Of a stretch of DNA of 60,152 bases, positions 1 to 60,152 are shown one piece after another; the first letter of the stretch is position 1; each line of letters opens with the position of its first letter. Source of the DNA: an uncultured Clostridia bacterium (lineage in GTDB: Bacteria > Bacillota > Clostridia > UBA1381); assembly GCA_904395315.1 (NCBI GenBank), contig CAJFNT010000152.1, positions 1 through 60,152 of the forward strand, written 5' to 3'. The notes beneath the pieces are model-generated. The model worked only from the letters and a program-made list of their open reading frames with translations. It had not been told where the DNA came from and made no database searches. The position numbers and the translations under genes are program-made.

Positions 1-81
1 AGGCTTGCGGTTCACTACGCTTGGCGGTAAATACCCGCGATTGGACTTTCACCAACTAGATCTATGTCATGCCCGACACAC
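1..81 (-). mobile_element. 5' end of a group II intron (class IIC-like), continuing beyond the left window edge
   Basis: Reverse complement of 1..81 reads GTGTGTCGGGCATGACATAGATCTAGTTGGTGAAAGTCCAATCGCGGG..., resembling bacterial group II intron 5' ends (GUGUGYCxGGCAUG...GGUGAAAGUCC); lies 6 nt after a terminator hairpin, the known IIC target type. Confidence 0.7.
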
Positions 82-87
82 AACAAC

Positions 88-122
88 AATAATGCCGCCC
101 GGACAAGCCGGACGGCATTATT
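88..122 (-). terminator. Intrinsic terminator hairpin downstream of S41 peptidase
   Basis: Inverted repeat AATAATGCCGCCCGG-ACAAG-CCGGACGGCATTATT (15-bp stem with one G-U pair in the minus-strand transcript). Confidence 0.75.
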
Positions 123-124
123 AT

Positions 125-1720
125 TTATGTACCATAGAGATCTTCAACATCTCCGCCGAAATATTTATATGCTTCCTGCATTTGCACATCAACGGTCGTT
201 TCAAGCTGTTCGAATTGCTCTTTAAGCCTTATCTGCGTTGGAACGTCAAGAACTCCCGAGTCAGTTAATCCATTATCTCTCTGGAACTCTTTTATCGCGT
301 CTGCAAGATCTGTATTGAATACGTCATTACCCATATTGCCTATGTAATAACCCATTATCGACAGCCGTTCTTTGGCAGCAGTCACATTCGTGCCTGACGA
401 ACCCAATGATACCGGTGTCAAAAAATCAAATTTGGTATATCCCGTTGTGTCTATCTTTTTTGTATAATTAGACACAGGAATATCCGGGGTAAGACCCACA
501 TGATCTATCTCATTTCCGTTTCTTGTAACATACTGACCTATAGTCAGCTTAAACACCATTCCGTTTACAAGATTATATGTGCTTTGGATAACAGCTTTTC
601 CGTATGTCTGCTCTCCCATAAGAACACCCGCCCCGGAATCCTGTATAGCGCTTGCAAGGATCTCTGCCGATGATGCAGTATTCTCGTTCACAAGCGTCAA
701 TATCTTGAATGGAGCCTCTGCCAGATCAGAAGTATATGTATAGTTAAGGCTTTCATCCCTGTATTTTACATCTATTATTTTTCCGGCAGGAACTATCGTC
801 TTGGCTATATCCGCCGCAGAAGCGACAAGACCACCGGGATTGTTTCTGAGATCCAGTATCAGCTCTGTGACACCATTCTCTTTCAGCTGGTTTGAGATAT
901 CATTGAATTCATTGACCGTATTAGAGGAAAAAGAAGATATCTTTATATATCCAACATTGCCTTCGAGTATACCTCCGGATACCGTGCTGTCGTTTACAGC
1001 GGTCCTCGTACCGGTAACCTCAACACGCGTTCCGTCACGGTCAACTGTTATCAACACAGTGGTCCCCAGCTCGCCGACTATCAGGTTCCTGACCTCTGTT
1101 ATGCTGCTTCCAACAACGTTTATCCCGTCAACACTTACTATCTTATCGCCTATCTTAAACCCGCTCTGTTCCGCAAGGCTGTTATCCTCCACGAATCCAA
1201 CGATCTCCACATACTCGCCGTTTTGCTGCATGTTTATACCGAGGCCGTAAAAGGTCTTGTTCAGCTGATTCGTGTATTCAACATATTCATCATATGTATA
1301 AAAATCAGAATAGTCGTCCAAGCTCTGCAAAGCAGCCTTTAAAAGCGCAACAAGCGCTTCATCACCGTTTTGCGCAAGATATGCGGCCAGACCAAGCTCC
1401 ATTATATCTTCAGCGGTATACGAATCATCAAGATATCTCTCAGCTATATATCCCGCTATAAGCTCATATGCCTGATATTCGACAGTATCACGAAGCTTCT
1501 CGTCAACTATGCTCGGTTCCTCTGTCTGCTCCGCACCATCCGGGCTTTCAGTCCCGTCAGCCGGCTCTGCGCTCGGTGAAGGCAAAGGCGTCGCAGCCGC
1601 CGCATAGTATTCTCCGCTTGAGCTTCCGTAATCGCTCACTATGTCACTGTTTGCCGCAAGCGCCGCTGTGCTTGACATTATCGCCGAAACAGCAAGCAAT
1701 ATCGAAATAAGTTTTTTCAT
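125..1720 (-). CDS. S41 family C-terminal processing peptidase with PDZ domain and C-terminal peptidoglycan-binding domain
   Basis: Signal peptide, PDZ (GLGINMQQNGEYVEIVGF..AEQSGFKIGDKIVSVDG), S41 motifs (LRNNPGGL, NENTASSAEILASA, GEQTYGKAVIQ), PG-binding repeat at the C terminus. Confidence 0.93.
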   Translation of the reverse strand: MKKLISILLAVSAIMSSTAALAANSDIVSDYGSSSGEYYAAAATPLPSPSAEPADGTESPDGAEQTEEPSIVDEKLRDTVEYQAYELIAGYIAERYLDDSYTAEDIMELGLAAYLAQNGDEALVALLKAALQSLDDYSDFYTYDEYVEYTNQLNKTFYGLGINMQQNGEYVEIVGFVEDNSLAEQSGFKIGDKIVSVDGINVVGSSITEVRNLIVGELGTTVLITVDRDGTRVEVTGTRTAVNDSTVSGGILEGNVGYIKISSFSSNTVNEFNDISNQLKENGVTELILDLRNNPGGLVASAADIAKTIVPAGKIIDVKYRDESLNYTYTSDLAEAPFKILTLVNENTASSAEILASAIQDSGAGVLMGEQTYGKAVIQSTYNLVNGMVFKLTIGQYVTRNGNEIDHVGLTPDIPVSNYTKKIDTTGYTKFDFLTPVSLGSSGTNVTAAKERLSIMGYYIGNMGNDVFNTDLADAIKEFQRDNGLTDSGVLDVPTQIRLKEQFEQLETTVDVQMQEAYKYFGGDVEDLYGT

Positions 1721-1732
1721 AAATTTACCAAT

Positions 1733-2152
1733 CTACCTTTCTATGATTATCCTCATCATGTTCGTTAATTCATCTCCGCCGGCATTCATTATATATCCAA
1801 ACTCAATAACGCCGCCGTCCTCATTCAGATCATACTCCAAATGCTTTGTAAATACACTCATCGGTATCGATCCATACGGAGTCCTGTACTCGAATTCGGT
1901 CTCCGATCCCGGAATATACAGGATAGACGCGCCGAATTCACCTGTTCTTTTCATGGATATGGATGCGCGCTCAACTTTCAGCATAACGCGCGATCCCTCA
2001 GCTTTATATGATATGTAGAATTTATCTCCCGATCTCCTGAATGAGCAAAATGAAGTTTCTCTCACTGTGTCAGAAAAGCCTTCCGCTCTCTGCTCATTCA
2101 ATACTGATATCCTCAGTTCTCTCGCAGGAAAACTTTCCTTTTCGGATGTCAA
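1733..2152 (-). CDS. DUF1934 (YwiB-like) beta-barrel protein
   Basis: Size and pattern ISYKAEGSRVMLKVERASISMKRTGEF.. typical of DUF1934. Confidence 0.75.
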   Translation of the reverse strand: MTSEKESFPARELRISVLNEQRAEGFSDTVRETSFCSFRRSGDKFYISYKAEGSRVMLKVERASISMKRTGEFGASILYIPGSETEFEYRTPYGSIPMSVFTKHLEYDLNEDGGVIEFGYIMNAGGDELTNMMRIIIER

Positions 2153-2175
2153 CTATTTCTCACCTGCCGTTATAA

Positions 2176-3237
2176 TTATTTTACTCGTTTAAGCGCAAGC
2201 TCGATCAATCTGTCAAGCAGCTCCGAATAACATATACCTGCCGCATCCCAAAGCTTTGGATACATACTGATATTAGTAAATCCGGGCAATGTATTGATCT
2301 CATTCAAAACAACTGTTCCATCGGAATATTTGACAAAGAAATCAACTCTCGAAAGCCCCTGACCGTCCAGCGCCTTGAATGCGCGCACCGAATACTCACG
2401 TATTTTTTCAGAAGTTTCCCGCGGCAGCTCGGCCGGTATAACAAGCACCGTGGAATCATCATTGTATTTCGCGTCAAAGTCGTAGTACTCTACAGTGGGT
2501 TTTATCTCTCCCACAACAGCCGCTTTGGCGTCATCATTTCCAAGCACTGCGCATTCGACCTCATGACCGTCTATATGCTCTTCAACAAGTATTTTTCTGT
2601 CAAATTCAGCTGCGTTTTTAAGAGCGCTTATAAGCTCCAATCTGTTGTGCGCCTTTCCGATACCTACCGAAGATCCCGTTCTGGCAGGTTTTACAAAGCA
2701 AGGATACCCAAGCTTCTCTTCTATTTCATCAGCGCGCTCTTCAAAATTGTCGGACGCGGATACCGTGACCCATGCCGCCTGAGGTATCCCCGCGGCATCA
2801 AATACTATTTTGGAATACGTTTTATCCATAGCATTTGCCGACGCCAAGACCCCCATACCCACATATGGGATATGTGAAAGCTCAAACAGTCCCTGTACTG
2901 TTCCGTCCTCGCCGTACTCTCCATGGAGCACCGGGAAGATAACATCTATGTCTATCACTTCGTATTTGCCGTTATCACACACAAACAAGCCTTTAAATGA
3001 CGCGTCGGGCGAAATAAATGCCTCTTTCAGATATCTTTGATCTTCCTCCCAGGCGCCGCTCTCTATATTTGACCAATCGCCCAAATAGAGCTGCCATTTT
3101 CCGTTTTTAGTTATTCCAAGCGTATATATTTCATATTTTTCTTTATCAAGATTATTAAGTACAGATGTGACTGATTTTAATGATATCTCGTGTTCTGGGG
3201 ATTCTCCCCCAAATATAACGCATAATTTCTTTTTCAT
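2176..3237 (-). CDS. ddl: D-alanine--D-alanine ligase
   Basis: MKKKLCVIFGGESPEHEISL N-terminus, ATP-grasp motifs, NEINTLPGFT; internal Met chosen as start of the longer ORF. Confidence 0.95.
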   Translation of the reverse strand: MKKKLCVIFGGESPEHEISLKSVTSVLNNLDKEKYEIYTLGITKNGKWQLYLGDWSNIESGAWEEDQRYLKEAFISPDASFKGLFVCDNGKYEVIDIDVIFPVLHGEYGEDGTVQGLFELSHIPYVGMGVLASANAMDKTYSKIVFDAAGIPQAAWVTVSASDNFEERADEIEEKLGYPCFVKPARTGSSVGIGKAHNRLELISALKNAAEFDRKILVEEHIDGHEVECAVLGNDDAKAAVVGEIKPTVEYYDFDAKYNDDSTVLVIPAELPRETSEKIREYSVRAFKALDGQGLSRVDFFVKYSDGTVVLNEINTLPGFTNISMYPKLWDAAGICYSELLDRLIELALKRVK

Positions 3238-3366
3238 AAAATACCCAATCCTTATTTTTTTATCGATCTGCCTACACAAAAAAACGACAGACATCATATC
3301 TATAATACTCCTTTTAGAAGTAAAAAGCAATAGATGCCTAAAAATTTTTAAAAAAAGTTTAAAATA

Positions 3367-4290
3367 TCAGTGCCCGTAAAGCGTTCTAAGCTTATTCAGC
3401 ACTGAAACAAAATACTCCGGCAGCTCTGAATCGAATACCATAAGCTCTCCTGTTTCAGGATGTGTGAATCCTATCGTTTTCGCGTGCAAAAGCTGTCCGT
3501 TCGTTTTGAATCTTTCTTTTTTTATTCCATAGACCGGATCTCCTACTATACTATGACCGATATACGCCATGTGCACCCTTATCTGATGTGTCCTGCCCGT
3601 TTCAAGAGTGCATTCAGCAAATGTATATTGACCAAACCGTTCCAAAACACGGTAATGTGTAACGGCTTCGCGCCCGCCTTCTATCACCGCCATTTTCTTT
3701 CTGTCGATAGGATGTCTTCCTATCGGAGCGTTGACCGTTCCTGTGTCATCTTTTATATTGCCATTTACTATGCATACATATTTCCTCAGAGCTTTTCTCT
3801 CTTTTAACTGACCGCTTAGCGCCTCATGAGCGGCATCAGTCTTAGCCACGACCAGAAGACCGGATGTATCCTTATCTATCCTATGCACGATCCCGGGACG
3901 TATCACACCATTTATGCTGCTTAAACTGCAATGATAAAGCAAACCATTCACAAGCGTTCCGTCAGGATTCCCCGGAGCAGGGTGCACCACCATCCCCTGC
4001 GGCTTGTTCACGACTATCAGACTGTCATCCTCATATACTATATCGATAGGTATATCCTGCGGCACCGCCTCAAGCGTCTCAGGTTCCGGCAGTTCAACCG
4101 AAATAACATCTCCTGATCTCAGCTTAGTTTTTTTTGCGGAAGGCTTGCCGTTTACCTCAACAAGACCTGATTCAGCCAGCTTAGATGCATAACTTCTTGA
4201 TATCCCGCCATTATCGGCAATATATTTGTCCAGTCTCTCTCCAGCATCCTCACCGGACACTTTCAATTCAATTCTATCCGCCATGCCCAT
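3367..4290 (-). CDS. rluD: RluD-family 23S rRNA pseudouridine synthase (S4 domain)
   Basis: S4 domain, HRIDKDTSGLLVVAKT motif; RBS AAGGAGAG before ATGGGC. Confidence 0.93.
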   Translation of the reverse strand: MGMADRIELKVSGEDAGERLDKYIADNGGISRSYASKLAESGLVEVNGKPSAKKTKLRSGDVISVELPEPETLEAVPQDIPIDIVYEDDSLIVVNKPQGMVVHPAPGNPDGTLVNGLLYHCSLSSINGVIRPGIVHRIDKDTSGLLVVAKTDAAHEALSGQLKERKALRKYVCIVNGNIKDDTGTVNAPIGRHPIDRKKMAVIEGGREAVTHYRVLERFGQYTFAECTLETGRTHQIRVHMAYIGHSIVGDPVYGIKKERFKTNGQLLHAKTIGFTHPETGELMVFDSELPEYFVSVLNKLRTLYGH

Positions 4291-4768
4291 CACTGCTCTC
4301 CTTGTCAAAGAAGATCACATATATGACCGCTGTAAACGCGCCGACAACTATCGCCACATCGGCAATGTTAAATACCGGGAAATCGAACCATTTAAGTGAT
4401 ATAAAGTCAACAACGAATCCGTAAAAGATCCTGTCTATCGCATTCCCCAATGCTCCGGCAAAAAGCAGAGCGACTGCCGCCCTCTTTATATTGCTCTTAG
4501 GCTTTCTCACAAACCAGTATACCGCAACACATATGCAAAAAAGTATCGAAACTATTCCCAAAAGCAGCGTCATGTCACTAAACAGCGAAAACGCCGCACC
4601 GGTATTCCTGACATATATGAAATCAAAAAATCCGGGAAGCTCCCCTATCACATTTCCCTCACTGTATCCGGTCATAACAATGTATTTGAATATCCGATCC
4701 ACAGCAATAACAGCAGCAGCCACCACAGTCCATATCACGCTTGCTAATACAAAGCTTTTATTCTTCAT
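4274..4768 (-). CDS. lspA: Lipoprotein signal peptidase (signal peptidase II)
   Basis: DRIFKYIV, NTGAAFSLFS, GNAIDRIFYGFVVDFI, FNIADVAIVVG motifs. Confidence 0.95.
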   Translation of the reverse strand: MKNKSFVLASVIWTVVAAAVIAVDRIFKYIVMTGYSEGNVIGELPGFFDFIYVRNTGAAFSLFSDMTLLLGIVSILFCICVAVYWFVRKPKSNIKRAAVALLFAGALGNAIDRIFYGFVVDFISLKWFDFPVFNIADVAIVVGAFTAVIYVIFFDKESSDGHGG

Positions 4769-4782
4769 GATCTTTTATCCTC

Positions 4783-5871
4783 TCAATCGGCACGCTTTGA
4801 TATATACGATATTGCTTCCAATATCTCATCATCATTCACATCAGTTGTCCGAACGACCTCACCGATACGCACAGGCAGAACGAATTTGAGTTTCCCATCC
4901 ACCTTCTTCTTGTCACGACGCATAAACGAGTATATCTTCTCAGGCTCCGGCAATTTTACTTTCAATGAGAATCCGTATTCCGAAAGTGTCTCTTCCACAT
5001 TTCTGAGCTCGCTTTCATCTATCATCCCTCGCTTTACCGCAATATAAAATACAGCTTCCATTCCAAGGCCGACACACTCTCCATGTGTGAGACTGAATCC
5101 AAGCGCTGACTCAACAGCATGCCCTATAGTATGTCCGAAATTGAGTATCGCGCGCAGCCCGTTCTCTTTTTCATCGCATTCCACAACTTCAGCCTTGATC
5201 CCGCAATTGCGCTTCGCCATTTTTATAAGCACTTCCGTATCAAGCGATCTGACCTTTTCCGAATTGTTTTTCAAAAACTCATAAAACTCGGCATCTTTTA
5301 TTATGCCGTGTTTTATAACCTCGCCCATACCGGAAACGAATTCACGCTCCGGCAAAGTTTTTAAAGTGTTTACATTTATGTAAACCATTCTCGGCTGATG
5401 AAAAGCTCCGAGAATGTTTTTGCCTTCCAAAAAGTCTATCCCGGTCTTACCGCCCACAGAACTGTCCGATTGAGATAAAAGCGTAGTCGGTACCTGAACA
5501 AAATCTATCCCGCGCATATATATCGCTGCCGCAAATCCCGCCATATCTCCAACAACGCCGCCGCCGAGAGCTACTATCATGCTTTTCCTGTCGAGTTCAT
5601 TTTTAATACACGCTCCGCATATACCGAGAAGAGCATCCATATTCTTATGCTGCTCGCCTGCCGGGAACGCATATACCGCACAATCATAACCAGCCTCTGT
5701 AAGCTTTTCTTTTACCTCTCCGGCGTACAGCTTTTCAACATTGGTATCTGTAACTATAAGCAGTTTTTTCGGAGCATTTATATTTTCCATTTCATATGCC
5801 AGCTGCTCAAAACTATCCGAAAAACATATATCATATGACTTTTCACCTAAGTCAACACGCAATTTATCCAT
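4783..5871 (-). CDS. aroB: 3-dehydroquinate synthase
   Basis: GGGVVGDMAGFAAAIYMRGIDFVQVPTTLLSQSDSSVGGKTGID, LNFGHTIGHAVE. Confidence 0.96.
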   Translation of the reverse strand: MDKLRVDLGEKSYDICFSDSFEQLAYEMENINAPKKLLIVTDTNVEKLYAGEVKEKLTEAGYDCAVYAFPAGEQHKNMDALLGICGACIKNELDRKSMIVALGGGVVGDMAGFAAAIYMRGIDFVQVPTTLLSQSDSSVGGKTGIDFLEGKNILGAFHQPRMVYINVNTLKTLPEREFVSGMGEVIKHGIIKDAEFYEFLKNNSEKVRSLDTEVLIKMAKRNCGIKAEVVECDEKENGLRAILNFGHTIGHAVESALGFSLTHGECVGLGMEAVFYIAVKRGMIDESELRNVEETLSEYGFSLKVKLPEPEKIYSFMRRDKKKVDGKLKFVLPVRIGEVVRTTDVNDDEILEAISYISKRAD

Positions 5872-5893
5872 ATTTTCCTCCTATCATGAAATA

Positions 5894-6913
5894 TCAGAGG
5901 CTTAAAGACGCCTCGGCATTGAGTCTCATATCAGCTCTTGTACCGTTTACATACTCAAAATATCCTGCAGATGCTATCATGACCGCATTATCGGTACAAA
6001 GCACCGGCGGCGGGAACAATACGTTTATCCCTTTTTCTTCAGCCACGTTCTTCATCTTGCTCCTCAGCTGAGAATTTGCCGCGACACCGCCCGCAAGTGT
6101 TATTATTTTTGTGTTTTTTCTTAATGCGGCCTCTATCGTATGACTACACAGCGCATCGGTGACAGAGTTCTGGAACGACGCCGCTATGTCCGCTTTGCTG
6201 TATTCCTCTCCCCGCTGATCAAGCTTATGTATATGATTTATTACAGCTGTCTTGACACCGCTGAACGAAAAATCCAGCGAGTCATCGGACATCTTCACTC
6301 TCGGGAATTCCACCGCATGCGGATCCCCTTCTGATGCCAAAGAATCTATTTTAGGTCCTCCCGGATATCCCAATCCAAGCACTCTTGCTATCTTATCAAA
6401 CGCCTCACCCGCTGCATCGTCACGTGTCATACCCATTATTTCATAGTCAACATAGTCCTTTGCGTATACTATATGACTGTGTCCTCCCGATGCCACAAGG
6501 CACGTAAACGGCGGCTCCAGCTCCGGGTGCGCAACATAATTAGCGCATATATGCCCCTTTATATGATTCACATTAACAAGCGGTTTCTTCAAAGCATATG
6601 CGAGCGCTTTCGCTGTTGACACACCTACAAGCAGCGCTCCTACCAGCCCCGGTCCATACGTAACGGCAATAGCTGTGATATCCGAAAAATCCATATCAGC
6701 CCTTTCAAGCGCCTCCTCTATGACCGCATTCACAGTCTCTATATGCCTGCGTGACGCTATCTCCGGAACGACTCCTCCATATTTTTTATGTATATCTATC
6801 TGAGTGTTTATAATACTCGAAAGGACTTCTCGCCCGTTTTTCACCACCGCGGCAGCAGTCTCGTCACAAGAGCTCTCTATGCCCAAAATAAAAATATCCT
6901 TCATATCAACCAC
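5894..6913 (-). CDS. tsaD: tRNA threonylcarbamoyladenosine modification protein TsaD
   Basis: [51 protein letters not shown]. Confidence 0.96.
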
Positions 6914-7385
6914 CAGCTCCCTTCGCTGTCTTATCCAGCAGACTCAGCTCCATTATGACCGCGCTGACATCCCTGTAATAATTCTTTCTGATGTCTATCT
7001 CCCTAAATCCGAATTTTCTGTACATTCCTCTTGCCGCGTTATTATTTTCTTTGACCTCAAGCATGACGCGCTCACAACCGCGCCTCATCGCCTCAGATAT
7101 TACAACACGCATAAGCGCCGCGCCTACTCCTTTTCGCCGCATACCCGCAGCCACAGCGATCCTGGAAATATCAGCAGTTTCATGTATGCACCAAACACCG
7201 GCATATCCTATTATTTCCCCATCCAGAACAGCAACATAATAACATGAAAAATCCTTGCTAAGCTCGCCTTCATACATGCTCTCAGTCCATCCCGCATCAA
7301 ACGCCTCAGTATCAAGCGCAGAAACATCATGAAGATCACTGTTCTTCATATTTCTTATCAAAACAGCCACCAGGCTCATCCCCAA
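6906..7385 (-). CDS. rimI: RimI-like GNAT N-acetyltransferase
   Basis: GNAT fold, [39 protein letters not shown]; adjacent to tsaD. Confidence 0.9.
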
Positions 7386-7395
7386 ACTTTTAAAA

Positions 7396-7875
7396 TTACT
7401 CCTCAGATTCTATCGGAAGCTTTTCAGCTATGTCTACCAACGCATCGTATATCTCTGACGCCGTTTTTTCATATTCCTCAGCGTCTCCTCCAAACGGATC
7501 CGATATATCTCCTTCTCCTCCGGCATATTCAAGCAGCGTGTACGCTTTGCCTTTAGCGACCGACTCTATAAGCTGCTTATGCGCGACAGTCATAACAAGT
7601 ATGACATCTGCCATATCTATAAGCTCATCCGTCAAAGGTTTTGTTCTGTGTCCGCTAAGATCAATACCGCGTCTTTCCATCGCCGCTATTGCCTCGTCTG
7701 CCGCCTTTTGGCCAACTTCGGCAAAAACACCGGCGCTGTCTATCAAAACATTCAGATCGTTCTTTACGGCAATATCATTGAGCATCGCAGCCGCCATAGC
7801 GCTTCGACATGTATTGCCGGTACAGACAAACAATATTTTCATAGGTCCTTTTTTATCTTCTTTTTTTTCACTCAT
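7396..7875 (-). CDS. ywlE: Low-molecular-weight phosphatase, probably protein-arginine phosphatase type
   Basis: CTGNTCRSAMAAAM P-loop with Thr as in YwlE; DPFGG motif; next to ywlC; RBS AGGAGG. Confidence 0.85.
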   Translation of the reverse strand: MSEKKEDKKGPMKILFVCTGNTCRSAMAAAMLNDIAVKNDLNVLIDSAGVFAEVGQKAADEAIAAMERRGIDLSGHRTKPLTDELIDMADVILVMTVAHKQLIESVAKGKAYTLLEYAGGEGDISDPFGGDAEEYEKTASEIYDALVDIAEKLPIESEE

Positions 7876-7906
7876 AATAAACTGCCTCCTAACGCAAATC
7901 TTTGCA

Positions 7907-8935
7907 TCATACACGGATCACGCGCTGAGCTGCCGCTTTATACAGTCTGTTTTTCACAGCCAGCCCATACCCGTCACGTTCCTCGAACTCCGCAAAGACT
8001 TTTTCAACACCAAGTCTGTCAAATTCACGAAGACATGAGAACAGATTTTTGGCATATTCCCTGTTGGTATTTCCGGCGCAAAGTATAACCGCGCTGTCAT
8101 ACGCATTATCTGACATAGTCAAAACACCGCAGACTTTATCACTGTTCTCATCTATCAATTCTTTTATTTTATCCCTTACCTTTTTTGGATCTCCCTCGAC
8201 CACTGTGACCTCAGCATCGGGAGCGTAATGCTTATACTTCATCCCGGGGCATTTCGGCTGTTCATCGTTTCCGATAGACTCAAGTATATGCGGATCGATC
8301 ACTGTTTCCGGCACGACCGCCTTAAGCTCATCGTATGTTATCCCTCCGGGCCTTAAAACTACAGGTGTGCAGCCGGACGCGTCCACGATCGTAGATTCCA
8401 CACCGACACTGCAGTGTCCTCCATCAATTATAGCATCTATCCTGCCGTTCATGTCATTTATAACATGCTTCGCCTCAGTAGGGCTCGGTTTGCCCGAAAT
8501 ATTGGCGCTCGGAGCCGCTATCGGCACTCCGGCAGCTTTTATAAACCTCTGTGCCGTCACATTTTCAGGAAATCTTATTCCCACTGTATCCATCCCGGCA
8601 GTTACTGTATCGGGAACTATCCGGCTCTTCTTTAATATAACGGTGAACGGTCCCGGCATGAAAGCATCGATAAGCTTTCTCGCATTCGGACTTATATCGA
8701 CCGCAAGCTTATCTATATCAGAAATATCAGCTATGTGAACGATCAGAGGATTATCCGACGGTCTTCCCTTAGCCGCGTATATCCTTTCGACCGATGTGTC
8801 GTCATATGCCGAAGCGCCGAGCCCGTACACGGTCTCTGTCGGGAACGCCACCAGCCCTCCGGCTGCGGCTATACGTCCGGCCTCAGCAATCGATATATCA
8901 TCATCTTTAAAAATTTTTGTCTCCATATCATTCAA
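7907..8935 (-). CDS. ywlC: L-threonylcarbamoyladenylate synthase (Sua5/YwlC)
   Basis: GGLVAFPTETVYGLGASA, KGRPSDNPLIVHI, SANISGKPSPT, plus Sua5 C-terminal domain. Confidence 0.94.
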   Translation of the reverse strand: MNDMETKIFKDDDISIAEAGRIAAAGGLVAFPTETVYGLGASAYDDTSVERIYAAKGRPSDNPLIVHIADISDIDKLAVDISPNARKLIDAFMPGPFTVILKKSRIVPDTVTAGMDTVGIRFPENVTAQRFIKAAGVPIAAPSANISGKPSPTEAKHVINDMNGRIDAIIDGGHCSVGVESTIVDASGCTPVVLRPGGITYDELKAVVPETVIDPHILESIGNDEQPKCPGMKYKHYAPDAEVTVVEGDPKKVRDKIKELIDENSDKVCGVLTMSDNAYDSAVILCAGNTNREYAKNLFSCLREFDRLGVEKVFAEFEERDGYGLAVKNRLYKAAAQRVIRV

Positions 8936-10373
8936 AAGTATGCATACGTATCAGCTCATTTTTTATCTTCCAAAGCTTTTCCGAAAGATCCACATAATAT
9001 TTATGCGGATTCTCAAATCTTTTAAGCTCGTCCCAAAGTCCGTCTATCTGCATACCGCAGTATTCTCTGAGCACATCGACTGAGGGTGACTCGTACACAC
9101 ACTCTCCCTTTCTGAACATTCTTTTTAAAAGCGGACGCGCGAAAAAGTCTGTGACCTTCTTACGCTTCCATGTAAATTCCGGATCAAATATCTCGTATGG
9201 TTCCGACGAGTCGATCTTTTCATCATGCAGCGTTATAACGTCTGCTATTGCCTTTGATGTCGATCTGTCATACAGCCTGTACACCTGCTTAAAGCACGGA
9301 GTCGTTATCTTTGCAACATTTTCGCTTATCTTTATCTTCGGTATGACCTCACCGTTTTCATCCTCTATTCCGGAAAGCTTGTATACACCGCCCATAACAG
9401 GATTTGACCGTGACGTTATAAGTCTCTCTCCCACGCCGAACGAATCGATCTTCGCTCCCTGGATAAGCATATCGCGTATTATATATTCATCGAGTGAATT
9501 CGACGCCACTATAGCGCAGTCTGAATATCCAGCGTCATCAAGGATCTTACGGCATTTCTTTGACAGATACGTTATGTCTCCCGAATCTATCCGAACTCCC
9601 TTAGGGCGCTTGCCCATCGGCTTTAGCACCTCGTCAAAGGTTTTTATCGCATTCGGCAGCCCGGAACGCAGCACATTGTAGGTGTCGATCAAAAGAGTCG
9701 TATCATCGGGATAAGATCTCGCATAAGCTTTAAACGCTTCAAGCTCACTGTCAAACATCTGCACCCAGCTGTGCGCCATAGTCCCCATTGCCGGTACTCC
9801 ATATTTCTTATCCGTAAGCACATTCGATGTGCCGGCGCATCCTGCGATATATGCGGCTCTTGCTCCATATACGGCGGCATACGAGCCCTGAGCGCGTCTT
9901 GCTCCGAATTCCATTACAGCTCGTCCCTCTGCCGCTCTTGCTATCCTGTTCGCCTTAGTAGCGATCAGGGTCTGATAATTTATCGTGAGAAGTATCATCG
10001 TTTCAACGAACTGAGCCTGTATGGCTGGTCCTCTTACTATAACGAGAGGCTCACCCGGAAAAACAGGCGTTCCTTCCGGCACAGCCCATACATCACATTC
10101 GAACCGGAACTCCTTTAAATAATTTAAGAATCCTTCCGAAAACATATTTTTACCGCGCAGATACTCAATATCCTCATCTGTGAACCTGAGTGACCTCATA
10201 TATTCTATCATCTGGTCCACACCTGCCATAACCGCAAAGCCGCCACCGTCAGGTATCGTCCTGAAAAACATATCAAAATAAACTATCCTGTCCTTAAAGC
10301 CTTCATTGAAAAAACCGTTTGCCATGGTTATCTCATAAAAGTCAGTAAGCATTGTAAAATTATCTTTATCCAT
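8928..10373 (-). CDS. pncB: Nicotinate phosphoribosyltransferase
   Basis: NFTMLTDFYEITMANGFF, GARRAQG, GTMAHSWVQMF, RIDSGD motifs; RBS GGAGAGG. Confidence 0.95.
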   Translation of the reverse strand: MDKDNFTMLTDFYEITMANGFFNEGFKDRIVYFDMFFRTIPDGGGFAVMAGVDQMIEYMRSLRFTDEDIEYLRGKNMFSEGFLNYLKEFRFECDVWAVPEGTPVFPGEPLVIVRGPAIQAQFVETMILLTINYQTLIATKANRIARAAEGRAVMEFGARRAQGSYAAVYGARAAYIAGCAGTSNVLTDKKYGVPAMGTMAHSWVQMFDSELEAFKAYARSYPDDTTLLIDTYNVLRSGLPNAIKTFDEVLKPMGKRPKGVRIDSGDITYLSKKCRKILDDAGYSDCAIVASNSLDEYIIRDMLIQGAKIDSFGVGERLITSRSNPVMGGVYKLSGIEDENGEVIPKIKISENVAKITTPCFKQVYRLYDRSTSKAIADVITLHDEKIDSSEPYEIFDPEFTWKRKKVTDFFARPLLKRMFRKGECVYESPSVDVLREYCGMQIDGLWDELKRFENPHKYYVDLSEKLWKIKNELIRMHTFE

Positions 10374-10401
10374 TGCCTCTCCTTTCCCAAAAAGCATATG
10401 T

Positions 10402-12552
10402 CTACTCATTGATATAGCGTATTACAGCTCTAACACCCTTTTCATTTTTTACATCCGTATGGAGTATAAATCCATCATCGTTCATAAACCGTTCCATATA
10501 ATTATTGCTCGTATACGGACAAAGTATCCAATACGAATCCGGTACATCTATATCCTCCATCATGTCAAGAGTCGGTATGAACACATCATCCTCAAGATAA
10601 TAATGATATGCCGTCTTACTCAGATCTCCAACGAGATCCCTTGTATAATTCCAATAATGAGAATGGTCACCGGCTGCCGCTTTATCCCTCAAATCATACG
10701 GAAGGACTATTTCATTGGTCACCCGCATTATCCTGCTTTTCTCTTCATTTGTGAAATCATCAAGAAATCCGTCATTGAGCCATTGTCTGAGATCACTGTT
10801 ATCCCAATCATTTTCGCTGTCATCAAACGGCATATACCCTATACAATCCTTTGTAACAAGAAGCATCGTTCCATCATTGTATCTTTCAACGACCTCCCAT
10901 TTTACAGGTTCTCCGTTAAATCTTCCGAATTCTATGGTAGAGGACGGCAAATGAACATAAAACAATCCTGTAAATGCCGCCATTGCCGCCGCCGATCCAA
11001 CGATCCTTTTGAACGAAGCCGCAAGTATGCCTATAATACATACAAAAAATAGGATATCAATACAATTTATAAACAGGAACATATGCTTTGCAAGATCAGC
11101 TTCACCGTTTGTAAGCACAGGCAAAGCCAGATTTATCCACAGTCCCAGTATGAGTATGTCCAAGGCACATATCATATACTTTCGCTTTGGGCTTTCTATC
11201 TTGTGATTATGTATATAAAATATATTCATAAACACCATATATGCGGTTATACATATAAACGAGAAAAATACTACCCAAGGCTCATATAAAAATTTAAGCC
11301 CAACTCTCAAAGATGACCAATAGCTCCATTTATCCGTAAGCTCCATGGGCACATCAGCAGAATTCCCCACTCCCGGAGGACGTATATACGCTGAATTATC
11401 TATAGCCTTACTCAACTCTCTTACCAACCTTACAGGATGATGAAGGTAGAACATCGCCAGATCAGTTTTCGAAACCACATCATAAAAGTCCCGTTCAAAC
11501 TCTTCTGAATTTATATCGATCGGATATTCACTGTCATCCATATATGCATGGGTATTCGCGAGCATGGCATATTTTCCGTCGACACCGAGCTCCTCAAGAT
11601 CGGCAGCCGGATCATCGCTTTCTTTCAAAATCCCGAAAAATACCGCCTGATATGTAGTGTCTCGGTTCATCCAATCCGGTATTGAACTATACAGACCAAC
11701 AATACTTATTATACATATAAGCGCTGATAAGATCACTCCGAGCTTGAACAATATATCCTTTCTCATTATAACTATAAGTATGGCAAGCATCGCAGCAATA
11801 AGCGAAAACGGTATGTTCGCAAGCTTTGCGCCGGCAAAAAAGTACAGCGATATAAAAAAGCCTATCGCCTTCGGCACGCTTGGACGTTTATATATAAGCA
11901 TTCCGAATGCGATCAGCATCATAAGCGCCGTATACTGCAGCGGTTCGCCGTAAAACGAATTGAAATACAGCAAATATCCCGCATCACAAAACATAAATAT
12001 AAACAGCAAAAATACCGCAAGCCTTACTTTTACTTTCGCGTCCGCAAAAAATGTGAAGATCACCCATGCAGCTACAGAAAGCATGAAAATATATATTACC
12101 GCCATGTATGCGATATTGTATTCATTAAGCGGTCTGCCCGAAACAGCATTCGCTATAACATTAAGCTCTTTCGATATCTTTATTACCAAAAACTGCGGAG
12201 ATGAATAAATCTCCTCTTCCTCATTGGTCTGCCACGCCTCATACATCGCCTCAAAAACATTATCCGCGTCTCCGAGATCCATTATATAGTCCTGTTTGAA
12301 CAAATAATAATAATCGGTATCATCGGCATATTCTATATTATTGGTCAGCAGCACCCGCCTGAAATCCCCATTATCGCTCAGTCCTACATTTTCGCCGCCG
12401 TAAAGCACCGCAAGACTCACAAAAAAGACTATCAATGCGCCTATAACAGGCAGAACGCGCCCACTTATTATACCGCTTTTCTTTTTTTGAAGCTCACTTG
12501 TTTTTCTTCCCAAAAAACCACTCTTTCTCTGAAAAAAGGCGGACAAAATCAA
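10402..12552 (-). CDS. Large polytopic membrane protein (GT-C glycosyltransferase-like) with C-terminal DUF6273-like domain
   Basis: Many TM segments, SDNGDF motif after TM1; C-terminal IEFGRFNGEPVKWEVVERYNDGTMLLVTKDCI..W.NSDLRQWLNDGFLDDFT resembles DUF6273. Confidence 0.65.
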   Translation of the reverse strand: MILSAFFQRKSGFLGRKTSELQKKKSGIISGRVLPVIGALIVFFVSLAVLYGGENVGLSDNGDFRRVLLTNNIEYADDTDYYYLFKQDYIMDLGDADNVFEAMYEAWQTNEEEEIYSSPQFLVIKISKELNVIANAVSGRPLNEYNIAYMAVIYIFMLSVAAWVIFTFFADAKVKVRLAVFLLFIFMFCDAGYLLYFNSFYGEPLQYTALMMLIAFGMLIYKRPSVPKAIGFFISLYFFAGAKLANIPFSLIAAMLAILIVIMRKDILFKLGVILSALICIISIVGLYSSIPDWMNRDTTYQAVFFGILKESDDPAADLEELGVDGKYAMLANTHAYMDDSEYPIDINSEEFERDFYDVVSKTDLAMFYLHHPVRLVRELSKAIDNSAYIRPPGVGNSADVPMELTDKWSYWSSLRVGLKFLYEPWVVFFSFICITAYMVFMNIFYIHNHKIESPKRKYMICALDILILGLWINLALPVLTNGEADLAKHMFLFINCIDILFFVCIIGILAASFKRIVGSAAAMAAFTGLFYVHLPSSTIEFGRFNGEPVKWEVVERYNDGTMLLVTKDCIGYMPFDDSENDWDNSDLRQWLNDGFLDDFTNEEKSRIMRVTNEIVLPYDLRDKAAAGDHSHYWNYTRDLVGDLSKTAYHYYLEDDVFIPTLDMMEDIDVPDSYWILCPYTSNNYMERFMNDDGFILHTDVKNEKGVRAVIRYINE

Positions 12553-12610
12553 ATGATCTCATCCGCGCTTTCAAATATTCAATCTCAAAAAATAACGCAT
12601 CTACAGATCC

Positions 12611-13051
12611 TCAGAATGAATATCCGCCTCTCCTGGAATATCCACCGGAACGCTTATTTTCCATTCTGCGTTTTCTGTCGCGTATTTTTTCCTCACTTTC
12701 ATGTTTAAATCTTGACAGCTTGTCTTCAAAGGACAGCTCTTCCACGGGACGCGCGCTCCAATCGAACGAATCCGGTCTCGGCTGAGCTTTTTTAAGTCTT
12801 CGCTCTTGTTCCTTAGGCTTTTCTGCCTGTTTCATCGACAAACTGATCTTTCCCTTATCATCTATACGGATGACCTTCACTTTTACCTTGTCACCCTTCT
12901 TTACAAATGAATTTATATCGCTGATATAACTGCTGGAAAGCTCAGAAATATGAACCAGCCCCGACTCACCCGAACCTATATCCACAAACGCCCCAAAAGG
13001 CTTTATTCCTGTAACCGTTCCCTCAACAATGCTATCCAATTCCGCCATCAA
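12611..13051 (-). CDS. S1 RNA-binding domain protein (YabR-like)
   Basis: S1 domain VEGTVTGIKPFGAFVDIGSGESGLVHISE.. followed by a basic tail; next to divIC. Confidence 0.9.
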   Translation of the reverse strand: MMAELDSIVEGTVTGIKPFGAFVDIGSGESGLVHISELSSSYISDINSFVKKGDKVKVKVIRIDDKGKISLSMKQAEKPKEQERRLKKAQPRPDSFDWSARPVEELSFEDKLSRFKHESEEKIRDRKRRMENKRSGGYSRRGGYSF

Positions 13052-13063
13052 GCTTTACCCCCG

Positions 13064-13378
13064 TCAATCCTCATCAGATATATCTATAAAAATCTTGGCA
13101 TTGCTTTTTACAAGCCCAAGTTTCTCAGATGCTATCCTTTCTATGTATTCGTCAGTGTTGACCTTTTCTCTAAGATCATCTATTTCTGTTTGTCTCTCCT
13201 TCTCTTCGGCGATCTTTTTATCGAGAGACGCTATCTCACTTTCATATTTATCTATTTGAGGCTTCTGAATCGCACCTCTGAATATCATTCCGGCGGATAC
13301 AATTATAACCGTCCACAACAATACGCCCTTTTTATGCTCGGAAAAGAATCCCGAGACTATGTTTTTAAGCCGTACCAT
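13064..13378 (-). CDS. divIC: Septum formation initiator, FtsB/DivIC family
   Basis: Single TM plus coiled coil, IASEKLGLVKSNAKIFID; RBS AGGAGG before ATGGTACGG. Confidence 0.85.
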   Translation of the reverse strand: MVRLKNIVSGFFSEHKKGVLLWTVIIVSAGMIFRGAIQKPQIDKYESEIASLDKKIAEEKERQTEIDDLREKVNTDEYIERIASEKLGLVKSNAKIFIDISDED

Positions 13379-13424
13379 GATACGCCTCCTAATCTTAAGC
13401 ACTCAACTCACATGAAAACAAAAT

Positions 13425-13850
13425 TTATTTCCGCTTCTGCATCCGCGCGAATATATGTTGTATAGGATGCAAAAACACTACTAATAAAATTTTATACAAA
13501 AACAGCGCCGGTGTCAAGAGTATTTTTAAAATTATTTTAAATATTTTTAAAAATACTTCAAAAACAACACAAAACACCGCGCGCGCGCCCTGCGATATTG
13601 TAAAATGATACAATATCCCGCCGAGCGCAGCCCCAAACAATTCAAAGAACCGAAATCGCATAAAATTTGTGTTCCAAAGGCATATGACCGGAAGAGCTGC
13701 AGCACATATCCACCATATGGCATCAAGTATGGTATTCATAAACACGCCTCTGAAGAACACCATCCGCAGACCGTGGAACATATCCCATATCATCAGAAGA
13801 ACGGCACCGCACGCGGCGGAAAGAAGAAACGCCGCCGCATCACCGCTCAT
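13425..13850 (-). CDS. yabQ: Spore cortex biosynthesis protein YabQ
   Basis: Membrane protein of typical size and position between yabP and divIC. Confidence 0.82.
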   Translation of the reverse strand: MSGDAAAFLLSAACGAVLLMIWDMFHGLRMVFFRGVFMNTILDAIWWICAAALPVICLWNTNFMRFRFFELFGAALGGILYHFTISQGARAVFCVVFEVFLKIFKIILKILLTPALFLYKILLVVFLHPIQHIFARMQKRK

Positions 13851-14152
13851 TTGAACAATCCTTCCAAAAGCGAGCCTTTTTTCTTGTCATGAGAATACTG
13901 GATCGACATAATATCACCGCTCACCGACAGCTCACCGGTTTCAGTATTCAATTTGCTCATGCTCAGCTTCTTTCCCTTTACGAGCAATGCGCCGCAAACT
14001 GTTTTAAGAGATATCGAGCTTTCCGAAAATCCGCATACCTCAGTGACCCCTCCCAAAGCCATTCTTTCCCTGTTCTCCAGCAACAGCGAATGTGTCATAT
14101 CCAAGATTTTATTCGAATCTGTCTTTTTATCAGACCGCAGATCCTTGATCAT
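13847..14152 (-). CDS. yabP: Sporulation protein YabP
   Basis: HSLLLENRERMALGGVTEVCGFSESSISLKTVCGALLVKGKKLSMSKLNTETGELSVSG. Confidence 0.92.
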   Translation of the reverse strand: MIKDLRSDKKTDSNKILDMTHSLLLENRERMALGGVTEVCGFSESSISLKTVCGALLVKGKKLSMSKLNTETGELSVSGDIMSIQYSHDKKKGSLLEGLFK

Positions 14153-14250
14153 ATCAGCAGCACCTCCGAATATAGACTTCAGCCCTTGATACAGGACCTG
14201 ATATTATACTATATTCAAAATGCTGCGGCTGTAGAACAGGAACTTCAAGC

Positions 14251-14490
14251 TCAAAGAGGCTTATAAAGAGACGCCGCGTCTCCTTTCAGCACATGCTCCG
14301 CCAATGCCGTCACTTCATAACTGTTTACTCGTTCACCCAAGGTTATCTCTATAACATCGCCTATCTTGACGTCATACGAAGCTTTGACAGGTCTGCCGTT
14401 TACAGATATCCTGCCGCTGTCACATGCCTCGTTTGCGACAGATCTCCTTTTGATAAGACGAGATACCTTCAAATATTTATCTATTCTCAT
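14251..14490 (-). CDS. rqcP: S4-domain RNA-binding protein (RqcP/YabO)
   Basis: MRIDKYLKVSRLIKRRSVANEACDSGRISVNGRPVKAS; synteny. Confidence 0.93.
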   Translation of the reverse strand: MRIDKYLKVSRLIKRRSVANEACDSGRISVNGRPVKASYDVKIGDVIEITLGERVNSYEVTALAEHVLKGDAASLYKPL

Positions 14491-14559
14491 ATCAAATAAC
14501 CATTATCCTTTCAATATATATTCCTTATATATTCCTTTCATGAATATTTACCGTTATAT

Positions 14560-14592
14560 TCAAAAACCGCCATCCCCGGGAATGGCGGTCGA
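14560..14592 (-). terminator. Intrinsic terminator downstream of hup
   Basis: CCGCCAT..ATGGCGG stem followed by GGTTTTTG on minus strand. Confidence 0.7.
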
Positions 14593-14610
14593 CTTTCTGC
14601 AGTACCGGAA

Positions 14611-14886
14611 TTACGCATTTACCAAATCTTTCAACGGCTTGCCCGCTTTGAATGCAGGCACCTTTGATGCTGCTATCTCAATTGTTTCTCCGGTTCTCGG
14701 ATTTTTACCCGTTCTGGATGCTCTCTCTCTTACCTCAAATGTTCCAAAGCCCACAATCTGAACTTTATCTCCTTCGGCAAGTGCTTTTGATATTGCGTTT
14801 ATAGCCGCCGACAAAGCGTTCTCCGCATCTTTTTTCGACAATTCAGCACTCTGAGCTATAGCCGAGATCAATTCATGCTTATTCAT
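14611..14886 (-). CDS. hup: HU family DNA-binding protein
   Basis: [25 protein letters not shown]...[31 protein letters not shown]. Confidence 0.96.
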
Positions 14887-15081
14887 GTTTTTTCCTCCTA
14901 CGAAAGTAAAGTAATCTTTTATCCAACGATCTGATATATGCTTCAAATCGCCAAATGCACACATTATTTTATTACAAAATGTTCCGATTGTCAATAGCAA
15001 ATCTTAATATTTTTTCTTTTTAGAGACAATATTCTCAAATGTAACAGATTATACACATAATTTATCACAAATATTTGAAAT

Positions 15082-15864
15082 TCATGCTTTCTTTGCCGCT
15101 TCCCAAAGCTCATCTTGTTCCTCATGAGAAAGCTCTGCCAGATCTTTATTCTCCTCTAAAGCAGCCTTCTCCATTGCTGAAAATCTGTTTATAAATTTGT
15201 TTGACGCAGCCGTGAGAGCCGTTTCTGGATCAGCTCCTATGAATCTTCCGAGATTCACCACCGCAAAAAGCAGATCTCCATACTCCTCTCGCCTGCGCTC
15301 ATCGCTCTCATTGAGCGCCTCTGAAAGCTCACACGCCTCCTCTCTGACCTTATCGAACGCACCGTCTATATTCTCCCAGTCAAATCCGAATCCCCGCGCT
15401 TTCTTTTGTATCTTTTCTGCGCGCATCAATGCAGGAAGATGCTTAGGCACATCTTTTAAAACACCGGTATATGTGTCGATCTTTTTTTCTTTTTTCTTGT
15501 TCTTCTCCCAGTTAGACAGTGCTTCCTCCTCATTTCCTGCCTTATCGGCCCCAAAAACATGAGTATGACGCGTTATAAGCTTTGTGCATATTTCGGTTAC
15601 CACATCATCAAAATCAAACGCGCCGCGTTCGTCAGCCATTACCGAGTGGAACACAACCTGAAGCAGAACGTCTCCAAGCTCATTTGCAAACGCATGGTCA
15701 TCGCCCGAATCAAGAGCGTCTATCGCTTCATATGTCTCTTCGATCATGCTTTTTTTGATCGATTGATGCGTCTGGACCTTATCCCACGGACACCCGTCAG
15801 GCATGCGAAGTCTTTTGACTATCGCTATAAGATCCTCGATGCTGTATTTTTCCTTTAACTCCAT
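15082..15864 (-). CDS. mazG: Nucleoside triphosphate pyrophosphohydrolase MazG
   Basis: RLRMPDGCPWDKVQTHQSIKKSMIEETYEAIDAL.. ELGDVLLQVVFHS. Confidence 0.95.
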   Translation of the reverse strand: MELKEKYSIEDLIAIVKRLRMPDGCPWDKVQTHQSIKKSMIEETYEAIDALDSGDDHAFANELGDVLLQVVFHSVMADERGAFDFDDVVTEICTKLITRHTHVFGADKAGNEEEALSNWEKNKKKEKKIDTYTGVLKDVPKHLPALMRAEKIQKKARGFGFDWENIDGAFDKVREEACELSEALNESDERRREEYGDLLFAVVNLGRFIGADPETALTAASNKFINRFSAMEKAALEENKDLAELSHEEQDELWEAAKKA

Positions 15865-15941
15865 TACTGATCATATCCTCCGCAATTTTTTGCGCAATTA
15901 TACGCCTTATGCGATAATTATAGCAGATTTTATCTGAATTT

Positions 15942-17444
15942 TCAAGCGCTATCCTTATTTTTCTCTCTGAGAATGTACATTATCAACACAAATATAATTG
16001 CTGTGATAAATACCGAAACAGCCGTTCTACCGATCACACCTTCTATACCTGAAAATATATTTCTGACAGGTCCGAGAACCGCGAGCACAACAGCAGCAGC
16101 CGCTGCCGGCTTTATAAATATACCCAGATACTCTCTTTTCAAACCCGCACATACAGCCAAATGCACAAGATTCATAACCGCTCCCGCAAAATATCCGATA
16201 TCGGAACCTATGGCAGCTCCATATATATTGAATTCCGGTCGAGATGCCAAAATCACTGTAACGATCATCCTTAATATCCCTGCCGTTAAAGCGGATAAAA
16301 ACGATCGGAACAAATGTCCTGTAGACTGCAGTATAGCCCCGGTCAGCTGCATAATGCATATAAACAGCACCGATGGCGATGCGGTCATCAGCAAGTCGGC
16401 AGAATTTGTATTGCTGAAAAGGATCTGAAGCGCCTCTCTGCCAAATCCGAACAGCATTACAAATGCCAACATACCGGCAGCAGCCGAAAAGCCCAAGCCG
16501 CGTTTTGCAACGCTTTTTATCCTTTCAGTATTTCCTTTATCAGCCGCGCCCGCCGCGATAGGTATTATACTTATCCCGAGAGTCGCAAGCAATCCCGTGG
16601 GAAGATTAAGCACTGTCATAGCATAGCCTGTATACGACCCATATACAAATCTCGCTTCCTCACTGCTCAGTCCCGCATTCAGCAAACTCATTCTCAAAAG
16701 AGAAGTGTCACATACCGAAAGAAAAGATCCAATCACCGACATAAGCATCATCGGCATAGCTACCGCCATAAGATCTCCCATTATCTCACGCTTCCCGGCT
16801 GCACACTTTTTCTTTGGTTTGAATGCCGCAATGTACCATACTATAAGTATAGCCGATGCTATGAATTCTCCAACGCTTACTCCTGCAGCCGCTCCCGCCG
16901 CAGCAAGCTGCGTTCCATACCCCGATAGCCACACAGCGAAAATATAGCCTGCGCATAATTTAACTATCGCCTCTATCACCTGCGACACTGCTGTGGGCAC
17001 CATATCAGATCTTCCCTGAAAGCCGCTCTTCACAGCTGTTGCTGCCGCAACCAACAATACAGATGGAGACAAAGCCCTTATTGCCCAGACAGCTCTTTCC
17101 TCTTTCATTGCAAGTGCAAGGAAGTCTGCGCCAAACCATAATATAAGCGATCCGACAGCGCCCGATGCGACAAGCATAACAGTCGCTATCTTTACGATAA
17201 GTCCCGCTCTCGCCTCATCCGAACGTGAATGCGCGACCGCGGTGAGCTTCTGAACCGCAAACGGCATACCGGACGTAATAAACGATAGAAACATTATGTA
17301 AACACTGAACGCCGTATTATATACCGCCATACCCTCCTCATGAACGATATAAGTAAGGGGTATCTTAAATACGGCGCCGAGTATTTTAGATACCGCATTT
17401 GCCGCCATCAGCACCGCAGCGCCGGTAATAAACGAATTTTTCAC
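15942..17444 (-). CDS. spoVB: MATE/MVF-type polysaccharide exporter, stage V sporulation protein B-like
   Basis: ANAVSKILGAVFKIPLTYIV..; multi-TM; synteny with mazG/yabP/yabQ. Confidence 0.85.
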   Translation of the reverse strand: MKNSFITGAAVLMAANAVSKILGAVFKIPLTYIVHEEGMAVYNTAFSVYIMFLSFITSGMPFAVQKLTAVAHSRSDEARAGLIVKIATVMLVASGAVGSLILWFGADFLALAMKEERAVWAIRALSPSVLLVAAATAVKSGFQGRSDMVPTAVSQVIEAIVKLCAGYIFAVWLSGYGTQLAAAGAAAGVSVGEFIASAILIVWYIAAFKPKKKCAAGKREIMGDLMAVAMPMMLMSVIGSFLSVCDTSLLRMSLLNAGLSSEEARFVYGSYTGYAMTVLNLPTGLLATLGISIIPIAAGAADKGNTERIKSVAKRGLGFSAAAGMLAFVMLFGFGREALQILFSNTNSADLLMTASPSVLFICIMQLTGAILQSTGHLFRSFLSALTAGILRMIVTVILASRPEFNIYGAAIGSDIGYFAGAVMNLVHLAVCAGLKREYLGIFIKPAAAAAVVLAVLGPVRNIFSGIEGVIGRTAVSVFITAIIFVLIMYILREKNKDSA

Positions 17445-17545
17445 ATGATCACCACTCGATACAACTTTTTACTTGTAATATATAAATATTTATGCTATAA
17501 TTTTAATATACTGATTTTTATTAAATTTCGAAAGGAACATAATAA

Positions 17546-18811
17546 ATGCTTATAAATAAAATGAATCGGGTGAACGGTGAAATAACTGTTCCGGGCGATA
17601 AATCCATATCACACCGGGCAGTAATGCTCGGCGCTCTTGCAGACGGAACAACACGCATAAATGGTTTTCTGCGCGGAGCCGATTGTCTTTCCACTATTGA
17701 CTGTTTCCGCAAAATGGGGATAAAGATCGAAGAAAGCAATGATACTGTTACAGTATACGGAAAAGGTCTTCACGGGCTCAGCACGCCTTCCGAAACTCTG
17801 TATACAGGAAACAGCGGCACCACCACTCGTCTTCTGTGCGGCATTCTCGCCGGGCAGCCGTTTGACACAACGATAACCGGCGATGCCTCCATATGCAAAA
17901 GACCTATGGGCAGAGTAACAAAGCCTCTCGAGCTTATGGGAGCAGATATTGAAAATGAATACTGCCCGCTGATCATACACGGCAAAAAACTTCACGGTAT
18001 CGAATATGATATGCCGGTGGCATCCGCTCAGGTAAAAACGGCTATAATTCTTGCCGGGCTTTACTCTGAAGGTGAAACCGTAATTAACGAAAAAGAGAAA
18101 TCACGCGATCACACTGAACTTATGCTTAAAGCTATGGGTGCAAATATCAAGGTTGACGGACTCACGATCCGCGTCAATAAAACCGAGTCGCTCAAACCTC
18201 AAAATATAACTGTTCCCGGAGATATTTCATCCGCCGCATTCTTTATGGTGCTTGGCACGATCATGCCCGAATCAAAAATAACAATAAAAAATGTCGGGAT
18301 AAACCCGACACGGACAGGAATTATTGATGTTATGAGAGAAATGGGCGCAAACATAACGATTTTAAATAAGCGCACCGAAGGCGGAGAACTGGCAGCGGAT
18401 ATTACTGTTGAGACTTCACGGCTTCACGGCACAGAAATATGCGGAGATATAATACCGAGGCTCATAGACGAGCTCCCTATCATAGCTACCGCCGCCGTTT
18501 TTGCTGACGGCAAAACGGTCATCCGTGATGCTCAGGAACTCAAAGTAAAGGAAACAAACCGTATAAGAGCTGTAGTAGATGAATTCAAAAAAGCAGGGAT
18601 CGATATAACCGAGACCGATGACGGAATGATAATAAACGGCGGCAAACCGATACACGGCGCTGATTTTGTAACCTACGGCGATCATCGTATGGCAATGAGC
18701 CTTGCAATATTGGCGCAGCTCGCCGAGGGTAATTCCACACTCGACGATGCCAAATGTGTGGACGTGAGCTACCCAAGCTTTTTTGATGACTTTTACGGAC
18801 TGGAGAAATAA
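17546..18811 (+). CDS. aroA: 3-phosphoshikimate 1-carboxyvinyltransferase (EPSP synthase)
   Basis: VPGDKSISHRAVMLGALADG, NSGTTTRLLCGILAGQPF, GDHRMAMSLAI. Confidence 0.96.
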   Translation: MLINKMNRVNGEITVPGDKSISHRAVMLGALADGTTRINGFLRGADCLSTIDCFRKMGIKIEESNDTVTVYGKGLHGLSTPSETLYTGNSGTTTRLLCGILAGQPFDTTITGDASICKRPMGRVTKPLELMGADIENEYCPLIIHGKKLHGIEYDMPVASAQVKTAIILAGLYSEGETVINEKEKSRDHTELMLKAMGANIKVDGLTIRVNKTESLKPQNITVPGDISSAAFFMVLGTIMPESKITIKNVGINPTRTGIIDVMREMGANITILNKRTEGGELAADITVETSRLHGTEICGDIIPRLIDELPIIATAAVFADGKTVIRDAQELKVKETNRIRAVVDEFKKAGIDITETDDGMIINGGKPIHGADFVTYGDHRMAMSLAILAQLAEGNSTLDDAKCVDVSYPSFFDDFYGLEK

Positions 18812-18842
18812 GAAAAACACATCTCGATTGTACCTATATATC

Positions 18843-18893
18843 AAAAAGGCGGTCTGGCGCAAAACATTCCTGTCTTGCGTTCAGCCGCCTTTT
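18843..18893. terminator. Bidirectional terminator between convergent aroA and ppi
   Basis: AAAAAGGCGG...CCGCCTTTTT. Confidence 0.8.
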
Positions 18894-18897
18894 TATC

Positions 18898-19371
18898 TTA
18901 TACCAGTCTTATTGTTTTTATTACCTGCGGTACTATCGGTTTATCACTGTAATCTGTATCACATGTCGCAATTTCATCTACAATGTCCATACCATCTGTG
19001 ACTTTCCCGAATGCCGCATACTGTCCGTCAAGATGCGGCGCGTCCTGATGCATTATAAAAAACTGACTCGACGCGCTGTTCGGGAACATTGTCCTCGCCA
19101 TTGAAAGAACGCCCCTTGTATGTTTTAAATCATTCTTTACACCGTTCGCGTCAAACTCTCCCTTTATGGACTCCGCTTCCTTATGATTCCCTGCAGCGTC
19201 AAAACCACCGCCTTGGATCATAAAGCCCTCGATAACACGATGAAATACGAGTCCGTCAAAAAAATTGTCCTCTATGAGTTTTACAAAATTGTCTACCGTT
19301 ATCGGTGCAGTTTCAGGATATAATTCGGCTTTTATGATCCCGCCGTTTTCCATTTCTATCTCTATATTCAT
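18898..19371 (-). CDS. Cyclophilin-type peptidyl-prolyl isomerase (cytoplasmic)
   Basis: VFHRVIEGFMIQGGGFDAAG, SASSQFFIMHQDAPHLDGQYAAFGKV. Confidence 0.95.
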   Translation of the reverse strand: MNIEIEMENGGIIKAELYPETAPITVDNFVKLIEDNFFDGLVFHRVIEGFMIQGGGFDAAGNHKEAESIKGEFDANGVKNDLKHTRGVLSMARTMFPNSASSQFFIMHQDAPHLDGQYAAFGKVTDGMDIVDEIATCDTDYSDKPIVPQVIKTIRLV

Positions 19372-20180
19372 ATTACTTCATCCTCTCCGTTATTTTCGCT
19401 TGAACGCGGCTCTGCGCTTGCTTTCTCGCGTTCATTGTCTGCTCCCGGCATCTCTACCGCATCTGTTTTCTCGGATGCCTCCGGCTCTTCGGACGGTTCT
19501 TCCAAATTCTCGGCTCCCGATGTTATAGTTATAGACTGGATCTCATATGTCTCCTCAGGCACATTCTCAAGACCTGCCGGCGGATCCGCCATGATATCGG
19601 AATTGCCTATCTCATCTACAACGTCCATACCGTCTGTAACACGTCCGAATGCCGCATACTGTCCGTCAAGATATGTGCTGTCCTCCAGAACGATAAAAAA
19701 TTGAGTGCTCGCGCCATTTAGCGAGGAAAGCGGTCTTGCCATCGATATAACTCCGCGCACATGTGAAATATCGTTCTCTATACCGTTTTCTTCAAACTCT
19801 CCCTCAACGGTCTCTGACACGCTTTTCGGCTTGAATTCTGCGTCATATCCTCCCGCCTGTATAACAAATCCCTTTTCGGCACGGTGAAATATCGTACCGG
19901 AATAAAAGTTCTCCTGCACATTTTTAACAAAATTTGCAACAGTCTTAGGCGCCGCATCAGGATAAAGCTCAAGACTTATTTCATCACCGTTTGTAAGCGT
20001 TATAACAGCATCTATCGTATTCGCCGTAAGTTCCGGATCAAGCGTTGCAGATTCACTCGGCTCATCACTTTCACGCGCGGATGGGGTAGACACAGGTCTT
20101 CCGCTCCCTCCGGAACACGATGTGAGCGCAAATAAAGCAGACATAGCTGCCGCTGCTATCACTATCTTTCTGAATTTCAA
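19368..20180 (-). CDS. Cyclophilin-type peptidyl-prolyl isomerase, lipoprotein
   Basis: LTSCSGG lipobox, FHRAEKGFVIQAGGYDAEFK, GASTQFFIV. Confidence 0.94.
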   Translation of the reverse strand: MKFRKIVIAAAAMSALFALTSCSGGSGRPVSTPSARESDEPSESATLDPELTANTIDAVITLTNGDEISLELYPDAAPKTVANFVKNVQENFYSGTIFHRAEKGFVIQAGGYDAEFKPKSVSETVEGEFEENGIENDISHVRGVISMARPLSSLNGASTQFFIVLEDSTYLDGQYAAFGRVTDGMDVVDEIGNSDIMADPPAGLENVPEETYEIQSITITSGAENLEEPSEEPEASEKTDAVEMPGADNEREKASAEPRSSENNGEDEVI

Positions 20181-20185
20181 TCAAA

Positions 20186-22720
20186 TCACTCCTCCCCATC
20201 GGGCTCTGAAACATTTTCCGCAGTCTCTTCAGATACTTCATTTTCTCCGCTCTCCGGATCCTCTTCTTCGCGTTCTGTAAGCGCAACGCTGACAGTCTTA
20301 ACACCTTCCGAAAGCTTCATTAGGCGTACTCCCTGTGTCTGACGTCCAAACACGCTTATCTCATCCACATGCATTCTTATTACAACGCCGTCAGATGTTA
20401 TAAGCATAAGATCACTGTCCTCAGGAGCCGATACAAGTCCGATAAGTTTTCCGGTCTTTTCTGTCAGCTTATATGTGAATATACCCTTACCGCCTCTCGT
20501 CTGTATCCTATACTCTTCAAGAGCAGTCCTCTTTCCGTATCCATTCTCAGTAACAGCAAGCACGGACTTATTCTCATCCGCAACGACTGCAGAAACAACT
20601 TTATCATCCTTGTTGAGTTCAATAGCTTTAACACCTCTCGTTGTTCTGCCCATAGCTCTTGCATCGGATTCTTTGAACCGTATGCATAGACCGTTTTCCG
20701 TTGCGACAAGCATCTCTTTTGTTCCGTCTGTAAGATTAACACTTATAAGCTCATCATCCTCAACAAGCTCTATCGCTCTCAAGCCGCCTTGACGTATCCT
20801 TGAATAATCCATCATGTCAGTACGCTTTACCAGTCCATTTCTTGTTACAAATGTGAGATATTCACCTTCATCAAATGACTTTATCGGTATCATCGCGCTT
20901 ATCTTCTCATCTTTCTCAAGCGGCAAAAGGTTTACTATCGCCGTTCCTTTAGCCGTTCTTCCCGCTTCAGGTATCTGATACCCTTTGAGCCTGTACACAA
21001 TCCCGCGCGTAGTGAAGAAAAGTATAAACTCATGGGTAGATGATGTGAAGATATGCTCAACAAAATCTTCCTCACGTGTTGTTACGCCTGTTATCCCTCT
21101 TCCTCCGCGGCGCTGTGACTTATAGGTGTTTATCGGCATACGTTTTACGTAGCCGTTATGAGTAAGTGTTATTATGCACTCTTCTTCCTCTATAAGATCC
21201 TCGTCCTCAAAATCACTGTAATCCGCTGTGATCTCGGTTCTTCTCGCATCTCCGTATTTATTCTTTATATTGATAAGATCTTCCTTTATTATAGCGCATA
21301 CCTTAGTCTCGTCTGCAAGTATGCCCTCGTACTCCTCGATCTTCCCGAGCAATTCCTGATATTCTTCCTCTATCTTATTCCGTTCCAGACCCGACAAACG
21401 TCCCAGCTGCATCTGAACGATCGCCGTAGCCTGCACATCATCAAGCTCAAACCGCGCACACAATTGGACTTTTGCATCAGCTATAGACTTTGATGCTCGT
21501 ATTATCCTTATGACCTCATCCACATTATCTATAACTATTCTATAACCTTCGAGCAAATGCGCTCTCTCACGAGCTTTCCTTAGCTCAAATTTCGTTCTTC
21601 GGGTTATAACATCTTCCTGATGCGCGATATAATAATCGATCATCTGCTTGAGGTTCAGTATTTTCGGTACCTTATCGACCAATGCAAGAAGTATGATACT
21701 GAATGATTCCTGCATCTCAGTATATTTATACAGATTATTTAAAACAACGTTAGCATTAGCGTCTCTTTTCAGCTCTATTATAAATCTTATTTCACTTGAG
21801 GATTCGTCTCTTGTTGAAGATATGCCATCAAGCTTACCATCACGGACAAGCTCATTTATATGCTTCTCCATCTGCGCCTTGTTTACTTTATACGGTATCT
21901 CCGTTACAACTATCCTCTGCCTTCCATGGGCATCTTCCTCTATATCAGCTTTCGCCCGCAGTATTATCCTTCCGCGGCCTGTGTTATATGCCTGTCTTAT
22001 ACCTCTCATGCCCATTATAATGCCGCCTGTCGGGAAATCCGGCCCCGGCATATACTGCATGAGCTCCTCGACCGTTATGAGCGGATCATCTATGCACGCG
22101 ATTATCGCATCTATCGCCTCGGTAAGATTATGAGGCGGAATATTGGTAGCCATCCCCACGGCTATACCGTTACTGCCGTTTACGATAAGATTCGGGAAAC
22201 GCGACGGCAAAACGTCAGGCTCCTGAAGCTTATCCTCGAAATTCGGAACAAAATCGACCGTGTCTTTCTCTATATCCGTAAGCATACATGCAGATATTTT
22301 CGACATTTTTGCCTCTGTATATCTATATGCGGCAGCAGGATCTCCATCAATAGATCCAAAGTTTCCTTTACCTTGAACAAGAGGATACCTCAGCGAAAAG
22401 CTCTGCCCCAAACGCACCATTGCATCATAAACGGATGAATCTCCATGCGGATGATACTTACCGAGCACGTCTCCTACTGTCGTTGCCGACTTTCTGAAAT
22501 CCGCCTCGTAGAGAAGCCCGGAATCATACATATCGTAAAGTATTCTCCTGTGTACCGGTTTTAAGCCGTCACGAACATCAGGCAAAGCTCTGCTCACAAT
22601 AACACTCATTGCATACGCAATGTATGCCTTCTCCATCTCATCGTTCAGATCTACATCTATTATCTTTTGATTCTCAATAACCGACATATCAAACGGTTGT
22701 TCTTTAGACTTTTTAGCCAT
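20186..22720 (-). CDS. gyrA: DNA gyrase subunit A
   Basis: [45 protein letters not shown], GyrA box SQRRGGRG. Confidence 0.96.
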
Positions 22721-22854
22721 TTCTGCCTCCTAAGACCGCAAAGCCTCAACGCTTTGCAGACCACATTATTCATGCTGAAAAAAATATCTCGTAACTATTT
22801 AATTATACCACAAAACGGCACGAAATGCAAGCAAATATGCGGATTTTTACGCAT

Positions 22855-22892
22855 TTTGAAAAGAAAAAGCACCCCTTTTCAAAGGGGTGCCG
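22855..22892 (-). terminator. Terminator downstream of foldase gene
   Basis: GCACCCCTTT-tca-AAAGGGGTGC type stem; T-rich tail TTTTTCTTTTC on minus strand. Confidence 0.75.
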
Positions 22893-22960
22893 ATCCAATA
22901 TCGTTTGTTTAAGTTTTAAAGCCGCGCGTATGCAGTCTTGCTCGCGTCGAACCGGATCTA

Positions 22961-24058
22961 TCAACCTGCCGATGTAGTTGTATCGTCCGTTGTAGGCTCC
23001 GGAGTTACTACCTCATCTTCCGTGAAGCCATCAATAACATCCTGATTTACCGTTACAGTGATGTTATTCTGCTCGCAGAGCTCGTTGAGCTTATCTTCTC
23101 TCTGCTTTGTTTCATAAGCGCTTGATACCGCTTCCTTATTATCGGTAAACCACTGCTCAAACTGCGGCTCAGATGCGGAGAACGGGAGTCTCTGTATTAC
23201 ATGATAACCGTAGTCAGACTGGCATATTCCAAATTCGCCCGGCTGCAGGCTCTTTACGCAGTCCTCAAATTCCTGTACCATGTCCCCGTCTGTAAAGATA
23301 TATCCATCAGGATTTGATTCCGAACCCGGATCTGTTGAATACTGAGCAATAAGCGAATCAAAGTCTTCACCGCTCTTCGCTCTTTCGAGCAACTCATTTG
23401 CCTGCTCTTCAGCCGATTTCTCCGGCTCCGCCGATGCCGCTTCCGTAGCCGATGCGTCAGTTGCAGCCGCTTCAGTTGATGCCGCGTCTGCTGCTTCTGT
23501 AGCAGCTTCCTCGGTTGCAGCCTCTTCTGTCGCTGTGTCTGTATTCTCTATAAGGATATGCTTCGCTCTGTAGTAATTATCGGCAAAATATGTTTTAAGC
23601 TCATCATCTGTGGGCTCCGCTATATCCATCTGGTCAGTTACATAGCTCTGATATGCACTTGCTGTAAATAGCTTATCGAGGAAATCCATGCTTGATCCGG
23701 CTTTCTTAAGGTAATCCTTATATGCCGACAAGCCTCCGCCCTGCTGAGCGTATGAAGCCTTCATCTGGATGATATTGTCATGATCTTCTTCTGTGAGCTC
23801 TATACCCATAGCCTCACCGACAGCACCGTATTTAAGAGTATCCTCGATCTGTTCTGCAAGCATATCTCTTGCAGTCTCAAAATCATAGCCGTAACTTGTA
23901 TACATCTGTGCCATTACAGCTATATCTCCGAGTGTTACAGTCGTGTCTCCCACCTGCATTGCAGTCTCCTTTACCGCTGAGTTGCCGCAGCTGCCAAGAA
24001 GCAGAGCGCCGGATGTCAGCACTGCCAATAAACCTGTTTTCTTCATGTTTGAAATCAT
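22961..24058 (-). CDS. Parvulin-type peptidyl-prolyl isomerase / PrsA-like foldase lipoprotein
   Basis: LLLGSCGNS lipobox; RAKHILI ... ANELLERAKSGEDFDSLIAQYSTDPGS ... YGYHVIQRL. Confidence 0.92.
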   Translation of the reverse strand: MISNMKKTGLLAVLTSGALLLGSCGNSAVKETAMQVGDTTVTLGDIAVMAQMYTSYGYDFETARDMLAEQIEDTLKYGAVGEAMGIELTEEDHDNIIQMKASYAQQGGGLSAYKDYLKKAGSSMDFLDKLFTASAYQSYVTDQMDIAEPTDDELKTYFADNYYRAKHILIENTDTATEEAATEEAATEAADAASTEAAATDASATEAASAEPEKSAEEQANELLERAKSGEDFDSLIAQYSTDPGSESNPDGYIFTDGDMVQEFEDCVKSLQPGEFGICQSDYGYHVIQRLPFSASEPQFEQWFTDNKEAVSSAYETKQREDKLNELCEQNNITVTVNQDVIDGFTEDEVVTPEPTTDDTTTSAG

Positions 24059-24131
24059 ACTCCTTTATCCTATTTTGCCGCCGGTATTTATCCCCGTACA
24101 GCAAGTCTTATACTATAACGTCTATTATACA

Positions 24132-27100
24132 TCATTTCTCAGTGATTTTCAATTCATTTATCAAATTTAACAAATTATTAATAAATTCAAGGGGCTTTTT
24201 GTCACTTTCTTTCATTCGTATCCTGATAGCGGGACTATCCTCCGAAAGCACCTTTACCCTTGACGGATATACCTTGTCAAGCCCGAATACTATATCCGGA
24301 GTGAGGCAACCGCTGCCAAAGCGAATGGTCACTACTCTGTTTTTTTCAATGACCTCTATACAGCCTGCGTCACGCGCCGGCAGCTTCAGCGCCGCGACCG
24401 ATATTATGTTCATGACCGGTGACGGCGGCTCACCGTAACGGTCTATAAGTTCATCCTGTATTTCAAACTCATCCTCTTCCGTTTCTATCGCCGCTATCTT
24501 CTTATACATATCTATTCTCTGATTTGCTGACGGTATATAGCTTTCGGGGATATACGCATTGACGCTTATATCTACGGTCACATCTTCCACCGCCGGAGTC
24601 TTCACACCCTTCGCTTCATCTATGCTTTCGCGCAGGATCTTACAGTACATATCATATCCGACATTATCCATATGACCATGCTGTTCCGAACCTAGAATAT
24701 TGCCCGCTCCGCGTATCTCCAGATCACGCATTGCTATCTTGAAGCCTGATCCGAACTCAGTAAATTCTCTTATCGCGCTCAAACGCCTCTGCGCCACATC
24801 AGAAAGTACCTTGTCGCGCTTATACGTAAGATACGCGTACGCTGCTCTGTTCGATCTTCCGACACGCCCTCGCAGCTGATAAAGCTGCGCAAGTCCCATA
24901 CGATCCGCATTCTCTATGATTATCGTATTGGCATTTGGTATATCCAGTCCGGTCTCTATTATTGTAGTACATACAAGAACCTGTGTTTCGCCGCTTACCA
25001 TATCATACATGATATCCTCCAGCTCATGTTCTTTCATCTTTCCATGTCCCACGGCGACCTTAATATCCGGAAAATTCTCCTGTATCCACGCCGCCTTGCT
25101 GTATATACCCTGGACCCTGTTATGAAGGTAAAACACCTGTCCGCCGCGTGCCAATTCATTCCTTATCGCATCCAATATTATCGCCGGATTTTCCTCGAGC
25201 ACATACGTCTGAACAGGATAGCGGTTCATCGGAGGCTGTGAGAGCACGCTCATATCACGCACCGAAGTCATAGCCATATGGAGTGTCCTCGGTATTGGCG
25301 TTGCCGTCATAGTCAGAACATCCACATTTGTTTTAAGAGCTTTGAGCCTCTCCTTATGGGCCACTCCGAAACGCTGCTCTTCATCTATGATCAAAAGACC
25401 CAGATCCTTAAACTTTATGTCTTTTGAGAGCAGCCGGTGTGTGCCGATTATTATATCGATCCTGCCATCCTTCAGCTTTTTTATTATTTCAGTCTGCTGT
25501 GAAACTGTCCTAAATCGCGAAAGCATCTCCACATTCACCGGGAAATCCGCCATTCTGTGTAAAAAGGTCTCATAGTGCTGCATTGCAAGGATAGTAGTCG
25601 GGCAAAGATATACCACCTGTTTGGAATCACACACGGCCTTGAATGCGGCTCTCAGAGCCACTTCTGTCTTGCCGAAACCAACATCACCGCAAAGCAGTCT
25701 GTCCATAGGTGTCGGTTTTTCCATATCTTCCTTAACTTCCTCTATGGATCTCAACTGATCCGGGGTTTCATTGTATTCAAAAGTATCTTCAAAATCCCGC
25801 TGCCATGGAGTATCCTCCGAAAAAGCATATCCTTTCGCGTTTTCCCGCTCGGCGTACAGTTTTATAAGCTCCTTTGCCAGCTTATCGGTTGATTCCTTGA
25901 CTTTTTTCTTGGTCTTGCTCCAGTCACGTCCTCCAAGCGTGTTGAGTTTTATTTCTTTTTCCTCAGACGCGCCGCTGTATTTATACAGAAGATTAAGCTG
26001 ATCGACCGGAACATACAGCATATCGGTGCCTCGGTAACGTATCTTCAGATAATCCTTAGACACATTATTTACCGTCATTTTCTGCGTGCCTATATATTCT
26101 CCGATACCATGTGAAACATGGACAACATAATCTCCCGGGCTTATATCATTATATGATTTTATACGCTCGGTATTTTCTGCGCGCCGTCTTTCACGTGATC
26201 TCTTCGATTCAAATATCTCGCGTTCCGAAACAAGGGCAAATTTTATTTCCGGATACTCAAAGCCTTTCGACTGATTTCCGTTTATTATTACTATCTCGCC
26301 TTTTTCGAAACTCCCATCCTTTGATATCCGTGTTTTTATACCACGCTCATTAAACACACCGTTTAGATTTTCCGCTCGTCCTCTCGTTGCGGCAAGCACG
26401 ACCACAGTATATCCTTCGGTCTGCCACTTTTTCAGATCATCAAAAAGGTATTCAAGCTTGCCATGGAACGATACAGTCGTTTTTGATACGAACATCTCAA
26501 GATGCTTATACTGAAATTCGTTCTTTGTATGTGAGAGCATCTCGAGCGCTATCATTCTCATATTTGACAAAGCCGAAACTATTTCACTTCCGTTTTTATA
26601 GAATTCGGTCTTCGAATCGCCTATAACGCTCTTCATTTTAAGATCCGCAACGATCTCACCCCGCTCCCATAAAAACGTTTTCATCCTCTCGCATATACGC
26701 TTAGGGTCTGACACAAAAGCTGTATCGTCCTCGGAAAAATAATCTAACAGCGTGGGAATCCTGCCATATATAAGAGAAATATACTTATCTATCGAAGGGA
26801 AGTAATACCTCTCCTTAAACGCCTCTATATCGGCATTCAGATTCTCAACATATTCCGATGCGTCATTCTTTCTCCGTTTAGCATTTTTGGCTCTTCTTTC
26901 AAGCTCAAGAACGATCTCGTCACGGCGCTCTTTTGAAAAGATCGCCTCCGAAACCGGAATTATTCGCACGGAATCGATATTTTCCACAGTTCTTTGGGTA
27001 TACGGATCAAAAGTTCTTATAGAATCTATCTCATCATCCCAGAATTCTATCCTCACCGGCATCGCATTGTTCGGCGAGAAGACATCGATAATACCGCCTC

Positions 27101-27623
27101 GAGATGCGAACTGTCCCGCTCCCTCTATCATTTCTTCCCGCCTGTATCCCATCTCGGCGAGAGATACAGTAAGTTCCGACGGATCGTATACATCTCCCGG
27201 TTTAATGTTTATTATGCTTCTGCAGAATCGCTGTTTATCTGCAGTATATGTCATCAATGAATCGATAGATGCTACGACAGTCACATTTTTTTTGTCTACA
27301 AGCGCATCAAGCACTGAAAGACGCGCATTTTCATTTGCGCGTCCCATTGTTTCGATATTATAAAATACATATTCCTTTGACGGAAAGACCATTACATTAT
27401 CGGTATACAGCTTCAAATTCTCCGATGCGGTCCTTGCCTCCATATCAGAATATGTGACTATCAGCGTATTGCCGCCTGTCGCAGCCGATACCGCGGCTAT
27501 AAGCTGTGGCTGTGCGGAATCGACTATCCCTGCGACAGACATCGGAGTTTTGTCAATATTTTTTATTATACCGTCAAACGGTCTGTAACCATTCAAAAAA
27601 TCAGCAAAATTCAATTTACCCAT
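24132..27623 (-). CDS. mfd: Transcription-repair coupling factor
   Basis: GDYVVHVSHGIGEYIG, GDVGFGKTEVALRAAFKAV, TATPIPRTLHMAM, QLRGRVGRSNR; start at MGKLNF with RBS GGAAAGGA. Confidence 0.96.
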   Translation of the reverse strand: MGKLNFADFLNGYRPFDGIIKNIDKTPMSVAGIVDSAQPQLIAAVSAATGGNTLIVTYSDMEARTASENLKLYTDNVMVFPSKEYVFYNIETMGRANENARLSVLDALVDKKNVTVVASIDSLMTYTADKQRFCRSIINIKPGDVYDPSELTVSLAEMGYRREEMIEGAGQFASRGGIIDVFSPNNAMPVRIEFWDDEIDSIRTFDPYTQRTVENIDSVRIIPVSEAIFSKERRDEIVLELERRAKNAKRRKNDASEYVENLNADIEAFKERYYFPSIDKYISLIYGRIPTLLDYFSEDDTAFVSDPKRICERMKTFLWERGEIVADLKMKSVIGDSKTEFYKNGSEIVSALSNMRMIALEMLSHTKNEFQYKHLEMFVSKTTVSFHGKLEYLFDDLKKWQTEGYTVVVLAATRGRAENLNGVFNERGIKTRISKDGSFEKGEIVIINGNQSKGFEYPEIKFALVSEREIFESKRSRERRRAENTERIKSYNDISPGDYVVHVSHGIGEYIGTQKMTVNNVSKDYLKIRYRGTDMLYVPVDQLNLLYKYSGASEEKEIKLNTLGGRDWSKTKKKVKESTDKLAKELIKLYAERENAKGYAFSEDTPWQRDFEDTFEYNETPDQLRSIEEVKEDMEKPTPMDRLLCGDVGFGKTEVALRAAFKAVCDSKQVVYLCPTTILAMQHYETFLHRMADFPVNVEMLSRFRTVSQQTEIIKKLKDGRIDIIIGTHRLLSKDIKFKDLGLLIIDEEQRFGVAHKERLKALKTNVDVLTMTATPIPRTLHMAMTSVRDMSVLSQPPMNRYPVQTYVLEENPAIILDAIRNELARGGQVFYLHNRVQGIYSKAAWIQENFPDIKVAVGHGKMKEHELEDIMYDMVSGETQVLVCTTIIETGLDIPNANTIIIENADRMGLAQLYQLRGRVGRSNRAAYAYLTYKRDKVLSDVAQRRLSAIREFTEFGSGFKIAMRDLEIRGAGNILGSEQHGHMDNVGYDMYCKILRESIDEAKGVKTPAVEDVTVDISVNAYIPESYIPSANQRIDMYKKIAAIETEEDEFEIQDELIDRYGEPPSPVMNIISVAALKLPARDAGCIEVIEKNRVVTIRFGSGCLTPDIVFGLDKVYPSRVKVLSEDSPAIRIRMKESDKKPLEFINNLLNLINELKITEK

Positions 27624-27684
27624 TCCTTTCCGCAGGATAAAAGTCCGTCTTAAAACGAACATTTTTACCGCTTCTTTTTTCAAG

Positions 27685-28251
27685 TCAGTTGAATTTGTTC
27701 ATTGCCGACTCCGGACCATGCTCTATGATCTCCTTGACTGCACCGCATGCTCTGATTATAGCATCCTCAAGCACGGGAATCTCATCTTTTCCAAACTTTC
27801 CGAGGACATAGTCCGCCAGATCGTATTCTTCGTGTTCAGGAGCGCCGACACCTATCCTTACCCGCGGGAATTTATCGCTGTTGAGCATATATATTATAGA
27901 CTTTAATCCGTTGTGCCCTCCCGCGCTGCCTTTTGCTCTGACACGTATCTTACCCGCTTTCAATGCGATATCGTCGCTTATGATTATTATATTCTCAGTT
28001 GGGGTCTTATAGAAGTCCGCAAAGCCTGATATGCTCTCTCCGCTCAGATTCATATATGTCTGAGGCTTAACGAGCAATACCTTCTCACCGCCTATCTGGG
28101 TCTCTCCATACAATGCCTTATATTTTAATTTTTTGATCTTTACTCCAAGCTGATCAGCCATATAGTCTATAGTATGAAAACCTATATTATGCCTCGTCAT
28201 TTCATACTGTTTCCCCGGATTTCCGAGGCCTGCAACAAGATACATTTTCAT
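27685..28251 (-). CDS. pth: Peptidyl-tRNA hydrolase
   Basis: VAGLGNPGKQYEMTRHNIGF, VKPQTYMNLSG. Confidence 0.96.
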   Translation of the reverse strand: MKMYLVAGLGNPGKQYEMTRHNIGFHTIDYMADQLGVKIKKLKYKALYGETQIGGEKVLLVKPQTYMNLSGESISGFADFYKTPTENIIIISDDIALKAGKIRVRAKGSAGGHNGLKSIIYMLNSDKFPRVRIGVGAPEHEEYDLADYVLGKFGKDEIPVLEDAIIRACGAVKEIIEHGPESAMNKFN

Positions 28252-28265
28252 ATCCTCCGATCACG

Positions 28266-28306
28266 CGGAACAAAGCCGCCGTAAGAGTATCGGCGGCTTT
28301 GTTCCG
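28266..28306. repeat. Perfect 16-bp inverted repeat between glmU and pth
   Basis: CGGAACAAAGCCGCCG-TAAGAGTAT-CGGCGGCTTTGTTCCG. Confidence 0.85.
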
Positions 28307-28312
28307 TATTTA

Positions 28313-29677
28313 TTACTTAGCGTATTTATTGCCTTTCCAATCATCCTTATTTACCTGTCTCGCTCTTGCTATAGCAAGGTTTTTATCCGGTATGTCATCC
28401 GTTATTGTCGAACCTGCCGCAATATATGCGCCTTCACCGACATTGACAGGTGAAACGAGATTCGTATTGCAACCCACAAATACATTGTCGCCTATAACGG
28501 ATCTGAACTTATCCTTTCCGTCATAGTTACATGTAACTGTGCCGCATCCAAAATTCACATTTTTTCCGATATCGCTGTCGCCGAGATACGTGAGATGCGA
28601 TATCTTTGTTCCGTCATCTATGACCGCATTTTTTATCTCAACAAAATCACCGACCTTGACGTGCCTTCCGACTTTGCATCCCGGACGAACATATGCAAAC
28701 GGTCCGACGTTTGTACCCTCGCCTATACTGCTCTCAAGTATAACGGAGTTAAGCACTGTAACATTGTCCTCTATAACAGAGTCCACTATCCTGCATCCCA
28801 TTTCAACACTGCAGCCGCTGCCTATCTTTGTATTTCCCGCAAGAGTTACATTCGATGCGATGATCGTATCTCTGCCTATCTCTACATCAGAACCGATGAA
28901 TACGCTCGACGGATTTATTATTGTTACTCCGTTTTCCATATGCTTCTCATTTATTCTTCGCTGCATGATCGTTTCCGCTTCGCTCAGCTGTATACGATTA
29001 TTTATTCCCCTTATCTCATCATTATCCTCGATCGTATACCCGCCTATCTTTTTTCCTGCACCGCGCAGGATCTCAAGTGTGTCCGTGAGATAGTATTCAC
29101 CTTGTGCATTGTTGGGGGTAAGTTTATCAAGCGCTTCCGCAAGATCAGCACCGTTAAAAACATACATTCCGGAATTGATCTCCTTGATCTTTTTCTCTTC
29201 ATCCGATGCATCTTTCTGTTCAACTATCCTCAGCACGCTGCCGTCTTCACCACGCACTATCCTGCCGTATCCTGTTGCATCTTCAAACTCAGCTGTTATT
29301 ACTGTAGCGCTGTTCCCGTTTGAAACATGGTAATCTATAGCCTTTTTGATGGTCTCTGCTTTTATGAGCGGAGTATCCCCATTCAGCACAACAACACTGC
29401 CTTTTGCCTTTTTAATATACTCTGCTGCCTGCATAACAGCATGGCCTGTGCCGAGCTGCTCAGCCTGTATCGCGATCTTCGCATTTTCTCCTATGACCGG
29501 CTTCACCATGTCTGCCTTATGCCCTATTACCGCGACTACTTCATCGGCGCCCGCCTCACGCGATGCATCTATGACCCATTTTACGAGCTCCTTTCCGCAA
29601 ACCTTATGGACGACCTTCGGCATATCCGATTTCATCCTTGTTCCCATTCCTGCCGCCAGAATAACACTTGTAAACAT
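28313..29677 (-). CDS. glmU: Bifunctional UDP-GlcNAc pyrophosphorylase / glucosamine-1-P acetyltransferase
   Basis: SVILAAGMGTRMKSDMPKV, left-handed beta-helix hexapeptide repeats. Confidence 0.96.
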   Translation of the reverse strand: MFTSVILAAGMGTRMKSDMPKVVHKVCGKELVKWVIDASREAGADEVVAVIGHKADMVKPVIGENAKIAIQAEQLGTGHAVMQAAEYIKKAKGSVVVLNGDTPLIKAETIKKAIDYHVSNGNSATVITAEFEDATGYGRIVRGEDGSVLRIVEQKDASDEEKKIKEINSGMYVFNGADLAEALDKLTPNNAQGEYYLTDTLEILRGAGKKIGGYTIEDNDEIRGINNRIQLSEAETIMQRRINEKHMENGVTIINPSSVFIGSDVEIGRDTIIASNVTLAGNTKIGSGCSVEMGCRIVDSVIEDNVTVLNSVILESSIGEGTNVGPFAYVRPGCKVGRHVKVGDFVEIKNAVIDDGTKISHLTYLGDSDIGKNVNFGCGTVTCNYDGKDKFRSVIGDNVFVGCNTNLVSPVNVGEGAYIAAGSTITDDIPDKNLAIARARQVNKDDWKGNKYAK

Positions 29678-29678
29678 A

Positions 29679-30596
29679 TTAAATCAATTCCTTTCTTGCT
29701 TTTTCGATATCAGCCTTTATTTGTTTTATCAGCTCATCCATACCTACGAATTTAATATCTCCGCGCAGACGCTTTATAAATTCGACTGATGCAATACAGC
29801 CGTAAATATCTTTGTCAAAATCAAGTATATGACTCTCTACCGTTATCCTTTGCGCTTCAAACGTCGGATTGTTTCCAACATTTATAACACTCTTGTATTT
29901 ATTTCCTCCAACATATGTATAGCCAGCATATACACCATTTTTCGGGATAGCCATATCCTTTTCATATCCTATATTAGCCGTGGGGATCCCCATCTTCCTT
30001 CCGTTTTGAAGCCCTCGCTCAACTCGTCCCTCCAGCGTTACCGGACGACCGAGCAACAGCGCCGCCTTCTCCACATTTCCGTCAGCTATGAGCGATCTTA
30101 TAAGTGTGCTCTTTACAGCGCTGCCGTCAATATCTATCTCACCAGTCACTATTGTCTCAAAGCCACGCTCTTCCCCCAGTTTCTGAAGAAGTCTCACGTC
30201 ACCTACGGCCTTGTAGCCAAATCTATAGTCATATCCTACGCAAACTGCCGCCGGATGAAGCACGTTTACCAGATCCTCAACGAACTTTTCCGGTGACAGA
30301 TGCATGAACTCTTTATCAAAATCCCGTATATATACAAAATCCATATCGGCGCGTTCAAGTATATCAAGCTTCTGCTTCTCTGTCGTTATTATCTTTATTC
30401 CCATGTCTGAAAGAAGCTTCCTTGTATGCTCCGAAAACAGCAGTACGCCGCTCTTATATCCATGTTTCTCCGCGTAGTCCCTGCATCTCCCTATTATAGT
30501 CATATGCGCTGTATGAAGTCCATCAAAATTCCCCAACGCTACGACCGTCTTTTCATACGGAACACTCCCGGTCTGACGTATCACATCCATTGTCAT
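29679..30596 (-). CDS. ribF: Bifunctional riboflavin kinase/FAD synthetase
   Basis: VALGNFDGLHTAHMTIIG, GYDYRFG, LGRPVTLEGRVERGLQNGRKMGIPTANI. Confidence 0.95.
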   Translation of the reverse strand: MTMDVIRQTGSVPYEKTVVALGNFDGLHTAHMTIIGRCRDYAEKHGYKSGVLLFSEHTRKLLSDMGIKIITTEKQKLDILERADMDFVYIRDFDKEFMHLSPEKFVEDLVNVLHPAAVCVGYDYRFGYKAVGDVRLLQKLGEERGFETIVTGEIDIDGSAVKSTLIRSLIADGNVEKAALLLGRPVTLEGRVERGLQNGRKMGIPTANIGYEKDMAIPKNGVYAGYTYVGGNKYKSVINVGNNPTFEAQRITVESHILDFDKDIYGCIASVEFIKRLRGDIKFVGMDELIKQIKADIEKARKELI

Positions 30597-30628
30597 CTCT
30601 CCCTCTGCCTAAAAACTGCCGCGCGTCA

Positions 30629-31504
30629 TCAGTTGCCTCTATGCCAGAACGACTTTACAAGAACAAGCTTGGAGTCCTCGATACGCGAAACACATAAGAA
30701 CTTTCCACTGCTGTTATACAGCCTGTAACTCTGTCCTTCCTCACCGCCGCGCCATGTCATTCTGACGCCATTTACTATACTGCGCTCCTGCTTATCATTA
30801 AGAACGATCTTAGGCATATCCGCAAACAAGCTGTCAACAGGTATCAGTAGATCCTCAGGACGCTCCAGTGCTTCGATCTCTGACAAAGCATGCGCATCAT
30901 CGATCTTGAATCCGGCTGTCTCAGTCCTGGTAAGCGCGGCCATCACTGCTCCGCAGCCAAGCTCAGTTCCTATATCATCACAAAGCGACCTTATATATGT
31001 CCCCTTTGAACAGCGAACATCTATCGTCACAAACGGTATATCGATATTCATTATGTCTGCCGAATATATCTTTACCCGTCTTTTTTCACGCTCTATGCTC
31101 TCACCGGCTCTGGCCAGCTCATAAAGTTTTTTTCCATTCACTTTTATAGCACTGTACATAGGCGGAAGCTGATCATATTCACCTACAAATCTTGATACCG
31201 CTCTTATTACACCTTCGGATCCGACAGTCAGCTTGTCTGTTGCCTCATAAATCTCCCCTTCGGCATCAAGCGTATCACTTCGTTTGCCAAGCTCCATAAC
31301 CGCGATATATCTTTTGTCCGCTGCAGTGATCATATCCGCCGCTTTAGTGGCGCTTCCTATACAAACAGGCAGCAGACCTTCAGCCATAGGATCAAGCGTG
31401 CCCGTATGTCCTACTCTGCGTGTCCTGTATATCCGTCGCATCCTTGACACGACATCATGCGATGTCATCCCTCTATCTTTATTAACCAGTACGACTCCAT
31501 TCAT
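30629..31504 (-). CDS. truB: tRNA pseudouridine(55) synthase
   Basis: VNKDRGMTSHDVVSRMR, GHTGTLDPMAEGLLPVCIG. Confidence 0.95.
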   Translation of the reverse strand: MNGVVLVNKDRGMTSHDVVSRMRRIYRTRRVGHTGTLDPMAEGLLPVCIGSATKAADMITAADKRYIAVMELGKRSDTLDAEGEIYEATDKLTVGSEGVIRAVSRFVGEYDQLPPMYSAIKVNGKKLYELARAGESIEREKRRVKIYSADIMNIDIPFVTIDVRCSKGTYIRSLCDDIGTELGCGAVMAALTRTETAGFKIDDAHALSEIEALERPEDLLIPVDSLFADMPKIVLNDKQERSIVNGVRMTWRGGEEGQSYRLYNSSGKFLCVSRIEDSKLVLVKSFWHRGN

Positions 31505-32448
31505 AACAACATCGCTCCGCACACTTTTACGATCATTTCCTCCCCCTCGGTTATGTTCTCAGCATCTATCGTACATCCCGCGGCTTTTGCATGTCCGCCC
31601 CCTCCGAACTCCATAGCTATCACAGATACGTCTGCCTCTCCGTTAGAGCGAAAACTTACGCGAATCTTGCCTCCTGTTTCCTTTATCGCCGCCGCTATTT
31701 CCGTACCGCATATCCTTCTCGGTATATTGACTATATCGGAAACATCCTCCATATCCAGACCGTATTTTTCCGCCATTGCATCAGTTGCCGAAACTATTCT
31801 CAGTTTTCCACCGAAATATGATCGTATATTACCTGTCAGCTCAGCCTTGAGCAATTCGATTTCAAGCGGCTCGCTGTCAAACAGCAGCCTTGCAGCCTCG
31901 GCATGATCTATCCCTGTTTCCATCAGCTTTGCCGCCGTTCTCATTGTCTTAGGCGTAGTATTTGAATATGCGAAGCGTCCCGTATCGGAACATATTGCAG
32001 TATAGAGATACAATGCCTCAGATCTGCTGAGCTCCGCTCCTATGTTATCATACAAATCTGCTATTATCTCTCCGGTCGCGGCCGCTGACGCATCGACATA
32101 ATTGCCGTCTCCGAAAAACGTATTTGTTTTATGGTGATCTATATTTATTACCCGTTCTGCCTTTTCCGCAAATATCCTTCTTTCTCCCAGTCTTTCAAGA
32201 TCTCCGCAGTCAAGCGCTATACATGTATCGAAAACTTCCTCCGAGCCATTATATACTTTGACTTTCTCCGATATGAACGACAGTCTCTGCTCCGGTCTCT
32301 CTTCCGCGTATATCACCGAATCTATGCCCATATCCGAAAGCAATTCCGCCACTGCAGCGCACGAGCCTAAAGCATCGCCATCGGCGCTTACATGCGGAAG
32401 TATCACGGCTGACTTCGCCATACGTATCATTTCAATGATCTTTTTCAT
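31501..32448 (-). CDS. nrnA: DHH/DHHA1 phosphoesterase (NrnA-like)
   Basis: HVSADGDALGSC, NIDHHKTN, GGGGHAKAAG. Confidence 0.93.
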   Translation of the reverse strand: MKKIIEMIRMAKSAVILPHVSADGDALGSCAAVAELLSDMGIDSVIYAEERPEQRLSFISEKVKVYNGSEEVFDTCIALDCGDLERLGERRIFAEKAERVINIDHHKTNTFFGDGNYVDASAAATGEIIADLYDNIGAELSRSEALYLYTAICSDTGRFAYSNTTPKTMRTAAKLMETGIDHAEAARLLFDSEPLEIELLKAELTGNIRSYFGGKLRIVSATDAMAEKYGLDMEDVSDIVNIPRRICGTEIAAAIKETGGKIRVSFRSNGEADVSVIAMEFGGGGHAKAAGCTIDAENITEGEEMIVKVCGAMLL

Positions 32449-32521
32449 CTATGCTTTTCACCCAACTTAAATATTTCGTTAACCCAAGAAAAGCGGTATA
32501 TATGAATACACCGCTCTCTGT

Positions 32522-32866
32522 TTACTGTATTTCCTTTAACAGCTTATCAATATGCGAGCCATGCTCGATTGATTTATCGAGCTCAAATACAAACTCGGGA
32601 GTATACCTAAGATCCACACGCTTTCCCATTTCTCGCCGTATATACCCGGCCGCGCTCCTCAAGCCCTCCATAGCTTTACGCTGCACATTTTCATCGCCCA
32701 TAACTGAGATATATGCTTTTGCGTATCTCAGATCGCTTGTGACACTCACAGACACCACACTCGTCATAAGCGGTATCCTTGAGTCCTTAAGCTCTCTTAT
32801 TACTGACGCAAGCTCGCGCATTACCTCACCGTTTATCTTATCAATCCTCGCCATATCAATCTCCAT
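32522..32866 (-). CDS. rbfA: Ribosome-binding factor A
   Basis: Size, KDSRIPLMTSVVSVSVTSDLRYAKAYISV. Confidence 0.94.
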   Translation of the reverse strand: MEIDMARIDKINGEVMRELASVIRELKDSRIPLMTSVVSVSVTSDLRYAKAYISVMGDENVQRKAMEGLRSAAGYIRREMGKRVDLRYTPEFVFELDKSIEHGSHIDKLLKEIQ

Positions 32867-32904
32867 ACTGCTGTGTTTTACAGCAGACCTTGCCTATCAC
32901 GGCT

Positions 32905-35385
32905 TTATCTCTCGATCTCCTGCATCTCAAAGCATTCGATCCTATCTTCTTCCTTGATATCATTGAAGTTTTCTATACCAAGACCGCACTCAAATTTTTC
33001 AGTAACTTCCTTGGCATCATCTTTGAATCTCTTCAAACTCGAAATCTTTCCTTCGTGTATTATTATACCGTCACGGACAACCCTTACCGAAGCATTTCTT
33101 ACTATTTTCCCCTGTGTAACGTAGCAGCCTGCAATAACTCCTACATTAGGAACTCTGAACGTCTGACGGACGTCAGCATATCCAAGAACTACTTCCTTAT
33201 ATTCCGGATCGAGCATACCCTTCATTGCCGCCTCTATCTCCTCGATAGCCTGATAGATCACTCTGTAAAGACGTATATCCACATCATTCTGCTCGCTCAT
33301 CGCTATAGCTCCGGCATCCGGACGCACATTAAAGCCTACGATTATCGCATTCGATGCATTGGCAAGCATTACATCGGATTCATTTACCGCACCGACAGCT
33401 CCATGTATGACCTTAACACGAACCTCATCGTTTGACAACTTTTCAAGACTCTGCTTAACAGCCTCGACCGAGCCCTGTACATCAGCCTTTACGATTATAT
33501 CAAGTTCTTTCATATTGCCTTCATCGATCTGACTGAACAGATTATCAAGTGATACCTTAACCACAGAGTTGAATTTATTCTCCTGTATCTCCTGTTTCCT
33601 CTGCTCCGCAACATCACGCGCAAGCTTCTCATCCTTTACGACTATAAGTTCATCGCCGCCCGACGGAGCCTCATTAAGACCTTGTATCTCTACCGGCATT
33701 GACGGACCTGCCTCTTTGACGCGTCTGCCCTTATCGTTCGTCATAGCTCTAACATGACCCACCGATGTTCCGCATATAACGGTATCACCTTGCCTTAAAG
33801 TACCGTTCTGTACCAGAACTGTGGCTACCGGGCCCTTGCCCTTATCTACTCTTGCCTCTATTACAGTACCTTTTGCGGGACGATTCGGGTTAGCCTTAAG
33901 CTCCTTCATATCAGCGACAAGAAGTACCATTTCCAGGAGGCCGTCTATATTGATCTTCTTCTTAGCGCTTATCTCTACACATATAGTGTCACCGCCCCAC
34001 TCTTCAGGCACGAGACCGTATTCCATTAGTGATTGCTTTACGCGTTCAACGTTCGCATTTTCCTTATCTATCTTGTTTATCGCTACGATTATGTCTACAT
34101 TTGCCGCTTTTGCATGATTTATTGCTTCAACAGTCTGTGGCATTATTCCATCATCTGCGGCTACTACAAGAATAGCAACATCTGTTACCTGAGCCCCGCG
34201 AGCGCGCATCGTAGTAAACGCTTCATGTCCAGGTGTATCAAGGAAAGTTATTGTTCGATCCTTGAGCTTGACACTATATGCGCCAATATGCTGAGTAATA
34301 CCGCCAGCCTCTGTGGATGTAACGCTCGTATGCCTTATAGCGTCCAGGAGTGATGTTTTTCCATGGTCAACATGACCCATAACCACCACTACCGGCGGAC
34401 GTTCTACCAGATCTTCAGGCTTATCTTCAGCGTCCGCTTCCATTAGAAGTATATCTTCCTTTGAAAGCACGATCTCTTTATTCACCTTGATCCCAAACTC
34501 ATCAGCTATAAGCTCTGCGGTATCAAAATCTATGCTCTGATTTACTGTGGCCATGATTCCGAGCAGCATAAGTTTTTTTACTACCTCTGCGGCGCTTTTG
34601 CCCATCTTTGACGCAAAATCACCTACAGATATAGTATCCGGAACGCTTATCTCGGTTATTACCTTTGGCTTTGGCTTCTGCTGCTTTTTATGATCGCGCT
34701 CATTTCTGTGTGAACCCTGCTTAGCGCCTTTCTTATCTTGCCGTTTATCAGTTTTCTTATTCTTATTTTTCTCACGTCTGTTTACGCGTATATCATCCGC
34801 AAACTTTTCGAGTCTTTCACTCTTTTCAAGTTTATCCAGATCAACATTGGATGTACGGGTATCCACGGTACGGCTTTTCTTCTCGCTTTTAATTACATAC
34901 TCCTCCGAAGTGTTGGTGTTGTCAACATTTGAAAGATCAACTCTGACTCCTGACTGTTTCTTAGCGAGATTATGATGCTTTTTTTGCTTTTCTTTCTTTG
35001 CTTTTTCTTCGGCTTTCTTTTTTGCGCGTTGTTCAGCATCAGCCTTTTCTCTTGCGGCCTTTTTAGCAGCAACTTTAGCCGCTGCCTCTGCCTCTCTTGC
35101 CGCTTTTTCAGCTTTTATTTTCTCTGCCGCCTCACGTTTTGCTTTTTCTTCCTTTTCTTTGACCGATCTTACAGCGGCACTGCGCATTTCCTTTATCTCC
35201 CCGTCTGTGGCTTCGCTTTCTCTTGTTATAATATCCACCACTATTGCCGCCTGATCATCAGTAATGATGCTCGTTCCGCTCTTTACATGTTCACCGTAAT
35301 CAGCCATCTGAGTTATTACATCTTTTGTGACAGCCTTAAATTTCTTTGTGATTTCTCCAAGTTTAGTTGTTGATGATTCTGCCAT
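32905..35385 (-). CDS. infB: Translation initiation factor IF-2
   Basis: [40 protein letters not shown], basic N-terminal linker. Confidence 0.97.
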
Positions 35386-35391
35386 ACCACA

Positions 35392-35709
35392 TCACCCTTT
35401 CTCTGTTTCGCATGAGATAAATATATCTAAAATTGCTTTAGCAAAATTATTGTCATTGACCGACACTACCGCACGGTCTCCTCCGCCTGTTGCGTGTCCC
35501 AAGTCTTCCATATCAGAATATTCAATGTATTTGACTCCGTAATATGCACACGAATCGGAAATTGATTTTTTTGTATTCTCAGACGCGTCATGCGCCAAGA
35601 TCACAAGCTTTGCTTGTCTTGATCTTATCGCTTTCAAGCATATAAATGAACCAGTAGAGACTTTTCCGGCACGTTTTGCCAGCCCCAACATCCCGAATAA
35701 CTTATTCAA
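35392..35709 (-). CDS. ylxQ: L7Ae-family ribosomal protein (YlxQ)
   Basis: LGLAKRAGKVSTGSFICLKAIRSRQAKLVILAHDASENTKK; synteny. Confidence 0.92.
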   Translation of the reverse strand: MNKLFGMLGLAKRAGKVSTGSFICLKAIRSRQAKLVILAHDASENTKKSISDSCAYYGVKYIEYSDMEDLGHATGGGDRAVVSVNDNNFAKAILDIFISCETEKG

Positions 35710-35960
35710 AGCAGTTCCTCCGCCCGGCTGTATAGTTCAGCCGCATTTTTACATTTTAAATGTCTTTCAAGACATCGCTTTTTCTCAGCTTTCTTAATAC
35801 ATTCAAGCTTCGCGCACATATACGCTCCTCTGCCGAATTTTTTCTTATGTATATCCAATTCGGCAATATCAGAGTCCTTCGCCGCGACTACACGAATCAG
35901 CTCTGATACAGGCTTCATTTCACGGCACGCGACACACATTCTGAACGGTATATGCGTCAT
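35706..35960 (-). CDS. rnpM: RnpM/YlxR (DUF448)
   Basis: PFRMCVACREMKPVSELIRVV ... GRGAYMC. Confidence 0.94.
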   Translation of the reverse strand: MTHIPFRMCVACREMKPVSELIRVVAAKDSDIAELDIHKKKFGRGAYMCAKLECIKKAEKKRCLERHLKCKNAAELYSRAEELL

Positions 35961-36016
35961 ATGATCACCTTTTTCTTTATCTACGATCCCCGCGGGAATA
36001 TATTATCCTATGCACA

Positions 36017-37057
36017 TTATTCTGCACTGATGTCGATCTTCCATCCTGTCAGCTTCGCCGCAAGTCTTACATTCTGTCCAGACTTGCCTATCGCAAGTGA
36101 CAACTGATATTCCGGAACAACCACTCTCGCGCTCTTTTCTTCCTCGTTAATTACACATGAAACGACCTTAGCCGGAGACAAAGCAGCTGTTATATATTCC
36201 GCTGGATCTTCACTCCATTTTATGATATCGATCTTTTCATTCTTAAGCTCATTATTTATATTCTGGACACGCATACCTTTTGGTCCTATACATGCTCCCT
36301 GCGCATCTACTTCCGGATCATTTGAATAAACTGCAATCTTGGTTCTTGAGCCGCCTTCACGCGCTATACCCTTTATCTCTACAACACCTTCTGCAATCTC
36401 AGGCACCTCTTTTTCGAACAACTTCTTTACTAGTCCAGGGTGTGTTCTCGAAAGTATCAACTGCGTGCTCTTATGATCAGTTCTCACGTCACTCACATAA
36501 AATCTCAGCACATCACCCGGCTCGTATATCTCTCCCTCAGGCTGTTCTTTTTTGGGCAGGATCGCCTCTGCCTGACTATACTGCTCGACTTCTACATAAA
36601 CTCTGTCCGGATCCGAAAGGATAACGGTACCAGTCACCATTCCAAGCGATCTGTCTGCACGATCTCCGTAAACTATACCGCGCTCAGCCTCTCTTATCCT
36701 CTGAGTTACGACCTGCTTTGCAGTCATTGCACTGACTCTTCCGAAGTCCTTGGGAGTTTCTTCTATATTTACCGTGTCACCCAACTCATAACTGCCCGAG
36801 ATCTTTCTCGCATCCTCAAGCGAGATCTCCTCTCTGCTGTCAAACACTTCTTCAACGACCTCTTTCTGAGAATATACATGTATCTCTCCGGTCTCTCTGT
36901 CAAGCGATACCAAGACATTCGGCGAATCATTTTTACCCTTGTAATAGTTCTTTTTATACGCCGCGACCAATGCAGCTTCAAGAGCATCTATTATGATGTC
37001 TTCCTCTATGCCTCGGTCCTCACACAAATCCTTTATCGCCTTAAACAATTCATTCAT
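36017..37057 (-). CDS. nusA: Transcription termination/antitermination factor NusA
   Basis: ALEAALVAAYKKNY, S1 and KH domains, GACIGPKGMRVQNI. Confidence 0.96.
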   Translation of the reverse strand: MNELFKAIKDLCEDRGIEEDIIIDALEAALVAAYKKNYYKGKNDSPNVLVSLDRETGEIHVYSQKEVVEEVFDSREEISLEDARKISGSYELGDTVNIEETPKDFGRVSAMTAKQVVTQRIREAERGIVYGDRADRSLGMVTGTVILSDPDRVYVEVEQYSQAEAILPKKEQPEGEIYEPGDVLRFYVSDVRTDHKSTQLILSRTHPGLVKKLFEKEVPEIAEGVVEIKGIAREGGSRTKIAVYSNDPEVDAQGACIGPKGMRVQNINNELKNEKIDIIKWSEDPAEYITAALSPAKVVSCVINEEEKSARVVVPEYQLSLAIGKSGQNVRLAAKLTGWKIDISAE

Positions 37058-37093
37058 TTCTGTGCAGCTCCTGTTCCTAAATTATTAAATGTG

Positions 37094-37558
37094 TCAAAAT
37101 ACAAATTTCAATCTTATATACACAGCGTTCTTGAGCGGTACCTCAACTTCTTCGGTCTCACGCTCTATAACGGCAGTTTTATCATGAAAATCTTTCAGTA
37201 TCCCGTCAAATTCCTTCAAGCCGTCCTCATTTGCAGCGTATAATTTGACCTCAACCTCACGACCTATATAATACCTGAATTCCCGCTCTTTTTTCAATTT
37301 CCGGTCCACTCCAGGAGACGACACTTCAAGTGAATATCCCCCTTCTATAATATCCGCCTCATCGAGAGTCTTCTCGACAGTTCTTGAAAAGCTCTCGCAA
37401 ATGTCTATATCCACGCCGCCGTCTCTGTCTATATAATAACAGAGCACTCCGCCATCATAAGATACATCCACTATATACACTCCCAGCTCTTCAGCCGCCG
37501 CAGCGCCGAGCTTCAAAGCCCGTTCTTCGGTTATTTTTGATTTGCCCGCCATACTCAC
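37094..37558 (-). CDS. rimP: Ribosome maturation factor RimP
   Basis: YIDRDGGVDIDICESFSRTVEKTLDEADIIEGGYSLEVSSPGVDR. Confidence 0.95.
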   Translation of the reverse strand: MSMAGKSKITEERALKLGAAAAEELGVYIVDVSYDGGVLCYYIDRDGGVDIDICESFSRTVEKTLDEADIIEGGYSLEVSSPGVDRKLKKEREFRYYIGREVEVKLYAANEDGLKEFDGILKDFHDKTAVIERETEEVEVPLKNAVYIRLKFVF

Positions 37559-37622
37559 TCCTACATCATCGATCCATGATCCGAGACTGCATAATGCAGT
37601 CCCTGATATTCATCCGCATAAT

Positions 37623-37649
37623 TAAAGAGTGCGTAAAACGCACTCTTTA
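37623..37649. repeat. Perfect 12-bp inverted repeat upstream of rimP
   Basis: TAAAGAGTGCGT-AAA-ACGCACTCTTTA. Confidence 0.8.
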
Positions 37650-37815
37650 GAATAGTCATATTCCAAACACATACATGATACCATAAACAAATAATTTTGT
37701 CAAGCATCATATAAACATATCGTTATTTTGTACAATTTTCGCCATCATTATACATCGTTTTAACTATACAATATACGCTATTTGTTAGATTTCCACTCGA
37801 ATCTCAGACACGTAT

Positions 37816-39021
37816 TTATCCGTCTGCTTCACTCGTGTTTCCCTGCTCCTCAATATAAGGCTCAGGATTCTCGGACGCTTCACTGTCTGCCGATTGTTCT
37901 ATTCCGCGTATCAAGCACAGTTCGTCATTGGTGACCTCACTTGCTTTGTATGACGCCAGTATATCAGGATCTGTAGAACGAACATATCCGCCTAAAGTCT
38001 CATATCCGCTTGAGTAGAGCTCCGGCGTACCCTCATCGGGGTTTGCATATGACATATTATCACCGCTCACGTCAAACATATTGCGGACAAGCTCCTGCAA
38101 TTTATGCATATTCGGTACAAACACATCGCCGTTTGATGAATCATATGTCGCATCTCCGGGAACAGTCTCGGAATGTATCCCTGCAGAAGTAAAGTCATTC
38201 AAATACTTTGAATATCTGAGCACGTCTTTAACAGTAAGATTCGTTTTCAGCTCATTTTTTACGTCAGTAAATATTGCTGGTATTTTCTGTATTAGCGATA
38301 TATTTAGTTTCTGATCCACAAGCGCTTTCAAGAAGTCCTGTTGAATCTTTATTCTATCAGCATCTCCATTTGGATAACTCTTATATGTTCCCGTATCAGG
38401 ATCCACATTTCCTTTTCTATAACGCAGAAGATGTACTACCTGTGTTCCGTCAAGCTCATACGTTCCAGGCGGAAGATTTATATGAAGTCCCTGCACCGGA
38501 TCATCATACACCATACCCACGCCATCCCCGTAAATATCAGGGATAGTGAACTCAACAGGACCAAGCTCATTTATAACATGCGCCACCGCGTCAAACGAAA
38601 AATCTATATAATAGTTTATCGGTACACCTGTAAGCCTTGTAACAGCCTCACACGTTGCTGTCGGGCCGCCTATCACTCCGTCCGTTTCATACGCATGCGC
38701 AGCATTTATCTTCTGATACCTGTTCCCTATATACATTCTCAGATCTCTTGGTATAGATAACATATTTACAGTATTTTCTTTTGTGTCGTAGGACGCAAGC
38801 ATGATTGCATCGGTCCTAAGCCCGTCTTCATCGGTGCACATAAGAAGGACATTAATAGTTCCTCCATGTTCTACCGCAACGGTGCCTTCCTCTGTATCTC
38901 CGCTCAATCCCGCGCCTCCGGTGAAATCAAAGCCCATAAACACCATAAACGCCAAAAATATTACTCCCAAACAAGTACCTAATACCTGAAAATATTTTTT
39001 TACATTAAATTTCATACTCAC
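37816..39021 (-). CDS. LytR-CpsA-Psr (LCP) family protein
   Basis: TM near N-term; NVLLMCTDEDGLRTDAIMLASYDTKENTVNMLSIPRDLRMYI; AHAYETDGVIGGPTATCEAV. Confidence 0.93.
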   Translation of the reverse strand: MSMKFNVKKYFQVLGTCLGVIFLAFMVFMGFDFTGGAGLSGDTEEGTVAVEHGGTINVLLMCTDEDGLRTDAIMLASYDTKENTVNMLSIPRDLRMYIGNRYQKINAAHAYETDGVIGGPTATCEAVTRLTGVPINYYIDFSFDAVAHVINELGPVEFTIPDIYGDGVGMVYDDPVQGLHINLPPGTYELDGTQVVHLLRYRKGNVDPDTGTYKSYPNGDADRIKIQQDFLKALVDQKLNISLIQKIPAIFTDVKNELKTNLTVKDVLRYSKYLNDFTSAGIHSETVPGDATYDSSNGDVFVPNMHKLQELVRNMFDVSGDNMSYANPDEGTPELYSSGYETLGGYVRSTDPDILASYKASEVTNDELCLIRGIEQSADSEASENPEPYIEEQGNTSEADG

Positions 39022-39188
39022 AGTTTCTTATCCTCATTTTTCGCCGGTTTGTTTATTGGTTCCAAATCTCTATATCTAAAAATACATCGTAACTCTTCGT
39101 AACGTCCTTTATATAGACATAATTATTATAACACAAATTTATTACAAAATTATTTCCTTTATATTGCCGTTTACTAAAAAATTATTTC

Positions 39189-40475
39189 TTACTTTTCGAG
39201 CTTCATCACATTATCCGCTGCCACTGTTATTCCCAGCTTTGCTGATTCATATGTAAGCCCGCCCTGCATATACGCTATATACGGTTCCCTTATGGGCGCG
39301 TCTGCCGAAAGCTCGATAGAGGAGCCTTGTATAAACGCGCCGGCAGCCATGATCACCTGATCCTGATATCCTGGCATATCCCACGGCTCCGGTGTCACAA
39401 AGCTGTCTACAGGAGCGCCCTTTTGTATACCTTGTATAAAAGCTACCATTGTCTCTTTATTCCCGAACTTTACTGACTGTATGATATCGTGTCTGTCATC
39501 AAACGGAGCCGGATCCGTTTCATAACCCAGTTTCTCAAACACAGCCGAACAGAGCGCCGCGGCCTTCAGTGCCTGCATAACCACATGCGGAGCTAAAAAC
39601 AGCCCCTGATAAGCATAGCGGTTAAATCCCATCGTTGAACCGCATTCGCGGCCGATCCCAACACATGTGAGTCTATAAGAGCACAATTCTATGAGACGTT
39701 TTTTTCCTGCTATATACCCGCCTGTCGGAGCAATACCTCCGCCCGGATTTTTTATAAGAGAACCCGCTATGAGATCCGCGCCAAATTGGGTAGGCTCGCT
39801 GTCATCTGCAAATTCTCCGTAGCAGTTATCGACCAGACACAGCGTTTCCGGCGACACCGACTTTACAAAATCTATTATACCGCCTATCCTTTTCGAGCTG
39901 TATGTAGGTCTGTCACCATATCCCTTTGAGCGCTGTATAAGCACAGCTTTTATTTTTTTGCTAAGAAGCGTTTCTCTTACGCTTTCAAAATCAATATCTC
40001 CCTCAGCAGTAAGCTCTATTTCCTCATAGCGAATGCCATAATCCTTCAAAGAACCGTTTCCGTCCTCGCCTGAAATACCGATGACCTCCTCAAGCGTATC
40101 ATACGGCTTACCGGTAACCGCAAGCAATGTATCTCCAGGTCTGAGCACCGCATAGAGCATCGTTGCAAGAGTATGCGAACCGTTTACCCAATTATGACGT
40201 ACAAGCGCATCCTCAGCCCCGAAAACATCGGCATATACCCTATCGAGAGTATCACGGCCGTCATCGTCATATCCGTACCCCGTAGTTGGCATGAAATGTC
40301 TTTCCGATACTCTGTTATCCGAAAAGGCTTTCATTATCTTAAGTTGATTAAATTCTGCTGTTTTTTCAAATTCTGCGAATTTCTCCCTAATCGAATCCTC
40401 AGCCTCCGCCACAAGCATCGCGGAGCGCCTCGAAACACCGAAATTTTCAACGATAAATTCCGTTTTATCCATCAA
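39189..40475 (-). CDS. PLP-dependent methionine gamma-lyase/aluminium-resistance family protein (YnbB-like)
   Basis: DDGRDTLDRVYADVFGAEDALVRHNWVNGSHTLA, NCYGEF, KNPGGGIAPTGGYIAG. Confidence 0.9.
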   Translation of the reverse strand: MMDKTEFIVENFGVSRRSAMLVAEAEDSIREKFAEFEKTAEFNQLKIMKAFSDNRVSERHFMPTTGYGYDDDGRDTLDRVYADVFGAEDALVRHNWVNGSHTLATMLYAVLRPGDTLLAVTGKPYDTLEEVIGISGEDGNGSLKDYGIRYEEIELTAEGDIDFESVRETLLSKKIKAVLIQRSKGYGDRPTYSSKRIGGIIDFVKSVSPETLCLVDNCYGEFADDSEPTQFGADLIAGSLIKNPGGGIAPTGGYIAGKKRLIELCSYRLTCVGIGRECGSTMGFNRYAYQGLFLAPHVVMQALKAAALCSAVFEKLGYETDPAPFDDRHDIIQSVKFGNKETMVAFIQGIQKGAPVDSFVTPEPWDMPGYQDQVIMAAGAFIQGSSIELSADAPIREPYIAYMQGGLTYESAKLGITVAADNVMKLEK

Positions 40476-40551
40476 TCAAAACAATCCTTTCAAAATAAGA
40501 CCGCCGATGATCCCGGCGCGTGTCAAAGAAAAATAAAACATATCATTATGC

Positions 40552-40580
40552 ATTATAGCATAGTGATATTGCTTTGTCAA
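40552..40580 (-). promoter_or_regulatory. Consensus sigma-A promoter for the YnbB-like gene
   Basis: TTGACA-17 nt-TATAAT on minus strand (exact consensus). Confidence 0.8.
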
Positions 40581-40596
40581 TCGTAAAATATCTTAA

Positions 40597-40767
40597 TTAT
40601 TTATTCTTTTCAAAAAAGTCTTCAAGAATACTTATAACTACATTATTAAAACTTGTATCGTTCTCAGCCGCAAGTTTACTGATCTTTTCCGCAAGTTCAT
40701 TCTTTATATATAATGTTCTGTAACTCGCTGCAACTTTATTTTTGGTAGGCTTCGGCTTGAAATCCAT
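40597..40767 (-). CDS. Small ribbon-helix-helix-like protein
   Basis: YRTLYIKNELAEKISKLAAENDTSFNNVVISILEDFFEK; RBS-like GGAGTG upstream of ATGGATTTC. Confidence 0.65.
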   Translation of the reverse strand: MDFKPKPTKNKVAASYRTLYIKNELAEKISKLAAENDTSFNNVVISILEDFFEKNK

Positions 40768-40823
40768 AATATCACACTCCGTTACATGATCCATAATTAT
40801 CCACCGTTCGTTTTTTATTTATA

Positions 40824-41027
40824 CTATTTCTCATCCGTCAAACCAAGTATATAATCTGTTGACGTGTTATAGAGTCTTGCAAGCTTTATCAGCATTGAAA
40901 CAGGTATTTCCCGCTGACCATGCTCATAACGCGCATACACCTGCCTGTTGCACACAAGATAATCCGCCACCTGCTGCTGCGTCATATCATTATCCACCCT
41001 TAGATCATATATTCTTTGAAAAAACAT
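40824..41027 (-). CDS. XRE-family helix-turn-helix regulator
   Basis: LRVDNDMTQQQVADYLVCNRQVYARYEHGQREIPVSMLIKLARLYNTSTDYILGLTD; RBS AGGTGAT before ATGTTTTTT. Confidence 0.9.
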   Translation of the reverse strand: MFFQRIYDLRVDNDMTQQQVADYLVCNRQVYARYEHGQREIPVSMLIKLARLYNTSTDYILGLTDEK

Positions 41028-41047
41028 AAAATCACCTATTGACAATG

Positions 41048-41097
41048 ATACCATATGGTATTATAATTATAAGGCAAATGGTATCAAACAGTACCAT
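41048..41097. promoter_or_regulatory. Putative autoregulatory operator/promoter of the XRE gene
   Basis: Perfect palindrome ATACCATATGGTAT (41048-41061) and inverted repeat ATGGTA-N8-TACCAT (41078-41097) around TTGATA-16-TATAAT on minus strand. Confidence 0.55.
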
Positions 41098-41227
41098 AAA
41101 TTATTGGAGCAATTAATATAAGGCTGCAAAATCAACATCTTATATTATTATTTCCTAAATTAAATATATATTTTCCGTTTCACATAATCATCTATCCACA
41201 AAACCGTACCAAATTTGTATACCTCTC

Positions 41228-41256
41228 TTGTATTTTAAACTAAACTGTGTTATACT
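41228..41256 (+). promoter_or_regulatory. Putative promoter of the GCL/ATP-grasp pair
   Basis: TTGTAT-17 nt-TATACT followed by RBS AGAGGTGG and ATG at 41300. Confidence 0.6.
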
Positions 41257-41299
41257 TAATCAATGAAATTACTCCGGTACAATAATGTAGAGGTGGATT

Positions 41300-42532
41300 A
41301 TGACAAATACGGAACGCATAGCAGAATATATCGCCAAAGGATGTACATCAAAAAAGCAGATCGGCGTTGAAATAGAGCATTTTGCAGTAAAAGAGGATCT
41401 TTCACAAGTCTCTTACAGCGGAGGGATACGCGGCATTTTAAATGAGCTCTCGGAATATTATCCCGAAAAAGAATATAGTCTCGGCGAGATCATAGCACTA
41501 TACGATAATGAAGCGTCTATCACGATAGAGCCCGCAGGACAGATAGAGATAAGTATAAAGCCATGCTGCAGCATTGAGGATATAGACAAGATATACAAAA
41601 AATTTCTCAGCCGTGCAGAACCGATACTTTCCTCGCGCGGTATGAAGCTTGTAAATCTCGGCTACACACCTCGGTCGAAAGCCAATGATGAAGAGCTCAT
41701 CCCTAAGACGCGCTATGAATTTATGGATCGTTACTTTAATAATACAGGCAGCATGGGCAGGAATATGATGCGCGCGACGGCTTCTACGCAGGTATCTATT
41801 GACTTTTCCGACGAGTCAGACTGTGTAAATAAACTTCGCGCCGCAAACCTGCTTACGCCCATTTTCTCTCTAATAACAGACAACTCGCCTTTTTTTGAAG
41901 GCAACCGATATTCGGGAAGAATGCTGAGGACAAAGATATGGCAAAGTGTTGACAACGCAAGATGCGGAACAGTGCCGGGGCTTTTTGCAGATCGATTTGG
42001 GTTCCTGAAATACGCTGAATACGTGTACAACTCACCTCCGATCCTTATATTGACCGAAAAAGGCGCTGTATATACAGGAAGCCGCCCTGCCAGCGATATA
42101 TATAAAGGAAGAGAACTTCATGACTCAGAGATAGAACACCTTCTTTCGATGTTCTTCCCCGACACGCGTCTCAAAAGATATATCGAGATACGTCCGGCCG
42201 ACTCTATGCCCCATGGATTCGCAATGGGATATGCGGCTCTTATAAAAGCAATATTTGTAAAAGGAGCTCTTCCGGAACTGCCTGAAGCGAATGAAAACGA
42301 TATAGAACTTGCAAAAGAAGAACTGTTGAAAAATGGATTTGACGGGATCATATACGGACATCCGGTCAAAAAGATAATAAATGATATGTTTGAAAAAGCT
42401 GAAGCCGTGCTCGGCAGCAAAGACCTGCAGTATTTAACACCGCTTGCTTCCGCAGCCCGCTCCGGCAGGACCATATATGAAGAATCAACAAGGAAAGGAA
42501 TTTTTTCAAATGAGTTATCAGCAGGAATATAA
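41300..42532 (+). CDS. Glutamate--cysteine ligase family protein (GCS2/GshA-EgtA-like)
   Basis: IGVEIEHFAV, NEASITIEPAGQIEISIKP, MMRATASTQVSIDFSD, EIRPADSMPHGFAMGYAALIKA. Confidence 0.85.
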   Translation: MTNTERIAEYIAKGCTSKKQIGVEIEHFAVKEDLSQVSYSGGIRGILNELSEYYPEKEYSLGEIIALYDNEASITIEPAGQIEISIKPCCSIEDIDKIYKKFLSRAEPILSSRGMKLVNLGYTPRSKANDEELIPKTRYEFMDRYFNNTGSMGRNMMRATASTQVSIDFSDESDCVNKLRAANLLTPIFSLITDNSPFFEGNRYSGRMLRTKIWQSVDNARCGTVPGLFADRFGFLKYAEYVYNSPPILILTEKGAVYTGSRPASDIYKGRELHDSEIEHLLSMFFPDTRLKRYIEIRPADSMPHGFAMGYAALIKAIFVKGALPELPEANENDIELAKEELLKNGFDGIIYGHPVKKIINDMFEKAEAVLGSKDLQYLTPLASAARSGRTIYEESTRKGIFSNELSAGI

Positions 42533-43835
42533 AGCTTTAATTCTCCAGGATTTTGATAAATGTCGTCACGATGCGGCAAAAATGCGCCAAACTCTCGAAA
42601 GATCGACCGCGCATTACCACGGGTTCACCGTGCATACTTTGTACATTCCAAAAATGTACAGTCAAGCAGACTTTGATTTTTTAAAGCAGTCCGCAGAAAA
42701 AACATACGGCATCCTCAGCCGGGTAACGGATGAATATTTAAAAAATCCTGAATATCGTACTCTTTTCGGGTTTGACAAGCGGCTTGAAGAGCTTATACTT
42801 CATGACCCACACTACGAATGCCGGATCCCTATCGCGCGTGTAGATGTTTTTTACGATCCTGACACACGAAACTTTAAATTCTGCGAATTCAACACCGACG
42901 GATCAAGCGGAATGAACGAGGACCGAGAGCTGAATAATGTTTTTAAGACATCTTCTACATACAAGGAGTTTTTTGCTTCGCGTCATGCGCAAAAATTTGA
43001 ACTGTTTGATTCTTGGGTGCGTGAATTTATAAATATCTACAGCTCCTCATCAACAGCAAAAAAAGATCCTTATATAGCTATAGTCGATTTCATGTCGAGC
43101 GCATCCAATGAAGAATTTGAAGAATTCAAACGCGCTTTTGAGCGCGCGGGCTATACATGTGAAATATGCGATATATATAAGCTTCGGCGAGAAAACGGCG
43201 CGCTTTTATCTCCTTCGGGAAAACGGATCGATGCTGTGTACCGCAGAGCCGTCACAAGCGATGTAATGTCCTATTACGACGAGATACGTCCGTTTATAGA
43301 TTCGTACTTAAACGATGAGACTGTCGTTATAGGAAGTTTCCGCACACAGATCGCTCACAATAAGCTTATATTTAAAATACTGCGTGACGAAATGACACGA
43401 GCGATCCTGACCGACGAGGAAAACGCGTTCATAGAACAGCATATACCAGAAACTCATATGCTGACTCACGACAATATACATAAATACAATGTTATCGAGG
43501 ATCGACTTAAATGGATAGTCAAGCCTACAGACTCATACGCCTCAAAAGGTGTCCTGGCAGGCATTGAAGCCAAAGACGCTGAGGAATGGCTCGGATTTCT
43601 TTCTAAGCATATGGATACAGGCTATCTGCTGCAAAAATATGTTACGCCTTACGAGAGTGAAAATATAGATCTGCTATGGGATCAAAATGCCGGATTCCGC
43701 GGATTTGCCAATATTACAGGACTTTTTGTATACGGAGGCAAACTGCAGGGGATTTATTCACGTATAGCCAAGACCGGTGTTATATCCACACAATACAGTG
43801 AAATGACTCTTCCAACTCTGATAATGGAGGATTGA
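42510..43835 (+). CDS. Glutathionylspermidine synthase-like pre-ATP-grasp/ATP-grasp ligase
   Basis: CEFNTDGSSGMNEDRELN, WIVKPTDSYASKGVLAG, YLLQKYV; overlaps the GCL gene by 23 nt. Confidence 0.72.
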   Translation: MSYQQEYKALILQDFDKCRHDAAKMRQTLERSTAHYHGFTVHTLYIPKMYSQADFDFLKQSAEKTYGILSRVTDEYLKNPEYRTLFGFDKRLEELILHDPHYECRIPIARVDVFYDPDTRNFKFCEFNTDGSSGMNEDRELNNVFKTSSTYKEFFASRHAQKFELFDSWVREFINIYSSSSTAKKDPYIAIVDFMSSASNEEFEEFKRAFERAGYTCEICDIYKLRRENGALLSPSGKRIDAVYRRAVTSDVMSYYDEIRPFIDSYLNDETVVIGSFRTQIAHNKLIFKILRDEMTRAILTDEENAFIEQHIPETHMLTHDNIHKYNVIEDRLKWIVKPTDSYASKGVLAGIEAKDAEEWLGFLSKHMDTGYLLQKYVTPYESENIDLLWDQNAGFRGFANITGLFVYGGKLQGIYSRIAKTGVISTQYSEMTLPTLIMED

Positions 43836-43859
43836 CGCGCCTATCAGGCGCGTTTTTTT
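43835..43859 (+). terminator. Intrinsic terminator of the GCL/ATP-grasp pair
   Basis: ACGCGCC-TATCA-GGCGCGT followed by TTTTTT. Confidence 0.88.
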
Positions 43860-43955
43860 ATCAGCATTTACTCACTATCCGCACATACGATATATATTAT
43901 TTTTTAAGATCAATGTAAATTATTCTGCCAATACGATATTTTTTTAACAGAAGTA

Positions 43956-43984
43956 TTGAAATAATCGGGTAAATGTAGTATAAT
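43956..43984 (+). promoter_or_regulatory. Putative promoter of first Fe-ADH
   Basis: TTGAAA-17 nt-TATAAT. Confidence 0.7.
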
Positions 43985-44069
43985 ATATGCAGATGGATTA
44001 CTCCGAACCGAAAAGGCAAGGAAATTTGGAAGCGGCTTAATGCTGACTTAAAATACAGGAGATACATAA

Positions 44070-45212
44070 ATGAAAAGCTTTGATATTCGAACAACGATTT
44101 ATTTTGGCGAAAATGCTCTTGACAGATTACTTGAGCTGCCGTACAACAAAATACTTATAATAACAGATCCGTTTATCGAAAAAAGCGGAATGCTTGCTCT
44201 TATAACCAACAGACTGCAGCAGGCGTTTATAAACTTCGATATATTCTCAGATGTCGTTCCGGATCCGCCGCTCGAAAAAATAACGGCAGGTGTGGAAAAA
44301 TTCATTCAATCCGATCCTGACTGCATAATAGCAATAGGCGGAGGAAGCGCGATCGATTCGGCGAAATCAATACGCGAGTTCGGCACGCGCGCAACTAACA
44401 AAGAAACAGCCCTTATAGCGATACCAACAACATCCGGTACCGGTTCGGAGGTTACAAGTTTTGCTGTAGTCACCGATGCGGAACACGATATAAAATATCC
44501 TCTTGTTTCCGACTCGATGCTTCCTACCGAGGCAATACTCGATGCCGAGCTTGTAAAAAGCGTCCCTGCATCCGTAACAGCGGATACAGGCATGGATGTC
44601 CTGACACATGCGATAGAAGCATATGTAAGTATCAATAACAATGAATTCTCAGCGGCGCTTGCTGAAAAGGCGATCGAGATATGCGGTACATTCCTTCTCC
44701 GCTCCTACCTTGACAATAATGATACTCATGCAAGAGCAAAAATGCATGTGGCTTCATGTCTTGCGGGACTTGCATTCAACAGCGCATCACTCGGACTGAA
44801 TCACGGTATAGCACATGCTATAGGCGCGAAATTCCATATACCGCACGGCAGAGCAAACGCTATCGTGTTACCTCATGTTATAGAATTCAACTCTGGGATA
44901 AACAAGCATTCCAAGAGCAAAAAGGAATATCCGAAATGCGTTGAAAAATATTGTAACGTTGCAAAGCTGCTCGGTGTAAATAACTTTAATGAAATAACAA
45001 CTATCCGCGCTCTTGTAGGATGGATACAATTCATGAATAAAGAAATGAATATCCCGCTGTCCATATCACAATGCGGTATTGATAAAAGGGAATATATGAA
45101 CGCCGTAGAATCTATGGCGGAAAAGGCGATCGCAGACTCTTGCACAGCGACAAATCCACGCGTTCCGTCAAAAGCGGAGGTTTGTCTTATACTCGAGCAT
45201 ATGTACGATTGA
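44070..45212 (+). CDS. Iron-containing alcohol dehydrogenase (PduQ/EutG-like)
   Basis: AIGGGSAIDSAKSI, IPTTSGTGSEVT, LNHGIAHAIGAKFHIPHGRANA. Confidence 0.92.
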   Translation: MKSFDIRTTIYFGENALDRLLELPYNKILIITDPFIEKSGMLALITNRLQQAFINFDIFSDVVPDPPLEKITAGVEKFIQSDPDCIIAIGGGSAIDSAKSIREFGTRATNKETALIAIPTTSGTGSEVTSFAVVTDAEHDIKYPLVSDSMLPTEAILDAELVKSVPASVTADTGMDVLTHAIEAYVSINNNEFSAALAEKAIEICGTFLLRSYLDNNDTHARAKMHVASCLAGLAFNSASLGLNHGIAHAIGAKFHIPHGRANAIVLPHVIEFNSGINKHSKSKKEYPKCVEKYCNVAKLLGVNNFNEITTIRALVGWIQFMNKEMNIPLSISQCGIDKREYMNAVESMAEKAIADSCTATNPRVPSKAEVCLILEHMYD

Positions 45213-45228
45213 TTTCTTTTGTATTTTA

Positions 45229-45260
45229 CGGCTGCGGAAAATTCCGCGGTCGTTTTTTAT
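45229..45260 (+). terminator. Terminator between the two Fe-ADH genes
   Basis: CGGCTGCGGAA..TTCCGCGGTCG followed by TTTTTT. Confidence 0.65.
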
Positions 45261-45292
45261 TACACGATCAACAAAAAACTGGAGGTGCTAAA

Positions 45293-46405
45293 ATGTTTAA
45301 TTATTATATGCCTGTTAAAATATTCGCCGGCGAAAATGTAGTCACAGGAAAAAGCAGCGAATTAATACTTGGCACAAAAGCAATGATAGTGACCGGCAAA
45401 CATTCAGGAGTTCGATCCGGAGCTCTTGATGATGTCACAGCCGCTTTAAATAGCAACAATATATCATATATTATATACGACAAGATCGAAAACAATCCGT
45501 CGATAGAAAATACCGCAGAAGGCGCTAAGACCGCGAACGAGTTCGGCGCTGACTTTATAATCGCCATAGGCGGCGGCTCTCCTCTCGATGCAGCAAAGGC
45601 TATTGCCGTATACGCTGTGAATCCCCCAGCGGAAGGCTCCGATTTTGAACTTTACGATATTTTCAAGGGGAAATTCAAAAACACACCGCTTCCTATGGTT
45701 GCGATCCCAACCACTGCTGGAACAGGTTCAGAAGTAACACCTTATTCTATTTTGACATTACATAGAGAACATACGAAGAGGAGTTTTTCATCTCCTGATG
45801 TATTCTTTAAAACCGCATTTCTTGACGGCAGATACATAGAGGATCTGCCGCTCCAAACAGCAAGAAACACTGCCATCGACACCTTGAGCCATCTTATTGA
45901 AGGTTTTACAAACAAAAAATCATCCCCCGCCTCCGACTATATTGCGCTCGAGGGATTACGCGTTCTCGGAAATAATATAGGCATCCTAAAAGACGGCACA
46001 GCTCCCGCGGAACTATGTACTGACTTCTTATGGGCTTCCACCCTCGGCGGAATGGTCATCGCTCAGACTGGAACAACGATCGTCCATTCTATGGGATACC
46101 CTCTGACATATTACAAGGGCGTCCCGCACGGCATGGCAAACGGTCTTCTTCTCGGAGAATACATGAGACGGGCCGATATGGAAATGCCTTGGAAAACCGA
46201 TCTGTACCTTGAAGCACTCGGTATGGACAGTATTGACGATATATGTACTCTTTTAAATGAGCTTTTACCGTGTGACATCAATTTTACAGAAGAAGAACTT
46301 ACAGATTGGACAAAAACAACAATTCTTGCAAAAAATGCTCAATCCTGCCCCTTTGATGTAACAAGAGAGATCGAAATAAACATTTATAAAAAATGCTTGC
46401 TATGA
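45293..46405 (+). CDS. Iron-containing alcohol dehydrogenase (second, divergent paralogue)
   Basis: IAIGGGSPLDAAKAIAV, IPTTAGTGSEVTPYS, YYKGVPHGMANGLLL; start chosen after GGAGGT. Confidence 0.92.
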   Translation: MFNYYMPVKIFAGENVVTGKSSELILGTKAMIVTGKHSGVRSGALDDVTAALNSNNISYIIYDKIENNPSIENTAEGAKTANEFGADFIIAIGGGSPLDAAKAIAVYAVNPPAEGSDFELYDIFKGKFKNTPLPMVAIPTTAGTGSEVTPYSILTLHREHTKRSFSSPDVFFKTAFLDGRYIEDLPLQTARNTAIDTLSHLIEGFTNKKSSPASDYIALEGLRVLGNNIGILKDGTAPAELCTDFLWASTLGGMVIAQTGTTIVHSMGYPLTYYKGVPHGMANGLLLGEYMRRADMEMPWKTDLYLEALGMDSIDDICTLLNELLPCDINFTEEELTDWTKTTILAKNAQSCPFDVTREIEINIYKKCLL

Positions 46406-46412
46406 TAAGATA

Positions 46413-46460
46413 AAAAAACATCCCGAAGACGGCACATAGCCTATCTTCGGGATATTTTTT
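46413..46460. terminator. Bidirectional terminator between Fe-ADH and SLH gene
   Basis: ATCCCGAAGA...TCTTCGGGAT flanked by A and T runs. Confidence 0.85.
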
Positions 46461-46461
46461 A

Positions 46462-48726
46462 TTATTCCTCATCCTCAGCAATGATCACTCGTATTCTTCC
46501 GCCGCTCGATTCTGCCTTATCATAATAGCATGTATATCTGTAATTTCCATTTATCGCCTCATTTAGCGATATTTCAGAAAAAGTATCGGTACCAGTCTTT
46601 CTGTAAACAACAACTTTATCACTTAACAGATATTGATTTGCGCCTATAACAGCATATGTCTGAGCAAGATCAGTAACAGCACCTGAATAAGATGACAATT
46701 TAACTGCGCTTTCCAATACTCCGGAACTATTTATAGCAACCTTCACAGCATTTCCAAATGCAAGACTCTGATTTGTTGACGTATACGATGACGAATCAAC
46801 TTCAACCACAAACTGTTTGGAATCAGTACCTGAACTCGATCCGGTAACAATACCATAATCATACATATCACCGGTTACATCTCTTAGAATAAGTTCTGAG
46901 ATCTCACCATTCGAATCCGTGCCATAATAACATATCTGCGACTTCTTCAAATTAAGACCATCTATACGCTGCATAAATGTCTTTGTATACAAAGGAACAT
47001 CGCCTATAAATTCCGAAGCTATATCAATAATCTCTACGTCCTCTGAGACCTTCATAGACCCTATAGTCATGTTGTCATAGCTTACTCTTCCGCTCAAATC
47101 GTTGCTGACTGTTCCGATAGTAGCAACGCCGTTGCTTATTCTTGCCCTAACTGTCTTTCCTACATTGCTCGACTGATCGGTGCTTGTAGGATATGTGTAA
47201 ACTATGCCATCAGCAGCAACAAGCTGCACATAATAGCTCATGTATGTTGTGCCGTCAGCATTTGTAAAATTCTGTCTTCCCGTCGATGTCACATATCCTA
47301 CCTTTGTGTCAGAAGAATATCCCTCAGCAGTAACAACACCCGCTATGCTCTCTCCGTCTCTTCCAAGCAGAACAGTTACCGTATCGCCATAATTAAAGCT
47401 GCCGTTTGACGAAAGATCGTTGAATGCCTCTACTCCTTCAAGCTCATATGTGACACCCGAAATTGTAACACTGGTAGGCGAATCCTTTGACGGTGACGCG
47501 CTTTCATAAACACCTGTAACTTTAGTTGTGTATGCAAGTATCATATTTAGATCTTTGCTGTAGTAAATTATATCATTCGTCTGGATACTTTCTTCATCAA
47601 CTATATTTCCCTCGCGCACTATCTTTGTTGAAGAATCCGTATCGAAATTGTTGATCCAAGAATCGGAAGTCACCTTTATCGGTCCCTCTACAGTTCCCTC
47701 TGAATAATTAATATAATCTATCTCTCCGTTGGATTTATATCTCACACGTATTTTGTCACCCATCTCCATCATGGAGCTTATCTGTGAATACGTATATTCC
47801 GTAGAACCCATGTAACATGGAGTTGTTGAGCTTATCTCAAGCTGATGTATATTTGTATTGTCCCCTGCCACATAGCAAAGTATAGCATTATTTAGAGTAG
47901 AATAAACCACATATTGTTCTGATACAGTTTCATCATCCGGTGAAAATGCAACAAGATATTTACCATCTTTTACAACCATGTCTCCTGTTGACCCGATATA
48001 TGACATATCAAATGTATCATCTATAGTGTATTTTCCGTTTGACGTCGATATCTCTGTTGCTGACAATGACGAATCCTCATCCTGAGATGCTATTATTGTA
48101 ACATCATCAACTATCTCACAGCTATGTACTGATATCAGATCTGTGCCGCTGTCTTTCATACCTGTATCAAGCGTATTACACACCAGCCTTGCAACTTCTC
48201 TCCTCGTGAGCGCATCCCCTATTGATGCATTGATCCCCGAAGTCATCTCTAAACTTTGAGCCATACCTACCTGTCCATACGGATATGATGCCCCAAAATC
48301 CTCATTTGTATAACCGAGAACCTTTAACATCATTGTGATCGCCTGCTCGTAAGTTACTGTTCCGTTAGGATCAAACGTACCGTCAATATACCCTTCTACG
48401 ATTCCAGCCGAAACGGCCGCCTGAATATACGGAGCGCCCCAATAGGAACCACTGACGTCTGAAAATGGTGAAAATTGCAATCCAGACGCGACTGTATTCT
48501 TATAACTCGATGAAGCAACAGCTATCTTTGTCATTTCTGCGCGTGTTACATATGAGTCAAGATTAAAATTACCATTTCCGTCACCGTTCATTATATTTAG
48601 TTCAGACAAAAGTTTCGTCATATCTTCATCTGACTGCCATGATTCGCTTGCTGCAAACACGCTGAAAGCTCCAAATGATGGAACAACTATCATTGCTGCA
48701 AGCAATACGGATATTATTTTTTTCAT
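46462..48726 (-). CDS. S-layer homology (SLH) domain surface protein
   Basis: Signal peptide; SLH repeats incl. FSPFSDVSGSYWGAPYIQAAVSAGIVEGYIDGTFDPNGTVTYEQAITMMLKVLGY. Confidence 0.92.
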   Translation of the reverse strand: MKKIISVLLAAMIVVPSFGAFSVFAASESWQSDEDMTKLLSELNIMNGDGNGNFNLDSYVTRAEMTKIAVASSSYKNTVASGLQFSPFSDVSGSYWGAPYIQAAVSAGIVEGYIDGTFDPNGTVTYEQAITMMLKVLGYTNEDFGASYPYGQVGMAQSLEMTSGINASIGDALTRREVARLVCNTLDTGMKDSGTDLISVHSCEIVDDVTIIASQDEDSSLSATEISTSNGKYTIDDTFDMSYIGSTGDMVVKDGKYLVAFSPDDETVSEQYVVYSTLNNAILCYVAGDNTNIHQLEISSTTPCYMGSTEYTYSQISSMMEMGDKIRVRYKSNGEIDYINYSEGTVEGPIKVTSDSWINNFDTDSSTKIVREGNIVDEESIQTNDIIYYSKDLNMILAYTTKVTGVYESASPSKDSPTSVTISGVTYELEGVEAFNDLSSNGSFNYGDTVTVLLGRDGESIAGVVTAEGYSSDTKVGYVTSTGRQNFTNADGTTYMSYYVQLVAADGIVYTYPTSTDQSSNVGKTVRARISNGVATIGTVSNDLSGRVSYDNMTIGSMKVSEDVEIIDIASEFIGDVPLYTKTFMQRIDGLNLKKSQICYYGTDSNGEISELILRDVTGDMYDYGIVTGSSSGTDSKQFVVEVDSSSYTSTNQSLAFGNAVKVAINSSGVLESAVKLSSYSGAVTDLAQTYAVIGANQYLLSDKVVVYRKTGTDTFSEISLNEAINGNYRYTCYYDKAESSGGRIRVIIAEDEE

Positions 48727-48776
48727 TATATATCTCCTTCCTTACTGTCCGCTGAACAAATCCATATCCAAATCGA

Positions 48777-49982
48777 TCAGTCACTGCGCAGAGCATCTAT
48801 CGGATTTAATTTAGCTGCTTTCCTTGCCGGCAGGAATCCGAAAACTACACCTATTCCGACTGATACACCAAACGCCAGACCTACCGCCCCCAAAGACGGT
48901 ATTACTTCCATATCCAAAAGCCGACCGAATAAATATGCACATGATACTCCCATTATTATTCCGATTATACCGCCAATACAGCTAACTGTTCCGGATTCCA
49001 TTACGAACTGCATCATTATATGCTTGTGTTTAGCTCCAAGTGATTTTCTGATACCTATTTCCCTGGTCCTCTCACTTACCGATACGAGCATTATGTTCAT
49101 AATACCTATACCGCCGACAAGCAATGATATGCCGGCAATAGCTACAAGTACCATTTCCATCTTATCCATCATAGACATCATTTCATCAACTATGGCCTTC
49201 AAAGATGTTACTGTAAAATAATCCGAATCTCCTATTTTTTCAAGCAAGAACGACTCGAGAGTACTCTTCGCTTCATCAACAACTTCATCTTCAGCCGCAT
49301 TTACAGTATAGCTGCTTATTACATTAGTACCGTTCGCTTCAAGTGCTGCAGTATAAGGTATATAAACAACATCATCCGATGACGATTCTGCAGAATCGGC
49401 TTCCTCTTCCAAGACGCCTATTATTGTATATGGTATTCCATTTATCCTTATCGTCTCTCCAATTGCCTTCGATGAGAGTCCAAAGAAATACAACGCCTGA
49501 TATGAACCTATCACGGCAACTTTTGAATCATTTTCACAATCTTCGTAAGATATAAATCTGCCGAAGCTTAGCTCTAATTTCTGAATGTCATAATAATCCT
49601 CCGATACACCTGTTGCAGAACCACTTAATGTGTCATCCCCAGAATCCGGAGTCTTTATCTGTCCCGAAACAGTTATATTTGGAGACATACCATTATAAAG
49701 ATCCGGATATTGATCTATAAAATCATATAGCTCCTCTGGCTTTATATCCTTGTTTGTTCTGGGGGTTATCATCGTCGTCAGTGATGTTGTACCAAATTCC
49801 GCAAATACGTTAGTTATCTCTGTTGTAAGACCGTTCATCACAGAAACAAGCACTATTACCGATGAAATTCCGATTATTATACCCAGCATCGTGAGGAGTG
49901 ATCTTACTTTATTATTTATAATGCTCGAAAGAGCCATTGTAAAACTTTTTGTTAAGCCCATATACGCATTATTCCTCCTCAC
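48777..49982 (-). CDS. MacB-type ABC transporter permease
   Basis: LLTMLGIIIGISSVIVLVSVMNGL, GGIGIMNIMLVSVSERTREIGIRKSLGA, FGFLPARKAAKLNPIDALR. Confidence 0.95.
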   Translation of the reverse strand: MRRNNAYMGLTKSFTMALSSIINNKVRSLLTMLGIIIGISSVIVLVSVMNGLTTEITNVFAEFGTTSLTTMITPRTNKDIKPEELYDFIDQYPDLYNGMSPNITVSGQIKTPDSGDDTLSGSATGVSEDYYDIQKLELSFGRFISYEDCENDSKVAVIGSYQALYFFGLSSKAIGETIRINGIPYTIIGVLEEEADSAESSSDDVVYIPYTAALEANGTNVISSYTVNAAEDEVVDEAKSTLESFLLEKIGDSDYFTVTSLKAIVDEMMSMMDKMEMVLVAIAGISLLVGGIGIMNIMLVSVSERTREIGIRKSLGAKHKHIMMQFVMESGTVSCIGGIIGIIMGVSCAYLFGRLLDMEVIPSLGAVGLAFGVSVGIGVVFGFLPARKAAKLNPIDALRSD

Positions 49983-50709
49983 GTCCCGCAGCAGCCTGAC
50001 GTGCTACGTTTTCGTCGCCTTCCACAGGTCCATCGTAGACTATATGTCCATCGGTTATGCGCACTATCCTCTTTGCACGTGCTGCTATTGAATTATCGTG
50101 CGTTATGAGTATTATCGTATTTCCCTCTCGATTAAGCTGCTGAAGGAATTTCATCACATCACGTCCAGTTTTTGAATCAAGTGCTCCTGTAGGCTCATCG
50201 GCAAGTATTACCGATGGATCACCTGCAAGCGCTCTTGCGATTGACACTCTCTGCTGCTGACCTCCAGACAGCTGCGTAGGCATGTTCTTTGCTTTCGATG
50301 CCAATCCTACTCTTTCCAATGCCGCGATTGCTCTTTTTTTCTGCTCTTTTTCACTGTAACCTCCGTACAAAAGCGGCAACTGCACATTTTCTATAACTGT
50401 AAGCTTAGGGATCAGATTGTATTGCTGAAATATAAATCCCAGCATTTTATTTCTGACATCAGCAAGCTCATCATCACTGTAATTGTTTATCTCTCTTCCA
50501 TTAAGCTTATATGACCCTTTCGTCGGCACATCAAGACAGCCTATTATATTCATACATGTCGACTTTCCTGAACCCGATGAGCCGACTATAGCCACAAACT
50601 CACCTTTATCGATCGTAAGTGAGATCCCGTCTAAGGCATGGACCTCACTGTCACCAACATGATAAATTTTATATATATCTTTAAGCTCTACCAAATGAGG
50701 CATACTCAT
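49969..50709 (-). CDS. MacB/LolD-type ABC transporter ATP-binding protein
   Basis: Walker A GSSGSGKST, LSGGQQQRVSIARAL, ILADEPTGALDS. Confidence 0.97.
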   Translation of the reverse strand: MSMPHLVELKDIYKIYHVGDSEVHALDGISLTIDKGEFVAIVGSSGSGKSTCMNIIGCLDVPTKGSYKLNGREINNYSDDELADVRNKMLGFIFQQYNLIPKLTVIENVQLPLLYGGYSEKEQKKRAIAALERVGLASKAKNMPTQLSGGQQQRVSIARALAGDPSVILADEPTGALDSKTGRDVMKFLQQLNREGNTIILITHDNSIAARAKRIVRITDGHIVYDGPVEGDENVARQAAAGREEE

Positions 50710-50715
50710 ACCTCC

Positions 50716-52731
50716 TTACATCGGGCCACCGCCGCCGGGTGCGCCGCCACCGCCGGGTGCACCGCCGCCGCCAGACATACCTCCGCCCATGCCGCCTTGC
50801 ATACCGCCCATGCCGCCTTGCATTTGCATGGTACTGTCTTCAACACTTCCCTGTGCTTCATTTCCGCTTGCTGCAATAGATCCGCATACAACATCACCCT
50901 CATTAAGTCCGGATTTTATCTCGATATACTGTGAATCAGTTACTCCTGTTTCAACATCAACACTATAATATCCATCCGGTGCCTTATCATTTTCATCGGT
51001 CTTTTCTCCTTGAACATAGACTATATTCCCGCGCTGCAAAGAATCAACCGGTATTGCAAGAACATTATCTATACTTTCAACTGTTATAACACAGTCAACA
51101 TTCATTCCCGGTAAAAGATCGCCATAATCAGATATTACTATATCTACAGGATACGTTGTCACTCCGTTTTCGGATGTTCCGTTCACTCCTACTTTCTCGA
51201 CCGTTCCCTTAAATGTTCCTTCCACGGCATCAGCCGTTATCGTAACTTCCTGGCCTGCTGCTATATCCTTTATATCGCTTTCATCCACCGAAAGTTGTAC
51301 TTTAAGCGTAGACATATCATAGATCACGGCCATAGGCTCACTCGTAGTCCCAGTGTTCGTTTCGAGTTTATCTCCTGCCTTTTTGTTCTTTTCTATTATA
51401 GTTCCCTCTATAGGTGCTTTTACCTCATAATCCTCAAGACTCTTTTTTGCCTTTTCAAGGCTTATACGGGCATTATCCAGAGAAAGCGCAGCACTTTGTA
51501 TATTGGAATCAAGTGAATATGTATCGCTTTCCACAACAAGCTTTTCAAGCTGAGTGTATGCGTCATCTCTTGAAAGCTCTGCCGATTCAAGCTGATCTTC
51601 CGCGCTTGCAAGACTATTTTCAATAGCGCTCGATGTAATATATCCTATCACTTGACCTTCATTGATCACATCATTTTCCTGAAGATAAAGTTCTCCCAAT
51701 CTGCCGCTGCTCTTCGCTGTAAGATAACCCTCATCGTAATATTCGAATGTTCCGAGATCATTACAAGCCGCTCCATTTATAACAGCAGAAGCCTTATCCT
51801 CCACGGTAAGTCCTCCGGGATTGTCAACAGTTATCGTAACATAACGAACTATCGCATGAGCACTTGTTGCTTGTGTGGATGTGCCAACATTCTCAACCAC
51901 TCCAGTGATCGTATCTCCTGATGATGCAATTGAAAGTGTTGCTATATCACCCGAACTGATCCCATCTGCATCCGCCTCATTAAAAGGAAGCTGTATCTTT
52001 AGTCTGCTTGCATCATACACACGCGCAATCTGTGTTCCATCGTTGACACTATCACCATCATTTACAAGAACTTCTGCAACTGTTCCACTACAATTTGCTG
52101 TTATTGTAAGATTATCGTAATTTTCTTGTGCTTCGTTTAGTGAACGAGACGCGGAATCAACAGAATTGAGCGCATTCAATATAGCGTTCTGCTGTGACTG
52201 TTCATTTAAATTGTTTGTCTGAATCGTATTAGCTTTCTGACGCACCGCATCTGCGTACTGTTGCTGCGCTTGTTCCAATGAATTCTCAGCGCTTTCAACT
52301 TCCTTCTGTGCGTCATCCGAATCAATCGTATAAAGAACTTGATCTTTTTTTACAAAATCCCCCTCGCTGAAACTATCCGAAAGTATCTCACCTGTTACAA
52401 GTGCAGTAACTTCGTATGTATCATTCGCCTCAATTACTGATGAACCGTCAACCGTCCTCGTTATGCTCCTGCGCTCGACGGTCGCCGTTGTATATTCTGT
52501 TTTTGTATCATCTCCCGCTGACATATGCTTGATAATAAATGCTGCCGCTGCCGCAACAATCAGAAGCGCTATTATAATAAAAACAACTGTTTTCTTAGAA
52601 GGTTTTTTTAACTTACTGAAAAATCTTTTAACTCTTCCACTTTCTTCATCATTTTCAGTCTCGCTTGACGGTGTAGTAAACCTATTCTTTTTCCGCAATT
52701 TCCTTTCCTTTGTTACGGTTTCATCTGCCAT
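50716..52731 (-). CDS. Membrane fusion protein (HlyD/MacA-like adaptor) with duplicated adaptor module and Gly/Met/Pro-rich tail
   Basis: N-terminal TM, coiled-coil/lipoyl halves, two ...VYDASRLKIQL.. / ..IYDMSTLKVQL.. beta-barrel units; RBS GGAGG. Confidence 0.9.
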   Translation of the reverse strand: MADETVTKERKLRKKNRFTTPSSETENDEESGRVKRFFSKLKKPSKKTVVFIIIALLIVAAAAAFIIKHMSAGDDTKTEYTTATVERRSITRTVDGSSVIEANDTYEVTALVTGEILSDSFSEGDFVKKDQVLYTIDSDDAQKEVESAENSLEQAQQQYADAVRQKANTIQTNNLNEQSQQNAILNALNSVDSASRSLNEAQENYDNLTITANCSGTVAEVLVNDGDSVNDGTQIARVYDASRLKIQLPFNEADADGISSGDIATLSIASSGDTITGVVENVGTSTQATSAHAIVRYVTITVDNPGGLTVEDKASAVINGAACNDLGTFEYYDEGYLTAKSSGRLGELYLQENDVINEGQVIGYITSSAIENSLASAEDQLESAELSRDDAYTQLEKLVVESDTYSLDSNIQSAALSLDNARISLEKAKKSLEDYEVKAPIEGTIIEKNKKAGDKLETNTGTTSEPMAVIYDMSTLKVQLSVDESDIKDIAAGQEVTITADAVEGTFKGTVEKVGVNGTSENGVTTYPVDIVISDYGDLLPGMNVDCVITVESIDNVLAIPVDSLQRGNIVYVQGEKTDENDKAPDGYYSVDVETGVTDSQYIEIKSGLNEGDVVCGSIAASGNEAQGSVEDSTMQMQGGMGGMQGGMGGGMSGGGGAPGGGGAPGGGGPM

Positions 52732-52773
52732 ATATATGCCTCCTTCTATTGAATTAACCATCAGACAGTTGCT

Positions 52774-52968
52774 TTAACCATTTTCAAGCAAGCCGAAACA
52801 GGAAATAAGCTTATCAGCAAACCGTCGAAATATTATCTCCCTAAAAAAGTGGCACTGTTCGGAAAATCCGAAAAACAAATTTCCGGTCTCTTCCTTACAG
52901 GCCACTCCTTCTGCTAAAAGAAACCAAATGAGCAAACTCTCAAAGTCCACTCTAACTTGCTTTCTCAT
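52774..52968 (-). CDS. Possible small protein (64 aa), function unknown
   Basis: ORF upstream of MFP with weak AAAGGG RBS; no recognised family. Confidence 0.25.
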   Translation of the reverse strand: MRKQVRVDFESLLIWFLLAEGVACKEETGNLFFGFSEQCHFFREIIFRRFADKLISCFGLLENG

Positions 52969-53030
52969 TATATACCCTTTTTTTAATATATTCAATAATT
53001 TTATGGCATTTTTTAAAAAAGGTTAACAGA

Positions 53031-55589
53031 TTATTTAAATTTACTTTTTAACGCCGATTTTATCACTTCATCAATCGTAACATCATACTTTTTAGCCGCC
53101 GCTGCGATATCGTCATATTCCGGCTTCTCTCGAACTATATTTCCGTAAACACTCCTTTTTACCGTTATTCTGCCATATTCTGTATCAACGCTCTCCATCT
53201 CACAACTCATAACTCTTCTGCTGTATTTTGCATAACGAACTCCGCGTGTAGATGTATGCATCATGATCGCTTTTATAACGCTTTCAAGCTTATCCTCGTG
53301 CGCTATGCAGGTTATAAGCACTCCCGGACGATTCTTTTTCATATATACGGGCGTATAATATACATCCGCCGCGCCTGCTTTTTCTATCATTTCACGCGCA
53401 TATCCCAGCGCTTCTCCTGTGATATCATCAACAGCTGCTTTTATTTCATATACAGAATCATTCGCGCCTTTATCGTCCCGAAAAAGCGCCGATGAATACA
53501 TCGGCACAAACGATGCCTCTGTAACGCGTTCGCGCACATCTGTTTCAAGATACACATCATCCTTAAGCTCGGATATCAAAAGCTCCGCCTTTCCGTTCTC
53601 AATAAGGCTGCACGGAATCATCCACGGTCTGCCGTACCAATAATCATCTGCCACAAGTTTGCCTCCCGAATAGATCTGAGCTGCATCCCCCGCATAATCG
53701 ACCCTTATAAATCCGTCTTTCGCATCCGTGTTCAGTTTATACATACGTATTTGCCTTTTTCCGCCTATCTCAAGTTCACAGTCAAATTTATGCGGAACGT
53801 ATTCAGCCTCTTCAATGGAGACTTCTGCATTTTGGTCCTGCGGCACGACTTCATAATGTTTAAAGCATCCGTTTTCCCATTTTGAATACGAGAGATCCCC
53901 GTTGCCAAGCCTGTATATTTCCTCTTCCGTCAATGCGGCTCCATCTGTAAGATACAGTTCACCGTTTATCTTGTAAAGTCTGCGCGCCTCAGTATCGCTC
54001 AGCACAACGAATCTCACGCCGTTCTTTACAATATCCGTACCGTACAGTTTCTCATCTTCAAAAACAAACTCAGGCTCATTTTTTCCGTTCTTTTTAAAGA
54101 AATATACGCCGTCATGGACGCATATAAGCTGGCATGTCGAATACCTGAGCTTTAAGCCTCCGAGTTCTATATTAAACGGTATGATAAAACTGTCTCCGTC
54201 TTCAACTGTCATACCATTCTCAGGGAATACTATGCCGTCAACTTCAAACTTTACATCGGTATGCTCCGCAAGTTTTTCAAGGCGCTGATAATTATTTATA
54301 AATACAAAGCCGCCTTTGTCACTGCGTCTCATACTGTATCTCAGACTTATTGTATCGTGACTGTCCGATGCCGGTCTATCCGAAAAATACGCGTCCATCG
54401 GCGCCAATAGCTCCATAAAATCATTTACAAACATATGCAGCTCCTTTAAGAGCTCATATTGTCCGCGTATGAGTCCGAACTCCCCTATCGCAGCCTGAAA
54501 ATCGTATGATAGTATCGGGTAATCATTTGGATATCCGGTGGCTTTTGATTCATTAAATGTCGAATATCGGCCTATTTTATTTGTACCTCCATGATACATA
54601 TAATATCCGGGCATATTATTCCCGCTGCCGAGCTTTACCAAAGACAGCGCATATATATCTTTTTCGGATATTATCGGCCTTCTGTGGTGAGTAACTTCTA
54701 TGCCACCGCCGAGTTCACATGTCGCATACGGGTATAACTTATAGTCTATCCCTCTTGCCGCGGCATCTTTGTCATCACCGTCTTTGGGTATCAGATCCGC
54801 CCCTATCGCGCTATCATTTCTCATCGAGTTAAAGAAATAGTTCGGCGACGGCGCAAGCTTGTCTGTATGTCCTGTCCATGGGGCCTCGGGATAGCCTCCG
54901 AATACCGGCAAAACATCATACTTTGGTATCTCCGCTCCATATATACTGTTCCAGCCTGTAACAGTGTATATCGGAGCTTTCAATCCGGCTTCAATTGCCA
55001 GCTCTTTAAGCTTTAAAAGATGTTCCGCTCCGTCTACAAGTTCATTTTCAAGCTGGATCGCTATAATATTTCCTCCTTCAGAATACATAAGGTCCTTTAC
55101 CTGACGGCCTATCGCGCCATACCATCCGCGCACGATCTCTAAATAGCGTTCGTCATTGCAGCGCAGCGGTATCCCTCTTTTCAAAAGCCAGTCCGGAAAT
55201 CCTCCGTTCCTGCATTCTCCGTGCGCCCACGGTCCTATCCTCAAAACGACGTCCAGCCCGCATTCTCCGCACAGTTTTATGAATGAGCGCACATCGTTAT
55301 CGCCGGTAAAATCTATCTGACCTTCAGTTTCCTCGTTGTATATCCAAAGCATATATGTTGAGATCACTGTGATCCCCCCGGATTTCATCTTGAGCAGCTC
55401 ACGCCTCCAGTATCTGCGCTCAAGCCGCTGAAAATGTATTTCACCCATAACAGGTATATACGGCTTTCCGTCACGTATAAGATACCTGCTGTTCAAAGTT
55501 ATCTCTCCTCCGTCAGGCGCTTTTCCTCCAAGCTTCAGATGTCCATTAAGAACTTCCGGCTGTTCTTTCATATCAAATCTATATATCAT
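53031..55589 (-). CDS. GH35 beta-galactosidase-like protein fused to a C-terminal LarC (nickel insertion) domain
   Basis: GH35: MGEIHFQRLERRYWRRELLKMKSGGI, LRIGPWAHGECRNGGFPDWL, IAIQLENEL. C-terminal 143 aa: VDDITGEALGYA, YTPVYMKKNRPGVLIT, HTSTRGVRY, KPEYDDI = LarC signatures. Confidence 0.88.
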   Translation of the reverse strand: MIYRFDMKEQPEVLNGHLKLGGKAPDGGEITLNSRYLIRDGKPYIPVMGEIHFQRLERRYWRRELLKMKSGGITVISTYMLWIYNEETEGQIDFTGDNDVRSFIKLCGECGLDVVLRIGPWAHGECRNGGFPDWLLKRGIPLRCNDERYLEIVRGWYGAIGRQVKDLMYSEGGNIIAIQLENELVDGAEHLLKLKELAIEAGLKAPIYTVTGWNSIYGAEIPKYDVLPVFGGYPEAPWTGHTDKLAPSPNYFFNSMRNDSAIGADLIPKDGDDKDAAARGIDYKLYPYATCELGGGIEVTHHRRPIISEKDIYALSLVKLGSGNNMPGYYMYHGGTNKIGRYSTFNESKATGYPNDYPILSYDFQAAIGEFGLIRGQYELLKELHMFVNDFMELLAPMDAYFSDRPASDSHDTISLRYSMRRSDKGGFVFINNYQRLEKLAEHTDVKFEVDGIVFPENGMTVEDGDSFIIPFNIELGGLKLRYSTCQLICVHDGVYFFKKNGKNEPEFVFEDEKLYGTDIVKNGVRFVVLSDTEARRLYKINGELYLTDGAALTEEEIYRLGNGDLSYSKWENGCFKHYEVVPQDQNAEVSIEEAEYVPHKFDCELEIGGKRQIRMYKLNTDAKDGFIRVDYAGDAAQIYSGGKLVADDYWYGRPWMIPCSLIENGKAELLISELKDDVYLETDVRERVTEASFVPMYSSALFRDDKGANDSVYEIKAAVDDITGEALGYAREMIEKAGAADVYYTPVYMKKNRPGVLITCIAHEDKLESVIKAIMMHTSTRGVRYAKYSRRVMSCEMESVDTEYGRITVKRSVYGNIVREKPEYDDIAAAAKKYDVTIDEVIKSALKSKFK

Positions 55590-55713
55590 CGCAAACTCCT
55601 TAAACTGTTTTTATAATGCACAAGACATTCTTTATTTTCAGTATACACCTATATGCGTTTTTTTTCAACCGTTATAATTGCTTGCTTTATATAAAATTAT
55701 TGCTATTGCAAAA

Positions 55714-55740
55714 ATGAGCTGCCGTATACCGGCAGCTCGT
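55714..55740 (-). terminator. Terminator downstream of the gltD-like gene
   Basis: GAGCTGCCG-TATAC-CGGCAGCTC with TTTTTGC tail on minus strand. Confidence 0.7.
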
Positions 55741-55745
55741 TACAT

Positions 55746-56999
55746 TCATTTTTCCGAAGATTCTTCTGTTTCGTCTTTCTTATCGAGATCTTGAATATAT
55801 TCATCTATCGCATCAGCTACAAGTTTTGAATACTTGACCGCCTCGACTACTGTTCTCGCACCGTTTACAACATCTCCCGATGCGAATATGCCGTCTCTTG
55901 TAGTTTCTCCGAAAGTATTGGTTACAAGAAGACCGCGGTCAGTAACATCCAATCCACCGGTGTTTGCCACAAGCATATTGTCAGCGCCCTGACTTATCGC
56001 TATTATGGTGCTGTCGGCCTTCTCAAGATGCTCCGTTCCCGGGATCCTTGAAAGATGTCCCTTCCCATCACATTCCAGTTCCGCAAAAATGACCCCATCG
56101 TCTACGATCTCAACAGGTTCTATGTGCATCTTAAATGTTACACCTTCAAGCTTCGCATAGTTTACCTCGTGCTCGCTCGCAGCGAAATAGTCGTGTCTCG
56201 AATAAATTGTCACTTCTCTTGCTCCGTGACGCAGCGCCGTTCTCGCAACATCCATTGCCGAATTTCCGGCGCCTATGATATTTACCTTCTCTCCAAGTCT
56301 ATATACATCAGGATTCGTAAGATAATTTATCGCATAATGCACATTTCCTAAGGATTCTCCCTTTATATGCAGAGTATTCGGTCTCCATACTCCTATACCT
56401 ATAAACACAGCAAGATATCCGTCTCTGAACAGATCGTCTATCTTGATGCTGCCTCCAACAAGAGTATTCGGACGTATCTTTATACCAAGCTGGTACAATC
56501 GCTCCTTATACCTATCGAGGATCGACTTCGGAAGTCTGAATTCAGGGATGCCGTAACGCAACACTCCTCCTATCTGCTCTTTCCCCTCAAATATGGTTAT
56601 ATCATAACCACGTCTTGCAAGTATTATCGCTATTGTTATTCCGGCTGGTCCGGATCCGATTATCGCTACTTTTTTCCCGTTCTTTTTAATATCACCGAAT
56701 TCAAGCCTGTCAAAAAAGTAATCCGAAACATAATTCTCTATGTACGAGGCGTGCACAGGTGAACCCTTTCTGTTTAAAACGCAGTGCCCTTCACACTGAT
56801 TTTCATGATTGCATATAAGCGAGCAGATCAGCGAAAGTGGGTTATTCTCAAACAGCATTTTTCCCGCAGCATCGATATTTCCGTCAAGCAGCGTCCTGAT
56901 CATTTTCGGAATAGGCGTGTGTATAGGACAGCCTTCCATGCACATAGGCTTCTTGCAGTTCAAACAACGTTTCGCTTCGTCGAGTACATGATGTGCCAA
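55746..56999 (-). CDS. NAD(P)-dependent FAD/Fe-S oxidoreductase (glutamate synthase small subunit / NfnB-like)
   Basis: AKRCLNCKKPMCMEGCPIHTPIP Fe-S motif, VAIIGSGPAGITIAIILARRGYDITIFEG, NIIGAGNSAMDVARTA. Confidence 0.9.
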   Translation of the reverse strand: MAHHVLDEAKRCLNCKKPMCMEGCPIHTPIPKMIRTLLDGNIDAAGKMLFENNPLSLICSLICNHENQCEGHCVLNRKGSPVHASYIENYVSDYFFDRLEFGDIKKNGKKVAIIGSGPAGITIAIILARRGYDITIFEGKEQIGGVLRYGIPEFRLPKSILDRYKERLYQLGIKIRPNTLVGGSIKIDDLFRDGYLAVFIGIGVWRPNTLHIKGESLGNVHYAINYLTNPDVYRLGEKVNIIGAGNSAMDVARTALRHGAREVTIYSRHDYFAASEHEVNYAKLEGVTFKMHIEPVEIVDDGVIFAELECDGKGHLSRIPGTEHLEKADSTIIAISQGADNMLVANTGGLDVTDRGLLVTNTFGETTRDGIFASGDVVNGARTVVEAVKYSKLVADAIDEYIQDLDKKDETEESSEK

Positions 57000-57143
57000 T
57001 GTAATCCCTCCAATATTTTAGTTTCTGAGTGCACGTTCTCCCCCGCGCCGCTCCTCATAAATAAATTATACCATATCTTTATAATTCATTCAAGCATATT
57101 ATCCGAGTTTTTATCCAAAAATACGGACATTTTTCCGTTAATA

Positions 57144-57178
57144 AAAAGAGAACCGTCATTTTTTTGCGGTTCTCTTTA
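57144..57178 (-). terminator. Terminator overlapping the 3' end of the YcxB-like gene
   Basis: AAAGAGAACCG...CGGTTCTCTTT with TTTTTATT tail on minus strand. Confidence 0.7.
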
Positions 57179-57668
57179 CAGTATACTCAACCTGTCTGCT
57201 CAGCAAAGCTTTCAGTTCCTCGGGACTGCCCTTTTTGATCCCTTTCTTGTCCACCACAGACGCGTTTTCCGGCGTATGATAAATATAGAAATAATCCTCC
57301 GTCTCCCATACCTTTAAAAGCTGTGAGTACAAATATTCCTCTCTTGACGCGTCATTTATCTCTACCATTCTGTCATCATAAAATTCAAATAACGTTGTTA
57401 TCACATTGTTTTTTGCCGAGCTGTATGGTCTGCGGTAAACAAACCTTGGATATATCATAAGCATCACTCCGCCTGCTATCAGGATCGCACAGGTTATGAT
57501 ATTTGTCCTGTTGATATACGCCCAAAGCCCTGTAACTGTAAGGCAAGCTCCTATAACAGTTGTAATAAAAGTCAATGTCTTTGTCTTTTCTTTATAATAC
57601 ATCTTAAAAAAATCAAGATACAGTTTCGGATTAGTTGTCGTTTTTGCCTTTACTATAATCTCATCCAT
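57156..57668 (-). CDS. YcxB-like membrane protein
   Basis: Two TM segments and C-terminal domain FYDDRMVEIN..YSQLLKVWETEDYFYIYHTPENASVVDKKGIKKGSPEELKALL. Confidence 0.65.
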   Translation of the reverse strand: MDEIIVKAKTTTNPKLYLDFFKMYYKEKTKTLTFITTVIGACLTVTGLWAYINRTNIITCAILIAGGVMLMIYPRFVYRRPYSSAKNNVITTLFEFYDDRMVEINDASREEYLYSQLLKVWETEDYFYIYHTPENASVVDKKGIKKGSPEELKALLSRQVEYTVKRTAKK

Positions 57669-57726
57669 AAAAATTCCGCCTCACTAAAAATCAAGTATCA
57701 AACGAGTTATACGATATCTATTGTGA

Positions 57727-58197
57727 TCAAACAAGGAAATGCTTTATAAATCCGCCTATGATCGCCGAACCATACGAAAATATACCGTACACAAAAAACA
57801 TTACCAACGTGGATATGACAGCATAATAAACATACGCGTCCTGCGAAACATCTGTATAATACATCGCAATAGACGCTGCAGAAATTATTGTTGACAATAT
57901 AGGCATCTTAAAATTAAACCCTATCCTCATACCATACAAAAACATTATAACAAATATACATATAGGATTCAGGAATGTCATGCACACAGTGCTCAAAAGC
58001 TGTTTTCCCATATCTCCAAAAGCCAGAAACACCAGCGGCAGTATATGGAATATCACAAGAAGACCTACCACATACCATTTTGCCGTATCCATTGAAAATT
58101 CTCCGCGGATTATCATTCCCTCGTTTTTAAGAGAACCGTACCGTTTCTGTGGTTTATACTTATTTTTACTTTTGCTCATTATCACACCTCTATCCAA
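57727..58197 (-). CDS. Polytopic membrane protein, unknown function
   Basis: Basic N-terminus followed by about 4 hydrophobic segments. Confidence 0.7.
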   Translation of the reverse strand: MDRGVIMSKSKNKYKPQKRYGSLKNEGMIIRGEFSMDTAKWYVVGLLVIFHILPLVFLAFGDMGKQLLSTVCMTFLNPICIFVIMFLYGMRIGFNFKMPILSTIISAASIAMYYTDVSQDAYVYYAVISTLVMFFVYGIFSYGSAIIGGFIKHFLV

Positions 58198-58204
58198 GAA
58201 ATAT

Positions 58205-58963
58205 TCATATTCTCACGCTCTCACCGTTTTGCGCAAGATATTTTTTGAGATCAGCGATCTCGATTTCTCTGAAATGAAATAAGCTTGCCGCCAAAACAGC
58301 ATCTGCTTTTCCTTCTTTGAGCGCGTCAAGAAAATGACTCATCTTCCCCGCGCCGCCTGATGCTATTACCGGTATGCTCACATTCTCGGACACTGTGCGC
58401 GTCAATTCCAGATCATATCCCGCTTTCGTCCCATCGCAGTCCATACTTGTGAGCAAGATCTCTCCAGCGCCCAGCTCCGCTGCGCGTTTCGCCCATTCCA
58501 CCGCGTCAATACCTGTATTTACACGTCCTCCGTTAAGATATACATCCCATCCGCCGTTCTCACGTTTTTTCGCATCGATAGCGCATACAACGCATTGTCT
58601 GCCAAACTTTTCCGCCGCCTCACGTATAAGTTCAGGATTTTTTATCGCAGCGCTGTTCACGCTTACCTTGTCAGCTCCCGCGTTCAATATCCGTCTGAAA
58701 TCCTCGACTGTTCGTATACCACCGCCTACGGTAAAAGGTATGAAAACGCATTTCGCCACAGCCTCGACCATATCAACGACCGTGTCGCGCGCGTCCGATG
58801 AGGCGGTTATATCAAGAAATACAAGCTCGTCCGCTCCCGCCTTATCGTAAACCTTGGCGCATTCCACGGGATCTCCCGCATCAATAAGGTTTACAAAATT
58901 CACGCCTTTAACCACTCTGCCATTGTTTACATCAAGGCACGGTATTATTCTCTTTGCATACAT
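58205..58963 (-). CDS. hisF: Imidazole glycerol phosphate synthase subunit HisF
   Basis: [59 protein letters not shown]. Confidence 0.97.
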
Positions 58964-58983
58964 AAATCTGCCGTTCCCTTCAT

Positions 58984-59580
58984 TTATAGATCTAAAAATC
59001 GTCTTAAAATACCCATTCCCACATCTCCGCTCTTTTCAGGATGAAACTGCGTTGCGAAAACAGATCCTCTTTCCACCGCTACTCCCAGCTTTTCACCATA
59101 CTCAGTATATGCCGAAATATCATTCTGATCATCAGGCTGTATGTAATATGAATGGACAAAGTAAACAAACGGTCCACCATCCGGCAATATCATACTTTTT
59201 TTAGGCACACTGATATTGTTCCAGCCCATATGCGGTATCTTAAGTCCGTGATCAGGGATCCTGACTACCTTACCTTTAAAAACACCCAGCCCCCTGACGC
59301 CGGGACTTTCCTCGCTTGATTCGAATAACAGCTGCAGACCAAGACAAATCCCTAAAAACGGTTTTGATCCGTCCGCAGCCGATCTCACCACGTCGACCAG
59401 TCCGCACTCAGTCATGCAGCGCATAGCGTCGCCGAAAGCTCCGACGCCCGGAAGTATCACCCTATCCGCCGACGCAATAACATCCGGATCGGACGTCACG
59501 ACCGACTCCGCACCAAGATAATCGAGCGCGTTCTTCACACTGTGCAGATTCCCCGCACCATAATTTATTATAGCAACCAT
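58984..59580 (-). CDS. hisH: Imidazole glycerol phosphate synthase subunit HisH
   Basis: [44 protein letters not shown]. Confidence 0.97.
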
Positions 59581-59692
59581 CTATATTCTCCTGCAAAATA
59601 AAAGTATATTTATATTCTATCACAGTTCTGCGGCAAATTCAATAGATTTGCGCAATTTAACAAGTGTAAACATTTAAAATATAAAAGCACAA

Positions 59693-59727
59693 AAAGACTC
59701 GGGCTTATTTCTAAACCCGAGTCTTTC
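59693..59727 (-). terminator. Terminator downstream of the partial surface protein
   Basis: AAAGACTCGGG...CCCGAGTCTTT followed by TTGTGCTTTT on minus strand. Confidence 0.75.
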
Positions 59728-59788
59728 ATTATCAGCTTAGACAAAATAAATTTTGTGCTATACTCGTAATCATATACTTAGTATTTAA

Positions 59789-60152
59789 TTACTGGGCATT
59801 CGCCAAAGGTGCATTATTCGCATCATTCCATACAAAAGCTCTGTATGACGCCGCATCTGAGCTATTTGTTACCTCAAATGTTTCAATTCCCTGCGATCCT
59901 ACACTCTTTGTCTGAAGCTCTATCGAAACAAGTGTTCCAGTTTCATCATATGCAGCCACATACACTGTTACAGATGCCGCCGATTCTGTCGTATTTGAAA
60001 CGGTTGCTGTGGCAGTTCCTTCTGTAAGCGCAAAGCTTGTTGCAGTTAATTCACCTGTCGGCTCTGTGATCGGTGTATATTCAGCCGTTACTGTCATATT
60101 TCCCGTCACAACTGTCGATGATGTAAATTCAACGCCATTAGCCATCCACTTA
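59789..60152 (-). CDS. C-terminal fragment of a secreted/surface protein (truncated by window edge), InlB B-repeat-like end plus C-terminal beta domain
   Basis: EFTSSTVVTGNMTVTAEYTPI resembles Listeria-Bacteroides (InlB B) repeat end; following domain ends YRAFVWNDANNAPLANAQ. Confidence 0.65.
   Translation of the reverse strand, partial: KWMANGVEFTSSTVVTGNMTVTAEYTPITEPTGELTATSFALTEGTATATVSNTTESAASVTVYVAAYDETGTLVSIELQTKSVGSQGIETFEVTNSSDAASYRAFVWNDANNAPLANAQ

Follow-up and report, generated by a model that had tools for sequence, protein, structure and literature searches.

LarC, the nickel insertase of NPN cofactor synthesis, is known in two forms, a single chain and the product of a frameshift, the latter e.g. 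in Lactiplantibacillus plantarum, where larC1 and larC2 are joined by ribosomal frameshifting. Its second half, LarC2, was reportedly identified as the CTP-binding part in the work on structure 6bwq. Nickel insertion into P2TMN by LarC is CTP-dependent and proceeds via a cytidinylylated intermediate, and in about 15% of genomes larB, larC and larE occur with no larA (PMC11796402). In Anaerobutyricum, larC1 and larC2 are neighbouring genes (PMC7702098), and the short LarC2 frames that we inspected in a sample of the class all have LarC1 adjacent. Distant larC1 and larC2 genes, separated by about 5.5-24 kb or located on different contigs, were found independently in five Bacillaceae genomes, so trans-split LarC has arisen elsewhere and has precedent.

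Here we describe a locus of gut Clostridia at which LarC2 forms the C-terminal part of a GH35 glycosidase. From its sequence and that of its relatives we consider it probable (roughly 0.77) that LarC is a trans-split nickel insertase in these bacteria, with GH35-LarC2 and LarC1 encoded by separate genes.

A GH35 glycosidase with a LarC2 domain

The window, i.e., the whole stretch of 60,152 nucleotides that was analysed, is a contig of a draft MAG in 195 contigs (G000). A preliminary description had recognised GH35 and LarC2 joined in frame in one 852-aa ORF and proposed a profile search, which matched both families above their cut-offs and bore out the fusion. The GH35 profile PF01301 covers residues 37-386 (E 3.1e-56, 191.8 bits against a cut-off of 27, profile positions 2-317 of 319), and the Ni_insertion profile PF01969 residues 706-842 (E 3e-41, 142 bits against a cut-off of 22.1). 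Of the 375 positions of the latter profile, 238-374 are matched, which is only the LarC2 part at the C-terminus. The NCBIfam equivalog domain nickel_LarC2 (NF052512) was also matched (E 1.7e-36, 124.9 bits against a cut-off of 50), and the domain carries the motifs DDITGE, GAADVYYTPVYMKKNRPG, TSTRGVR and KPEYDD. Its closest solved structure, L. plantarum LarC2 6bwo, aligns over 137 residues without a gap (E 7e-26). The features of the locus are given in Table 1.

Table 1. Positions of the fusion gene, its domains and neighbours, and of candidate NPN users at other loci
Feature	Position	Strand	Details and basis
GH35-LarC2 fusion gene	53031..55589	-	852 aa, single open ORF; same ORF in G033 and G041
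GH35 catalytic domain	54432..55481	-	residues 37-386; Pfam PF01301
GH35 beta-rich C-terminal part	53541..54431	-	residues 387-683; AlphaFold model and end points of 28 relatives
Interdomain linker	about 53457..53540	-	residues about 684-711; evolution rate and model confidence
LarC2 domain	about 53034..53456	-	residues 712-852; profiles, 6bwo alignment, conserved residues, Foldseek
Shine-Dalgarno-like AAGGAG	55596..55601	-	precedes ATG at 55589; sequence
Promoter-like TTGAAA-17-TATACT	55640..55668	-	upstream of fusion gene; consensus match, chance alone being expected to give about as many in the region
Terminator-like hairpin and T run	55716..55738	-	3' of upstream oxidoreductase gene
Glutamate-synthase-small-subunit-like oxidoreductase	55746..56999	-	upstream syntenic marker; named by reading the sequence
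HlyD-like efflux adaptor	50716..52761	-	downstream syntenic marker, followed by ABC ATPase and permease; named by reading the sequence
Cu_amine_oxidN1 and DUF362 protein, G000:C22	L115:1506-2996		
Cu_amine_oxidN1 and DUF362 protein, G045:C14	L113:3378-4493		
Cu_amine_oxidN1 and DUF362 protein, G037:C5	L132:1391-3337		
Cu_amine_oxidN1 and DUF362 protein, G041:C36	L117:2889-4340		

The AlphaFold model of the fusion (mean pLDDT 85.9) has two well-modelled units, with a drop in confidence at residues 704-710 (<50) and pLDDT mostly between 78 and 97 across residues 711-850, the LarC2 part. Foldseek matched one unit to GH35 enzymes and the other to LarC2 6bwo (E 1.4e-14, 38% identity); LarC2 relatives were present in the alignment behind the model, so this fold match depends on the sequence match. 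The linker is the fastest-evolving stretch of the fusion, and 28 free-standing GH35 relatives end at about query residue 682-690. The earlier view of LarC2 as a discrete module is supported.

In the fused LarC2, a candidate for CTP and metal binding, DD, MKK-R, R and E are retained at conserved positions. In the GH35 part, E183 (55041-55043) and E292 (54714-54716) are invariant in 31 GH35 relatives, and from general knowledge of GH35 we take these to be the acid/base and the nucleophile, respectively. We infer that the fused GH35 would be enzymatically active, possibly as a beta-galactosidase; enzymes of other specificity, i.e., an exo-glucosaminidase and a beta-1,2-glucosyltransferase, match this part too. 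No signal peptide is apparent on reading the N-terminus, therefore both halves should be cytosolic. Release of a free LarC2 from an internal start was considered and is unsupported, since the three known fusions share no in-frame start codon in the stretch from residue 680 to the LarC2 core.

The search for the same domain pair elsewhere, also proposed in the preliminary description, found the fusion at the same locus in two further species of this Clostridia genus, Candidatus Ornithomonoglobus merdipullorum (G033, DVNB01000032.1, 78% identity) and G041 (CAJFVT010000104.1, 73% identity). The order hisH, hisF, two membrane proteins, oxidoreductase, fusion, hlyD and ABC exporter is common to all three, and the oxidoreductase is the same neighbour in G045 and G043 as well. 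As a terminator-like hairpin follows the oxidoreductase gene, the fusion gene is probably transcribed as a unit of its own.

The state of the assembly, a draft in many contigs, might suggest that assembly or binning had joined a GH35 gene to a fragment of larC, and a chimera at the junction had been raised as a concern. However, this fusion recurs with its flanking genes in two separate public assemblies of other species, at 73-78% identity, which rules out a chimera and leaves the artefact a negligible probability. Neither is the fusion a recent accident, as had been suggested: its presence in three species at this identity, with dS near saturation and low dN/dS, shows that it is old and maintained. 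Estimates of dN/dS, which are rough because dS is near saturation, were about 0.03-0.15 for GH35, 0.07-0.09 for LarC2 and 0.07-0.11 for LarC1, and all three are under purifying selection.

In the 95 surveyed genomes of the order, the frames that hold LarC2 have the size of LarC itself (379-487 aa), except for the three fusions, G045 and a single frame truncated at the end of a contig. No further GH35-LarC2 fusion turned up in these genomes, in the matches listed for 393 class genomes or in the 80 best relatives from the genome collection. The pattern is one evolutionary episode, not several.

The LarC1 half and the history of the locus

A PF01969-family search of the whole G000 genome found three places: the fusion, a LarC1 on contig C50 and a diverged full-length LarC on C163. 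The LarC1 (C50:26329-27141) is 270 aa long, lies directly 3' of a larE-like gene and ends in TGA-TAA-TAA. G033 and G041 also have an orphan LarC1 beside larE, in the same surroundings and without an adjoining LarC2, so that a LarC1 partner is encoded in each fusion genome. Within the genus, orphan LarC1 genes (Pfam positions 1 to about 235-248, with their own stop codons) are confined to G000, G033, G041 and G045, and the missing positions, about 237-374, are supplied by the fusion or, in the case of G045, by a stand-alone gene. These genomes also have LarB; the genus members with canonical LarC have it at full length, often as larB-larC. Of the lar genes that the preliminary description had proposed to seek elsewhere in the genome, larE, larB and the LarC1 half were found and LarA was not, while its statement that the window holds no other lar gene stood. 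The fusion ORF holds LarC1 and LarC2 neither in one chain nor joined by a frameshift, and a frameshift-type larC at the fusion locus was rejected, since none of the frames near LarC2 in L139-L141 encodes LarC1.

The genomes with the fusion are draft MAGs with a completeness of 86-89%, and a further LarC2 could lie in the missing part; LarC1 and the fusion are on different contigs linked via binning, the same pattern being seen in four bins. Against conserved-residue sets defined from 31 full-length LarCs, the orphan LarC1s keep 39-41 of 42 residues and the fused LarC2s 22/22, 22/22 and, in G041, 21/22.

The second, full-length LarC homologue (C163:8485-9660 in G000; L002:1492-2709) could be taken to insert nickel, with the fused LarC2 a functionless fragment. 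This is very unlikely. While the homologue exists in the fusion genomes, in each of its halves roughly half or more of the conserved residues are gone, with only 25-27/42 retained for LarC1 and 8-10/22 for LarC2, and it is without DDMTGE and MKKNRPG; the fused LarC2 is under purifying selection and shows no decay. Homologues also occur in nine other genus members, including sister species with a canonical LarC in addition. With so few conserved residues remaining it is a poor substitute, and it was rejected as a replacement for the split LarC. As it is retained across the genus despite these losses, it probably has a different function.

The fused GH35 is sister to the free-standing GH35 of another genus (G030). 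Uniting it with the GH35s of its congeners was rejected (AU p 4e-6), and the trees place it as a separate lineage from these. LarC1 groups with its own genus and family (100/100). For the fused LarC2, phylogeny is compatible both with an origin from the genus's own LarC and with another one (AU p 0.37), so the two halves may or may not share their descent. A first tree suggested an origin from Bacilli, but neither an improved model nor the AU test (p 0.37) upheld it.

G045, a fourth species (98% complete), has at the same locus a 154-aa stand-alone LarC2 with its own start and no GH35, and it possesses the orthologous larE-larC1 pair plus the original larE-larB-larC operon. In the LarC of this operon, LarC1 runs directly into ...YEDLAEIAARNKISLSDIKITEE, the C-terminal end of a canonical LarC2 (61% identity over 31 aa to the tails of canonical LarCs, E 5e-7). 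An in-frame deletion has removed the core of LarC2, some 115 residues, from the operon gene and left this tail as its scar. In a tree built from the flanking genes of the fusion locus, and which therefore shows the history of that locus, G045 is placed beside G041 within the fusion clade (support 93-100); G043, with no insert at the locus and a full-length LarC, falls outside. Given this nesting, G045 probably lost the GH35 while LarC2 stayed. No GH35 scar was found at the G045 and G043 loci. In the simplest history, LarC2 would have arrived at, or fused into, the locus in the clade ancestor, the LarC genes would then have lost their own LarC2, and G045 would later have lost GH35 and retained LarC2. 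Two separate GH35 gains are possible but less simple.

Proposed function and candidate clients

In the trans-split LarC that we propose, LarC1, with its His-rich loop, would be produced from the larE-larC1 gene pair, and LarC2 solely as the tail of the cytosolic GH35 glycosidase. As the first half of LarC is encoded elsewhere, the halves most likely must meet as separate proteins; the two polypeptides would do so in the cytosol, jointly doing the job of a single LarC chain. That they physically associate and insert nickel is what we infer from their sequences. Because LarC2 sits on a flexible linker, the GH35 would be mainly a carrier, with a separate sugar-cleaving job. The fusion is a new organisation of a known enzyme, not a new kind of enzyme.

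Could sugar release by GH35 instead be tied to NPN maturation, e.g., for a sugar-acid isomerase? Sugar-acid NPN enzymes exist (PMC11796402), and the fusion has been retained in three species with both parts under purifying selection. For LarA (Lar_N, PF09861), however, none of the 16 genus genomes searched gave a match above cut-off, and two control genomes did; the gene sits between an oxidoreductase and an efflux operon, outside any sugar cluster; and G045 kept LarC2 without GH35. Such a functional coupling is unlikely, and the link to a LarA-family sugar-acid epimerase drawn in the preliminary description finds no support in the LarA search or in G045. Also improbable is a bifunctional device, in which the GH35 would position, stabilise or sense for the nickel insertase, coupling NPN maturation to glycan breakdown and serving a non-LarA NPN enzyme, such as one of the secreted-looking DUF362 proteins whose genes adjoin larB.

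A further reading is that LarC2 was repurposed and now serves the glycosidase as a regulatory or oligomerising domain that binds CTP, with no role left in NPN synthesis. This would agree with its being a covalent part of a glycosidase with conserved catalytic glutamates, and with the absence of a LarA client from the searched genomes of the genus, but it is quite unlikely. The conserved LarC2 residues have all been retained, bar the one in G041, every fusion genome has an orphan LarC1 lacking exactly the LarC2 half, and G045 retains LarC2 on its own; the earlier suggestion of a repurposed nucleotide-binding domain fits poorly with these observations.

Secreted-looking proteins with Cu_amine_oxidN1 and DUF362 (PF04015) domains adjoin larB or larE-larB in G000, G045 and G037. 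An ArsP_1-type permease, possibly for metal or precursor transport, adjoins larB or larC1 in the genus (L115:3927-4835, L113:7732-8631, L116:5501-6409), and the Cu_amine_oxidN1 and DUF362 protein of G041 sits near the same permease. DUF362 and LarA belong to the same Pfam clan, CL0471 (PMC11770544). Three DUF362 proteins gave weak Lar_N matches over a stretch including HFKGHAMAGFGGAIKN, and the DUF362 profile gave no LarA match against PDB. These DUF362 proteins are candidate non-LarA users of the NPN cofactor.

With a split LarC, LarC1 and LarC2 are predicted to come together as separate chains, and genomes scored as LarC-less or as having half a LarC may hide the other half in an unrelated protein. 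The fusion marks a genus without recognisable LarA.

Comparison with known systems

No description of a trans-split LarC was found in the literature searched, the main LarC papers (JBC 2018, Metallomics 2022) being outside its scope. The free-standing GH35s of the same bacterial family, mostly 670-705 aa, share 47-54% identity with the fusion over the GH35 part and keep the glutamates, but none carries LarC2. A LarC chain with an extra domain occurs in one Lachnospiraceae MAG (L213:2492-4450, 652 aa), where a GNAT-like N-terminus, recognised by eye, precedes LarC; unlike the fusion, that LarC is full length and unsplit, and it is known from a single MAG.

L. plantarum LarC2 (structures 6bwo, 6bwq, 6bwr) resembles the fused domain in the gapless 137-residue alignment and in fold, and both systems have LarC1 and LarC2 as separable reading frames. 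However, the two are adjacent in L. plantarum, whereas here they are distant genes, with LarC2 on a GH35, that no frameshift can join. In the Bacillaceae, distant larC1 and larC2 were seen in Oceanobacillus, Gracilibacillus and Sporosarcina (L176, L179, L199, L203, L210; loci L241-L247), and the order larC1-larB-larC2 in L198, L216 and L217, including Oceanobacillus. These three genera share with the present locus the placing of LarC1 and LarC2 genes at separate sites, but in them LarC2, about 155-170 aa long, stands alone with no fusion partner, whereas here it is fused to GH35.
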